The notes beneath the pieces were generated by a model. The model saw nothing but the letters and a program-made list of their open reading frames with translations, searched no databases and had not been told where the DNA came from. Positions 1 through 64,000 of a DNA stretch of 64,000 bases are shown here, piece after piece; positions within the stretch are counted from its first letter, which is position 1; each line of letters begins with the position of its first letter. This DNA is from Lutjanus erythropterus. Its lineage: Eukaryota; Chordata; Actinopteri; Lutjaniformes; Lutjanidae. Location of the stretch: NCBI GenBank assembly GCA_020091685.1, contig CM034601.1, forward strand, positions 8,558,419 through 8,622,418, given 5' to 3'. The position numbers and the translations under genes were made by a program.

Positions 1-332
1 AATTCGCATTTTATTTGTCAGCTCTCTGGAGGAATGCTTCACTTTTTACCTCAGAATGCCAGCTAGAGAAGAGTGAGTGTGTGTGTATGCACATTAATCA
101 ATAGACTGGCACGTGTAACCAAAAAAATATTCTTAGTGGTTAACTGATTAATAGCTAAGTGTTGACATTCACCACAAATTATAAATCATCTTCCCGGTTT
201 AGCTTTCATCAGTTTTTTTCTGTGTTTTTCACCAACATTTTGGACTTCTGGATTCAGACAAACTAATAAATCTGTTGCCCCTTGCTGTCTGATGCTGAAG
301 CACAAGGTACATTTAGCAGCTGTATGCGAACG
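1..332. other. Gene-free AT-rich sequence
   Basis: I see no open frame of interest and no recognisable repeat here. The only local structure is a short run of GTGTGTG near position 78 and a few A or T runs. It is probably intergenic or intronic teleost DNA. Confidence 0.5.
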
Positions 333-665
333 CTGCGAAATGGTTAAGTTAGGTGGTTAGTTTTAGGCCCAAAATTTACTTGGTTAGGTTTAGGATAAGA
401 ACATGTTTGGGGTTACAATAACTACGTTACATTGCATAGTCATATGACCAAAGTCGTGTGTCAGCGAGGTGACTCACAACACAAAAGACAAACATCCCAT
501 GACAAAACCCATGTGATGCACATAATTTACCTTAACGTTTTGGTTCCACATGGGACAAGAGCTCCCGGGCGAAAGTCCTGTGTTTGTTTGAGTCATCCAT
601 CCACCGCGCCTCCTCCATGTGTGGACCTCTTTAAACTATGTCAACAGCCGGGGGCGTCTTAAAAC
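333..665. repeat. Relic of a 'GGTTAGGTTTAGG' teleost dispersed repeat
   Basis: The stretch begins with several TTAGGT/TTAGGTTTAGG motifs at 343-396 followed by a 'GGGGTTACAATAACTACG' type continuation. I recognise this arrangement from a dispersed repeat that is very common in spiny-rayed fish. A related fragment lies in the opposite orientation at 23985-24110. The 76-codon frame at 432-662 lies inside it and has no recognisable domain. The family is not identified, and boundaries are approximate. Confidence 0.45.
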
Positions 666-1260
666 AGCCAATGGGACTCTTGAAAATTCAGCCATGAACA
701 GGTATCGTCCATGTGTGTGTGAGTCGCCGAGGGGCAGTGACTAATAATCGGTATGTGACGAGTTGGGAGTAAGACCAGCCTGGATTGTCTGAATGCAAAC
801 ATATATAGTAATAGCTTTGTATCTTTTGTACAAGAACTTTAATTGGTTGTGTTTAGGTTTCCAGGCTTGTTGCAGTGGACAGAAAGGCTTTAAAGGCTGC
901 ATGGCTCCTTGGCAAAATGTCTACTCAGAGTGTGATCAAAGGAAAAAAAACACAAAAAGTTAAAAGGCTTGACAGCTGAAGCCATTTGGTGTGATTACAG
1001 TATATTGATATGAACACAAAGAAAAGACTCCTCAGCTCTGTTTGTGAATTCTCCTCCAAGTACCAGCTTTGAATGAATTTCCTGAATGCTCGGCCTTGTC
1101 AGGTTATTGTTTTCATGCACAGTGAGAAGAGTTTCTCTTTTTCTGTGACTCACGAGTTTGAATGAAGTTGTGTTTTCGAGAACAAGGGGAGTGAAGTTTT
1201 CAACTGAAATTATATTATACTCCAATTTGAATAGCATGAGTGAGTGAATGACATAAACTG
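666..1260. other. Gene-free sequence, no feature seen
   Basis: The stretch is AT-rich with an A8 run near 942. An 80-codon minus-strand frame at 995-1237 shows no domain, no signal peptide and no splice context that would support it. Confidence 0.5.
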
Positions 1261-1475
1261 TATTAAGCCGGGCACCCCGCTTACTTTCTCATGAATAAAT
1301 AACAAATGAGCGTGAATCGGTGGATGGAGACATCAACTCTATTACCATTCTGGTGGCCCCATCCAATATGTGGGGAGCAGAAATGAGAAGCGAATTGCTG
1401 CATTATGCACCCAATTTTCTATAAGGCTCCTGGCCTTCTTTCGAGATATTTGGTGAGTGGATTGTATGGAAATTG
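1261..1475. other. Candidate conserved non-coding block
   Basis: This block is mixed-composition, non-repetitive sequence with short homeodomain-like ATTA cores (for example near 1340) and no stretch of low complexity. That texture is typical of conserved vertebrate non-coding elements, but conservation cannot be judged from one sequence. It is an inference only. Confidence 0.2.
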
Positions 1476-2340
1476 TAGCTTTTTTTTCATGTTAGAAAGT
1501 AGAAAACACGGTCAGAAGTGCTGCTTTTATTTAGAAAAGGGCAGGATTTTTTTTTTTTTTTAAATTTTCATATTTTCGAATCATCCAGTCACTGTCAAGC
1601 AGCAGCCGCACACCTTTCATCAAACTCTGAAAATTCCTTTCAGCCGTCTCTCCTGTCACCTTTTATAACCTCGATGAACCAGCTCCAGAGTTCAAAAAAC
1701 AATGTCACGGCCATGCTGTCTTTTGTTCCCCTTCTCGCTGTTGCTTTCATTGTTTATTTAGTCATTTTCAGACAGTTTTCCAGCTAATCCCCTTCATCCC
1801 CGGCAGGGAATTCAGAGGGGCAGCCAGGCCTACATCACACTCCAAACCCAACACAGAGCTGGAGCCTACAGGGTCACAGGTGGAGCTCCTGCTCCTTGAT
1901 GTTTGTGTCCATGCTCCCCCAGCAAGGCTCCAAATCCATTCTTCTCACACGCAGAAAAACACAAGCACAAACTGCCAGTGCCTGACATTTTCCCACCAGA
2001 ACAGGAAAGCAAATACAAAGGATTCTGTGTGGCACACAAGACACGGCGATCGAGTATTTGTGATTTTTTTTTCTTCTATTTTTGCAACTCGTAATGATAA
2101 CATCGTCGACTGGAGATGGGATTTCAATCACAGTGTGAAGCATCTTGACACCCGCATCCGTCCACACTGACCTCTTTCCTGACGTTCTTAACACCGGTTG
2201 TTTCTCGGGGAACTTTCAGTGAACGACCAATGAAATGAAAGCTGCCCTGACGCAACCTGAGAGCAACCCGTGATCAAGCGTTCTCTGATCTGTCACCTCA
2301 GTGTTAGTCAAAGTGAAGGAAAGATCATGGTCATGGTTAA
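1476..2340. other. Gene-free sequence with a T15 run
   Basis: A T homopolymer lies at about 1548-1562. Overlapping short frames on both strands at 1874-2194 are shadows of each other and show no recognisable protein. Nothing else stands out. Confidence 0.5.
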
Positions 2341-3692
2341 AAGAAACCAGCTTTGACTAGGAGATGACATGCAAACTGATTATCTGATTATTGATTATGT
2401 GATTACTCAACAATGGCTCCTGGAAATTATGTGTGTATATTTTTATCATTGTGTAACGGTCAGACAACATAATTCCTGCTTGAATTATGTTCATAGACTA
2501 TGTGTCTTTGAAACAATACATTCATATTCTGTGCGCGATTTTCAAGGGGTTGTTTGGGATTGGATGGTGCCCGTACAAAGCAAAGGACCTTAACTACACA
2601 GTCCAGGGTTGACATCCGGACTCCTGCAACAAAAGTGCTTTAATTAAGCTAACTAGAGAGGGGTTTTTAAAGAGTTTATTTAGTGAAAGAAGTGGGACAA
2701 TTTTCTCAACTCATAAAGGCACACGTCATCCTTCAGTTAATCACATTCAAAATTGCCACATTAGGAGAAACACCGGACAGGAGGGGTGTGAAAAATGGTA
2801 TTCTGAAAAGCAATTACTGACGAAGGATGTCAGAAAAATGAGATGAGATGTAGTGAAGAAGAAGTATGAAGTTACATAATCAAGTACAGGACAGTCACCT
2901 CAGAATTGTACTACAATGTTTGAGTAAGTACTTAGTGTTTAGGAGTTACTACTGTCAGGCATTACAGTTTCCAAAACAACAATAATATTACAGTCACTAA
3001 TCCAAGTAGCTCTGAGTTACTGAGTTACTTTTTGGCCTCTGTAGGCTCTTATGATGACGTGTGCGTGCGGCAGGTTTGGGAAGGTCGTGTCAGCTGCTGA
3101 ACAAAGGCTGGGGATGAAGGAGAGAGGCGTACTCTCCACAGGTGGAAGTACTGACATTACTTTGGATTTGTTCTCTGCCTCCTCCAGAGAGAATCTGTGC
3201 TGATAGAATTTTATTTGAAGGGTTAAGGGCTGAGTCTAACTCAGAGAGCTGGACTTTGTTTCCACCACAGCCCACATCTGGACAGCTGACAACTAAAGCT
3301 GTCGGGAGTTAGGGATGTTTGCGGGCATTTACGTTTTTTTTTTTCATGCAGTGGAAATGATGTGGGGTTTTTTTTAGGTTTAGGCAATAAAAGACTGAGG
3401 TTATGGTTAAGGAAATATCATTAATCTGGTCACATTAATTAAAATAATCTAATGTCTCAAGTCACTGTTCACTTTTTAATAATGCTGGATTGCATTGATG
3501 AGGTAACTGAATGTCTACGGCATTTTCTCATCTTGCCAGGTACAACATTTAGAACGACTGGAAAAATATTTCAGTTGGCATTACATTTACCTCAAAACAT
3601 GTTTGCTGTTGCAAATTATTTGTACACAAATGTCATTTCTTGGAGACAGGGCTGCACTCCCACAAGAGGCTGACTGTCAGGGAAATGTAAAT
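2341..3692. other. Gene-free AT-rich sequence with weak repeat traces
   Basis: The phrase 'GAGTTACTGAGTTACTTTTTGG' style of sequence near 3014-3036 resembles a common fish dispersed repeat, and a TTAGGTTTAGG trace lies at 3376-3387. No coding frame above about 75 codons is present. Positions 3520-3545 contain a pyrimidine-rich tract ending CCAG|GTACAA, a weak splice-like string. Confidence 0.4.
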
Positions 3693-4192
3693 ATTACTAG
3701 GGATGCACAATATTAGCAGCACATCAGCAGTATCAGTAGATAAAGCTTTTAAAATTGAATATTGTATCGGCTCGAAATGCTGGTATTTCTGCCGATGTGA
3801 TGGCGCTTTAATCATGTGCATGTGATGCGAATATGTCTGCAGGGTGGAGGTTTTTTTGAAGTGTCTGAAATGAATATCAGAGTTGTTATTTCCAGTGATT
3901 GCTCAGCGTCAATCATGTGAGGAGGAGCCAAATCACCATCATCAATCCTTCGACATTACAAATTTAACCATCCGTCTCAACGGACCTTTCAGAGCCTTTC
4001 AGATCATTACAATGAATGGGTTTTCTTTTTGACCAGTGAGTTGGCATAAACATATGTTAATTCCATTAAAAGAGAGATATGATATTCTTTGCAGTTAGGT
4101 GGAAAAAATATGTGCAAATCGGTAGTGGCAGCGTCGGTCTGCTAAAATGAGTTGGCATATCTGTACATGCAATATCATGCATCCCTATTACT
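3693..4192. mobile_element. Non-autonomous DNA transposon (hAT-like), 488 bp, with direct-repeat flanks
   Basis: The element runs 3699-4186. Its left end reads AGGGATGCAC and its right end is the inverted match GCATCCCT; the inverted similarity extends inward as CAATATT against GATATTGC. It is flanked by an identical hexamer, ATTACT, at 3693-3698 and 4187-4192, as expected of a target-site duplication. AGGGATGCA ends are typical of hAT-related miniature elements in fish. hAT duplications are usually 8 bp, so the superfamily is uncertain. There is no transposase frame inside, so it would have depended on a partner element. Confidence 0.65.
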
Positions 4193-4477
4193 GAAAATTA
4201 TTAAAGGATCTTTTATTTTATTATTTTTTTTAATGATAAATGCAGATTTTTCTGGTGAACACACTTTAAACTCTGATTTACATTTGGAAAAGTCTCCAAA
4301 TTATAAAATATTCTATTTTATTGCATTGTCATATACGTATTCGTTAGCTGTAAAAAGTACACAGTCTATCTAACGTTGTACTCATGGTGAAATTTCTTCG
4401 CTGACACTGACTAGGAAGCGCAAGTGTTTGTTGTGTTTTGTGGCTTCAGTAAGTCTGCTCTAAAATGAGTGAGACTG

Positions 4478-4479
<2 letters not shown>
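4193..4479. other. AT-rich gene-free sequence
   Basis: The composition is strongly A/T with T runs near 4217. The 73-codon frame at 4152-4373 starts inside the neighbouring transposon and is not credible as a gene. Confidence 0.5.
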
Positions 4480-4528
<49 letters not shown>

Positions 4529-4550
4529 AGAGAGAGAGTGTGAGTGTGTG
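4480..4550. repeat. (TG)n microsatellite with GA-rich tail
   Basis: An uninterrupted TG dinucleotide tract of about 46 bases is followed by a short GA tract and imperfect GTGTGAG units. The histidine/threonine frames on the minus strand and the cysteine/valine frame on the plus strand are only readings of this tract. Confidence 0.97.
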
Positions 4551-5365
4551 CCATGCACGTGGGCCGTGATGGATGAAGGTATGCTTCATTCTGCACTCCT
4601 TGACACCGTCCCATCTGCTCCCTCTTTCTTCCATCCATACCTTGTTTTTAGCCTCTGTCCCCCCGCTTGGTTCGACAAATAGTTGTTGTCACTTCCCCCA
4701 ACTGTAACAAATGAGAGATAGCCAAACACAGACATTAATTAGGAAGCATGGGTTCCCTGCAAAGAAGATCATAGTTGTTTATTCATACATTTAATCACTC
4801 AAATGATTTCTTTACTTATTTATTCTTGCTCATTTTAAGGGGAACTGAAGCCTCATCCAACATGCCAAAGGGCAGAAAGCAGAGTAACATTCACAGCATT
4901 GACCAAGGTTTAATTTTTAATGAAAACCATAAGAAACACAATCATAAATATAACACTGATACTCATGCATATTGTACAGAAAGTACAGGCTAACATGTAT
5001 AGTGATTATAGTGAGATTTTTGTGCCGTTGGGAAACTGAAGAAAATCTAGACACTAACAACCAAGTTTTCCAAGAGACCATGGACTCTGCTGCCGCATGC
5101 TAACACTTTAGCAGGCTAAACTGAGTGTTAGAAGCCTATAATCAACATCTCAGCAGTTGAAATGTTGATGTAGCAGCTACAAAAGTTCAACGGTAAAGAA
5201 AAAATGTATAAGAAAAAGTGTCTAAGTGTATAATTTTCGCTTTACTTAATGTGTTGCTCTCATTCAAAATTCTTGTCATTTTCCTGCTCTGGCACAGCAA
5301 GATGACAGCTCCATTCTCAAGCCTGCTTAAAGAGCAGATTGACTCAAGTGTTTTTGCAACAAGGG
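4551..5365. other. Gene-free sequence
   Basis: I see nothing supportable here beyond short A/T runs. The 72-codon frame at 4775-4993 has no recognisable domain. Confidence 0.5.
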
Positions 5366-5396
5366 TCACACACACATGCACACTCACACATGCACA

Positions 5397-5454
<58 letters not shown>
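5366..5454. repeat. (CA)n microsatellite
   Basis: The tract begins as imperfect CACACATGCACACTCA units and becomes a pure CA run from about 5399 to 5454. Such tracts are highly polymorphic in fish. Confidence 0.97.
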
Positions 5455-5456
<2 letters not shown>

Positions 5457-8400
5457 GTTTTGTAAACCAGCCATGAATAATCGCATAACAAAGCATTTAA
5501 TGCAAAGCAATAAACCTAATATGTGGTTAATTGTTACACAAGATATCCAGGTGCATGAGTAAACAGTAGACTTGTGAGCAGAGAGTCAAGAGGCTGTGAG
5601 TGGCACCACATTAAAGGAACAGTTTGGGGTATATGTACAATAATGCAGTCCTGCATGCAAACACTCGTTTTTGGGTCCTGACTTCAAGCAGTTGCTAACT
5701 AGCTGGCTACTTGCCTTTGCCGAACTGCCGATATGCATCGCTAATTCATCACAAATACAGACAAATATCATCTGGATGTGTTTGGGATGCATAAGTGACT
5801 CTGTGTGTCTATGGTGAAAACAGTAAAGGGATCTCTCCTTTGGGGTTGTTCCCAAAATCAGCTGCTAACTACAGCCTGAGTGATTCAGACAAATACGCTC
5901 AGCAAGACAATTCTGAAGCATTTCAAAGTTATTCCAAACCATTTAGAATACAGTACTTGACTTGACTAATCTAATGGACTACATTACAGACTACAAGCAT
6001 TTCACAGGCATGCTTTAAAATGAATTTCGAGACAATTAACAGGTTTGCCAAGTGTAATTTATTGTTTTTTTTTGGTTTGTTGTCTCCTTAAAAACAATGG
6101 CAGGTATAGCAAATGACATTAACAGATTATATCTGCCTTATCAACAACATGTTGTCAGTCCTCTAGGTGACAATCTCCAAGATGTGCCAGAGATTATTTT
6201 AGCATGTGCTATCGAGTTTTCTGAAAAGTTGCATCCAAGCAGGTTTGTCTTGGTGGTTGTGTGTGGTTGTCCCGGTAGTAGTTTTGAAAATCACTATTTT
6301 TGCTAATGATGGTTCCTTCAGTGCAACAAAGGAACAATGCTTTTGGGAAAGGCACCTCAGGTCATCAGCTCAGAACTGAGTTTGTACTTTGTTTACTTCA
6401 AATTGCATGTCTTCCTTTGGGGAGAACTGCGACCAGGACAATATAATTTTTTGCATTGTGGCGTTCGATCTTCGGGCCGCCAACCAATGCGCATTCAAGG
6501 CTTTGAAAAACAGAACAAGGGTGGAGAGCGAGTGTTTTTGTGGTAGACTTCATTGTTGATTTCACTGACTTAATGATGACTTCTTCCCAGCTTCCTCCCA
6601 CACAAAGGCACACACAGAACCTTCGCTGGTGTATATTTTATTATCTCCTGGAGATACAGTACTGCACCAGACTGCCTGAGCAGAGGAAAGTAACTGGTTT
6701 TCCTTTCTGCTTTCAGCCATGTGCCAACAGTAATCTACTGGAGTATCTTATGCCTCTAAGCAGCAATATGCAACATTTTGACTTCAGAATAACAAATAAA
6801 TATGATATGGGTTCAGTTCCTGGCAGCGGTGCCTTCTGCTTAATTTGCCAGATGCTACAAGAAAGGCAATACTAGCAGTGGAGTGGGAGGGGTTATTCCA
6901 TTGGAAAGTCAACTGATTTCCAAGGAGCATTTCTTCTTAACAAGTTTTAAGTTCTGTTGCGCTAAAAGCAATCTAATACCATAATTGCACTGTCTACTCT
7001 TCCTGATTGTCCCAGCCATCCCTTTTCTTGTTTCCTGTCCAGACTTTTGTGTGAAATATCTTAGTCTGTTGTTAGCAAACAGTATTAAACCTTCCCAATG
7101 GCCAGCAGGGGGCGATTCCAATGGTGGCAATAAAAAGTCCTATTGTCTGCACCCTTTTGACAAAAAGATCTACTTCTCAGTTGATCTATGACCTCACTAA
7201 ATAGTTTCCTAATAGGTTTAGGATCTCGTTCACTAGTTTCAAATCTTCTTTGACACAACATGATGTGCATTTTATAAATTACAGTCCCATTTAGAGAAAA
7301 ACAGACAGTAAAGCAGAGTATGGTTTAGGGGAGCGCTGCCATGTGTCAGACACATCCTCCAGTGCAACACACAGAGGACAAACTGTCAAACAAGACAGTC
7401 TTAATCAAATATGAATCAAGATTCTGTTACTGCCTTAACTATTTCTCCCTTAAAATGTTGTCAGTTGTAGTGTACTGTTTAGCTGTCATACTGAGCTGCC
7501 AGCGTTGTGTTTCCAGTTTCCAGCAGAGGCTCCCAAAACACAAATTAAACTTTAAAACTAAACGATCGAGTATGGATCATTTTTCTACTGTTGCATGGCC
7601 TATTTCATGCTTAAAATGTTTTCTAAAACATGTTTACTGAACTGCTCAATTGTAATATGAGAAAGACTGTGACCAGTTATTTCTTGTTGAACGGATGAGC
7701 CAAAACCGAGGCCTCTCTATGACCTTGATTATGCTGAGGTTAGCAGGAGATATACCAGTCTATACTGCACATATTATGGAAAAAATTGTGTACATCTTCA
7801 TGACCAGGGTTTAGGGATGTGATTTAGCAGTACACAGAGGTATTTGGTTTGGGCACTGTCCAGATTCATCCATGTATCCAATATGCACTAAAGCCTCAGA
7901 CATGAAATCCTCCTGAAATTGATTGAAGAAAGAACATGATGAGCATGGCGAGAGGGTTATAACTGCTCAGAAGACCCAGTTGAGCCTGTGAGAGAATAGC
8001 TATCCGCTCCCACCCCCAACTTCACATTCCTGCATGCTTGGTTGGCTCAGCTAAGAGTAGTCAAGTGCAATGGAAACCTCAGACGATGCCGAGGCTCCAT
8101 TCGCACCTCACCGATCTCACAGCACTTCCAATTCCCAGCTGGTTTCTGACCAACCTCCCAGCCTGCCTGCTCCTCCTCTTCCTCTTTCCTCTCTCTAACA
8201 CCTCAGCAGCCTCATCCCACCATCACCGCAGTCTATTCTACCTTTATTACTGCACAGGTTATGGGAGGAAGGGAACTTGCCCACTGGCCCATGTCAGGTT
8301 GTACTCAAACATATCTAAAACAAGAAGGGCTCAGTGTACCGTGAGTACAGGCATGGGTGTCTGAAGAGTTGAGGTTTGCAAAGAAATAATTTGTGGAACT

Positions 8401-8730
8401 TTATCTTGGTTGGTATCAATTTCTGATATAATGACATAAATGCTAATATATGATGAAGCATGATGTTAAATTATTCAAGTTGCAATAAGAAACACAATAT
8501 AATTGCTTGCAGTCACTTTTGGCCGGCAGATGTGCAGCTAGAAGCTGTATTAAACCCACAGAGCCCTGTTACAGGCTGTGCCTGTGATCATATTAACTTG
8601 ATTTATGAGACTTAATTATCAATTTTCTTTTTGGCCTCAAAGGAAATGAATTATGTAAAATGCTTTTCTTTTTTGTTTCTTTGTTTCTTTAGCTTCATAT
8701 GCAGTTTTTCAAGGCTGGTACTGTGTCAGG
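5455..8730. other. Long gene-free stretch
   Basis: No coding exon is recognisable. A TTAAAGGAACAGTTTGGGG string at 5611-5629 resembles the terminus of a common fish miniature transposon, but no matching second end was found. The frames at 6540-6875 (111 codons) and 8038-8364 (108 codons) have no domain signature. A T9 run lies near 6065. Confidence 0.45.
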
Positions 8731-8870
8731 GCCACTTTCACAGACAAGACTTAAGCCTAGTCCCAGACCAAAGTACCTGTTTTAGCTGCCTTAACTATAC
8801 ACAAATTGCACAGATATATATTAAAATAGTTGCAGATCTAGTCTGTTCTGGGTTAAACTAAGCTGATTGC
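8731..8870. repeat. Possible short dispersed-repeat fragment
   Basis: The string ACTTAAGCCTAGTCCCAGAC at 8749-8768 resembles the end of a teleost repeat in which 'taagcctagtcc' and 'ggactaggctta' face each other. Only one clear end is visible here, so this is tentative. Confidence 0.25.
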
Positions 8871-10185
8871 AAAAGGGAGGATCAGAACTACTCTTGGACC
8901 AAATTGAAGTCTATATTAATCCTTCAAAGAGGCAGGTTTAACTTCAGTTTAGTACTGTTTGTGTGGGAGCTTGAACTGTTTGGAATATCTAAATCAAGAG
9001 TCAAGGGTGTTGGTTGCAGGTTAAAGTTACAAATGCTTTTTTTTTACTACAACTGTCGGTTTATTTCATACTGTAGTTGAGGATCCTGTTGATTTTGCTT
9101 TTCGTGGCCTGATGTGTCTAGTCTAGCACCGTCTGCAGCAGTGAATCACAGATGCCTGCATGACTGTCAATCCAGTTATGTTAGATAAAAAGGAACATGA
9201 TATTCATTTAACAATCATGTCTAGAAGTTGGCAGCGGTCATGTCAGACACATCCTGTGGAGGAGTGAGTGGTGTCCCTGTGGAGCACGGATTTTTGGAAA
9301 TCCTGGAGTACATTTCATTAGCTGTTTTGCCTTAAAGTGTGTTTACGTGTGTGCATAAATGCATCTCAGTAGGCGTATAAAAAAAGCACCCGGAGACAAA
9401 GCAGTTACTCAGGCAGAAAAAACAAAACAAAACTGTGCATTTGGGAGGAAAACAATTCCCACTTGCTGTTAAGGGAGGGAATAATTCTTGGATGCCAGGC
9501 AGTAAAAACATATTTAACAAATGATTTCATAAGACCAAGGGAAAATAAAAAAAAATGAGCACAGGCAAGAAACAGATAACACAGATCTTTTTTCGTGATT
9601 TTTCATCCGAGTCTGGGCACCCCGAACATCTCAGGGACTCTGCATGGCCATTAGTTATTTAGCAGTGTTGCATACTAACACTCAAAGATGCTGAGTATAG
9701 AAAGAGGGAAGCTGCTGCCGGTGCTGTGGTTGCTCAGCACTGAGTTATTTCAGCTAAAACACTGGTATAGATCTCTCTTTCTTACACCTTTATGAAAGCC
9801 ATGAAAATGTCCAGGGGCCAGATGCATAAACATCTGTGCAAGTGCATTAATAAACAGCACATGCAAATACAGAAAAATGCATACCCATTGTTCTTGTTGG
9901 CTTTATAAAGCTGTCTCTGTTGTTAATGGGTAGTTATGATGGACCCTGGTGCACGCAAATTACTAGTTATGAAGCACACACACATGCACACACATAACAT
10001 TAGGTGTATATATATTTAATGAACAATGTGTTGGATTTTACAGTTTTCATGGTCAAACCCATCAAATGATCAAATATAGACTTAATAGTTTAATTAGAAA
10101 GATGACACAGATGTGTTTGCCGTTTCGAGGAAATATATGACAAATGACACCATATTTAATAATAATAATTAAATATGAATTAAAG
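8871..10185. other. Gene-free sequence
   Basis: The stretch is AT-rich, with a T9 run near 9038 and an A-rich segment near 9545. A short CACACACATGCACACACA tract lies at 9978-9993. No gene, RNA or clear mobile element was recognised. Confidence 0.45.
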
Positions 10186-10387
10186 GTAGGAGTGTAAATC
10201 TCTTGGCACCTCACGATTCAGGGGGTTACAATAGAATTATAAAATGATTACTGATGCATCTCAATGCGTCAAATTTTGAGCCAGAAGCTGCCTATTGATC
10301 AGTGTCCATCTACAGTTTCTCAGTCAGTTCAGAACATGAACATGAAGCACGTCTTTAAATCTATTATGTTTCACCATTCAGTTGGTT
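10186..10387 (+). repeat. Relic of a 'GTGTAAATCTCTTGGCACCTCACGAT' type miniature transposon
   Basis: The order of motifs (GTGTAAATCTCTTGGCACC, then CACGATTCAG, then a segment ending GATGCATCTCAATGCGTCAA) matches a miniature DNA transposon I recognise as abundant in percomorph fish. It continues to about 10345. The right terminus was not found. Family assignment is from memory. Confidence 0.5.
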
Positions 10388-10420
10388 CACCACCACCACC
10401 ACCACCACCACCACCACACA
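10388..10420. repeat. (CCA)n trinucleotide microsatellite
   Basis: About ten consecutive CAC/CCA triplets end in CACACACC. The run of prolines in one frame (10264-10476) is this repeat and not a protein domain. Confidence 0.93.
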
Positions 10421-10769
10421 CCCCATGGACCCCCCGTTTTTTGCCCCTGGTGTGTGTGCATGGTTTGATTTTATAAATCAGTCATTGTGAAATGGTATGC
10501 ACGCATGCAAACCCACTTTCAAGTCCCACACTTGCGCTGTGGAAAATGTCAATACTTCTCTATCCGCTCTGTTGACTGATGAATGTGAAGACAGGCCCAA
10601 AAAAAAGGAATGCAGATTCACTGATTGTCTTTGTTGTATCGTCAAGATTATGCAACCAGGCCACAGTCGTCGTTCCTACCCACATCTGCATGTCTGCGTC
10701 TATTTATAGCACTATGACATACATTCAGTCATCACATTAAAACTATTATCAGCAGTGATGTTGCAATCC

Positions 10770-10960
10770 AGAGGTGTGGACTCGAGTCATGAATCTCAGG
10801 TCTTTAGCCTTTTGATTTAAAATGACTCGATGTCCTCTGCTGTAACAATTAATCAGTTTTGCTGATTCCAGCATAAATGTGAGAATTCTGTGCTTTTCTT
10901 TGCCATGCATAAGAGTAAATGAATAGTGTTTGGGTTTTTGACTTGGGTTGCACATTTTTT
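10770..10960. repeat. Relic of a 'GTGGACTCGAGTCA' dispersed repeat
   Basis: AGGTGTGGACTCGAGTCATGA at its start, followed by a run of 'TTTTGA' and 'GACTCGA' motifs, resembles a hAT-related miniature element common in fish. The copy is degraded and its right end is unclear. Confidence 0.4.
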
Positions 10961-11352
10961 CCTTAACATGATAGTTGTTAATGACAACAATTGATGACGT
11001 GATTAATTATTCCATATCTATAAAATATCAGAAAGGTTTGTTTTAGAGAAACTTTCCAGGTGCTTTTTAATAAAGTATATAATGAAAAGAACATAAACAC
11101 AGAGAAATTATTCTGATTTTGCTGCCAATGCAGGGTAAATAATAATAAGAGTGAGCACACAAAAGATATTAATAAGTGTAAGTTAAGTTTCGAAAGGCGC
11201 CTTTGATTGGTATTTAACAAATCCCTGCAAATGAAAGTCAGGGAAGTTGGGTAACAAGTGAGTAAATATTTTTCAGTTATTAGATTCTGTTTCTCACCTT
11301 TTATTTCTTGCTCTAGAAAACCACGAGCAGTCATCATCAAAAGTAGGTTTTC
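10961..11352. other. Gene-free AT-rich sequence
   Basis: This is AT-rich sequence carrying a 120-codon minus-strand frame (10978-11340) of biased composition (leucine, phenylalanine, asparagine, lysine), as AT-rich DNA produces by chance. No domain is visible. Confidence 0.45.
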
Positions 11353-11372
11353 TTTTTTTTTTTTTTTTTTTT
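11353..11372. repeat. T20 homopolymer
   Basis: This is an uninterrupted T run. It could be the reverse-complemented A tail of a minus-strand retroposed sequence lying upstream, but no such body was recognised. Confidence 0.9.
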
Positions 11373-11724
11373 GTTTAACACCAGTTTATGGTGTTTATGG
11401 GGAATGCTGCTGTTTACATCATTAATACAACTTGCTCCAGATGTTCTTTACAGCGGTAACTGTCAGGGGCTCTGTGGGTTAAGGAAGAGTGTTTTCTCTT
11501 TGTTTTCCACTCCTGACATAATAAAGATAAGGTCTGATAGGTTAGCTTCAAATGCAACAGCCACTAGTTCAGCCTTCATTGTTTTCCTGCAGCAAAGTGT
11601 GGCACTGCAACCACGTTCCACCCAGTGGAACAGCTCTCCTGGGCTTCCACATAAAAGACCAGAGCAGCTGTTCCACCATTTTGCAGCTTACCAGCTCACA
11701 ATGTTCTCCATCACCCTCCACCCC
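11373..11724. other. Gene-free sequence
   Basis: The 138-codon frame at 11371-11787 starts directly after the T20 run and ends in the CT repeat. Its C-terminal third is low complexity and no domain is seen, so I do not call it a gene. Confidence 0.4.
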
Positions 11725-11781
11725 TCTCCCACTCTCTCATCCCTCCGTCTCTCTCTCTCTTTCTCTCTCTCTCTCGCTCTC
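11725..11781. repeat. (CT)n pyrimidine tract
   Basis: An imperfect CTCTCT tract with TC-rich flanks spans this region. On the minus strand the bases just past it read CCCTCAG|GTGAGA, a splice-like string discussed under rejected items. Confidence 0.9.
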
Positions 11782-11957
11782 ACCTGAGGGTGTGATTAGC
11801 AGAGTCGATTAACGTGCACTAATCAGGCTAAAACACAGACTGACAGATGTAGAATGCCAAAAATGACTTTTTTTCTGCTAACTTTTTCTTTCCCCAAGTG
11901 ATTTCCTTAAATTAGTGAAGGGCGTCTTGCCACAATTCATCATCAGAGTAATTGTTG

Positions 11958-11959
<2 letters not shown>

Positions 11960-12014
<55 letters not shown>
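11960..12014. repeat. (TG)n microsatellite
   Basis: This is a pure TG tract of about 55 bases. Confidence 0.97.
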
Positions 12015-12018
<4 letters not shown>

Positions 12019-13334
12019 ACAAAGTACGTTGCAGACAGCCCTGTGTCAGTACAAGCTTCTCTTGAAATAAAGCAACCTTCATGCTGTTGCCTATAGGCTC
12101 TGCAGCTTTGAATGTCAATTTAGTCAGAAACAGAGAATCCATTTGAGAGACATTTCTGTTTGTCTGTACAGAGTTCGTATGTTTTGCATCCGTGCTCCGG
12201 CCCTGTCACTCAGCGTGCACTTTTTAGCACGGCAACAGAGCAGACAGCAGGAACTGATGACACATCCTGACCCCTAAGAGGGACCACAAGAGAATCAGAG
12301 CCACAGGTAGATACTGGGTTAGGTCACAACTGATAAAACGCTTCAATTGTAAACAAAACATGAGCGGATGGTGAGCAAAAATAAGGAAGCAAAGAAAAAC
12401 AGCTAGCCTTTCCATGTTCAAAGTTAAAACCTCTAAACCAACAAACATGTTGTATCTTGTTTGTTTAATTTGTATTCAAGCGGAAAACTGAAAATGACAT
12501 TTTGTGGTTTTATAGAAAGTTTCAGCTCAGTGACTGTGCAGCTTCATTCAGGCTTGTCATCACAGTGAGGTTTTGGTACTGTGGTGCCTGTAAAGAGATC
12601 TACAGTAAATACAGCGATCGAGGAATGATTCCTAAAACCCGGAAGTGAGTCGAGTAGCACTTGCAGTTCCCTCGTCTCGAAGTTTTCTTTTTGGGTGGAT
12701 TTGTCATGTTTTTTGCCTGTAATAAGGTGTGTGGTTAACACAAGCTTAAGAGATTTTCACATTATGTCCTGCAACATAAAATACATCAATCAACACCCCA
12801 TTTGTGAATTTTGAAGCTTTTACGTGTCTTAAAAAAAAAAAAAACGGTTGCTAACACGTGGCTAAATGAGATGACAGAGATTGCTGTGGGCGTTAAACAC
12901 CATCAGGCCGAACACGAGTCACTTAGTTGGGGTGAACTTGAGTCACAGGACCACGGTTTAGTTTTGTTTATAGCCTAATGTTAGCTTTTTACCTCTGCTG
13001 ATTGCATTTACACTTCAAAAATCATAAAAGTGGTGTTCATTTGTGAAGTTTAGCTTGCTGGACAAAACGTGTCAGTATCAGAAACTTTTGTTCACCATAG
13101 ATTTTATTTTCTACACCAGTCCAAAATCCCACAGGCTTCTTGTGGAGGGAACCAGAGTGATGCTAGCTTTTGGGTTGGCCTACAAAAATACCTCATCCCT
13201 GCAGCACTCTATTAAAAAAAAAGGTGCCCACTGAACTGACTGTATCTGGCAAAAATGCACTACAGCTGAAGACACTGCACAGTGCTGGGTGGATGGACAA
13301 TATGTAGATCAAGAAATTTTTGTTTAAAAAAAAT
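12015..13334. other. Gene-free sequence
   Basis: No coding exon was recognised. An A14 run lies at 12831-12844. The segment 13080-13235 ('CCAGAGTGATGCTAGCTTTTGG' style, 20 bases at most quoted) has the look of an old dispersed repeat, but the family is unknown. Confidence 0.4.
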
Positions 13335-13530
13335 CAAGCTATAATATGTAACATTTCCATATTAAAATGTCTAAAAACATCAGACCTATGATGTACGTTG
13401 TTGAGTTCTGTACTTACATTATCACAGATGTTTCCAAAAACGGTCAAATGCAGAGAAATGCATAATTTTTTGAAGCACATTTCCTGCCTGCTAGTTGCTA
13501 TGACGTTAGGGAAAACAAGTCAGTGCACGT
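13335..13530 (+). repeat. Relic of a 'TAATATGTAACATTTCC' dispersed repeat
   Basis: The motif order is AATATGTAACATTTCC, TAAAATGTCTAAAAA, GTTGAGTTCTGTACTTACAT and then GTTTCCAAAAACGGTCAAAT. It matches a teleost repeat that I recognise but cannot name. The ACGTTAG segment near 13503 is its usual 3' part. No frame is present. Confidence 0.5.
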
Positions 13531-13724
13531 TAGCAAATGTAACATGAATGAACCTTCAATACCTCGTTCATGAATGTGATTTGTGTCATGTCAGATCCCA
13601 TGATCCCATGCTACTTCCCATCATCATCAAACTACATCTCTTGTTATTGTTTTAATGTGCGAGTGGCAGAATTCATATATTGCGCATTTAAACAAATCAT
13701 ATACAATCAAATGTGTAAACCAAC

Positions 13725-13900
13725 CGTGACATCACAGATTGGTTTGTGGACGGCTATTTTGAAGCCTTGAGTTTGACATTATGGAGGTCGCCATCTTGGT
13801 TTTTTTGTGACCAGAGAACGATCAACACTACCTAGTTTGAGAGTTTGATCTGAAAGTTTCATTGAAAAATAAATGACAGCTGCCTGGTCATAATCTTTCT
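13725..13900 (+). repeat. Relic of a 'GGAGGTCGCCATCTTGG' dispersed repeat
   Basis: TTTTGAAGCCTTGAGTTTGA, then GTCGCCATCTTGG and GACCAGAGAACGATCAAC are in the order seen in a common percomorph dispersed repeat. It lies close to the repeat at 13335-13530, so the two may be one mosaic. Confidence 0.4.
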
Positions 13901-15059
13901 GGTATTACAGCTGAACAGTGCAGCAATATATGTTTTAGGTTTAGGGCACTTCTGCATTGGCTTCACTTTTCAGACCGTGAAGCTCCTTCCACCATTAATT
14001 TTACAATCTATATGCACAATACATTTAATACGCTCATGATAACAATCAAATGTCCCAAAATGTTCAACTGTTCCAGCAAACATTCGTAGCAAATTTGGTG
14101 CAACATGTACTTGTCTCCCACTGCCTGCTGATATGGTATACAGTAAATGTCGCCTTCTGTAACCTTTTCTGTTCACACATACCGTGATGTTGGCCGCTTT
14201 TTTATTTTCATGGTTGTAAAAATGAGTAGAGTAGAGTAGAAACATACATTTGCAGAGCACAAATTCAGATGATTGAACAAAAACAGGAGTAAAAAGCAGG
14301 TGGGGGACCTGCTTGTATTTCCTTCCACTTCCATCGCCCTTAATCATATCTTCTCTTTATTGATGCCGGCAAGAACAAGAAGAAGCAAAAACAGCCTTCC
14401 AACATTTTTTTATTTGAAAAAGTCTCTTTCCAACATCCTTAACAATGTCTCACCTTCATTAATATGCCACCTCTTCCACCTCAACCAAGTGTAAAAGCTT
14501 TCATTTTCATTTCATTTATTATGTGCAAATTCAAAATGTTCTGATGGAAACCAGCTTAATGTGAGCAGCGACATCCATGGTAAGATAGCGAGCGGGACAT
14601 GACAGCTTAAACAGACTGCTTTGTAAACTGGGGCTCAGGATGTGTGTATAAGACTGTGTGTTGTTGTCTTGACTGTAGTAGCATGACTTGTTGCAGCAGC
14701 GTCTGCTTGAACTGCAGCACCCTTCGCACGCTTGACTTCCGTTCATGTAGAGTAATGCAGTGCTGAGCTTCTACGGTCTCACAGGATGTTTCTTGATGAT
14801 TAAAACTGTTATTAAACAGTGTAGAATCTGTGCAGCGTTGCATCCGAATCATACAGCATGACCTTCCTGTCATAACAAAGGCCTTGAGGTGATCCACTCA
14901 TGTGTGTAACTAAACATAAACTTGGTCAAATTGAGCTTCTTGGCTAATGTAAAAAAATAAGTAAATAAAAAAACACAGAAGAAATAGGCAGGGATTTTTC
15001 ATTTTAAAATGTATCTCAGCTCAGAACTTTGTTACTTCAAAGTTGAGGAGGCTGATGTT
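13901..15059. other. Gene-free sequence
   Basis: Frames at 13970-14347 (minus, 125 codons) and 14607-14897 (minus, 96 codons) have no recognisable domain. GTAGAGTAGAGTAGA at 14226-14240 is a short pentamer repeat. Confidence 0.4.
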
Positions 15060-15310
15060 TAATTTGGCCTTGAGAGTTTTGTGCTTTGTGGGGAGTTAAT
15101 GCTTAAATGTGTTCTTGCAAAGCCATGTAATCCTTTATGTGATCAGGAAGGCATGAGGTTTGAGGGTTGGGGGAAATAATGTGGATTGGGTAATCCCCCA
15201 AGGTCTTACTGCACTTGGAAAACGAGAGACATCCCCTATGGTCTTTGCATGCGGTTAAATAATGATGTCTTTTCTGCACACCGCTCTGCTTTTCCCCTCA
15301 TGAATTAATA
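15060..15310. other. Candidate conserved non-coding block
   Basis: The block is non-repetitive and of balanced composition, with TAAT/ATTA homeodomain-like cores and ATGAATTAATAAA at its end. It lacks any transposon ends. Conservation is inferred from texture only. Confidence 0.2.
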
Positions 15311-16122
15311 AATATATGAAAACTGTGTTTTATATTAAAAGTTAGCGTCACCGCAGAGCCTTGAAAGAACACATTTTTAAACATGAGGCAGTGGTCCAAT
15401 ATGAAATTTTGAGAACTGTAGTACTGCATTTGTTAAGCTGTAATAACATGTAACATGTGTGTAACTGAAATGGTGGAAATCAGTCACACTGTCTGATGGT
15501 TACTCACAGTAGAAGACCTTGTTATGCAGCGTGCATTGCTTTGAGCAGCTGCACTGACCAACAGAATAAATCATTTTAAATGAGGCGACTATGGTAATTT
15601 TTTTATGAACATGATTTTATAATGTGTCAAAAGCTGCTCACAGTCTGTTCGAGCTGAATCGGAAATGGTCATTATGCATATGTAGCTGGACTGTCCAATC
15701 TGCCTTCTACTTCACAGCAGCTACATGTGATAGTGAGCAGCAGTGGAAAAAGACTGAAACCCTCATAGCAACCCCAAGATTTCCTAGATTCTCAAACTAC
15801 GATATGTGTACGCAAGATGCCACTACTGGTACATAGAGGAATGTCAGAAATATTTTTTCTAATGAAATTCATTATTCATTCGATAGATAAATTAAAATGC
15901 AAAATAAAAAACAGCTACGTAAAACAACTACAAGTAGAGGTTGGAAAGTTTAAGATCAAGTTTCTAAAATGTCCAAAAAGTCTTAAGTTTCTTGATTTTA
16001 AGGAGATGTTGTATGTTTATTTATACCAACCCCCACGGACATGCAGATTGTTTTTCTGCTCTTAAATACTTACCAGTATTGTGGATAAAACTATGAAACA
16101 AACAGGAATGTGCTCACTGTCG
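15311..16122. other. Gene-free AT-rich sequence
   Basis: No feature could be supported. The frame at 15817-16065 is lysine- and phenylalanine-rich, as expected by chance in AT-rich DNA. Confidence 0.45.
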
Positions 16123-16161
16123 GACAGACAGACAGACAGAAATGATTATTATTATTATTAT
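16123..16161. repeat. (GACA)n followed by (ATT)n microsatellite
   Basis: Four to five GACA tetramers at 16123-16140 are followed by six ATT triplets at 16144-16161. Confidence 0.92.
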
Positions 16162-16199
16162 ACCTTTTTATTTTGTTTTTTAAAATCATCATCATATAT

Positions 16200-16600
16200 C
16201 ATGTGAAACACGAAGGCGTGCAGTGTCAGTTTGTGCAGAGCCAGATAGCTCCAGACGCTCGCTATGCAAGTTCTAAGGGGCACCGTTTCCCCCCTTATGT
16301 CAAATAATGTTTACAACTTCGATGAGGCAATGAAGCGTAATTCTCCTTCTGGTCATGAAACAGTGAGTCACCGGTTGTTGACTGTGGCTGCAAGTTTGCC
16401 ATTGGACGACAGTTTCAGTCAGCATTCTCCTCCTTCTGTCATTTCCATGCTCCCGTTTTCAAAGTCCCTGTTGCTGTGTGAAACAACAAACGACGACCTC
16501 CGAGTTGGCAACCTACACGCTGAAAATGGTAAACTATCCCAACGTACAAATGTAAACAGGCTTGCTGCTGTTATTTTTTTTTCTTTCGCAGTGATTTTGC
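16200..16600 (+). repeat. Dispersed repeat copy, related to 27905-28310
   Basis: The segment near 16495-16545 (CCTCCGAGTTGGCAACCTAC, then GCTGAAAATGGTAAACT) is clearly related to 27980-28020 (CCTCCGAGAGAGCGACCTAC, then GCCGAAAATGCCAAATT) in the same orientation. Both belong to a dispersed fish repeat. The 114-codon frame at 16264-16608 lies in it and is not a recognisable protein. Confidence 0.5.
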
Positions 16601-17049
16601 TCTTTTAATGCTTGGGATCACTTGCAAATGTTTCTCCAAAACAACCCCCCCAACAGTATTTTGCAGGGACACTGATGTTGCATCCTGGCTTTCGACGATT
16701 TGATTGGTTTAGAGAAATAGAAAGAAGGCAGAGTGTTTTACCCCTTAGACCAGAATGATAATCTGTGGATTAATGCAAGATGGATTGACACTGATTATTG
16801 ATTAAAATGAATTAATTGACTAATTATCATGAAGCAAAGCCAAAGTTCAATGTTATATTTTAATTATTGTCTACATTTTATGTTTTCTACAATGATATTT
16901 TCTACCTCATTCTGTTCTGTGTATCTGTTTACTGTTAGACTGACAGATGGAGTAAACTGGTTTAAAGGAGGGAGGATTGCAGTGTCAGGTGTGACTGTGT
17001 GGTAATGGCAAATGGTTTACATGGCACACAGATCAGGTAGAAGAGCCCC
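16601..17049. other. Gene-free AT-rich sequence
   Basis: GATTATTGATTAAAATGAAT at 16792-16811 recalls the interior of a fish hAT miniature element like the one at 59257, but no ends are visible. Confidence 0.35.
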
Positions 17050-17250
17050 TTAGCAGACTTTGCTCCAGGCCCTGGGGAACTGCATGTTGATTTTTAGTGG
17101 TGCTTCTAAAATCGGTAGGGAGCACCTGTGCCACCAGTGCAAAAACTTTAGTCTGGAGCCCTGCAAGCAGAAATATTGGTTTAAGGGTGGCACACTTGTC
17201 CTGTCAGATTATCTCCGACCATTTGTGCAAGTGGGAAGTTCAGTCTAATG
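17050..17250 (+). repeat. Possible transposon-derived fragment
   Basis: The phrase 'GGTGCTTCTAAAATCGGTAG' and 'AGCACCTGTGCCACCAGTGC' (17100-17140), then 'TCTGGAGCCCTGCAAGCAG', resembles part of a fish repeat. A 62-codon frame (17060-17248) reads through it with several cysteines but has no start context or zinc-finger spacing that I can confirm. Low confidence. Confidence 0.25.
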
Positions 17251-18079
17251 GTGCTTTCTCGCTGGAAGGTCATTGGATCAGCAAACATCAACAAAACGAT
17301 CCAAAATTCTGGCATCTTGGCAAAGATTGGCCACTTGGCATTAGGATGGTGGCTAGACGAGAGCTCACGTAATGACCAAAACTGAGAGAAACCCTGCAGG
17401 GAGCATGGGAAATGTCAGTAAATTTCATGGTTATTAAATTTAATTAATGTGCTATATTACAAGGAAAAATACTGGTACCAGAGGAATCATCAAGGGGGTC
17501 AGCAAAAACGTTAATCCTCTCAGGGGGCATTTCAGGCTTCCTGAAAGTTAAAGTCACATTTTAGTCTTTTTGTTTTGTTTAAGTCAAGACTTAGTGGAAT
17601 TCATAATTTTAGCCTGTTTTTTTTTCCTTTTTTCCCCCCAAAATGGTCTTTTAAACACGTTTAATCCAAAAGGCCCTCCATCCTCAATGGGAACGATACA
17701 CTCAAGTCTTTCTTTCAGTTTCAATTCAAGAGAAAAGTGTCCACAAGTCATCTCTCCACTTTCTTTTCATTCCTTTCTGTTCTTTCCACCTGACAGGCTG
17801 AAGATGAGGCTCTCACTTTTGAAAGTAGCTTGACTTACTAGTGCTTTTGAGATGGCTGATTACTTTGATCTAACTTGGGTTGTCCGCCCAAACAGAGCTA
17901 ACTATTTTGCCTCATCTTTACTCATCAGTGATTTAACGAACAGTGATTTTGTTGTCATTTTGCCAATATTTTGTCCATTTACCTAGATGCATGAGTTAGT
18001 CATTGAATAAAAGGACGTCAATGAATACTTACTGTCAAAATTTACAAAATTAGGAGTCTGGTTGTTTTTCAGTCTCAAT
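17251..18079. other. Gene-free sequence
   Basis: A T/C-rich segment lies at 17560-17640. No exon, RNA or element was recognised. Confidence 0.4.
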
Positions 18080-18195
18080 ATATAATTGCCACAGCATTGC
18101 ACATTGTCCATGGAGTACTATGACTATGCATACCAAATGTCATGGTAATTTGACCAGTAGTTTTCAAGCTATCTTGGACTTTGGACCAGCGTGTC
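18080..18195 (+). repeat. Fragment of the 'CCAAATGTCATGGTAATTTGACC' dispersed repeat
   Basis: ACCAAATGTCATGGTAATTT, then CCAGTAGTTTTCAAGC and GGACTTTGGACCA match the end of a dispersed repeat that is abundant in teleosts. A longer relative is at 32860-33420. Confidence 0.45.
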
Positions 18196-19439
18196 AGATG
18201 TTCACGCCACACAACCTGGGAGTTGAACCATGAACACAGTCTCCATTAAACTTCACCATGGTTCTATGTTAGTGTTCTCTTATAACAAGACAGATTATGT
18301 ATGTCACTGCGACAGGATGTCTCAGAGCTGTTTTTAATGGATTTTTCTAAACAATAGCAGCCCATGACTTCCTTGGAGGTAAGCAAACCTGCACTGGAAC
18401 AGACACTGTGAGCTTCTGACTGCGGCGAGTACATTAGTAGCTTCAGACACTTCAAAGACATTAATGACAGAAAGAAACCAAGCTGTGCTGCTGTTATCCT
18501 TAAAGCAAGGTGAATAAATGCCCAGTCCGCTGGATTGTTTGAGCTTGGCTGAGTTGTTACTGTGACAAAGGGGAAGTCCACATGACTGACCAGCCTGCCA
18601 AACACTGCTTCTCTCCGTCCTGACAGATAAAGACATTAGTTGCGCCTTGTCACTGTGTTGCACTGCAACAAAACAATTTGCCTTGGCTTAAGGTCTGTAG
18701 CTTTTGTCATTTTCTAACGCATGGGCGGGAAAAATGGGAGTAGCTGTCTGACAGCTGTAGACTTTCTGCTAACAGTGGTGCTCCCCTTCAACAAGTTTCT
18801 TTTAAGATGAAAGCCCTGCATGCTTTTATCCCACTTCCACATTTGATATACAGGCAGGGGTTGTGGCTCTGTTCTTGTCTCAAAGTGATATTGTGTCATT
18901 TGATCTCGGCAGATGGGAAGACATCTGAGGCCTGATTGGGTTAAAAAAACAGTGACGAGCACAGTTTGACACTGTGCTAAAATATGTGCCATCCTGCTTT
19001 GAAGAGACAATTAACATGGGAGCCAATTGCTGTTGCCTTTTTGTCTTCTCGGTCCTGTCACAACAGTGGCCTGACATCTTTTTGTAGTGTAGTGCTCAAT
19101 TAGCATTACCCTGACTTGAGAAATGTTGTAAAAGATCCAGATTCTGTGCCAGTCTGTCAGACACCTCAGAAGCTGCAGGTTAGGTCGCCAGATATAATGT
19201 AAATTATCAGAAATATGACGGTCTTCGGCAAAACTTCTGCCAAATCGTCTCTTTTTTCATCCACGACACACAATTAACCTCACGACTTGCTGATAACTTG
19301 CTGCTAAATTGGTCTAAAGCAGAACTCATTTGGCTGAAAGTATTTGTCCCTGAAGCCAGAGGTAGCTTCCGTGACATCAGAGGAAAGTAGGGTAAAGTTT
19401 AGAACATGAAATCTAAAAAGGAGGACATTTTCTATTCTC
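18196..19439. other. Gene-free sequence
   Basis: Minus-strand frames at 18264-18605, 18334-18663 and 18714-19010 overlap one another in different frames and lack domains. No feature is supported. Confidence 0.4.
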
Positions 19440-20260
19440 CCCCTTAATTAGCTCAAGCCCACATATCCACCCTCACCTAAAAGTTTCTAAATCGGTGGAT
19501 TGGCCTCATTAGAGGAGTGGAGCACTGCAGTCGGGGATGTGTGATCAATAGCCCAAACTGAGAGCAGACCCATGCTGATCACTTGCTAAATCCCACTTCT
19601 GATAGGAGTTGTTGTTCGGCACCAGCAGAGCTAACTCAGTTGATTAAATATCCACCTCCCTACCCTCCTTTTTTCCTCCCATCTCTGCAGGCCTGAGTGA
19701 TTGCCTGAGATGGGAAGGAGGGCTTATGGAGGGAGAGCCAGAGACTGATGGAGGAATGAAGGGAGGGCAGGAAAGAGGAAAGATCAATTGTGGATTTAGC
19801 TGAGAGCACAACCTTGGCAAGTGCATGCAACCCACAGCAGATAATATGATTATCCTGGGAGAAAAAACAAAACAAAACAAAGAACCCCACCTCGCCGCAT
19901 TATGCAAAGGAAGATGTAAGAGGAGTCTTGTCTTCCATGCAGGCTTTAATTCAACAATATTTACTGGATGCCATGCTCATTTTTTTTTATCTCTGCCGCC
20001 AGCTTAAGAAATATTAATAAATAAATCATAAACTAATACCATGGTCCAGGGTGTATTATATTGTGGGGATGACAAGAAGCTCGGTAATGCAGTGGAATTG
20101 TGCATCATTTGTCAGTGGGAGTGAAAAATATGAGGAGCTGGCACATCAATCACGGTTGCCATTTCTACATGGCAGTATTGAACAGTGTGGATTAGCCACC
20201 CACTGCGAGGAATCAGTGAGGGACAAATAAATGCATGACGATTTTTTCTCATCCTCTGTC
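19440..20260. other. Candidate conserved non-coding region
   Basis: This is a long non-repetitive stretch with several homeodomain-like cores (TTAATTAG at 19445, ATTAAATA near 19644) and GATA-like sites. It has few low-complexity tracts apart from a GGA/GGGA-rich segment at 19706-19780 and a T8 run near 19982. This texture fits a cluster of developmental regulatory elements. Alignment to other fish would be needed to establish it. Confidence 0.25.
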
Positions 20261-20519
20261 CCTCTGTCTTTTGTCCACACTGTCACTGTGTGCTTCAAAG
20301 TAATTATCAGCTGATGAATGGGAGATTGTTTTTCCAGCTCCCTCCCGGCATTGTGGCCGTTGTTCTCTGGTAGATGCTGACAAGGAACGATATTGCAGAA
20401 ATTTCTTAAATGTTGTGTTATGAAATCTCAAGGGCAGACGGGATATGTTCTGTTCTATGATTCTCTCTCTGAGTGTGCATCATTTCTCACCAAACATTAT
20501 ATTGTTGAAGATTTTTTAT

Positions 20520-20780
20520 CAAATTCACTGGCCTTGGATAATAGTTCATATATACATACTGCACATGTAAACAGTCTGTATGACTTCAACATTTGCACAT
20601 TACACACGTATATGCACACTGCACGCTCCCAGTTATTGTACATAGTATTTCTATTATTTGGATTCTGTTTTTATTATATTTCTTAGTACATCCCCCCTTG
20701 TGCTGCTTCTTTTTGTGCTGCTGTGTCAAATCAAATTTTCCCTACGGGGGATCAATAAAGGTACATCTTATCTTAGTGTC
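20520..20780 (+). mobile_element. 3' tail of a retroposon (non-LTR LINE/SINE type), truncated
   Basis: The end reads CTACGGGGGATCAATAAAGG followed by ACATCTTATCTTA. This GC-rich hairpin, then GATCAATAAAG, then a short simple tail is characteristic of a very common fish retroposon 3' end. The upstream T-rich body with TGCACATT/TGCACACTGCA motifs is also typical. AATAAA at 20753-20758 would serve as its polyadenylation signal. No reverse-transcriptase frame remains. Confidence 0.6.
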
Positions 20781-21799
20781 AAGAAAAAATACATTTTACT
20801 ACAGCCTGGATTTTATGTTTGCATCTCTGGTCATCAGTTTTATTGTCATGAAAACACTGTACTCACCAAAGTAACTGCTGAGATCTGGAAATGTGGTGAC
20901 ATCACTAAGAATACTGTAGGTACAACAAGGCAACGGCGGTCACATTATCAGAAAGCTTGTAAACAAGCTGACTTTTGTCACTTTATGTAAACAACTCCTA
21001 ACATAAACAATACTCGCAGCTCATCAAATACAGCAGCTTGGTCAGTCGCCCTACGCTTCAAATTATGACATTATAGGCACCCCTCTAGTGTCAGTTTTGC
21101 ACATGCAGGGCTCTGCAGTCAAGTTTTTCATTTCCTAAGGTCATGTTAGCAATAATAAATATGCAATGTCCAATGTGCCACAAAAACAGACAGCCTGGCG
21201 TTACCTCCTCTTAAGCCAGTCCTCCGATGCAGAGGAGGTGGCAGCAGGCTCCTGGGAACAGTAGTTCAGGACGGTGAACCAGTGGTTATGGGTGGCGAGG
21301 CGAGTTGGAAAGGCGCATCTGGATCTGGATTGCCGATGAGTTTGCGCTCATTCAAGACTTCATTTCAGTTCAGTCTGTATTTTCCTGCCTGAAATTTTTC
21401 TTCCAGACAGTGTTCTGTGTCTTGTGCACTGTGTGCTTGTTGTTTATTTTAAAAAAGAAAAAAAAATCCTATTGAGTGTACCAAGCAGTATCACTTTTTT
21501 TATACTAGTACTGTATCAAAGTTTAAAATTCTACCCCTCTTGCCCCTCTGTCGGGACAAAACAAACACAGGTGTGGGACGAATATAATCATTGAAATGAC
21601 AAAAAAAACAAGTAAAACCTTAATATGTCTGGCTTATAATGAGCATTAATACTTCTGATGTTGACCACGTCGCTCTCAGATCAATTTATCATGTTCAGTG
21701 TCGGAATTGTGGGAAATTGGTCCAATGCGTCAAATTCAGCTGAGTGCGCAATCACCTGTTGCGGACTGTCCCTCACATTAAACAGCCTGACATTCTCTA
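20781..21799. other. Gene-free sequence
   Basis: An A-rich tract lies at 21454-21467 and an A9 run near 21601. The segment 21196-21330 is less AT-rich, but no exon is recognisable in it. Confidence 0.4.
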
Positions 21800-21812
21800 G
21801 CACACACACACA

Positions 21813-21872
<60 letters not shown>
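21800..21872. repeat. (CA)n microsatellite
   Basis: A CA tract of about 73 bases with one TA interruption near 21819. The repeat drives the spurious cysteine/valine and histidine/threonine frames on both strands. Confidence 0.97.
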
Positions 21873-21873
<1 letters not shown>

Positions 21874-22536
21874 CAGAGGTACCTAAAGCGTCATAGTTTG
21901 AAGCATAGAGGCACTGACCAAGCTGCTGTATTTGATGTGTTGGGGGTGAGAACTGGCTGAACATTTTACTTGGAGGTAAAACTGAAAGTGAGCCTAAACA
22001 TAATGTCAGTAACAGGAACCAAAACGCACCACAAGGGTCTATTAACCAGCACCATTTGGTTGAGTCTTTAAGGGTCAAAAGAAACCAGTGTTGAGTCTTG
22101 GTAAGACGCAAGACATGAACCAGATTCAGATGTGAAGTCACACACTTTGCCCTCCCAACCATCCATCTGATCTCTCCTCCTTAAGAGGTGTTACAGCTGT
22201 ATCATAATTATTCCACCTTTAATACCGAGAGAGGATGCTCATTATATGCATGACTGCAACAGGTCACTAGTCAGGAAAAATATCAGCACAGGTTTGTTTC
22301 AAGCAATTCGACCAAATGACCTGTGCTGTTGTTTTTCCTGGTGAGGACAGCCTCCATCTGGAACTCTGACCCACATTTATCCAGACATTTAATCTCATTC
22401 AAATTTGGCTTTAGAGAGGATTTTGTAATCCTTCTTAGAAGAATTTCTGTTCAATTTTTCACAGCCTGAGTCTTGTTTTCGCTGCTTTGGCCATTATTTC
22501 TATTATCTGTGAGAATAACATTTGAGATGTGGCTAC

Positions 22537-22645
22537 CAGGGATGTCAAGATACCAGAACTGTGGCAGTCAATACTTATACCAGTGAAATTCAACAATTCT
22601 TGATACCCAGTTTGATACAGTGGTAAAAAACAAAAACAATAATAA
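22537..22645. repeat. End fragment of a 'CAGGGATGTCAAGATACC' miniature transposon
   Basis: CCAGGGATGTCAAGATACCA at 22536-22555 is a typical left end of a fish hAT-like miniature element, followed by further GATAC motifs. No inverted partner end was found nearby, so the copy is probably truncated. Confidence 0.4.
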
Positions 22646-23689
22646 CATTCAAACATTGTTATTTTTCTTTGCAATTCTGAGCTTTTAGGACAAAAGACTG
22701 AGGGGGATATTTACTAAGTCTGCCACAAATCACTGTCAGGAGAACATGGTGCCATGTCTGGAAAATAACAGAGTACAAAAACAGACAGATTGAACGGTAA
22801 GGAGTGGGTTTAGCCATTGCAAATCTGTGGATTTCAGGATAAGGATAACACTACACTGTTAATGTAACATTGACATATTTGAAACGTTTCATCTTATCTG
22901 AAAAGTTCAGTGGCGCTGTTTGCATACTGGTCTTTGTGAATTTATTGTACATCCATGATGATCTGCCTCGAATGCAAAGGACGTCCATACACGACTCTAT
23001 TTACGTTTTTTCATTTAGACAAGTCAAGTTGCTGCATACACTTACATACCTGCTCATATGATATGGCCACAGCTTTACACTGAAATCCAAAAGGTCAGTT
23101 AACATGACATATCAAACAAGCAGTTTGTTTGGATCCAAAAGCTAAAGCAAAGTCAAAATGAAAATAAATGCTTTCATCAGTAAGAGTCTGTCAAGAGTAA
23201 AGACAGAAGTAATAATATTCTCATACAGGCACAAAACTTGGCAGGGAGCGGGTCGTTGTGGATGAAGGAGCCAGTTCTTGTTTCTAACCAATGCTAAATG
23301 TTGGTTTCTTTTACCTATGACCACGGCTGTTCCTCAGTCTTGGAAACCGGTGGCTTAATCGTCGTCAGGCATTTGGCAGTGACCAGTGCTTCGAGGCTGC
23401 TGGTGTAGCCAGCAGATATGCGGGCCAACACTTCCTTTTTCGTGCCCCGGTCACTGTTGACAGTCCGATTAGCAACTTGAGTAGTGACAGTGGAGTTGGA
23501 GCAGAAACTTAAACAGATGTCTGAACAAGAATGCAGATATCTTACCTGCATGCAACCAAACCAAAACTATTTGGACCACAAACAGAAACCAGAATGCCTC
23601 CAATATCTTGCCCCTTGCCCACACATTCTGCATTAATATGCAAATATATATTTATAGAGATTAGTTTGTTCCCTAACTTTATTTAAAGG
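22646..23689. other. Gene-free sequence
   Basis: Nothing was recognised. On the minus strand 23541-23551 reads GCAG|GTAAGAT, a good isolated 5' splice-site match, but no exon could be attached to it. Confidence 0.4.
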
Positions 23690-23925
23690 ACCAGCGTGTA
23701 GGATTTTGTGGCATCTAGTGGTGTGCTTGCAGATTTCAAACACCTCGCCTCACTTTCCACTTCCAAGTGTGTAGGTTCCCCTTTACACTTGGAAGTGATG
23801 CAGCGGCCAGTGTTTAGATTGTCCATTCTGAACTAGTGTAGAAACATGGCGACCTGCTACCTCTGTAGTTATAAACTCGGCTCACTGTAAGGTAATGAAA
23901 ACACAACAATGCTTATTTTCATGAT
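23690..23925 (+). mobile_element. 'GTGTAGGATTT' miniature DNA transposon relic
   Basis: The order AAAGGACCAGCGTGTAGGAT, TGTGGCATCTAGTGGTG, CCAAGTGTGTAGGTTCCC, CAGTGTTTAGATTGTCC, GTAGAAACATGGCGACC and GGTAATGAAAACACAAC is a highly characteristic arrangement of a miniature element found in great numbers in percomorph fish. It is internally shortened and point-mutated. It encodes nothing. Confidence 0.65.
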
Positions 23926-23984
23926 TATACACAAACAAAAACAAAAACAAACACAAACTTCTGTGCCAGCAAAGCCTTTTAGTC

Positions 23985-24110
23985 TTCAGCCATTACGTAG
24001 TCCTTCTTTTAACCATCATGGTTCTCTACCTTTAACCAAGTTTAACACAAACTATGATCTTTCCCAAACCTTAACAAAGCCTGAACATAACCAAACCCTG
24101 ACTATGGAGA
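23985..24110 (-). repeat. 'GGTTAGGTTTAGG' repeat relic, reverse orientation
   Basis: Read on the minus strand, the segment gives GTTTGGTTATGTTCAGGC, then GGTTTGGGAAAGATCATAG, the usual interior of the dispersed repeat seen at 333-665. The 88-codon frame at 23909-24175 is its complement and is not coding. Confidence 0.45.
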
Positions 24111-24194
24111 TGCCAGATCATAACATGCTTCAATCAATCTTTACAACATGGTTTTTGAAGGTGCCAAGAAATTAATGTCATACTGCCAAAGGAA

Positions 24195-24290
24195 ATCATA
24201 TTTATGTAGCACATTTCATTACACGTGAACTCAAAGTGCTTTACATCAAGAGACAAGATATGACAATTAAGCATTAACATGAGAAAATAG
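24195..24290 (+). repeat. 'CAAAGTGCTTTACAT' dispersed-repeat fragment
   Basis: TTTATGTAGCACATTTCATTA followed by ACTCAAAGTGCTTTACATCA is the signature of a widespread teleost retroposon segment. Only about 100 bp remain. Confidence 0.5.
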
Positions 24291-26229
24291 AGTTGATAAT
24301 TAGAGTGTCAGATAAAAATAGGTTGTTTTGGAAGGCAATTGCAAACCACTTACTGAGCTATCTGGAGGAGTTGTTGAAGTTTGGAAAAAAATGGTTGAAG
24401 TGGGGATTTGTTTTCAGCTGTCTGAGGCTGGTTGTTCTGTGGACTTTTCTATGTCAATCCTTGTTACTTCGTCTGATTTTCCTATTGACATCGGTGAGTA
24501 AAATGTTGGAAGGTCCACATGTAAACCTTCCAAAATCAAAGTTTGATCCAATCCTTGCCTGCTTTGGCCTTTTCCTCTGACAGCTCTTGCCCCTTGCTGC
24601 CAGAGGAGACATTTAGAGTCACCAAGTATTATACTCTTGCTGAGGGTGAGTGGGTGAGAACAGAATATAGACTTCTGTCTGGACATGTTGTCTCCAGCTC
24701 AGTCTCGGGCTGTCTCTCTTTCCCTCACGTAGAGGAAATGGAAGCTGCTCGCTGGAGATAAGCCTCTCCTTGCCTGTGAATTGCAGCTGCCACTGTCAAT
24801 ATGCAGCGGCGTTTCGGTATCCATTTCTTCATGTCTTGTCATTGGCAGAAGTGACAGGTAGATTGGATGGAAGACCTGCGAGCTGGGATGGGTCACCGGC
24901 TTGGGCATCTGACGCCTGGAAAGCTAGTGTCAGCCCGCTGGCCATTGGCATTCAGACATGCAGCTCAATGTGCATTGAAAATGGGCCTGTGAAGTGAGAC
25001 AAAACTGAATGCATGTATTTCCTCCCAGAATGCATTGAAAAGAGGGACATGATGTGGGAATGTGCTGCTGGTTTGAATAGAAAACATCAGCAGAGTTTGT
25101 CTCAGCTTGATTCTTGGTTTAGCTTCCTCGGTGTCACATTACCATTACCATCTACATTTCACGTAATCAACACTTGATAATGAGATAGTAGAGCCAATGC
25201 CAGAATTACAGTTGATATAAAATATCGATGAAAATTATGAGAACTTTCATGGTGGCAATATTGTCCCTGAGGCCTCTTTTGTGAAACTGACCATTATGAA
25301 AATCTGTAAAAACCTGTGATGCTTTTTATCCATCTAGATTTAGGTTTGAGTTGCAGAATTTTGGAGATATCAGCCATAGAGAGGTCTGCCTTCTCTCGAG
25401 TATAACGTGACTAAATTGCGCTTGGCTTGAGGTGTTTAAAATAGCAAAAAACACATTTGAAAACCTCAACGGCAATGTCTCCAGAAATCATGACTTGGTT
25501 ACTCAAGACAAGCCAGACCTTGTTGTGAGCAATTTCATGTAAGAACTACTTTCTTTCTTTTTTCCTTTTGTACTTTGTTGCTTTTTCAATATTTATGCAT
25601 ACAGAGGCTATTTTTTTCTTTTGACTTTCAGTGCCTCAACACTATCCTGCATCCTGTTTTGAGGGCTAGTCTCAGCTAAGAAGACACTTGTAGGAGCAGT
25701 CTAGCCTCCGATATACATAATGTTTGACTGTCATTTAACTTGATACCTGACCAGAAATCAATGTACTGCAACATACCTCTTTCTTTGTTGCATCTCCAAC
25801 AGCTATCATCCTCCCTAAGAGCCAACCTTGACATTTTTGATGGAATCCAGTAATTCTGATTCATTATTCTAAATGAAATTAGACACGTTTGCATGTCTCA
25901 GGCTATAGAGTACCATGTCTGTACCACTTTCCTCCAAGCTGACTCAGGAATTTTCTCATGTGAGGTTAACACCCTCATAAGAAAGACATTTTTATAACTC
26001 TTTGTGTTCAGCTATCAGGACTTTTGTTGCTTCTAACTGAATCTCTGTGGTTTGGAGTTTAGTTTCTCTTGTGCCTTGCTGATTGTGCTTTCAGGTAGCT
26101 GCTTTATTTTACTGTTTGATGTTCTCTTTCAGTTGATAGGAGTTGTGTTAAGGTACTGCTGTTGAACACCAACATTTCCTAATTTTGCTGCTTCATAATA
26201 ATAGCTTTTAGACAACAAAATAATAGGGG
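24291..26229. other. Gene-free sequence
   Basis: Frames at 24293-24580 and 24414-24686 lie opposite one another and show no domain. The weak splice-like string TGCTTTCAG|GTAGCT is at 26086-26100. No other feature was recognised. Confidence 0.4.
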
Positions 26230-26530
26230 ACGTTTATTGTCAAGAATTTGTCAAGAATAAAATGTGACTGTTCAGACGTTTGGCGAACGTGTAAACACAC
26301 ATCTATAATCGAATGCAAACTCCGCCGTGCAGGGATGACATGCCGAGTCAAACTGAGTTGAGCTGAGCAAAATTAAGCTGCGGGGTTTGCCAACGGAGGT
26401 GACAAGCCTTCACTGCCTCCGCCAAAAAGGGGCGAGAATCAGCACGTCCACCTGGGTGTCATGTTTACATTAATGCCGATCAGAGCTGGAGCTGATAAAT
26501 ACCCCTGACTACTGCAGAGTCATTTGATTT
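26230..26530. other. Candidate conserved non-coding block
   Basis: The block is non-repetitive and moderately GC-rich (for example CTGCCTCCGCCAAAAAGG near 26416). It contains an E-box-like CACCTG at 26450, a GTTTACATTAATG string at 26464-26476 and further TTAA/ATTA cores. Conservation is untested. Confidence 0.22.
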
Positions 26531-26999
26531 GGGAGTGAATGCCAGTTGTGCCCTTTCACAAGGAAGACAAAAGACAGATGTTATTGGGGTTTTTTTGTCC
26601 GGTGTAAATGCTGCTAAATGGTCTACTAATTCAAACATTCGATTTGATTATAATTATGGCATTGTTATGCATACGGGTGCACTCAAACATAGTTGTCAGT
26701 TGGGATTTTACTCTTCATTTTGGAAGTAATTATGCATATTCAGGCATGAAAATTGGACTTTAAAACCATTATTTCAATTTTGTCATCCATTATGGATTTT
26801 CAATTACATTACATTTCAATTTGACACAATTTTCGTGAAATACTACAACAAAGGATTGACACGTTATGCATTCTTGCTTAATTTAGGCCTGGATGCTATT
26901 ACATTTGCAGTGTAAATGACTTTGTACCATATTAACGCTGCGCTGTGTTAAAATATGGTAGAAAACTGTTTGATAAATGAGGCCCATTTTATTTAAACA
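26531..26999. other. AT-rich gene-free sequence
   Basis: GATAAATGAGGCCC at 26972-26985 resembles the end of a fish dispersed repeat, but the rest is not recognised. Confidence 0.35.
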
Positions 27000-27165
27000 G
27001 CACACCTACTAGGCGACAGCCAATTACCCTTGCGGGCCAGCATGCAGGAATTTGGTCCTCAATATGTTTTGACAGCGCGGTGCTATATCATAGTTAGCCC
27101 CGCAGACACACTCGTCAGCCTCATACTTGATCCTGAACACAAAAGCTGTCAGCCAGGTCAGAGGC
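27000..27165. other. Candidate conserved non-coding block
   Basis: This is non-repetitive, balanced sequence containing CAATTACC and CAGCCTCATACTTGATCC. It is listed as a candidate regulatory element on texture alone. Confidence 0.2.
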
Positions 27166-27262
27166 TCGGGATGGGAGGGGGGGCTGACATTGTCTGCAAA
27201 ACACAGCCATATCTTCCAACAAATGGGATACGAGTTTGATGTTGTGCTGGTGGTTTATGTGT

Positions 27263-27289
27263 GGGTTGGAGGTGGGTGGGGGTTGGGGG
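27263..27289 (+). other. Putative G-quadruplex motif
   Basis: Four G runs (27263-27265, 27274-27276, 27278-27282, 27285-27289) are separated by loops of 8, 1 and 2 bases. The first loop is slightly longer than the classical limit of 7. A G8 run also occurs about 90 bp upstream near 27177-27184. Confidence 0.5.
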
Positions 27290-27469
27290 CATCCAAGAAA
27301 GGCTCCCTGCCTGTGTTGTGCAGTGACATTAGAAGACTCACATAGGCAATATGACAGAATCCAGGCTACTAAAGGATGCAGGGGCCTGAGAAAATAACAC
27401 TGCATAGATAGCTCCATGCCTCGACCAATATTCCGCTTAAAAAAAAGAAAGAGCTGAAATGGCATTCTC

Positions 27470-27640
27470 AAAGAAATAGTCCAATATTTTGTTTATGCTG
27501 GGTTTCTATCAAACCCAGAGTCAGATCAAAATACTGATATTGGTTTCATCCCCATGTAGGCAGTAGCTCAGGGACACGATGACCCAAATTCCACCAGGTA
27601 TCACCATGTGATCTGTGTCTGCTTATCTTATCTGGAGAAG
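27470..27640 (+). repeat. Possible miniature-transposon relic
   Basis: AAAGAAATAGTCCAATATTTTG at its start recalls the end of a widespread fish miniature element (there usually 'AAAGAAATAGTTTGACATTTTG'). The remainder is too diverged to confirm. Confidence 0.25.
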
Positions 27641-27904
27641 GAAAAGACTCATGTAAATACACACAGAACCATTGCAGTTGGAACGGGATCAGATCAGCTA
27701 GAACACATCAGGAGGCAGTCTTGACACACACTGTGATCACTATGTGGGGATTTAGAATTGATATAACAAGAATATTTGCTTAGGTGTTAAATCAAAGATC
27801 TTAGTGTTGCTCATTTTACAGTTTTTTGTCACTAACATGCAAACATCCAAAACTCTTCATGCAGTCAGTGAGTCTGACTCACTGGATGCACTCTTTGGGT
27901 AAAG

Positions 27905-28310
27905 GCCTGTCACTGGATGACTTGTGTCACTTGGCATCTCAGCATCCATAATCAGTGTTTTCGCTGGAAAAAACAACAACCTCCGAGAGAGCGACCTACA
28001 TGCCGAAAATGCCAAATTAGTGTGTGGGACGCTAATGGAGCGATCGGTCATTACTGTTTCTTTTCGAGTGATGTGGTCATTTCAATGCCAAGGCTCGCCT
28101 CCCGACGTGCAAATGTTCCACCAAAAAAAGCCCCCTATTGAGCAGGGGCACCGTCGCTGCATCGCTGGACTTAACTTTGCCCTGGACAACTGTGATTGTT
28201 TTAGAGAAGTACAGTTTTTTTTCTCTCTCTCTGTAGCAGAATGATAAGGTCTGGAGTTGGACCTTTCCTGCGAGCTGAGCGATGTGGAGATCTGGCTATG
28301 TGAGACCAAT
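27905..28310 (+). repeat. Dispersed repeat copy, related to 16200-16600
   Basis: Segments such as CCTCCGAGAGAGCGACCTAC, GCTAATGGAGCGATCGGTCA, GTGATGTGGTCATTTCAATG and GAGCAGGGGCACCGTCGCTG form a pattern that I recognise from fish genomes. All reading frames through it (27917-28141, 27924-28244) are by-products. The family name is not known to me. Confidence 0.55.
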
Positions 28311-29421
28311 GTGGACCAAACTGTGAATCATTTTTCATGGCTTTCACGCAAAATGGATTCCGTGACAACATTTCCTAAAATCCACAAACTCTTTTCTCCA
28401 CTCCACTCTCCATTCTTAATCCACCACTTACAAAACACTGAACTGTTTGCAGCACATTTATCAGTTGCTAACACAATTTTCAAAACAACATGATGGTGAA
28501 TTTTGTGCATTTCTGCAGTAACCATATTTAAATACGTAGAAATGCAGAATATGTACTTCTAAAAGCATATCGCCATGTCAGCTGACAAGCCAGCTGTCCT
28601 GTTTGTAGTACTTTGAAGCAGTCGCATTTACCCAACAGATAAGAGGGGACGGTACAGTTGTGCAGTAAGAGTGATGTAATTCTTTTTTTTTGTGTGTGTA
28701 ATTCTGTTTGTCTCAACTTTCTATTTTTCACAAATATTATCTGCAAAGATAGAGAAAAAACAAGCGGACACTGAATTCATTTTTCTTGCATATACTTAGT
28801 ACTTTCTATTCTACGATAAAATTCTGATTTATGAGAAAAGAGAAGAAGATTAAACTTCAAAGATAAAAGTTCATCATTTATGTCATGCTTCCTGTTGCTG
28901 GTCTTTTTTTTAGGTCAGTGTCAGTGTATGCTTTCTCAGTGAAAATTGTTGCAAGTGTTTTGCCTAAAGGAGCTTATTTTGAGATGTATATGAAGTGTTT
29001 TGGTGCTTTGGGTGAGTTTTGAAGGTGAGATTAATTGTTTTTAATTAATTGCTTGTTAGCAACTGAAAAAATATAATACAGGGAGTAATTTGGGCTTTTA
29101 AGTCAAGCCTTGAACAAAAACATACATCAGCTCTGCAGCTCCCTTATTTACATTTTGTATTACACAGTCACATTCATCAAAAGGTCCTGCATCTCTGGTT
29201 ACAACAAGGTACGCTTGATGTGAAGATAATTAGGAACCTGGCACATTACTTTTGAGATTAAGGCCCTTGATTAAATCAGCCAACAAAGATGAGCCATAAA
29301 GTAACACAAGCTAAAGAGATTCTTCTAAAAGCAAGTGTCTGTGAGAGTGATTGGAGCTGACAATCATCAACTGTCCGTCCAAGAAGACATCAGCATCAGT
29401 CATATCTTTAGTAGCATGGAC
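28311..29421. other. Gene-free sequence
   Basis: This is AT-rich with a T9 run near 28684. The interval 29150-29320 is non-repetitive and might be a regulatory block, but this cannot be tested here. Confidence 0.4.
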
Positions 29422-30066
29422 GCACCGATACCAACAGCAGAATCAGGTATGGGCCCGATACCACACCCGATGCCATGTCACGTCAAGTGGCAACTTCAAG
29501 GCAAGCAATTTGATAAAACATCAAAGAACCAATGCAATGCAGAGTTCAAGGAGTCTGCTAATGCTTACCCTCTTTTCTTGGTTGTGTCGTCATCATCAGC
29601 TCGCCCTCAGCGCCGTCCACTAATGACTGCAGCGACATTAGCTGCAAAGTTCTGTCCAACTTAAACTTCTGGGAGAACAAAGCTTCATCCTGCTTCTCTC
29701 TTTGGCCGCTTTGTCTGTAAAACTGTTTAACAGTACGTGTAAAACTGAAACAAACTCACAGAGTGCACTTGTAGACGCAGCTGCTGTTCAGTAAGTCCCG
29801 CCAGGTGTAAACTAGTTGAATGCCAGCTCAAAAAAAGAACACAAAAGTAGCACAGGAACTTGGAATGCAAATAACCCAAAAATGTAATTTCTACAGCAAT
29901 CACGCTTGCAGCAGGAAACAGCAACAACAATTTGTCACATTTAGAAAGCGAGGAACACCTGATCAAAATAAAACTGTAGGAACTGTAATGGCATTATTAA
30001 GTACTTGTATCGGTCCTTAGTATCAACAAGTACCCAAATGTAAGTACTTGTGCTTGGTATCGGTGC
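29422..30066. mobile_element. Non-autonomous DNA transposon with 13-bp terminal inverted repeats
   Basis: GCACCGATACCAA at 29422-29434 is matched exactly by its reverse complement TTGGTATCGGTGC at 30054-30066, giving a 645-bp unit. GATACC/GTATCGG subterminal motifs recur inward on both sides. This 'GCACCGATACC' end is typical of hAT-like elements in fish. Frames of 90-109 codons inside show no transposase motifs, so the copy is non-autonomous. A clear target duplication was not found; outside the ends, CTTTAGTA and CTCTAGTG are only loosely alike. Confidence 0.6.
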
Positions 30067-30444
30067 TTTGACCTCTAGTGGACGGATGAAGTATGACTCT
30101 CATTTGTCAGGAGCAGAGCTTAAAGTTTTGTCACACTGTGATAGAGCCAGGAAACTTCTTTCCTCTTTTTTTCAATCATGACCACGGCGTGTCTTTAATC
30201 TTAATCAGGTATTATCTTCATCATGACAGATAGTTACACGGACCCAAACAACAATCTTTCTGTAGTTTTTGCACCTAAGCCTCGCCAAACATTAAAGTGG
30301 CACATGAGAATTTGTTGTGGTGTCTTGTCAGTGTTTTAGAAGGCACTGATGAAAAGCAAAATAAAAGTTTTAGTCCTTTTATGCTACACACATATGTAAC
30401 CGATATAACAAATAGAATATGATAAAATATATAATCAAATAAAA

Positions 30445-30474
30445 GTATATATATATATATATATATGTGTATAC

Positions 30475-30512
<38 letters not shown>
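30445..30512. repeat. (TA)n microsatellite
   Basis: The AT dinucleotide tract is interrupted once by GTGTATACATATGT at 30467-30480 and runs directly into adapter sequence at 30513. The same TA tract resumes after the gap, so the gap lies inside one long microsatellite. Confidence 0.95.
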
Positions 30513-30514
<2 letters not shown>

Positions 30515-30585
30515 GTCTCTTATACACATCTTAGGAAGACAAGCACTGACGACATGATCACCAAGGATCGCCATAGTCCATGCTA
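30513..30585 (+). other. Residual library adapter (Tn5 mosaic end plus MGI/BGI linked-read style adapter)
   Basis: Positions 30513-30531 are exactly the 19-base Tn5 mosaic-end sequence used in transposase-based libraries. It continues as TTAGGAAGACAAGCACTGAC and ends TAGTCCATGCTA right at the gap. The TCTTAGGAAGACAA string is part of BGI/MGI adapters, and the whole agrees with my memory of the stLFR bead adapter. It is an artefact of assembly and not genomic sequence. The frame 30467-30847 that reads through it is spurious. Confidence 0.93.
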
Positions 30586-30774
30586 NNNNNNNNNNNNNNN
30601 NNNNNNNNNNNNNNNNNNNNNNNNNNNNNNNNNNNNNNNNNNNNNNNNNNNNNNNNNNNNNNNNNNNNNNNNNNNNNNNNNNNNNNNNNNNNNNNNNNNN
30701 NNNNNNNNNNNNNNNNNNNNNNNNNNNNNNNNNNNNNNNNNNNNNNNNNNNNNNNNNNNNNNNNNNNNNNNNNN
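30586..30774. other. Assembly gap (189 N)
   Basis: This is a run of unknown bases between adapter sequence and a resumed (TA)n tract. The true content is probably the middle of the microsatellite, and the length given may be an estimate. Confidence 1.
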
Positions 30775-30817
<43 letters not shown>

Positions 30818-30818
30818 G
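30775..30818. repeat. (TA)n then (CA)n microsatellite, right of the gap
   Basis: A TATATA tract to about 30804 passes into CACACACACACAC to 30818, the far side of the repeat interrupted by the gap. Confidence 0.95.
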
Positions 30819-31139
30819 GTATACAGTCTGATTTCCTGTTGCTTTGACAGCCTCAGTCTGAGTTTGTAGGTAGTCAAAAGATGCTTTGTGCACTGCTGAT
30901 CATCTCAGGGTCCTCTGCTCTTGAATCCAAACCCCACGCTTCTTTTTCAATGCCTGTGATTGTATTTCTGTCCTTGGCAATACATGTTTCAGCAATAAAG
31001 ATAAAAAAAAACCAGATTTAAAAATGAATAAACAGATAAATAAATAATCATCATCATTATTTACCTTGGCTACAAAGAGCAGCAACTTCATAACAAGTGA
31101 ATAAAACAAATAAAAGCAGCAAAAAGGGACTCATTAAAA
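30819..31139. other. Gene-free AT-rich sequence
   Basis: ATAAACAGATAAATAAATAATCATC-type A/T-rich sequence. Nothing else could be supported. Confidence 0.4.
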
Positions 31140-31600
31140 ATCAGAATGGTTAAGGACAGTCAGTAAAATCAAAGCAAATACATTTAAAACCAGCAAAAAA
31201 GGCAGTAAATCAAACTGAAAATCAGCAAAGGCCAATAAAAGTATATTTTAAGACACAATTTAAAAGAAATCACTGATTCTGCTGACCTGATTTCCTCGGG
31301 CAACTCGTTCCATAACTTTCAGGCTCAAACTGCGAACGCTCTGTCACCTCTAGTTTTTCAGCCGCACCCGGGGAACAGATAAGAGACCTCTGCCCGAGGA
31401 TCTCAGGCTACGTACCACCTCGTATTTGAGGTCAGATAAATAACATGGAAAGAGGCCATGAAGAGTTCGTAAAATCAATTCTAAAACATACTGGGAGCCA
31501 CTGCAACGAGGCTAAAATAGGCATAATGTGGTCGCTTCCCTTAGATTAGGTTCGAAGCCTGGCAGCTGAGTTTTAGACAATCTGTAATGGAGTTTTGGTT
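31140..31600 (+). repeat. Large teleost dispersed-repeat relic (retroelement-like)
   Basis: The succession GGGCAACTCGTTCCATAACT, AACGCTCTGTCACCTCTAG, AGAGACCTCTGCCCGAGGAT, CTCAGGCTACGTACCACC, GGCCATGAAGAGTTCGTAAA, TGGGAGCCACTGCAACGAGG, TGTGGTCGCTTCCCTTAG and AGCCTGGCAGCTGAGTTTT is a well-known repeat in fish genomes. I recall relatives of about 0.5-1 kb. This copy has many small changes and no usable frame. Its class is not certain to me; it is often attached to non-LTR elements. Confidence 0.6.
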
Positions 31601-32859
31601 GAGGCAAGTGAAGAGGCGTGAGGAGATAAAAGTGTGTGAACTGGACTCTGTTTCTTGTTAAGATAAAACTAATTGTATTCTGGACATTTGTCTTCGCACT
31701 CCCAACACATGAATATAATAATAATATTTAAGCTGTTATTCATAGAAAACCTTAAAATCTGAATGGTCATATAGTGATAATGTACCTGTAATGATGCAGT
31801 ATACGGGGAGCATTTATTGCAGTGTATAAATATTTCATCCCTTAACGATCTTTATATCCCCTCAACGCTGTACCTTTGCTCTATTTGAGGCCATAAACTA
31901 GTCTGCTCCATAAGGGATCTGATGCAAAGTAGCTGCGGCAGTCCAGCTTAAGGTCAGCCAAGGAGACCTTCCGCCTGAGGCAAGAGGAAATGAACAACTG
32001 TTCACGTGGAAAGCATGCAACTCTGTGTGTGTGTGTGTGCACAATCACCTGCAGGGAGGTAGGGCACCGTCCGTGCACTCTCAGGATTAAGTCAAAGCGA
32101 CAGGTGCATCATGAACCCCATGTTTATTCAGTTGTCACTGTCTGTCCAATTTTAGTGAAGTTTATTTGAGGTAGCTGGAAACCGCTCCGGCAGATTATTA
32201 GAAAATGTTTATTGGATGTCATTCAGGGTGTAAATGTGTTGTTCCGTAAATCAGCTACAGGTAGCCTTCTTTAAGGTTAGATTCAAACAGAATAACCACG
32301 TCGTTTTAGCTCCACTGCTAATAATCTGAATTGAAACATTGGATTTTTCTAAAAAATAAGCAAAAAAACAAACTATATAACAAGACAAGGAGACTACAGT
32401 CGTACCTCCATCATCTAAAAAACACGATAAAATTGGAGGTTCTTTTTTTATTTCCTCGCTGTATCCTGCTGAGTCCTCTGCACCACATATGTTACCTTCA
32501 TATTGAAGCACTGTTAAAGTGCAGACCAGTCAGTACATGTATGTCTGTGTCAAACAGTTCGTCACAGGTTAGTTAATGATGTTGCTGAGTTAGTGACGTG
32601 TGCCGATTGCGCCTGTAGATCGAAGTTAATCATAAAGGAGTCTTATTGATGGTGTAATTTTAAGATTTTACTGTGAAGAAACATGGCCCTGCCATAAAAC
32701 ACCTGATTTTAGGATGAAGTCTACTGAGCAGAGGCTATTTTGACATTAATAATTCAAATAAATTGAGCTGACCTTCCTTCTAATGAAGAACCTTCAGTAT
32801 GAAGGAAGGAAGTGGAGCTAATGCCGACTTCTTTCCTAGTTATCTAGGTTAGTATTGTA
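31601..32859. other. Gene-free sequence
   Basis: A short (TG)n tract is at 32023-32039. The 65-codon minus-strand frame at 31881-32078 and the frames at 32251-32576 show no domain. Confidence 0.4.
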
Positions 32860-33420
32860 GTAAAAGGTCACATAATAAGCACAAATGGCTATGATCTTAG
32901 CCCGTTTAACAAAGTTTCACCATGCTGATGTTTAGCAGGTATGTTTCCAATACACCAAACTAAGTGCAGCTGAGGATGATGGGAATATCATTAGTTTTGC
33001 AGATGAACCAAAGTACTGGCAGGCCACCATTTTTTTCCTACTGAACAGATGACCTGAAACCAAACACCCACCAGCGTCAGGCTCTCGTCTAATAACTTAT
33101 GGTTCCAAAAACAACAACAAAAAAATAATGGTGATGTTTTTAAAACCAAACTCAAGGCTTCAAACGGTAGTCCACAAACCAAGGGCAAAAATTTCAACCT
33201 AATGGTGAGACATTACAATATGTCCTCTTGGAACCATGAGTGTCTGGATCAATCACTTGTCGTAGATGTCGGGGTTTTTGACTTGATAATAGAAACTTTG
33301 AGCAAAAAAAAAGTCAGTAGTCATCCTCTGAATACCTGAATGTCCTCTGAATGTCTGTACCAGATTTCATGGCGCTCTATTAAGCAATTGAGATTTGTCA
33401 CCTTCTAAATTGATAACTTA
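32860..33420 (+). repeat. Relic of the 'AGCTGAGGATGATGGGAATATCATTAG' dispersed repeat
   Basis: The motif order is TTTCACCATGCTGATGTTTAG, AAGTGCAGCTGAGGATGATG, GGGAATATCATTAGTTTTGC, ATGAACCAAAGTACTGG, ACCATGAGTGTCTGGATC and CTGTACCAGATTTCATGGCG. It follows a repeat that is among the most abundant in percomorph genomes. The middle (33010-33190) is diverged or carries unrelated sequence. It is non-coding. Confidence 0.6.
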
Positions 33421-34506
33421 TGAATTCCATTCACTTTTTTGAGAACTTCATGAGAACTCTCACAAAGTGCTGAGTTGAACTTCACGAAGTTCAGTCGAGC
33501 TCAATAGCCCGCTCAGCCTGAAGAGACATTTGGAAAAGGAGGTACCTCAAATCAGTGGTGAATTTCACCTGATCACAAAGAGACTTTTTTTTTATATATC
33601 CAGTGCCAAGAAGGAAAAAGTTATATGTGAATCATTTTGCCAAAAAAAGAGTTGCTAAGGTACTAAGCCACTGTCAAAATGTGATTTTGGGGAATAAAAT
33701 CCCCAGCAGTGTGAACATCCTCTTAACACTGTGTGTTAATGTGTTAAAACACTGTTTAAGAGAATTTCCTTCAAGAAATTTCATTAACGATTTAGTCACT
33801 TACTTCACAGCAGAGCTCTGCCTTCAACTCTCAGGTCACTATGTCCTTGTATACACTGTATACATTTCATTATAATCAAAACTTTGGCTCGCACACATTC
33901 TTGTTTACTTTGTTGGCAGCTGGTGTTGTGTTGTGTTGTGTTTAGGTGATACTGGGAGAATTCCAAAAATGAAATTATGTTGCTTCAATACATTCTGTGC
34001 AAATTTAACTCATTGAAACTCCTACATAGAAAATAACTGGGTTTAAATTTAAAAAATGTACTCATAACAAGTATGTCTTTTTCTAAATGGAGTTGATTAT
34101 TTTATTGTAATGACAGGCGGTTTCATTTTTTTTAATTACCTTGGACTGCTTACATTGGTGGATTTCCTGTTATGTTTACTGGCTTATGTTGACACGTATT
34201 AGCAATTCATGAGTCCAGGTGGGAGATATCAGAGGCTGCAAAAAAAAATCAACAACGAAAACAAAAAGAAGGAAATTGGATGAAGGCGGGTTCCATCACA
34301 GTGCGGATGTTTCTGTTGAAAGGATGCTTTTTAATCAGGTTTTTGGTTCAACTGTTTGGGATTATGTTGGCCCCATGTGTGTTTATTCAACAGGAGCGGT
34401 GCTGGCAAACATTAGCTACGTATAGCTGCACTGATGACAATGTGAATACAGTAATTGTCAGGAGAGAAGAAACCAGGAGGATGATTCAGGATGAAAATGA
34501 CCTGAA
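33421..34506. other. Gene-free AT-rich sequence
   Basis: Three TTGTG pentamers lie in a row near 33927-33942. The 90-codon frame at 33603-33875 shows no domain. Confidence 0.4.
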
Positions 34507-34660
34507 CTTAAAGGGATAGCTCGGATTGTTTGTGGTGGGGTTGTATAATGGTCATGCTGGTCAGCATGCCCCCAGTTTGGGGAAGCAGGCAGGAGTACCG
34601 GCGTAGGAAGCTAAGCAGCATAAATATTGCTCTGTCCAAAACAACCAGACTTCACTGGCA
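34507..34660 (+). mobile_element. 'AAGGGATAGCTCGGATT' miniature transposon relic
   Basis: TTAAAGGGATAGCTCGGATT, then GTGGGGTTGTATAATGG, CCCCCAGTTTGGGGAAGCAG and GGCAGGAGTACCGGCG match a common percomorph miniature element. It is preceded by TTAA, the target of Kolobok/piggyBac-type elements. It overlaps the hairpin at 34610-34872, so the two may form a single composite. Confidence 0.55.
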
Positions 34661-34872
34661 AAATCAGTCATTTTACCTCACAGAACACTGGAGTAGCTGG
34701 TCGGCCACTGCCTCAATCAGCTATATAAGATAAAACAAGATAAGATAACACAATAAGACAAACAAACTAACAAATTGAGGCAGTGGTAGATCAGCAACTC
34801 CTGTGTTCTGTGAGGTAAAATTACTGTTTTTGCTTAAAAGGTTTGGATGTATTGGATAGAGCGATATTCAGC
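34610..34872. repeat. Fold-back inverted repeat with about 100-bp arms
   Basis: The left arm 34610-34717 and the right arm 34774-34872 are imperfect reverse complements around a 56-bp AT-rich centre. The best-paired block is 18 bp: TTTTACCTCACAGAACAC at 34671-34688 against 34803-34820. Pairing extends through CACTGCCTCAAT on the inner side and ATTGCTCT/AGAGCGAT on the outer side. Transcripts through it would form a long hairpin. Confidence 0.75.
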
Positions 34873-35509
34873 TCATATAACGGTGGTTTCCTTTCAGACA
34901 AGGCTGTCTGACTGAAAGTGGTGCAAAGAATCAAAATATGCAGTCCAATCCAAACTGGCCTTTAAACTAGCCTTTTTATTTTGTCCAACTTCACCGCCAT
35001 AGTTACTGATACAAAAGCACACACAATAGCACGCAGAAACTTTGCTCTCTTTAAAATATGGGGCAGAATAATTGCAAGTCATCCCTGTTCAAGCTGAGGA
35101 AGAAAACAGAATTTAAGCAGCATAAATGTCAAAAGTAACCGAACAAGTGCTTAACTTTGTGTACTTTAAAATGGCAACTGACATTTCATTACTGCAGCTA
35201 TCTCTCCTTCTGTTAAACTCCAGACTCATTTTAAAAAAGCCACAGGCCTGTGACAGTGTCAGGAAATAAAATGAAATCTGGGTCACATTGTGAGACATTT
35301 GCCTTTGGAGTGCACTTTACTCCATTGTCATTTCACTTTTTCTTCCCATTCCAAATGACCTTTATAGTCCTTTTTACCAAAATGCTTTGCCTAACATGAC
35401 AATTCTTCATTATTTGCTTGTTGCAGTATGATCACAAATAAACAAAACTTACACTGTAGGCTTCACATTATTATTTTGAGTTCATTTCGATGGGGATTAT
35501 GATTTTAAT
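34873..35509. other. Gene-free sequence
   Basis: No exon or clear repeat was recognised in this interval. Confidence 0.4.
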
Positions 35510-35645
35510 ATGCGACCCCAGTTCCAAAAGTGCAAGTCCAAGAGTGCAATGATTTGCAAATCCTTTCTGACATGTATTCAATTGAATAGAGGATAGTTAA
35601 GGTTCAAACTGAGAAACTTTAATGCTTTTTGTTAATCTGAATGTT
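35510..35645 (+). mobile_element. 5' part of a 'GCGACCCCAGTTCCAAAA' miniature element
   Basis: TGCGACCCCAGTTCCAAAAG, then AGTGCAATGATTTGCAAATCC, TGTATTCAATTGAATAGAGG and GGTTCAAACTGAGAAACTTT form the left half of a DNA-transposon-derived element widespread in fish. The right half is missing or unrecognisable. Confidence 0.6.
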
Positions 35646-36059
35646 TGAATTGTAACATTTTCTTTAAAATTCCACAAAAGCAATATTATCACAAATATAT
35701 TTATATCTGCTGTTTGTGTTATCTTTACAGACTTTGGGGATCTATATAAGTAAACTTTTTTTTTTCCAATTAGATACATGTATATGCATAAATTTAGGTA
35801 CAATAATATTTAAGAGAGTTAAAGTGCAGTTTATATACATAAGCGAACGACATAAAAATGTTTAATGTAGGTTTGGATAAGAGTATTGACTTATCGATTA
35901 CCGTGACGCTGATGACTGACTGTGAGCTCAAGCACTAAGTTGGTCTAAGATGAAAAACTCAAGCAAGGCAGGATATTAATTAGATGAGACCTCGGGCCAG
36001 AACATGAGGAGGATGAAGACATCTTAATCCTAACTGGGTCTGTGGCATATACCAGTGAC
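35646..36059. other. AT-rich gene-free sequence
   Basis: There is a T12 run at about 35757-35765 and flanks. Nothing else was recognised. Confidence 0.4.
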
Positions 36060-36370
36060 ACCTTTCATCTTCACGCCAACTTCTCATGTGTTGTAAGGGA
36101 TCACAGCCATGGTCTTAGGATGCTGCCAACATGTATTTAAGCCTACCTTTTTAAGCCACTGACAGGCACAATCTCAAGGCAGCTAATTAATATCTTCATT
36201 AGTATGCATACATGACTGTGAACATGTAAAGAAGCGGGGGGGAGCCACGACATGTTCCATTTAAGAGCTTGAGAAGCCTCGTGCTTATTCCTGAGCCCGG
36301 AAAGTAGAAATTGGACCACAGAGTATTAAACCATGATGAGTTCATATATCACAGCCCTACCGTGGTGATT
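36060..36370. other. Candidate conserved non-coding block
   Basis: The block is non-repetitive with clustered homeodomain-type cores (AGCTAATTAATATC at 36181-36194, TTCATTAGTATGCAT at 36196-36210 including an octamer-like ATGCAT). That clustering is the reason for listing it; conservation is unknown. Confidence 0.25.
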
Positions 36371-37096
36371 AGTAGCTTATATACCAGCAAAAGGAAATTT
36401 ATGAGCAGTGCTTTAATCAGTGTTTGTGCCTAACTAAGACAGTGACACCGGTTGATGTGGTGGTGAAGTGGAGCATTGAAGCACTCTGGGTTTACTGTTG
36501 TCCTGGGATCATTGTGGCTACATAAACACGGTCATTAAATGTACATTATTTCTGTTTGGAAGTGAAAGTAATGTACATGCACTGCAGAACTGACTATTTT
36601 TGCATTGTAGATAATGTGTAACCAGGGAGCGCTCAAAGTCCTCGTGAGGTTGTTGGAAATAAATGACTTTAGGTGTCTACTTGGCTCGCATTGCAAATCA
36701 CAAATGAGCAAGCCGGTCCTAAGTTACTGTGGTGGGAATCACACAAGTCAAGTTGACATTTTGTGCCAATCAATAACAAGTTAGCTTAAAAAAGATGCAT
36801 TCACATGCCTGTCTTTGTGGGTTTTGTAGTGACGGATGAAGTTGGATGTTGTGGTGGTCGTTCAGAACCGCTGTTCTCTTCTTACTAATGTCACTGACAC
36901 CATAATCCTTGGATCCAAATTTTGAGATTTTTGGTAATGTCAAGTAAGCTGGCAGGTTGACATTGAAGTAGAAATCAACCAATCATGTTGGACTTATGTT
37001 GTAATATTGAGGGACGGTCAAGGAAAAACTGTGGACTTTAAGCCTCATTTGAAGCAAGTTGAACAACGGGAACTATTTTTTCATGTTCCTTGATTG
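36371..37096. other. Gene-free sequence
   Basis: No supportable feature. Short frames only. Confidence 0.4.
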
Positions 37097-37239
37097 TAAG
37101 AATATGTAAAAAACCAAAAAGGTTAAACTGAAGGAATTCCTTTGCGATGTCACGTGACTATGACTAGCATCCAGCAGCAAGCATGCTCAGACTAAAAAGT
37201 TGTCTGGTGGGCACTGAGATTAGATCCACAGACGATGCT
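37097..37239 (+). repeat. Local direct repeat, copy 1
   Basis: This segment and 37531-37661 share the order GTAAAAAAC, AAACTGAAGGAATTC, CTATGACTAGCATCC, TGCTCAGAC, GGGCACTGAGATTAGATCCACAGA with scattered differences. It is either a tandem duplication of about 435 bp period or two copies of an unnamed dispersed repeat. Confidence 0.65.
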
Positions 37240-37530
37240 ACACTTAGTGCTACTGAATCAAATGACTTCATTTATAATAAAATACTTTTTTCGCACTGTT
37301 GAGCTGCAAGGGAAATTCCCTCACCATGACAGCCCTCAGAACAAATTATTAATAATGATGGCGGTATCCGTTTTTCTTTCATGTTGCTTTATGTGGAAAT
37401 TGATGGAAAAAAAACCAAAAAAACTGGGGCTGGTTGGTTCTGCTCTGTGGTCCTTGTCGCTGGTCCATGTGTGGTTGTGTTGCTTCTGTATGTAAATTTA
37501 CTTGCAAGACATGCCTTTAAGTTAATGATA

Positions 37531-37661
37531 TTGGTATGTGTAAAAACGAAAGAATCAAACTGCAGGAATTCATCTCTTGTGTAACTATGACTAGCACCCG
37601 GCATCCAGCTTGCTCAGACCATAAAATTGCCTGCTGGGCAGTGAGATGAGATCCACAGATA
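37531..37661 (+). repeat. Local direct repeat, copy 2
   Basis: Matching strings include CTGCAGGAATTCATC, CTATGACTAGCACCC, TTGCTCAGACCATAAAATTG and GGGCAGTGAGATGAGATCCA. It has a small deletion relative to copy 1 near 37584. Confidence 0.65.
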
Positions 37662-38934
37662 TGGTATGCTAAAATGGCATACTGTGCTGTTTAGCCAACC
37701 TAAATAACAGCTGAGTAAATTCTGTCACCGGGACAGCGCTGGGTCTGAATTATGTAATCGGGTTGGGCGGGGTCTCAATACATTGCCATGGTCTGAGTGT
37801 CAATTTGTCTATCCTGCATCCAACCAGACTGTCTTTTTTTCTGTTTCTGCTCTATAATTGGTGGAGCGTCATACAGCTGCCAGTGTCTGTTTCTCCATTT
37901 TTGTCACCTGCATTTTGGATCCAGTATAATTTGCCCCTGTCCAGATCAGGCCTGACTCTTCCCTTTCCGATTTTTTTTTTTTATAGAATTGTAGGAACTG
38001 CAAGGACATTCCAGGGAATTAAATTAACCTAAAATGATCCAATTTAAAAGGTGTATATAAGGTTTCTTTTCCATCATTGTTACATGTTACATGTTGTGCA
38101 GGTTCAGTTGTCAGTCAGCAGCAGTGAGGATGTCTGCGCCTTATTTCATGTGTCAAAAAAATGGGATTGGCTCAGGTGCATGATGGCATTGTTCTGGTCC
38201 CTTCCCTCCTGCTGGATGATCGTTTGTGGGCCCGTGGTGACACATTTCCTCTGACTATCCTGGATATATTTTCTGGTGTTGATTTTGTGTTAACAGAACC
38301 AGTAATGGTCTAGGCTGATTTGGCTTGTGCACTGTGAAAACCAGCTCTGGACATTTTTGTCATTTTCTGCTCCATTTGTGGGCGAGTTCCATTCACATAA
38401 ATGTCACCCAAGAGTAAAAAAGAATACCATCACACCGTGGTCCTTTAATTCCTGCTGCTGGGAATCATCAGATGCAAACACAACGAATTTAGCAGTGTCA
38501 GTATTGGTATTAGGGGACCTGAAAAAATGAGAACACTGTAGCTACTGCAGCTAACACCGTGTCATTGCAGAGCCTTACTGTGACAGAAATGAAAAAAAAA
38601 AGGAATGGTTTGATTTGAAGTCACAGACATGCCACAAAAAGCTTCACTAAAGCAAAGCAATCCATGATTTAGATTGGGTTTGGTTGAGGGGATGTGACAA
38701 TCACAGAGATGCACAACAAAATACTGGTGATGGAGGCTGTTTCATAATCATGAAGCAGCTGATCAGATTTTCCTTGAAACTATTCTGAACTGAATGTAAA
38801 CTATATATATTAAGATTAGCAAGATTAAGTTGTAGTTGTCCTTTTGCGACTCACAAAAAGACATCAACCAATCTACATTATATACCAGAGACTGGTTGGA
38901 TGAATACAAATTAAACAAACTATTTGACATGGTT
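37662..38934. other. Gene-free sequence
   Basis: A T11 run is at 37971-37982. Frames at 37763-38032 and 38051-38254 have no domain; 38327-38530 likewise. Confidence 0.4.
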
Positions 38935-38959
38935 GAGTGCTGAGGATGAATTAAGCAGT

Positions 38960-39125
38960 CTCACAGTCTGAAGGAAGAAGCTGCCCTGTAGTCTGGTGTT
39001 CTGGCATTGATTACTTCTGTATCTCTTGCCACACGGCAGCAGGGTGAACAGGCTGCAACTGCGGTAGATGCTGTCTTTTAGTATCCATTTGGCTCTGTGT
39101 CGGTACCCTCCTCTCTGATATCACT
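38960..39125 (+). repeat. Teleost retroelement-like fragment, copy 1
   Basis: CAGTCTGAAGGAAGAAGCTG, TACTTCTGTATCTCTTGCCA, GGCAGCAGGGTGAACAGGCT and GATGCTGTCTTTTAGTATCC form a sequence that I recognise as a frequent repeat in fish. A second copy lies about 310 bp downstream. Confidence 0.5.
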
Positions 39126-39269
39126 GATGCTCGGTAGATGGGTACCAATGAGGGGCAGATTTAGTAATTTTGGGACCTGAGGCAAACACAGGCACAGGGC
39201 CCTCCTCAACCTTCTTACCCTTTTTAATCCCTGAACAATTAATTTGTTAAAAACCAACTTACTTTTTGT

Positions 39270-39430
39270 GGCGTGCTGAGGACAGACTGAGGAGTGTCAT
39301 GGCCACAACTGCTCTGAAGTCTTGTGGTACAGCAGCAGATACTTCTGTATCTCTTGCCAGATGGCACCAGGTGAACAGACTGTGGCTGGAATGGGTCTTG
39401 TCTTCTAGTATCCTGCTTTCTACTTTTTTC
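39270..39430 (+). repeat. Teleost retroelement-like fragment, copy 2
   Basis: The strings TACTTCTGTATCTCTTGCCA (39339-39358), GGCACCAGGTGAACAGACTG and GTCTTGTCTTCTAGTATCC correspond to those of copy 1 at 38960-39125 in the same order. The frames on both strands here are not coding. Confidence 0.5.
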
Positions 39431-39699
39431 AGCACAGCAATCAAGCACTTTGATGCCATTTTAACATATGAATTTGAAGGAGTTTTTTTTTCTTAAGCAT
39501 AAGTTTATGAGGCAATTGAAGGCTCAGGTTGCATTCTATTGCTCCTTTTTGTAAAAGTTAACAAGAACCTGGCATTTGGATTTTGCCTTCTTAAATCTGC
39601 CCAAGAATTAAAATCGTTTCTGAGCTTTCTTTGAAGAGCACACAGTACTCATGACGTTATGAGGCAATGCCAAAGGTGTGACACCAAAACTTTGTTGCC

Positions 39700-39975
39700 A
39701 TTCATGACCCTTTATAGATGTTGTGGGGGCTGGTGCAGGTTCTTTGTGCGAGTACTTTGCAGGATCTCCCTGTGTTTGAATGGGTTTCCTCCTGTTGCTC
39801 CACTTTCCCTCAACATGAAAAACATCTATGTTAGGTTAATTCTCCTGTCAGCGCCCTTGACCAAGGCAGTGGCTTAGAACTGGAGTTGTACCCAGGGGGC
39901 TGTACAGCGGCCATTCACTGCTCCCAGCACTTAGGATGGGTTAATGCTGTGGATCAATAAAGGATAACTGAACTG
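39700..39975 (+). mobile_element. SINE-like retroposon
   Basis: The succession CAGGTTCTTTGTGCGAGTAC, TGTTTGAATGGGTTTCCTCC, TATGTTAGGTTAATTCTCCT, CCTTGACCAAGGCAGTGGCT, CCCAGGGGGCTGTACAGCGG, CATTCACTGCTCCCAGCACT and GGATGGGTTAATGCTG ends in GGATCAATAAAGGATAACTG. That is the arrangement of short retroposons in fish with a 3' GATCAATAAAG tail. I see no A/B-box promoter clear enough to name a tRNA ancestor. Confidence 0.55.
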
Positions 39976-40099
39976 GAACCTCCACGGCTCCAATGATCAG
40001 TCAGAAGCACTCGGTGATGCCATCTTTCAATCTGTGCTAGAGCACATATAATTACACTGAATCACTCAAAATTATGGTTTACATATATCTGCGCTATAA

Positions 40100-40660
40100 T
40101 TAAATCATAACCTTTTTCAGATTGATTGCTAGTTCTCTGCTGACTTTTACTCTTTTCAAAACCTTACCTCCATTTTCTAACAGAGTGCAACGACAGGAGA
40201 AAGACAATATTCAGTACTGCTATTCTGCGTCAGTAAATTTAACCCTCATTTTCCCTCCCTGCAAAGTCTTTGCTGCGGGTCTTGCCAAGACGTGGAGTAA
40301 TGCTATTTTTGGCTTGTGCTTCTATGAAGACACGCATTCAGGAAGTAGGTACATGTAGACACATGTGGCGATGTCAATTGGAAGGTGTTCATCAGAATTT
40401 GCATCCATCCCTTATCCTGTCACATAAGCCTCTCAAAATACAGCTCTTTTTCTGTCTGTCTGCCCCCCCACCCTTCACCCTTAAAATAAAGACACAACAG
40501 CAACCTGGCAAGTGGCAGAGGCAATTCAGCAGCCTGGCAAAGGACATGAATCATGAGAGGTTTCCAAGAAAGCCTTGAGCTGTCGGAGAATGGAGACAGA
40601 CGGGCTGCTGAGATCTGCGTTCCCGTTCAATTAAGGCAACTGGGAAATATTAATGTGTAG
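40100..40660. other. Candidate conserved non-coding region
   Basis: This is mostly non-repetitive sequence with balanced composition, a C8 run at 40465-40472 and TTCAATTAAGGC near 40626. The interval 40360-40640 has no transposon-like strings and looks like an enhancer-type block. This is an inference. Confidence 0.25.
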
Positions 40661-41809
40661 TTACAGGTCAGACAGCATTGCTCTGCTGCCTCTTTTTGTC
40701 TTGATTTGGACAATTTTTTTTGTTTTTATTTGGTTGGAAACCCCCACAGAGTTGGCTTTCATTTTGATGCAAACCATTTCCCTAATCATGTATTGCTTGG
40801 TTTTCTGCTTCACACTAGGTAAATTAAAGATAATAAAATTTGAGATGTTTAATTGCGATAGATATAGCGTGGTGTGGCGTGGAATGAGGTGTTTCAGCAG
40901 CTTAATATACCACAGGGTTCACTATTAGCGTACCGTGTCCAATGAGAAAATAAATGGCGCCAGCTTGAAACTCGACACACACCTGTTCCCAGCTGTAACA
41001 CACTTTCGCATTTGTTTGCTTGTCACCTACAATGAATTTCAAAGCAGTTATTCCAGCGGTGTCACACTCCCGATCGGATGTGACTCTCACACTTTTTTAA
41101 AAAGTTGACATGTGACCCCGTCAAGAAGGAGACGTCTTTATTCCTCCGCTTTCCTTTGAGTTCGAGGTCTTTGTTCTTCTTCCTTGTTTTTTTTTCCCGC
41201 TGCTCTTTGTTTGCTCTGTGTTACGCTGTCAAGTTTACTCTCATGGTGACACATTATATGGAGAAATTTCTAAATGTGTCTCTGCTGCTTTGTTTAAAAA
41301 GTCTTCCTGTCTACTTGTCCCTCTTACCCTCTCACATGTCTCCCTCTTTACTCATTCTTGTTAATGGTGTCATGCCACTAATAGTTTGCCTGATCCCATT
41401 CAAGGTAACTGCCTGAATGAACAAACACACTGCCGCTTCATATACACTTGTAGTGTTTTGTGTCAGTGGAAGCAAAGGAAGCATCGCCTGTGAGGATATG
41501 ATGGATTTTATTACATAATAGACGTGTAGATCATGTCCATATTGCATCGGTCGGTCCAGCACTATGTCTGTATGTCTGCACGATGTGCAAATCAGGTTCG
41601 ACATCTGACTACAACTCTGACTACCCTCTTGGATGTTGATATGTAAATAACTTACATCTTTGATTTATCAACAACATATGTATTGTTGTTATTGGATAGT
41701 GAGAGCATGCATGAGTATGTTTTATGCACTAAACTGAGGCTTAACCCTTCTGCACATTGGACGAAGTGGACAAAGGTCTTTTGATGGCTTCTGAAAGCTG
41801 TCGTAAAAA
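40661..41809. other. Gene-free sequence
   Basis: T-rich segments lie at 40708-40728 and 41185-41195. The 103-codon frame at 41105-41416 is hydrophobic but without any family signature. Confidence 0.4.
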
Positions 41810-41980
41810 CTTTACTTCCAGCTCAAAAATCTTGTTTTGTCTGACCAATGGTCCAAATAGTACAGATGCTGAATTCACAATAACATCAAACAAAAAAAGC
41901 TGTTAAACTACTAATCAATAATTAAAATTGTTGGTGATTACTTTGTTGATCAACTATATGGTTAATTGTTTCAGCACTAA
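41810..41980 (+). mobile_element. Degraded hAT-like miniature element, right part
   Basis: The 3' part reads TACTAATCAATAATTAAAAT, GTTGGTGATTACTTTGTTGA, TCAACTATATGGTTAATTGT and TTCAGCACTAA. It is the same family as 59257-59583. The left end is lost. Confidence 0.5.
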
Positions 41981-42338
41981 ATAGTAATCCTGGAAGAACA
42001 AACTTTTCTGAAGTACAAAGAAATGTTTATTGCAGCACTGTCAGATTAATACACAATTCCAAGATGGAGGAAAATAGACTCGAAGCATAAAAATAAGTTT
42101 TTGGCGAGAGATGAATGTGCGAGGCACGGACGAGAAGTGAGCTGGTATAGACGGCTGTACAGCTGTTAGTATCTATTAGGGCAGACCTGCGAGAGACAGA
42201 TGACTCAAAAACTTGGCTGAAACACATCCAGCATAAACAGCCTGTTAGTGCCTTTTCAAACTTTTCTGTAGGGCCGTAGGATGATTTGACTCACTTCATC
42301 CCCCGGCTGAATCATCAGTCTAACTGACAAATGCAAAC

Positions 42339-42353
42339 TTTTTTTTTTTTTTT
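42339..42353. repeat. T15 homopolymer
   Basis: This is a simple T run with no recognisable retroposed body attached. Confidence 0.85.
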
Positions 42354-43489
42354 AAATTCTCTTGCATTCACTTACAGTCCATCATTTGGGCTTTTTGCAT
42401 TTCCCTTGAGGGCTGAGCTGACCAAGTAGCAAGCTTCTCCTTATGACTATCCAATGTGAAGTAGCGAAAAGACTAAATGTGTCAAAAAGCCTAAAGTTTG
42501 GTTGCACTTCAAGCATCTTAAAGACAACCACTTTCCAAGGCAGATTGTTGGTTTTCAGATTGATGAATGTGCTTGTCCTACCTCATTTTATTACGATACA
42601 AAAATCTACTTGCACAGACAAGAACTTGCTTGATTTAAGTAATCCATCAGTGTACAGCATGCCTTCTTTTGTTTTCGTCAACATCTGGTAGTAGTTGTGT
42701 GGTAAGGCAGAAAGGGGTTTTGAAAATGTAGTTTTTGGTGCATTCAAGTGCTTGTGGGAAGTTAGGAAAAAGCCAGACATTGCTGTATTGCGCTAGCTAT
42801 AATTTTGGTGCACTGTATAAAAACTATCTTAAACACAGCTGTTCCCCAAGTACGTGCCTTTTCTGTACCTGCAGCAGTTTTCAACATGAACTAAGCAGTT
42901 AATTAGTAGAGGAGGAAAAAAAACACACACATGCAGGGTTTTAGGAGTCCAAACTTCTTTAATTAACACAGTGGTCTGTCCTTACTTTGCCTATTAATGC
43001 CCATTCTTCTAAAACCATCTGTCCTTTTCTTAAGTTGTTTTACTGTGACCTTTAGGAATGTCACAGGCCAATATTCTAACTGTGGGGTATTTGGACCTCA
43101 AGCAGATTTAAGAGGATCAAGTAGTCACATGTTTAAGTGTTTTGAGGACATGAATCAAAGGCGCCTGATTAATTTTCATTTCTACTGACTGCTACAAATT
43201 GAAATAATTAAACTCATAATGGTTTAGTAAATATTTATAATAAGTCTTTTCAAGGACTTTCAGAGAATTATCTGAGTAAAAAGGCTGTTTTTATAATGCT
43301 TTAACTCTTGTTACCTATCGGATCACTCAACCCTAAAATACTCTTAAAACATAAACTGTATCTTCCCCCAGAAATTCATGTTCTTTCTAAAAGACAAGAG
43401 CCAAGAAGAACAGTTTCTAAACAAACAACAAAACTTATATTTTGTGAAAAAAGTTCAGTCTGATCAAGAAAACCTTTCTCAGAGGAAAA
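42354..43489. other. Gene-free AT-rich sequence
   Basis: Frames at 42443-42691 and 42583-42780 lie on opposite strands of the same stretch and show no domain. Nothing else could be supported. Confidence 0.4.
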
Positions 43490-43770
43490 CTAAAGCCCAA
43501 TTCAGACCAAAGACTCACAAATAGATGAAACTGTTTTAGAACATTGCAGAGAAAGGTTGCAGCAGTGGGACCTGGCCAGCCGCGGCTCAACTCAAACCGG
43601 CCGACGGCATCACCTGCGACGAAGTTGGTAAACTGTCAGACGGGACAGACAGGATCACCTCATCAACTTTGAGGATCAGCTGCGTCTGAGACAACACTGC
43701 AGACAGAGTCAGGCGTTGCGTGGTGGCCTGAGTGATGCTTATTTGTGCTGAGATCATAACCACTGTGAAA
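43490..43770 (+). repeat. 'AGCCCAATTCAGACCAAAGA' dispersed repeat
   Basis: It starts AAAGCCCAATTCAGACCAAA, has the usual interior TTGCAGAGAAAGGTTGCAGC, CCGCGGCTCAACTCAAACCG and GGATCAGCTGCGTCTGAG, and fades by about 43770. It is a known-looking fish transposon-derived repeat, and no opposite terminus was located. Confidence 0.45.
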
Positions 43771-43952
43771 GAATCAGAAAATAACTACGATTACTTATTT
43801 CTCTGATTCACCAGCTCTCTTGATATCTGTGCTGTCTTTCTTGCTGAACTGTCTCTTGGTTGTGTTTGATGGGATTTGTTTGCATTGTTTCTTCACTCTG
43901 CACTTTGTACAAACTAATTATTGTTTTGACAATGTGCCAACACTGTGGTTAG

Positions 43953-44040
43953 AACAGTGGTGGACTCAGGCTGTCTGAGGGGCAGAGGCGAAAAAAAAAA
44001 AAAAAAAGGGCCCCAGCTGTATGTGGTGGGCCCATGCTTG
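43953..44040 (+). repeat. Leader of composite repeat (A-run plus GGGCxCCAGCTGTATGTGGTG), copy 1
   Basis: GGTGGACTCAGGCTGTCTGA, GGGGCAGAGGCG, an A18 run, then GGGCCCCAGCTGTATGTGGT match 56868-56945 in the same order. Copy 2 is followed by a 41-bp minisatellite, and a single unit of that minisatellite occurs here at about 44515-44580. The two loci are thus degraded copies of one composite element. Confidence 0.65.
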
Positions 44041-44514
44041 CTAACCCTGAGACCTCAAAAATGACAAGACTTTTTTGACACATTTTTCTGTGTGGACGGA
44101 TGCCTGCAGATGGCTTATAACTGACACTTATTAGCTGGAAAACACATGGGGACCGAAGCATTTAGCCTCACTTAGCCCAATTTTTGGATGCAGGGGATTT
44201 GTTAGAAAATAATCGTATGTAGGGCATTCATGCAATATTTTTGTATAGGACTTTTGTGCAACTACTTGGATTTAGGGCAATACTCTTGGGTGTATGTTTC
44301 TCTGGGTGTATGAAGCTGGGAGTGTATGTTAATTGTGTATGGTCATGTCGCCTGTATTCTCTTGAATATCTAAGACTAATTTCTCCTAAGGGAGACAGTT
44401 AAGACTTATCTTGTCTTAATTTCACATTTGACTACAATACCACAGAAAATAAATATTGATACATGTTTTTCGAAGGCTAATTTAGTTAAAAATGTCCCCT
44501 TTTCCTTTAAAACC

Positions 44515-44580
44515 TTGTCCACTAGAGGGCAAGAGGGCACTTAACCATGTTATCTTGCACATTTGGCCACCTTACAGGAT
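44515..44580 (+). repeat. Isolated unit of the 41-bp minisatellite family
   Basis: GTCCACTAGAGGGCAAGAGG, then GCACTTAACCATGTTATCTT, matches the units at 56941-57320 (for example CCACTAGAAGGGCACC and GCACTTTAGCATGTT). Confidence 0.5.
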
Positions 44581-45196
44581 GTTTTAATGTTTTATCTAAC
44601 ATAGGGACATTCGCAAGGGCACTTTTGCAGCATTAATTCTTTAGATTTGAGGGCACCGGGGGGGACCATGGGAAGGATCATGGTTAGGGTTAAAATGATC
44701 TCTTGCAGGTCTTTGTTTTCCCTCTTGATACAACTGTGTGTCTTTCTGTCTCTCCCTCCACTCAGTCACACTCGCTCTTTTATGTTCTTGCCATTTAGAA
44801 ATACAACTCTAGCAGAGTAACTCACTGTCACTGTGCTCATTTATATTTTCAGATGCTGCAAATTATATCCAGCTACAAAAAAAATCCTGAACAGCTGGCA
44901 GTTAGAGCTGAAGTACAGAGCATTGTTGCAACGGAGACAATACACAGTCTCATTTTGTAGCATTAGTGTAAACTGGCAGGTTTTCAGTACATTGCAGACA
45001 TTGCAAGTACTTGCAATTTCCAGATACTCTCATCGCGAATCTGTATCCTAAAGCACGGTCTGAGCTTTAAGATCAATACAACAACACCCAGCAGGTCAAC
45101 AAACATAGATGAATCATAGATGATCAGTCAGGCTCTAAAGAAGCTAACAGGTTAGACAAACTTATCTTATTTGTCACACCTGTGCAAATCATAACC
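44581..45196. other. Gene-free sequence with a G7 run
   Basis: GGGCACCGGGGGGGACCATGG at 44651-44671 lies beside a GGTTAGGGTTAAAAT trace (44683-44697). No gene is seen. Confidence 0.4.
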
Positions 45197-46187
45197 TTAA
45201 AGGTCCCAAATAGATCCTGCTAAGACAGCAAGGGAGAGACTTGTTATACTCATTGCAGTCTATGGGTTTAAAGGAAACTGGTCCATATTAACTAGGCCAG
45301 GTTTGGCTCCTAGTACCCTGGGGCTGAGATCACAGCTAACTGAGCTAACGACAGTTATCAGTGAGCGACAGCTGACCAGGCTAACAGCAGTTAGCAGTTA
45401 GCTAGCTTACCTAAAGAGCATATTTCTATCAGGAAAGTCTGTAAACACCCTCTGTACTGTATTCCACGTCAGTCTCGGGGTCTGTGTTTGTTCCTGTGAT
45501 CAGACGTGTTCACTGGGAGGCTGATTATGTTTCTAGCTAATAGCAGTTACTGTTAGCTACTTTAGCAACAGAGTTAAAAGTTATATCTGTCAATCAGGTA
45601 ACTGCAATTAATTCTCAGTGATTTGAAGCTGAGCAGCCGGAGGACACCAGAGGCGAATCAGAAAATACAGTATATTCTCTGTAAAATGTGATCCATGATT
45701 CACTCAAATCATGAATAAAGTTATAAAGTTGTGCTTTTGTGAGGTGAGGCCCCCAGGAACACTGCAGTCCACTCTGGAGTATTTGGTGCATTCTCCTTTG
45801 CTCCAAACTTGTGTTCTTTCTATGTGCTACCTATCGAGATGTGCTACTTAGCAATTCTCTGGGTCAAGGGTTAGGGTTGGGGTTGGGGTCAGGGGCGAGG
45901 GTTAGCGTTACTCTGCTGCTGATTTGAACTATGGTAGCATTTTTCGACAAGGCAGCATAAACCAACAGAACACCAGCAGCGTCCTGAGCAGGAAAGCTTG
46001 ATAAAAGCAAGACAAAAATGTAGTTATGCCTCTGAATGCAGGATGAGTCATCAATAGTTTTTAATCACTGTCTGGAAAAAGACAAACTCATGACAAGTGA
46101 TTTAACAAGTGATTTATTTTTATTTTTTGGGCCAGACACTGACTTATACAAAATATAAACTTCGATTTGGCTTCATGGGACCTTTAA
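45197..46187. mobile_element. Kolobok-like non-autonomous transposon with TTAA duplications
   Basis: The element 45201-46183 (983 bp) begins AGGTCCCA and ends with the exact inverse TGGGACCT. It is flanked on both sides by TTAA (45197-45200 and 46184-46187), the target-site duplication of Kolobok and piggyBac superfamilies. The AGGTCCCA end is one I know from fish miniature elements assigned to Kolobok. The interior is AT- and AGC-rich with repeated 'GCTAACxxCAGTTA' strings at 45333-45420 and has no transposase frame. Confidence 0.6.
45861..45911 (+). repeat. Short telomere-like (TTAGGG/TTGGGG) imperfect array
   Basis: GGGTTAGGGTTGGGGTTGGGG followed by TCAGGGGCGAGGGTTAG lies inside the TTAA-flanked element. 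It is too short and too degenerate to be a real telomeric insertion. On the plus strand the closely spaced G runs could form a G-quadruplex. Confidence 0.6.
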
Positions 46188-46420
46188 CTATGAATGCAAA
46201 ATCCTGGCTTTGCACTGTTACCTGTCACCAAGCTCCCTTTGTGTGTGTGAAGCGAGCGAACAGTGTGAATCTCCTGCAAGAAAGTGTGTTTCCTCACATG
46301 AACTAGCGGAGCTGTTCCGTACCAACCCTCTCAAACATTCACAGTAATTACCTTCCCATGATTTTTGCTTTGTGATTCTTGTCTTGTCAATACTGCTGCT
46401 GAAATCCATTATTAAATATT

Positions 46421-46456
46421 TTCTCTCCCCTCTCTTTCTTTCTCCTTCAGGTGAGT
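46421..46456 (+). promoter_or_regulatory. Candidate recursive (ratchet) splice site
   Basis: A pyrimidine tract of about 27 bases (46421-46448, nearly all C/T) ends in CAG at 46448-46450. It is followed without a gap by GTGAGT at 46451-46456. A 3' splice site fused directly to a consensus 5' splice site is the defining motif of recursive splicing in very long introns. Branch-point-like strings (TACTGC, GCTGAAAT) lie 45-60 bases upstream. No conventional exon frame starts here: reading on from GTGAGT meets TGA within 15 codons in that frame. The site would act only if a transcript crosses the window on the plus strand, which I cannot show. Confidence 0.45.
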
Positions 46457-48479
46457 GTCAGTCAACAACATGTGGATTATTCCAGTCAGCTGTGAACTCC
46501 CGCTGAGTCCGTCTGCATTGCTTTTTCCTTGCACATCGTTGTACGGGTCTGCCATCAGGTTTGAAAAGATTGCCCCCTTTTCACCGTGATTCGCTGTGAT
46601 TTTGATCAAAGAGAGGCGGCAGTGTGCCCTGAGAGATGGGCTTCATGCAGCTGAGTGCCGTGGTGGTCTCTCCTCGGCAGCTCTGGTTGCTTTTGGCTTG
46701 AGCCATATGGAGATAAAAGTAAATGTCACTGGTGACTGAGGGCTTTTGTCTTTGTCAGATGTTCATAGTGTTCATTGTCTCAGCTTTACTTGATCTCTGT
46801 TGACTCTGGTAGCTTCCAGGGAACTGAATGGCTACTGTATTTAGGAAACCTTTGTTTGTCTTTTTTGGGAGTACTTGTTATTCAGCGGTGTGCTCTCCAG
46901 CTTCTAGTGTTTACTGCAGAATGTGGGCTGATTACTGATTACCGCTGACTGCAAATAGAAAGTAATCTTGTGCTTGAGTATTCTTTTCTTAACAAGTTCT
47001 TATTCTGAGGACATTTATGTGCTTATGTGTTGTTCGTTTATGCAGCCGTCTGAAGTGCGTTTGGCTGAAAATGTCTGACCTTTTTCTACACATTGCAAGA
47101 AACAATGACAGATTATTTGTGAAGAGAATAAGCAGCTTGACATTGTTCTGACAAGTGACATGGGTGGGTTAAGATTAAACCAATATATTATGTTGAAAAC
47201 GCATAATTTCACCTGCCTCACCCTGCATTTAGAACCATTTAGGAATTTTTTCCATTCCACCTCGGTCGAGGTTCCAAATGACCAGAGCCAATACTGTATG
47301 TTGTCTTGTGTGTTGTGACACTGCAGACCACTGATTGGTCAGAAGGCATCGTCAGTTGCATTGTCACTTGCAAAACTTGGACATCCTACACACAATTCAC
47401 ACTCCAGGGATCAAGTAAAAGATGAGTTTGTTGATTTAAAAAGATGGACCAGAAATAACTATATTATTCTGATATTTTCATATGTAGAAGTTCATCACAG
47501 GATAATCAATAGTTAGGCACATGATGGTTCAAGAGATATATATCAAATACATGGGCGAAGCAGTGTTGTTCAAAGTCTAATTCATCGTTTTATCATGAAC
47601 TCCAACACCACACTTCATAAACAGGATCTACTGTTATTTGTCTGTGTGCAGAAATCAGTATGGAATTGTGATAAAGAGTAAACAACTTCCTCTACACTTC
47701 TAAGATCTGTGTTTACACTACAGGTGCCCCTATTTAATACATAATGCTTGATTACATTTTGGATCACCTTGCTACATAAATTAGAACATTAATGAGGAAA
47801 ATTGCAGGAAATTAGCAGCTTAACTGCTTCTTGTCAGAAGTGCTACATGATTAAATTAACGTTCCATAATTCAGGGCATAAATTAAAACTTAAGTAATTG
47901 TATTTAAAATAAAATATAATTAAACAAAGCAGTTCCCAAGTATGGTGTCGCACACTGACATGCAGCAATGAAAAGCACTGTATTAAAATATTTCGATTGT
48001 TAAAGATACCTAACTCTGATGATTAGAAAGCGTTAACCTTATTTTTTTTAAGAATAAAGTCAGCTCTATCTCTGGATTGGTCCTGTAAGTTTCAGGATAA
48101 TTTATAAGTGGGTGGTGTTTTGAGCTATTTTCAACCCATAAAATACTGTTTTTGTTTTAAATAAATCTACCGAGAAATGTCGATATTAACACCAACACTG
48201 ATGTGTTTCATCACAGTACAGTAAAATAATTTAGTTTACAACTCAAAAATCATGTTTAAGTGTGCAGTACCTCTTTATACTGTAGTCTAATTGCTTTTAG
48301 ACGTCACACACAGATGGAAGCCACTGTGAAATACTGGCAGCAGCATTTGCAGACGCAATTCTGTAACAATAAAATGTGATATAAATGGCATAATATGTGT
48401 TTTTTTACCCTGCCCTGGTGGTTAAGAGCAGTCTCGACAGCAATATTGCACACGTGCATACACACACACACACTCCAGT
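46457..48479. other. Gene-free sequence
   Basis: 46600-46740 is non-repetitive and GC-richer than its surroundings. 47290-47345 contains 'CACTGATTGGTCAGAAGGC', shared in part with 62753-62771 (TTGATTGGTCAGAAGGTG), probably two bits of one old repeat. The rest is AT-rich. Confidence 0.4.
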
Positions 48480-48665
48480 GGTCATTAAAAGCCCACGTCA
48501 CCGGGGGCATATCCCTGGCAGCACCTGCCAAAGCCATTATCTGCCACCCTGTCCTAGACCAACGCTTTGGCATACATCTGAGCAATTAGGCCAGATTATT
48601 GGCAACCTTCCTTGGCCTTGCCCCATTATCAAGACCACTAATTACTAGCAGTGTTCAGCGCTTTC
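48480..48665. other. Candidate conserved non-coding block
   Basis: This block is dense non-repetitive sequence: CCCACGTCACCGG, TGGCAGCACCTGCC (containing a CACCTG E-box), CATTATCTGCC, GAGCAATTAGGCCAGATTAT and ACTAATTACTAGC. The density of homeodomain, E-box and GATA-like cores and the absence of simple repeats make it the best enhancer candidate by eye. The short frames on both strands (48304-48648) are not supported as coding. Confidence 0.35.
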
Positions 48666-50006
48666 TCTCTCTGCTCACTCTGGTACAGGCAGGGGAGGCA
48701 GAGTGGAAAAAGATAGGACAAAATGGAGACAAAAATGGACGGAGGTGGATGACCGAAGGTGCGGGGTTAGATGTAGCCACAAGGGGGGACCACCTTCCAT
48801 TTGAGACATCTGCACACTAAGTGCGTGAGGTCCCTGTGAGAAACATTTTGTCAGAAGAAGCAGTATCCACGTGGCATCAGCAGAGTGACTGAAGTCTTTT
48901 TGAGGCATAATGATAGCTGATGACTCATGTTGGTGAGGTGCTGGCTTGTCTGTTGGTTTCGGCAGAGCGGAAAATCATGCCTGCTGGGCAATTGCAGCTT
49001 TAATGGAGAATGGCACACAAACAAGGCACATATGGACACTTGCGTGCACGCTCAAATGGACCCACACAACCGCCCATGTGCACGCACGGAGACACACATG
49101 CAGACAGTATAGGTGTCCATAACTCCAACTATTTTGTCCCACAGTGCATTAGATTTAACACTAACGGGCAGAAGGACATTTTAGGCTGTTTTAAAGAAAA
49201 AAAAAAGGACGATTGGTCTCTATCTAGACTGTTGGTGTTGACATAATGCAGGATTTATATGTAGGACTGCTTCATAAAAGCTCTCTCCAAAAGCACTACA
49301 ATAACTTGGAACAGTTTTTTTTTTAAAGAAGTAATAATGAAAATTAAATTTGTGCCTAATTTTGACACATTTTTTTGACAAATCTGACATATCCCAAGAT
49401 AGCAGGAAACACATTTATGTTGGGAAAGCTTCAAAAGTAGCTGACATTGTACATGATTTAATTGACTGGGACACATGTTGCAATAGCTAAAGCCTTACAA
49501 AAGATATCTACAGGTGTCTATACAGTGTGATGAATTGTTCTATATAAAGGCTGACATATGTGATGTTTTAAAGACTATGGACTGACCAAAAAATGTACTA
49601 ATAGACTTTCTTTCAGTGCATTTGTTTTGCCGTTGTATTTCCTTTGAATTCTTTTCGCTCTGCGTTTTTCCTCCTAGTTTACATTAGTTGCAAATGGTTG
49701 TTAATACTTTTTGCATTGGTGACTAAAGAACATCTTCAACTTTAAAGGCACACTCATTGATTTTTAAACACCCAGTAGCACCTTAAAATCCATAAATTTC
49801 CTCTCAGCTCTTGGCCAGTGTTTTGAAATTACAGCGATGCCATCTGAGAGCACTAATTGGCTCTATAACAAAATCCGGGAGTTTATCTTTAATAAAAACT
49901 GGATTCTGACAAATGAGATTTAATCAGAATATTGGCTTGATTATTTACCCATGTCCTGTTTATCTTTTAATACTCCCACAGCACTTGTCCTTTCCTTCGC
50001 AGCCAA
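48666..50006. other. Gene-free sequence
   Basis: Nothing could be supported apart from A10 (49197-49206) and T12 (49315-49325) runs and dispersed CACA strings at 49000-49110. Confidence 0.4.
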
Positions 50007-50042
50007 AACACACACACACGCACACACACGCAAACACACACA
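50007..50042. repeat. Imperfect (CA)n microsatellite
   Basis: CACACACACACGCACACACACG continues to CAAACACACACA with single-base interruptions. Confidence 0.9.
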
Positions 50043-50472
50043 GAGGTTAGTTTTATCCACTCCATAAATCTGTCTTGTCCCGTTGAAAAACTAAAGCTCA
50101 GTAAAGGTCCGGGAGATGTTCAGAAGTGCAGAAACCTGCATGTTTAGAGTGTGGTCAGTGGAGATATCGCCTCAGACCTCAGCTCCGGCTGACATTACCA
50201 TCACCAAAGGTCAGATATCAGATAACTTTTTCTTAGCTGCTGAAGGGATAAACTACACACACTCTGCATGACATACAAGAAAGCAGCGGTTGTTAGCTGG
50301 ATATGTGGCACTCTGAGCTGCTGTGGAGAGTTTTTTTATGGCTCTGACAGCAGTGGCCGGAGGCATTATGTTCTCAGGTTGTCTCTCTGTCTGTCCCATT
50401 CTTGTCAACACACTATATCAAGAGCGTCGTGACGGAATTCCTTCAAACTTGGCTTAACTGATTAGATTTTAG

Positions 50473-50485
50473 CAGTCAAAGGTCA
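50473..50485 (+). promoter_or_regulatory. Degenerate DR1 nuclear-receptor motif
   Basis: CAGTCA-A-AGGTCA: the direct repeat spaced by one base that binds RXR/PPAR/HNF4-type receptors, with one weak half site. It lies at the end of unit 1 of the tandem repeat. Confidence 0.35.
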
Positions 50486-50618
50486 AGGTCCCATGGTTTC
50501 ACGTCTGTCCCATTCTTGTCAATATTAAATACGTTGTGAACACCATGTCTGAAGAATACCTTGACCGAATATCTTCAATTGTGGCACAAACATCCGCTAG
50601 GACTAAAGATTGGAGACT

Positions 50619-50631
50619 GGTCACTGTGACC
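50619..50631. promoter_or_regulatory. Perfect palindromic oestrogen-response-element core
   Basis: GGTCACTGTGACC is an exact inverted repeat of GGTCA with a three-base spacer, the consensus core bound by oestrogen receptors. The 15-bp extension is T..T instead of A..T. It lies in unit 2 of the tandem repeat. Confidence 0.6.
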
Positions 50632-50744
50632 TCATGTCCGTTCCATTCTTGTGAACACGATATCTCAAGGACACCTTGGGGGAATTTCTTCAAATTTTGT
50701 CCAAACGTCCATTTGGTGTAAAGATTTAACTGATTAGAATGTGG

Positions 50745-50757
50745 TGGTCAAAGGTCA
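50745..50757 (+). promoter_or_regulatory. DR1 nuclear-receptor motif
   Basis: TGGTCA-A-AGGTCA is a near-consensus DR1, followed at once by AGATCACTGTGGCC, a decayed copy of the palindrome seen in units 2 and 5. Confidence 0.5.
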
Positions 50758-50923
50758 AGATCACTGTGGCCACCAGCGTCCATCCTTCCATTCCTCCCTC
50801 CCTCCGTCCCTCATGTCCACCCCACTCTTGTGAACACAATATATCAAGAATGCCTTGATGGAATTTCTTAAATTTTGGCACAAATGTCCACTTGGACTCA
50901 CAATGTAACTAATTAGAATTTGG

Positions 50924-50945
50924 AGGTCAAAGCTCACTGTTACCT
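50924..50945 (+). promoter_or_regulatory. DR1 plus decayed palindrome
   Basis: AGGTCA-A-AGCTCA-CTG-TTACCT: a direct repeat and an inverted repeat sharing the middle half site. Single substitutions break the second and third half sites. Confidence 0.35.
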
Positions 50946-51054
50946 CAAGTCTGTGACATTCTTGTGAACACAATGTATCAATGCCTCGAGAGAATTTCTT
51001 CAAATCTGGTACAAACATCCATTTGGTGTCAAGATATAAGTGATTAGATTTTGG

Positions 51055-51082
51055 AGATCAAAGGTCATGGTCACTGTGACCT
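51055..51082. promoter_or_regulatory. DR1 followed by perfect oestrogen-response-element core
   Basis: AGATCA-A-AGGTCA at 51055-51067 is followed by GGTCACTGTGACC at 51069-51081, identical to the core at 50619. This end of unit 5 is the best-preserved receptor-site cluster of the array. Confidence 0.6.
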
Positions 51083-51088
51083 CAAGTA

Positions 51089-52654
51089 TAATATATCAAC
51101 AACAATGTTGTTAAGTCTTTGATTGCACATTTTACATTGTTTTTGCTTAGAATTCCATATAATTCCATATTTCATAGTTTTGATGTCTCCAGTATTAATC
51201 TACAATTTAGAAAAATAAGGAAAATGAAGATAAAACACTGAGTGAGAACATGGAATGAGAAGTGTCTTTTACCGGTACTGTATATAGTACAGTCCATTTT
51301 GCCAAAAGAATATACTTGATATATCTTATTTAATTCTTACAAATCCTTCACTACACATGTGTATCTGGAAAGACATGGATATAAACCGTGACTGGTTAGC
51401 GAAGGCATATGACTACAAGTTTCAGGGAGCATCAAGGAGCCAGTAGATTACAAACTTTATTCAGGGGTGTTTCCCTTCCTGAATTGTCTCCTTCACCATC
51501 AGCTTCTTTTCATCCTCCCTATTCTCCCTCCATGAAGTCTGGCCCTCCTCAGAAGCAGACCAGGCACAGCGTGAAGCCTGGAAGGAATGGAAATGAAGGC
51601 TTATTAATTCTCCCTGGTGGCTGAAGGACCAGTAGCCCTGGCCATGTCAGAGGACTCTGGAAAGACGAGTGGGAGAAGGCATACGCTTGTTTTAGGGTTA
51701 TTTCATAGCAGGCATATTCGAGAGGTTTATTTGAACTCTGGAGGGTTTATTCCTTTAATTTGTTTCATTTGGGTAGGATAGAGCAATGCCATTTGAAACA
51801 AATAACCACACACAGCCTGCTGGAAGCTCAGACCTCGGTTCTCCTCCAAGCAAACTGTGGCTCGGTTTATTAGAATGGAGAATGTAATCGGTCGAGCAAC
51901 AGGAAACAACCCAAAACACATGCTTTTATTGGTATGAGGGGGATGAAGTCAAATGAGCCAAAGTGCAGCAAAGCAATTTTTTCCACTATGGTTTAGACCA
52001 GAGACAATGAAGTGTATATGAGATTGAAGCCATGGTGAGGTTTTAGGCGAGGAAAAAACAAAGGAGGCGGGGAGCTGTAGAGGAGTGAAATGGTGCCTGG
52101 GTAGAATAAGACTGTAAATTGTTGGTACATCAGAGTGCTGATCTGGACCACAATGAATGGATAGAGTTAATGGTGGGTGGGCTGTATGATCTATAGAATG
52201 CCTTTTTGCTTGCATCTGGATGAAAATTGCAGTTATAATTGGAAGCAATGATGAGAGCGAACCAGACCAATGGAAACACCATATTCTGATTTCTACGGTG
52301 TGTTATATTCGTGTGGATGAATAAACAGCCTTTAATAATAAGCATAATTTCCGTAACACATCATTATAATTGGGCTGAAGAAAAAGCAAGGTGAGTTCAG
52401 AAAAGTATAAACACGCTCGATGTATAAATATACAAAGTTTGAACCCAATAACTGTATAAGAAGAACAGAGTTACAGTCTGGCTTTACCCCAACCTTTTCA
52501 ACTCTGAGGGGACGCCCAGGTCTGCAGCCAATATTACTGTCTTTCAGAAGCTGCAGTTTTAAAGTAAGAGTGATGATAATGGTATCATATGAAATGAGAA
52601 GTTATAAGGAATACATCCAAGTACAAACCCTGTCACACCAGCTTGTCTAGAGGT
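51089..52654. other. Gene-free sequence
   Basis: AT-rich to 51350, then mixed. 51400-51960 and 51961-52370 are non-repetitive with only short frames. AAG|GTGAGT at 52388-52396 resembles a 5' splice site but has no exon context. Confidence 0.4.
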
Positions 52655-52671
52655 GGGGGGGGGGGGGGGGG
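52655..52671 (+). repeat. G17 homopolymer
   Basis: An unbroken run of about 17 G follows AGGT. Runs this long are rare and tend to form quadruplexes and to be mis-sequenced. Confidence 0.9.
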
Positions 52672-52923
52672 CTAAATAATGCTCCAAATTTAGGAAAAGT
52701 TTTGGTGAGGAAAAAAGTGGCATGGCCATTTTAAAAAGGGTTCTTGATCTCTCACGTCAAGATGCCTGAATGAAAATGTGTTCTGTGGGTGCCCAAGAGT
52801 CTCCCCTTTGCAGACAAGACAAGCATTTCAGGTCTCCGGCCGCTGACTTTCAGCGTTTCAAGCCGACTTGAGCTCAGCACGTTCCAGAAGATAGGTAGGT
52901 TAAGTTTTGGTCAGGCAGGATCT
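52672..52923. other. Gene-free sequence
   Basis: Nothing was recognised. TAGGTAGGTT is at 52893-52902. Confidence 0.4.
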
Positions 52924-52950
52924 GGAGGAGGAGGAGGAGGAGGAGGAGGA
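52924..52950. repeat. (GGA)n trinucleotide microsatellite
   Basis: About nine GGA/GAG triplets, which produce the glycine and glutamate runs in the short frames 52789-53079 and 52907-53122. Confidence 0.93.
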
Positions 52951-53104
52951 CTTTTATCTGTTCATAAAAACAGATCCTTATTTGTGCATTTGCCTCAGTT
53001 TCCCTTCCTTCTTTTTCCCTGGGTTACTTTTTATCATTGTTATTCTCCTCATCTCCTGGACCACCATCGGGGAGCATAACATTGACGTCCATCCCTTCAT
53101 TGTC

Positions 53105-53400
53105 TGTAACCGTTTATGCTGATGGGTCACGGTGGGGCCGGAGCCCATCCTAGCTGACACTGGGCGAGAGGCGGGGCGCGTCCTGGGCGCATCCTGGACA
53201 AGTCGCCAGCTCATCACAGGGGCTCACACATGGAGACAAACAAGCACTCACGCCTACATTCACACCTTTGGGCTAATTAGAGTTATCAGTTAAGCTATTA
53301 TGCCGCATGTCTTTGGCATGTGGGAGGAAGTTGGAGTACCCGGAAAGAACCCATGCGGATATGAGGAGAACATGCAAACTCCACGCAGAGAGGTTCTGCC
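53105..53400 (-). mobile_element. Abundant teleost interspersed repeat, complete-looking copy
   Basis: Read on the minus strand it has the familiar order: TGTTCTCCTCATATCCGCAT, GGTTCTTTCCGGGTACTCCA, CTTCCTCCCACATGCC, CTAATTAGCCCAAAGGTGTG, TCTCCATGTGTGAGCCCCTG, TGATGAGCTGGCGACTTGTC, CGCCTCTCGCCCAGTGTCAG and GATGGGCTCCGGCCCC. It is one of the commonest repeats in fish and is responsible for many spurious predicted proteins, including the minus frame at 52978-53217. Its superfamily is not certain to me. Confidence 0.7.
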
Positions 53401-53689
53401 CCTGCCACAAACTCCACAGACCCAGAACCTTCTTGCTAACATTAACGTTTTTGTATTTATTTATTGCACTAGCAAACTGAAGACCATTCATTGAAATGCA
53501 TTACTTTCTCTAACATTAGTTGCAAAAAATGAAAAGCTGAAAATGCTTTAAAGTTGATCATCGACAGCCTGAAGAGAAACCATTAAAAAATGCTGTAAGC
53601 TCCTTTACATGCCTGTGATTAAGTTGTCCATAGTGTCAGTGTGTGGTTACATGGCTCATGTTCATGTTTTTTAGTCATCAGGGGGCATG
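53401..53689. other. Gene-free sequence
   Basis: No feature was recognised. Confidence 0.4.
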
Positions 53690-54130
53690 TTATGGTATTG
53701 AATTAACAGCTTAATTACTGTTTTCATAATCTTGATTGTTGCTAATGGTTACATCATTGTCTTCACTGTGTGTGCGCGCTGCAGTTCATTTCAGTGAATG
53801 CAGTCTTGCTGTCAGTTTGCCACCTGAGGCAGGTCCCAAAGGTGCGCTTTCATTCAAAGTGCCGGTGTGGTATTTTCCTTGCATGTTTTACAGGCTGCGC
53901 GTAAAAACCTCATGACAGGCTACCACCACTGACGGGCTTTTGCATCTTTGTCACGCACCTTCGTTTGCTTTCTTCTGACCATAAAAGCAGTGCTGATGAG
54001 GATCTCCTCTTGATAAGTGCTGAAACGCTCGAGACACTTGAGAAAAGTTCAGGGCTGAAAAGTTCAAGAAACGCTGAGCCTTTCATCTTCGGTGAGAGCC
54101 ATGTGTCAAATTGGGAGCCCCCGCTGTGGT
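53690..54130. other. Candidate conserved non-coding region
   Basis: This is non-repetitive sequence with clustered TTAATTAC and AATTAAC cores (53720-53740), a GTGTGCGCGCTGCAG string and balanced composition downstream. It is listed on texture only. Confidence 0.22.
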
Positions 54131-54411
54131 TTTGAACCTTTGTCCATCAGAGGAGATTGAAAAATAGCCAGGCAGGCCATTTCTAACACTTGGTTTGCAT
54201 CTGCCATTCCCTTTAAAAACGACCACATGGTGCAGCGACAAAAAGGCATTTTAATAGGCCTCAGATGAATTATCTATAACTATGACTGAATAAATCTTTA
54301 ATCGCTGTAATGAACTTTAGAGTATGGATTCAAAAAGCCATTTAGCTGATAAATGACCCATGGAGGGCTCTGATACCAGGATAAATCAAAAGAGGCTGGG
54401 GTCTTCACTTC

Positions 54412-54431
54412 TTTTTTTTTTTTTTTTTTTT
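54412..54431. repeat. T20 homopolymer
   Basis: This is an uninterrupted T run within otherwise unique sequence. Confidence 0.88.
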
Positions 54432-54523
54432 GCAGCTGATTTGAATAATTGACTTTAGAGTACAGCAGCTCCGAACACACACGCTGGTAAGCAAGCAAAA
54501 CAAGCCTGTCGTATTTGCATCAA

Positions 54524-54542
54524 CAACAACAACAACAAAAAA
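54524..54542. repeat. Short (CAA)n repeat
   Basis: Five CAACAA-type triplets pass into an A run. Confidence 0.85.
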
Positions 54543-54884
54543 ACAGAATAAATTTCCCCTCTTAGAAATTGAGAACTACAGCAGAGGAACCTTAACCTCT
54601 CATGGGAACATGTCTGTCTTTGACTTCTAATTTCAAACGTAGGCCAGGGTTGGGCGATGTGTTAAAATTTTCCAACCGACCACGTTCAACCCGTCAGCTG
54701 GCGGTTGTCGATATATTCTTCACTCTCCTCCCACCTTCTCCTGTCCTCCAGAGTCTCAGCTGGGAGATGTGTGCAAGCGGCGAGTTCGCTGTGTTACCTA
54801 CACTACATCCAATAAACAAAACAAACTCACAAAGTGTCAACAAATTAGACATTCTTACATCTATTTTCTACACACCCTTAGAAA

Positions 54885-55065
54885 TAGAGATCCTGACTAG
54901 AGCCGTAACCTGTTCTTCAGCTTGTCCCCATAGGAGAACCCGTTTTGGTTCCTGGTAGAAATTTTAATAAACCCTACATAAAGGGTTATAGCTACAATCA
55001 TCTGTGAAAGGTTTCACTCAGAACGATAAGGGGTTCTACAGAGAACACTACTGGTATAATGTTTC
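54885..55065 (+). repeat. 'CTTGTCCCCATAGGAGAACCC' repeat, related to 61845-62000
   Basis: AGAGCCGTAACCTGTTCTTC, AGCTTGTCCCCATAGGAGAA and GGGTTCTACAGAGAAC match the leader of the 56-bp minisatellite at 61845 (CATAAAGCGTTCTTCAGTTT, then GTCCCCGCAGGAGAACCC). The tandem units themselves are not amplified here. Confidence 0.55.
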
Positions 55066-55809
55066 CAATTTCCTTAAATCATTGCGAAACACTTCACTGA
55101 AACAACAGAAACGATGTCCAACTCAACAGAACCGTCTTTCCACTGCTTTGACTCAAGTTCGGTCAATATAAACCCTTAATTCACAGCGTTAGATGTGAAA
55201 ATATTCTGGCTCTACAGGCTGTTTTCCTCCCACTCCTCCTCTGTGTCAGTGGGTGTGTCTTGTGTCGCTGAGTGTTTTGCTGTGCGCTGGCTCGCACTCT
55301 GCTAATCACTGAATTAGCAAAATAAATTACAAAAATCACAAAAAAAAAAAACTGTCAGTGGATGTATTCATCCAATCACCCAAACCTAATGTAGGCTGTC
55401 CAGATCTCCTCATTGCACCATGGACACACATAAAGTGTGACTCTGCAGTGACCCTTCTCTTATTACAGACTCAAATGACGCTTATTCTGCTTAGCTTTCC
55501 AAACTGACAGCCGAAGGTCGAGCACTTCATCTAGTGTTTTTGGCTTTGCTCGACCCCCACCTGCGAGTCAGATTCAATACCACTAGCTATTAATTGCTGG
55601 CATTTGTCACAATGCCTTCAATGTACGCAAGAAAATATGAGACCCTCTGATTTCTGCCTATGTAAGCAGTTTTGAGTGTGTGCCATGTTTAGAGTCGCGC
55701 TCATATTTCAGGGGGTGGGGGGGTGAGATTGTCTTTTTTACCTGTATATATTATATTTGTCATTTTGATTTATAGGTTGACAAAGGCTGCATCTATCCAC
55801 GTGTATGCA
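55066..55809. other. Gene-free sequence
   Basis: An A11 run lies at 55340-55350 and GGGGGTGGGGGGGTGAG at 55711-55727. Nothing else was seen. Confidence 0.4.
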
Positions 55810-56210
55810 GAGCTGCTCTTGCAGTGAATGGGGACCCAGCCACTGGCCCTGCTTCCCCCAGCTGGATTAGTTGGTGTGATCTTGATTTTGCAGAGCTGCA
55901 ATATGCCAGCAAATGAGCCACAAAATGGGAGCAGGACTACATGAGTATTGGAACCACTGGGGCCAATGTTGGCCGCTGCACACCATCAGCTGTACTTGCT
56001 TTTGTTGTACAGTACAGAGTTTTATTCAAAGCAGCGCAGCCTCAGAAGTATAATGGGACACAGCAGATGTCAGTCACATAATTCTGCCATTATTGTCCAA
56101 CATGTAAAAGCATTATGGAGCTGTTTGTGCTGGCTGGCCTATTTACCTGAAATAGCACGATTGTTTATTTAATAGCTTCTGAATATCTGCGAGCATCTTT
56201 GCAGCTGTAA
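55810..56210. other. Candidate conserved non-coding region
   Basis: This region is balanced and non-repetitive, without transposon strings. It contains GGATTAG, TGCCAGCAAATG, ACATAATTCTGCCATTATTG and ACAAACAACAAAG (SOX/FOX-like). The frame at 55948-56172 (74 codons) has no domain. It is an enhancer candidate by texture only. Confidence 0.25.
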
Positions 56211-56501
56211 ACAAACAACAAAGTGAGAAATATGAAGCGCCTCTCAACAAGCTAACATTTTTGGCCCTCGCTCAGAAACACTATACATCACTATCAATTA
56301 CGTTTTTTATGAAGATGAATTGCTTTCATAGTTTCTCCACAGAAGCTCTTCTTTTATGTACAAGTCTGACGCACTGATGCACAGGCGCTGCGCCGACCTC
56401 ATTTGAGCTTTGCTCTGCAGAGCATTAGTTTAAGATGAGATCACAAGGCACCCAAAATGTAACATGTAATGCATCTCACAGTTTGCCTTTTTTTTATTCC
56501 T

Positions 56502-56800
56502 GTGAGACAGTCACCGTGGAGACTAGTCTACAAGAAATACAACATCCATTTTTACTTTTTTTTTTTTTTCTTGCTTGCCAGGCCCAGTGCATGAGAGCAG
56601 GCTGGATCGACCAGCGTTCACAAGCACCAAAATCCTGCTATATTTAAATAAAAAAAAAACTGTCAAAATCTGGAGCGTTAACAGTGCTTCTGCTCTCCAC
56701 AACTGAATTTATAATGAGCAGTTTTCCTCTGCATTCAGACCTGTATTAGTTTTAGTTATTGCTGCCACCCACTGGCAATGAGGGCGGGGGACATTAGGAC
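56502..56800 (+). repeat. Local repeat copy A
   Basis: It matches copy B (57489-57755) and the reverse complement of copy C. Shared strings are GTGAGACAGTCACC, CTAGTCTACAAGAAAT, CAGTGCATGAGAGCA, AACTGTCAAAATCTGG, AATGAGCAGTTTTCCTCTGC, GACCTGTATTAGTTTTAGTT and ATTGCTGCCACCCACT. It is more diverged than B is from C. A T13 run is at 56558-56570. Confidence 0.7.
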
Positions 56801-56867
56801 GTTGGCTTGATTCTAAATTGGGTTTGCTTGATTCATGTCACCTCGTTTTGTATTGCCATAGACAGGG

Positions 56868-56945
56868 GTGGAGTCAGGCTGTCCAAGGGGCAGGGGTAAA
56901 AAAAAAAGGGCACCAGCTGTATGTGGTGTGGCACCAGCGCGCCAA
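56868..56945 (+). repeat. Leader of composite repeat, copy 2
   Basis: GGTGGAGTCAGGCTGTCCAA, an A10 run and GGGCACCAGCTGTATGTGGT correspond to 43953-44040. It directly precedes the 41-bp minisatellite. Confidence 0.65.
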
Positions 56946-57320
56946 TGCACTTTATCACATTCTGTCTATTGGAGGGGGGCTCTAGAGGGCAATTAATCAT
57001 GTATTGTCCCCTTGAAGGAGACTAGAGTACACGTTACCATGTTTTCTCACAGAAGGGGCACTCTATAGAGCAACTTATTATTTTTCTCCACTGGAATTGA
57101 GCTTTAGAGTACATTTTATGATCTTTTCTCCACTAGAAGGGCACCTTAGAGGGCACTTTAGCATGTTCTCTCCACTGGAAGGGTACTCTATAGGGCAATT
57201 TATCATGTTTTCTCTACTGGAAGGGCACTCTACAGGGCACCTCTCATGATTAGTCCACTGGAAGGGCATCCTTGAGGGCACTTTATCACATTGTCTCTAA
57301 CACTGGGCCACTCTAGAGAC
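56946..57320 (+). repeat. Minisatellite, about nine 41-bp units
   Basis: The unit is approximately CCACTGGAAGGGCACTCTAG then AGGGCACTTTATCATGTTTTCT. Units are diverged, at about 40-43 bp spacing, so the array is old. The minus-strand frame 57078-57281 with its periodic proline/serine/glycine pattern is a translation of the array. Confidence 0.85.
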
Positions 57321-57361
57321 TCTCTCAGTCCACCAGTGACCATCATGATGTAATGTGGTTT

Positions 57362-57874
57362 ACAAGACACTAATTAATTCACTAAATAAGGCCATGATAG
57401 ATCAGAGTAACTGGTACTCCATCTTGTCACGTCCTGGTGAATATATTCACATAAAAGCTAGTCTATGGAAATTTAATATCTTCCCCGTGAGGCAGTCACT
57501 TTAGAGATTTCGGCCCACTAGTCTGCAAGAAATCCGACACCCTTTATTTTACTTCCCAAGCCTAGTACATGAGAGCAATAAAATGTGCGACAATAAAATC
57601 TAAAAAACTGTCAAAACCCAGAGAGTTAAGTGTGGCGTGTTTCTGTTCTCCACAGCTGAATTTGAAATGAGCAATTTCTTCTGCATTTGGACCTGTATTG
57701 GTTTTAGTTATTGCTGCCACCCACTATCAGTGGCGTTCTCTTTATATTGAGGAGGGGGACATTAGATATTCAAAGTACACTGCTGTTTACTGACAAGGCG
57801 GTGCAACCTTCTCTGCAGGGGCTGAAAGGTGCTCAGCTCTGACAATTACTTGGCTCAAAGTGACTGAGAACAAC
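57362..57874 (+). repeat. Left arm of a large inverted repeat (copy B)
   Basis: The arm begins GACACTAATTAATTCACTAA and ends GTGACTGAGAACAAC. Its inner half (57610-57874) is nearly identical to the reverse complement of 58433-58690, with roughly nine in ten bases matching by eye. The outer part is more diverged and has small indels. The frame 57787-57984 is not supported as a gene. Confidence 0.85.
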
Positions 57875-58432
57875 AACGACTGAGATGAAGCAGAGGCAAT
57901 AACATTCGGCGGGGAACCCGCTAAAACAGCGGTGCCAATTCCCTTTACTAAGGAGCTGTCATCTTGCCAAATGATGCGCGTCACTGGGTTTCACTTCCCT
58001 TTTTTTTTCCCCCGTTGCTTTTCAGAGTTGTTTCTGTATTTGAAAGCCTACTTATTACAATCTTTGAACTCTTGCAGAAATCTTTCTTCACTGGTAGAGA
58101 TGACTCTGACAGCTTGCTCCACACTCGGGGAATGTAGGATTTTGTGCAGAGGAGATATTCATGTGGAATACAGTGTCAATTCAGCTTTGGTGTCGCATGA
58201 CAGTCATGAACAGTCTGGGCTGTATCAAGAGAGACTTGTAAAACATACTTGTCTTTGCCAAAATGTTCAGATGGTTGGATTTTGACTGATGGAACGATAA
58301 CACGCACCTTATTCAACAAAAACCTGAGCTGACTAGTAAGCAGCAGCTTTTGAGTCAGAAGTACCTGAACTCAGCATTGACCTCTCCAGCTGTGTTTAAA
58401 GGTTTCAGCAAATTTCGTAAGAATATGAATCA
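57875..58432. other. Spacer of the inverted repeat
   Basis: 558 bp of unique sequence lie between the arms, containing T9 and C5 runs near 57999-58013. The 117-codon plus-strand frame 57932-58285 lies almost wholly inside. It has a hydrophobic N-terminal third but no family signature. I do not call a gene. Confidence 0.5.
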
Positions 58433-58950
58433 GTTGTTCTCAGTCACTTTGAGCCAGGTAATTGTCAGAGCCGAGCACCTTTCAGCCCCTGCAGAGAAGG
58501 TTGCGCCGCCTTGTCAGTAAACAGCAGTGTACTTTGAATATCTAATGCCCCCCTCCTCAATATAAAGAGAACGTCACTGATGGCGGGTGGCAGCAATAAC
58601 TGAAACCAATACAGGTCCAAATTGCAGGAGAAATTGCTCATTTCATATTCAGCCCCACCGCAGAAACACGCCACGCTTAACTCCCCAGATTTTGACAGTT
58701 AGATTTAGATTAGTTAGATTTGGTTTTAGATTTTAATGCAGCAGGATTTCAGTGTTTGTGAATGCTGGTTGATCCAACCTGCTCTCAAGTACTAGAGTTG
58801 GCAAGCCACAAAAAAAAAGACAGGAACAAAAATGAGTGGTGTATTTCTTGCAGACTGGTGGGCAGAAATCTGACAAGATGACATAATGTTTGGAGTACCA
58901 GTAAGTCTGCTCTATCTTGGCCTTTTTTTAGTGAATTAATTAGTCTCTTG
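58433..58950 (-). repeat. Right arm of a large inverted repeat (copy C)
   Basis: This is the reverse complement of copy B. The inner end GTTGTTCTCAGTCACTTTGA pairs with 57855-57874, and the outer end GTGAATTAATTAGTCTC pairs with the start of copy B. It keeps a segment (58720-58800) that copy B has partly lost but copy A retains (GAGAGCAGGTTGGATC-type on the minus strand). Confidence 0.85.
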
Positions 58951-59256
58951 CGATCCATGTGTCGGGTCACCATGGTAATACAGAAGAGGGTGACATGCAA
59001 CAAGTAACCCCCATGTAGAATCAAGCCAGGAACAATGTGGTTGTGTGCAACTCTGGCACCCTAATTTCTTTATTATCCCTGTTTTGGTCCTTTTCGGTGA
59101 AAGCCTGTAACAATACAAGAACATTAGTACTTTGTCTAAGAACAAGCAGAAGCAGGTGCAGTGATGTCAAGGTGTATTCATTCACCGTCAGCCTATATCT
59201 ATATATCTTATCTTTTGCAAAAGATCAACTTTTCTCCTGAAGCCAAGCATGACAAC

Positions 59257-59583
59257 TAGGGCTGCAATGGATGCTTATTTTCATTATAGTTCTCTGCAAA
59301 TTATTTTCATGATTAATAGTCTGTCATCTGTAAAATATCAAAGAAATTGTGAAGAATTATCACCACTATTTGCCAGAGTACAAAGTGAGGTCTTCAGATT
59401 GCTTCTTTTGTCCAAGCAACAGTTCAAAACCCAAGGACTCTTCATGACATTAATGACAAAGAAAAGCAGCAAATCCTCACGTTTAAGAAGGTGGAACTAG
59501 CAAATGCTGGAAAATGAAATGATTAAAAGTTGTTCTTCTTTCAAATTCAAACTAATAATTAATTGACTGATTGTTGCAGCTTA
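59257..59583 (+). mobile_element. hAT-like miniature element ('TAGGGCTGCAA...TTGCAGCTTA')
   Basis: The left end TAGGGCTGCAATGGATG and right end GATTGTTGCAGCTTA are imperfect inverted repeats around the GGGCTGCAA/TTGCAGC core. The interior order (TTTTCATGATTAATAGTCTG, TGTAAAATATCAAAGAAATT, TTTTGTCCAAGCAACAG, CACGTTTAAGAAGGTGGAAC, AATAATTAATTGACTG) is that of an extremely common fish element. A truncated relative is at 41810. The 83-codon frame inside is not coding. Confidence 0.7.
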
Positions 59584-59689
59584 AACAATGACATCTAAAA
59601 AAATCTGCACTTTTTCATTCTTTCTGAATGTCTTGCATTTCCATGCATTTCTTAAGGCATTATTTGAAAATGTGTATTAAACAGGGTGA
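59584..59689. other. Short unassigned interval
   Basis: AT-rich sequence between two mobile-element relics. Nothing was recognised. Confidence 0.4.
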
Positions 59690-59950
59690 TGAAAACGTAC
59701 GTAAATACATCAGGCTCAGTCAGGATCATCTTTGAAATCTTGGCTGAAAATGCACTTTTATCGCACTACCATCCCTGATTTCATCTGATTTTAATTTTAT
59801 TCTGGTTATGGATTTTGCCATTTCTAACCTCTTTTTATGTTTGTTTCATTTATTATTTTTTATTATTATTTTGCTGCTGTTTGTTAATGTATTTTTATAG
59901 TATGTTTTATGTGTTTGCTGCTTGCTGTGTGAAGCACTTTGTAACCCTGA
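59690..59950 (+). mobile_element. Retroelement 3' end relic ('GTGAAGCACTTTGTAACC')
   Basis: A T-rich stretch with TTATTATTTTTTATTATTAT, then TATGTTTTATGTGTTTGCTG and GTGAAGCACTTTGTAACCCTG, corresponds to the 3' end of a fish non-LTR element. The usual 'GTGCTATATAAATAA' finish is missing, so the copy is truncated. Confidence 0.5.
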
Positions 59951-60420
59951 TTATTATAGTAGAGGCGTTTCAAACAGAAGCCCAACAGTGATGACCTAAT
60001 GTTTCCACCATTTATGGGCATTATAACAATAAATTACAGAAATAAAAACTATTCTTAATGTGCAGCACGACTAAATAACATTGGTAAAAGCTGAAAATTC
60101 ATTTTTAATGAGGAAATAGTCATGTAAAGCTGTAAAGGACTTAGCACTGATTTTACATTTAAATACATGAGATACAAGAGCAGAGCCTAATACAGACCAC
60201 ATTTGCTTTCCATCATCTCTTAGTAACTGATTAATAAAAATGCCTTCTTGAAAACTAGCAGGAATGTTTAAAAAGGAACGTGGCAACTGAGGATAGGGAA
60301 TTTGGCTTGCTTCTTACTATCTTTCTCACCTCCTCAAAACTGTGCAAACAGTATTTTTTGGTGTTCACACCTTCTAGTGCAACTTCCCTCATAATGAACA
60401 TTCTGTTATGGTTGGACACC
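59951..60420. other. Gene-free AT-rich sequence
   Basis: Only short frames are present and nothing could be supported. Confidence 0.4.
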
Positions 60421-60448
60421 TTTTTTTTTTTTTTTTTTTTTTTTTTTT
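60421..60448. repeat. T28 homopolymer
   Basis: This is the longest T run in the window, and it produces phenylalanine and lysine runs in the frames across it. It could be the antisense of a retroposon A tail, but no body with matching features lies upstream. Confidence 0.93.
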
Positions 60449-60899
60449 GGCAACACCTGATGTTTTCTAAAACCAAAAAAACGTGCGATTTTACAGCCAA
60501 GCTCTTGAATGCTTTTCTTTATCTTGGATCTTGAACAACGCTGCTACATATTTCCGATGTTATGTCCCATCACAGTGCAGAAATGTTGTTTCCAGCGTTG
60601 AAACCCTCCTGACCTTGTACCTTTAGGAATACAAATGGTCACGTGATGAAACCCAGACTAAGACGTTCATATATTTCCCCATGTGTAGGGCTCTGGCTAG
60701 CGCATTCCCCACACGTGTGTTGAAGGTTGAGCGTGTGCTTGATGTTGTATTATTTATAGGGCCTGTGTGTCTTGTGTTATTTCAGCAGCGGGAGTATATT
60801 GAATAGAGTTTGTGCGAGCACCTTCATTCATATTCTTCGTCCTTTGCCAGTGTGATTTTCACTCAGTCTATTGAATGGGAAATTAGCACAGGATACTAC
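60449..60899. other. Gene-free sequence
   Basis: No exon or repeat was recognised. ATTTATAGGGCC near 60750 is not convincing as a promoter. Confidence 0.4.
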
Positions 60900-61310
60900 T
60901 TACGGATCCAATAAACATTTAGTACAAATTGGTCTCATTACATAAGATGGCTTTGGGTCCCCAGCCTGCCACACATGCTCTTGTAAATTAAAAAGACGGA
61001 ATAAAAAGCCAATCACGGTGCTGAATGACACCTCCCTGCCCACCTTTTTATTATTCAACCTATCTACACATAACAGATACTTATAAAGCCGTTGCTCTTT
61101 CACATGCTCTGTGTGATTGCAGCACCGGGCTTCATCATAATGCAGCAACGTTAGCCGTTGGCACAGCCAGCCATTATCTGTCCCCTGAGCAGGCTGGTTA
61201 GCTGGGTGGAGGTGTATTAACAAGGCCGCTCTATTTTTCTGTCTCTCTGACACTGACACGTCGCCCATGCACGGACAGCCATTTGTTATTTATTGGCCTG
61301 CTTTAGAGGT
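60900..61310. other. Candidate conserved non-coding region
   Basis: Dense non-repetitive sequence with AAAAAGCCAATCACGGTGCT, CTGTGTGATTGCAGCACCGG, CATCATAATGCAGC, AGCCATTATCTGTCCCCTGA and CAAGGCCGCTCTA. A 122-codon minus-strand frame spans it (60900-61268), the longest non-repeat frame here. It lacks any recognised domain and begins in CpG-containing sequence common to such blocks. I favour a regulatory element but cannot exclude a small coding exon. Confidence 0.3.
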
Positions 61311-61433
61311 GTGCACAAGGCAGACACGCGTGCATCCGTCAGTGTGTGTGGGCACAGGCTACTGTCCTAAAGAAGGTTTGCAAATGAGCACGCACACAGT
61401 TGCACTGATTTAGTCAGCATTCACGTCTACATG

Positions 61434-61460
61434 CCACACACACACACAAACACACACACA
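61434..61460. repeat. Imperfect (CA)n microsatellite
   Basis: CACACACACACA, then AAACACACACACA. Confidence 0.88.
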
Positions 61461-61844
61461 GATCTCACCACGTTCGACATGCTGCTGACATGGCTTTAGC
61501 AAAGATTAGCAAGGATTAGATTGGATCTGCTGCAGAACTGAATAAATAATTGAAAATGTATTCTGTTCGGAGCAATTATGAGCTTTAGGCCTGCTTAGTC
61601 ATGATTTGAACAGTGTTTCCTTACAGTTTACAGAACACGGTAAGCTTTGCATGTACCACAGAAAAATTCTCCAAACTCTGCTAGGTGCTGATATTCCTGA
61701 CTGATTGGAATTAATAAAATAGCTGCTTATAAGAGTCATAAATTTATATTATTTTGTTTTCAGAAGATACTAATTTCCGTCAGTGGTCAATCACTGGAGT
61801 TTCCTCTCCAAGGATAATACAGTACAGTCTATAAATGTGTTAGC
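61461..61844. other. Gene-free AT-rich sequence
   Basis: 'AGCAAAGATTAGCAAGGATTAG' is a short doublet at 61499-61520. Nothing else was seen. Confidence 0.4.
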
Positions 61845-62470
61845 TAGAATCATAAAGCGTTCTTCAGTTTGTCCCCGCAGGAGAACCCTGTTTGTTTCCC
61901 CTTCCTTTTTTCCCCTTCCTAAAGCTTTCACTTGGAATCCTTTTTGAGAGTTCAATCCAGAACCTTTCCACTTTCTAAGGCTGCTAAGATCCCATCCAAG
62001 GGGGTTCTACTGAGAGCCTTTTTATGTCCCAAAGTTCTAGAACACACCCAGGGAGTCCTACCAAGAAGCCTTTTATATTCCAAGGTTTTTATCAGGGAGG
62101 CATCCAGGGGGTTCTCCCGAGAACCTTTTTATATGCCAAGGGTATTATCTTTCATCCACCCAGGGAGTTCTACCAAGACTCCTGTTATATCCCATGGGTT
62201 TTATCTAGAACCCATCCCGGGGTTCTACTAAGACCCCTTTATGTCCCAAGGGTTTTATCCAGAACCCAACAAGGAGCTTCTACGAAGAACCTTTTTTATA
62301 TTATATGGATTTTATTTAGAACCCACCCAGGAGGTTCTATCATTAATCCTTTTATATCCCAAGGGTTTTATCTATAACCCATGCAGGAGGTTCCAACAAG
62401 AACTCTTTTAAATTCCAAGGTTTTTATCAAGAACCCACCTAGATGTTCAAGTGAGAACCCTTTCATATTA
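61845..62470 (+). repeat. Minisatellite, about nine 56-bp units, with leader
   Basis: Units start at TTCTAC-like strings near 62005, 62056, 62111, 62168, 62223, 62278, 62335, 62391 and 62447. The consensus is roughly TTCTACCAAGAACCTTTTAT then ATCCCAAGGGTTTTATCTAG, AACCCACCCAGGGGG. The leader 61845-62000 resembles 54885-54960. Frames 61932-62231 and 62024-62377, with repeated FYQ/LPR motifs, are only the array translated; the units are not a multiple of three and frames shift. Confidence 0.85.
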
Positions 62471-62502
62471 TGGTACAAATAACCCTTGACAAAGCCTTCA
62501 CA

Positions 62503-62545
62503 AAAGAGTTCTTCAAGGATTGCTGATACTCTTGAAGAACTCTTT
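62503..62545. repeat. Perfect 15-bp hairpin
   Basis: AAAGAGTTCTTCAAG at 62503-62517 is the exact reverse complement of CTTGAAGAACTCTTT at 62531-62545, with a 13-base loop. It sits just past the minisatellite within a related AGAACCCTT-rich tail (62471-62720). In outline it resembles a miniature stem-loop and not a bacterial-type terminator. Confidence 0.8.
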
Positions 62546-62720
62546 GTTCCAAAAAGGGCTCTCTGGCTGTAAAGGGTTCTTAATGGAACCCTTAGTCTTA
62601 CAAAGAACCCTTGACAAACCTTTTCTTCCAAAAAGTATTCTTCAGAAGCAAATGGTCATGGGTAGAATCTTAGCCCTTCATGAAGAACCATTTTAGAACC
62701 TTTATTTCTAAGAGTGACCT
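62546..62720 (+). repeat. Tail of the 'AGAACCCTT' repeat
   Basis: Spaced GAACCCTT and AAAGGGTTCTT strings continue from the minisatellite without regular period, so the mobile or amplified unit probably ends near 62720. Confidence 0.45.
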
Positions 62721-63544
62721 ATTGTTTAAAACACTAGAGAATACTCTATTTTGATTGGTCAGAAGGTGTGTATTATTTTCAGACAAATCCTCATTACAGT
62801 CTAAATTAATTTGTCGCCTCCAGGGAGGCTGCTGTTTTCAGCTTTTATTATTACTCTATTATTGAACTTGTTGGAAGTTTTGTTTCCCAAGTTGATTAAA
62901 AAAAAAAAAAAGCAGAGAAGTTTTTTCTTTTAAAGAGCGTGGAAAAGATTTCTGGTAAATGCCCTTCATATAATTATAATAATGCATGACAATCTGTTGA
63001 GTGATCGAAAAGAACACAGAAGCGAATTAACCAGTGATGTGAAAATTCATCAAGTCTATAACAAAGAAGTGTCTTGTATCAGTGGGTCCTAATCTGGAAT
63101 TTGAGAATCCAGAAAGACCCCAGTTTAAGACAGTGAAAAAGTACCTCACTGGGTGGAAATTTCAACATTATTTTGTCTTTAAATCAGAAGAATAGTCACA
63201 GTATAGTGACAGTTATGCCTTCAGCTGTGAAAATGCTGTCATCATCCAAGAATTCAACATCTGATTTAAAGAAACATTTACAGATCAGACCAGCCGCTAA
63301 CATTAGCTTCATAGAACAACCACTAATGCTAGCTACACAGACCAAATGCTACTGTATCATACACAGACAAAGTGCTAATGTTAGCTACACAGATCTTACC
63401 AAATCATATCTTCATGTCCATAATTACTGCTATTAATCTAAACATACATTTGTGGATAGTAAAAGCAGGAATATTTGAACAAACAATTAATGAACTGAAA
63501 GAACATAAAACATATTAGCCTAAAAAGTTTCACCATTCGGTATT
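62721..63544. other. Gene-free sequence
   Basis: An A14 run lies at 62899-62912. GCTAACATTAGC/GCTAATGTTAGC strings at 63297-63383 are a known kind of low-complexity repeat fragment in fish. No exon was recognised. Confidence 0.4.
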
Positions 63545-63665
63545 GAGGTAATTCAAAAGTCACGGTAATAAAGTTAGATTATTTAAATATTATAACACTT
63601 GGATTAGGTTACTGATTACATTTTGTAACAGGATATCAGTACTTGTATCGGAATACTTTTTTGCA
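63545..63665. repeat. Possible 'TAATCCGATTAC' type repeat fragment
   Basis: TGGATTAGGTTACTGATTAC and TTGTATCGGAATACTTTTTT resemble pieces of a fish repeat in which such strings alternate. The fragment is short and degraded. Confidence 0.25.
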
Positions 63666-64000
63666 ATAACCCTCCCAGCCGTGTTTGTGAATTCTTTGGT
63701 CCTGGATACACTGACAGTGACTGTGTAGAGACGCAGGTACAGAATGTAGATATGTTGGCTGGGTGATGTGGGGGAGTTGATTAGTTGCTGTCTGTAACAG
63801 TTATCTCCCCCCACACACAACACCACATGCTGTGTTTCACACTATATACACAGCAAACACACAAAGAGCCACCAACAGCACACACACCCACACAGGTCGC
63901 AAATGATCACAGTGTAGAGAAAGTCGCTTGTATCCTACATCTTATAGAAAAGACAGATATGTGGAAATACGTACATAATCTAAACTCTTGGACCTTCCAT
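63666..64000. other. Gene-free sequence at window end
   Basis: CACACA-rich spots lie at 63808-63818, 63854-63860 and 63880-63893. No gene runs off the end as far as can be seen. Confidence 0.4.

Follow-up and report, generated by a model that had tools for sequence, protein, structure and literature searches.

A predicted recursive splice site in the long first intron of cadm1a in Lutjanus erythropterus

Introduction

In a stretch of DNA from Lutjanus erythropterus, a long polypyrimidine tract ends in CAG and runs directly into GTGAGT, so that a 3′ splice site and a 5′ splice site are fused. The question raised by this arrangement is whether it is a recursive splice site, i.e., a ratchet point at which a very long intron is removed in steps, and, if so, to which gene that intron belongs. 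The window, by which we mean the whole stretch of 64,000 nucleotides that was analysed, corresponds to C11:8558419-8622418 on the + strand of a genome of 937.6 Mb in 444 contigs. Coordinates without a contig name are positions in the window, and a slash marks a splice junction.

Recursive splicing is described differently in flies and vertebrates. In the long introns of flies, ratchet points are reported to be 21.7-fold more frequent than on the complementary strand (PMC2773006). The published Drosophila consensus, (Y)nNCAG/GTAAGT (PMC5126111, PMC2773006), is the same fused sequence as that of the window, apart from GTGAGT in place of GTAAGT. Vertebrate recursive splicing, on the other hand, is said to require an RS-exon (PMC8758631). 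A human study reports that an RS-exon was predicted after 50% of saw-tooth sites and that 68% of RS-exons introduce a stop codon (PMC6110456).

Results and Discussion

Sequence and strength of the fused motif

The elements of the site are as follows.

46345..46448, + strand: AG-free stretch (AG exclusion zone), from AG spacing across the window
46397..46403, + strand: candidate branch point TGCTGAA, whose A (46402) precedes the AG by 47 nt, from the sequence
46419..46448, + strand: polypyrimidine tract of 30 nt, from the sequence and pyrimidine fraction
46449..46450, + strand: AG of the 3′ splice site, where the incoming ratchet step is predicted to end, from the acceptor score
46451..46456 (C11:8604869-8604874), + strand: GTGAGT, predicted recursive 5′ splice site, from the donor score and the genome motif count

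The pyrimidine tract is uninterrupted, its final pyrimidine being the C of the CAG, and CAG/GTGAGT follows at 46448-46456 without a gap, as in a recursive site. The original prediction had described about 27 almost pure pyrimidines before CAG/GTGAGT; the fusion stands, but the tract was understated in length and purity, as it spans 30 nt and is pure. The window contains 13 AGGTRAG sites, counting both strands, and this is the sole pure-pyrimidine case among them, in keeping with the claim that it is the one strong example. In the 28 nt preceding the AG, the pyrimidine fraction is 1.00, against 0.64 at the runner-up AGGTRAG site. TGCTGAA is what we take to be the branch point, on the basis of the branch-point consensus.

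Splice-site strength was scored with approximate weight matrices rather than with MaxEntScan. With these matrices, the site ranks first in the window both as an acceptor (of 8160 AGs), which makes it a strong 3′ splice site, and as a donor (of 7485 GTs), and its combined score is 20.8, the second-best of the 434 AGGT sites in the window scoring 11.7. The site is still the best of the 2010 AGGT sites when 314 kb of contiguous sequence are considered, the next one scoring 13.0; over that span its acceptor ranks second of 40366 and its donor is one of the three best of 36017. The preceding AG, at 46343-46344, lies 106 nt upstream of the AG of the site, a gap that ranks as the 23rd longest of 8160. 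Among the 112 acceptors scoring at least 5, for which the median gap is 28.5, only two, the window site included, have a gap this long. The 301-bp region around the site has a single match in the genome at E≤0.001, namely itself.

The window lies in the first intron of cadm1a

The original prediction saw no recognisable exons in the window, and this is borne out by ab initio exon finding, which yielded no credible exon in the window alone, and by a Pfam search of 506 window ORFs of at least 48 aa (519 after low-complexity filtering, minus 13 overlapping simple repeats), in which matches were at chance level (best E 0.00098). With no credible exon to go by, the window by itself gave no name for the host gene. 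An Rfam search of the whole window gave 6 matches at E≤1, of which 3 lie on TA repeats and none reaches the gathering score. The base-composition skew (TA +0.020 and GC +0.014 in the window; TA +0.024 and GC +0.005 over 200 kb) fits transcription of the + strand, yet it carries no weight because base asymmetries in fish are reported to be unlike mammalian ones (PMC2927911).

The window also holds degenerate tandem arrays at 62036-62471 (units of about 56 bp) and 56983-57299 (units of about 42 bp). A perfect 19-nt copy of CTGTCTCTTATACACATCT lies at 30513-30531, after a TA microsatellite; 189 consecutive N (30586-30774) follow 54 bases later. We take CTGTCTCTTATACACATCT to be the Nextera transposase mosaic end, presumably a sequencing adaptor remaining in the assembly.

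The host gene emerges from the flanking sequence, where the following elements were placed. Window-extended positions continue the numbering of the window downstream.

C11:8320470-8320542, + strand: coding part of cadm1a exon 1, from the N-termini of six percomorph proteins
C11:8708927-8708944 (window-extended 150509-150526), + strand: in-frame cadm1a microexon of 18 nt, GAGCTGCACAGTACCCAG, encoding GAAQYP
C11:8748131 (window-extended 189713), + strand: start of cadm1a exon 2
Window-extended 189679, 212459, 213683, 228563, 238905 and 249706, + strand: starts of the tblastn matches to exons 2-7

A tblastn search of the 200 kb downstream of the window recovered six exons of a CADM1 gene, exons 2-7, in order and on the + strand. 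Once joined, the Ig1 domain gives a match of E 2.9e-46 to PDB 4h5s_B, "Cell adhesion molecule 1", and over 285 joined residues the identity to percomorph "cell adhesion molecule 1a" reaches 97%. Exon 1 was found 238 kb upstream of the window as a match to residues 1-27 at 85% identity (C11:8320470-8320550), and its native donor, AAAG/GTAGGA, directly follows the coding end at C11:8320542. Between exons 1 and 2 lies the microexon GAGCTGCACAGTACCCAG, flanked by CAG on its 5′ side and GTAAGC on its 3′ side; GAAQYP or a near variant of it is present in five of the six percomorph proteins, while the Chaetodon isoform P0001 lacks it. Exon 2 itself begins with TGGTGAGTCAGAAC, which places a donor-like GTGAGT motif two bases inside the exon; it is possibly an exon of the EJC-protected kind.

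By protein similarity, the host gene of the window is cadm1a, on the + strand, and the intron is intron 1. Measured from exon 1 to the microexon, this intron is 388,384 bp long and contains the whole window, so that the site lies on the sense strand of a long first intron. Position within a very long intron and transcription of the plus strand had both been proposed from the window; each holds, exon 1, the microexon and exons 2-7 all being on the + strand and flanking the window.

The relatives of this gene are known for recursive splicing. One publication counts human CADM1 among the genes that undergo recursive splicing (PMC8758631), and a mouse study, which refers to introns of >300 kb, reports a saw-tooth for Cadm1 in 71 of 149 cells tested (PMC5809388); Cadm1 is unnamed in the main text of another mouse-brain study (PMC8797253). 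The gene described here is orthologous to human CADM1 and mouse Cadm1 by protein similarity and shares with them an AGGT-type site and a very long intron, but it differs in carrying two strict motifs (see below) in one intron, known from sequence alone; it is genes that are compared here, not site positions. Closer in lineage, the recursive site of zebrafish cadm2a (Sibley 2015) also belongs to a fish and to the CADM family, and blocking it with an antisense reagent is reported to lower the mRNA about 2-fold (PMC5126111); that site lies in another paralogue and was tested experimentally, whereas ours is predicted. Among the titles and abstract openings of the literature considered, none reports a recursive site in cadm1 of a fish.

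A second strict motif in cadm1a intron 1

The genome was searched with a strict pattern, Y14-N-YAG/GTRAGT, composed to fit the window site, and with a looser Y10 variant. The strict motif occurs at two places on the sense strand of cadm1a intron 1.

C11:8441006 (G of GT), + strand: second strict motif, CTCTCTTTTTCTCTCTAG/GTAAGT, from the strict pattern search
C11:8604869 (G of GT), + strand: strict motif of the window, from the strict pattern search

Because the pattern was composed to fit the window site, a test is provided by the second site only. The frequency in the genome predicts 0.0052 sense-strand strict sites for intron 1, and the probability of one more strict site in this intron, given the first, is 0.005 (0.021 at the loose rate). 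The second site scores 17.8, its preceding AG lies 65 nt upstream, and it is followed by a possible 96-nt RS-exon ending at GAG/GTGATT (donor score 3.5). The part of intron 1 at C11:8320801-8508418 (about 186 kb), except for 1.5 kb around the second site, was covered by pattern search only. It was considered whether one of the two motif regions is a copy of the other, and this was rejected, as their best shared match is 17 nt long, on opposite strands, with E 0.028.

Throughout the genome, the strict motif is found at 25 places (18 on the + strand and 7 on the - strand) in 2 x 937.6 Mb, which makes it much rarer than the motif of a 2009 survey of zebrafish, and the loose motif at 106. Neither is in excess over its reversed control (37 strict and 154 loose); the controls are in fact the more frequent, so that chance may account for most of the motifs in the genome. 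The vertebrate host and this count below the reversed control set the present case apart from Drosophila. The evidential weight is in the joint location of the motifs in one known gene, not in the genome-wide count.

It could then be argued that, at the window site itself, a run of pyrimidines in a long intron has come to lie next to CAGGTGAGT by accident and is left unused by the splicing machinery. The reversed controls speak for this explanation, as does the 2009 survey, in which ratchet motifs in zebrafish long introns are reported at 0.112 on the sense strand versus 0.120 per 100 kb, without enrichment (PMC2773006). Against it, none of 900 Markov simulations of the window (300 each at orders 1, 3 and 5) matched the site, and 30 Mb of order-5 simulated sequence, searched on both strands, contained no fused-motif hit. 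Chance would also have to account for the 104 nt free of AG upstream of the acceptor, for a second strict motif in the same intron and on the same strand, and for the publication of the mammalian counterparts as recursive-splicing genes. Although it is the best surviving of the alternatives, we regard it as improbable.

The paralogous cadm1 gene, on the minus strand at C4:29.01-29.02 Mb, has no strict or loose motif nearby, the last motif on C4 being at 23.3 Mb; the loose motifs considered here are 100 of the 106 places, in contig order, which reach C23 and thus cover C4 fully. Among these 100 of 106 places, same-strand pairs at most 250 kb apart number 7, against 1.3 expected if the motifs were uniformly distributed (0 of 2000 randomisations). 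The strands of close loose pairs agree in 7 of 10 cases (P 0.17 on strand shuffle), and no claim of a strand bias is made.

Proposed stepwise removal of intron 1

In our reading, the element at 46419-46456 is very probably a recursive splice site, predicted to act as a ratchet point for the stepwise removal of the 388-kb intron 1 of cadm1a. The use of the two sites, the order of the steps and their effect on mRNA output are what we infer from their arrangement. The two motifs cut the intron into segments of 120,463, 163,863 and 104,058 bp. In a first step, the exon-1 donor AAAG/GTAGGA would be joined to the ratchet site at C11:8441006 (AG/GTAAGT), which would rebuild a donor, AAAG/GTAAGT. This donor would be spliced to the window site at C11:8604869, yielding AAAG/GTGAGT, from which the last step would lead to either the 18-nt microexon or exon 2. 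Under this scheme, intron 1 would be cut out as three fragments (120, 164 and 104 kb), and the mRNA would retain nothing of the window site.

Scored with the approximate matrix, the reconstituted donors AAG/GTAAGT (8.18) and AAG/GTGAGT (7.99) are suited to reuse and exceed the native AAG/GTAGGA (4.75), which fits a ratchet in which every step gives exon 1 a better donor. Were the sequence following the window site retained behind exon 1, it would read HKGECQSTTCGLFQSAVNSR and then reach an in-frame TGA at 46504-46506, 54 nt in. The window site thus has the stop codon looked for in an RS-exon, and if the second step failed, this stop would probably lead to decay of the mRNA.

Sequence downstream of the window site

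Two ends can be proposed for an RS-exon at the window site.

46451..46558, + strand: 108-nt stretch that may be a cryptic RS-exon, up to a weak CAG/GTTTGA (donor score 0.2)
46731, + strand: alternative RS-exon end, giving 281 nt, at CTG/GTGACT (donor score 2.6; weak assignment)

The best donor downstream of the site scores 2.6 within 500 nt and 2.9, at 713 nt, within about 1 kb. These weak donors count against the window site, because vertebrate sites are described as needing an RS-exon. The Drosophila zero-nucleotide sites are similar in this respect, as the window site likewise has no strong downstream donor. It is conceivable, if doubtful, that the window site acts as a ratchet of the fly type, with zero nucleotides and no defined RS-exon, as part of a wider reading in which giant introns of neural-adhesion genes are ratcheted serially.

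A strong acceptor with no good donor downstream would also suit a cryptic last exon of the type repressed by SFPQ, in which exon 1 is joined to the window acceptor and the transcript ends at a downstream poly(A) site. SFPQ-repressed cryptic last exons, known from long introns of zebrafish, resemble the present case in combining a cryptic acceptor with a long intron in a gene of neural type, but they terminate at poly(A) sites, and the authors who describe them separate them from recursive splicing (PMC7997972). Poly(A) signals do occur downstream (11 in 3 kb, including ATTAAA at 47174 and AATAAA at 47908, 1457 nt away), but the nearest of them is 723 nt away. Moreover, a cryptic last exon leaves unexplained why the acceptor junction is precisely where the best donor of the window begins and why cadm1a intron 1 contains a second fused motif. 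We consider it marginally less probable than chance. An ordinary alternative (poison) exon of cadm1a that starts with GTGAGT by coincidence and is regulated as an annotated RS-exon is the least probable of all: annotated RS-exons are reported to be prevalent in deuterostomes and the retained sequence would add a stop codon, but neither of the donors that follow (score 0.2 after 108 nt, 2.6 after 281 nt) is convincing, and both are far weaker than the recursive donor, a situation in which reporter work is described as favouring skipping (PMC6224609).

Fused motifs upstream of IgLON genes

Strict motifs come in a pair elsewhere in the genome as well. Two of them, C11:32021022 and C11:32153498 (L029 and L030), both on the + strand, lie 132 kb apart, and the second is followed by a candidate RS-exon of 56 nt ending at TCG/GTGAGT. 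A probe for IgLON genes, a fragment of human LSAMP, gave 95 matches among the best 141 of 553 candidates. Among the matches listed are IgLON exons at C11:32357930-32428094 on the + strand, with Ig1 first, and those of a second IgLON on the - strand, at C11:32548611-32699769, which faces the first. We take this convergent pair to be the layout of human NTM and OPCML. The two strict motifs precede the Ig1 exon of the + strand ntm-like gene by 337 and 204 kb, and a loose motif at C4:427234 (+ strand) is located 282 kb ahead of an lsamp-like Ig1 exon on the same strand (C4:709678, 74% identity).

Two IgLON genes figure in the literature on recursive splicing: OPCML is published as a recursive-splicing gene (PMC8758631), and Lsamp/LSAMP has recursive sites in mouse (PMC8797253). 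The IgLON motifs are a lead only, because the region was examined on account of its motifs coming in a pair. A tentative idea, which we think could hold but would not expect to, is that fused motifs mark the giant first introns of neural-adhesion genes as serial ratchets, with two in cadm1a, two upstream of the ntm-like IgLON and one upstream of the lsamp-like gene.

Implications

A call made from the letters of the window alone proved to fall in a gene whose orthologues are known for recursive splicing; strand and intron are as they should be, and a second motif accompanies it. This suggests that, in fish, a strict fused motif together with the long first intron of a known gene is predictive. 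Two exact positions are now defined at which to study why the giant introns of brain genes leave in steps.
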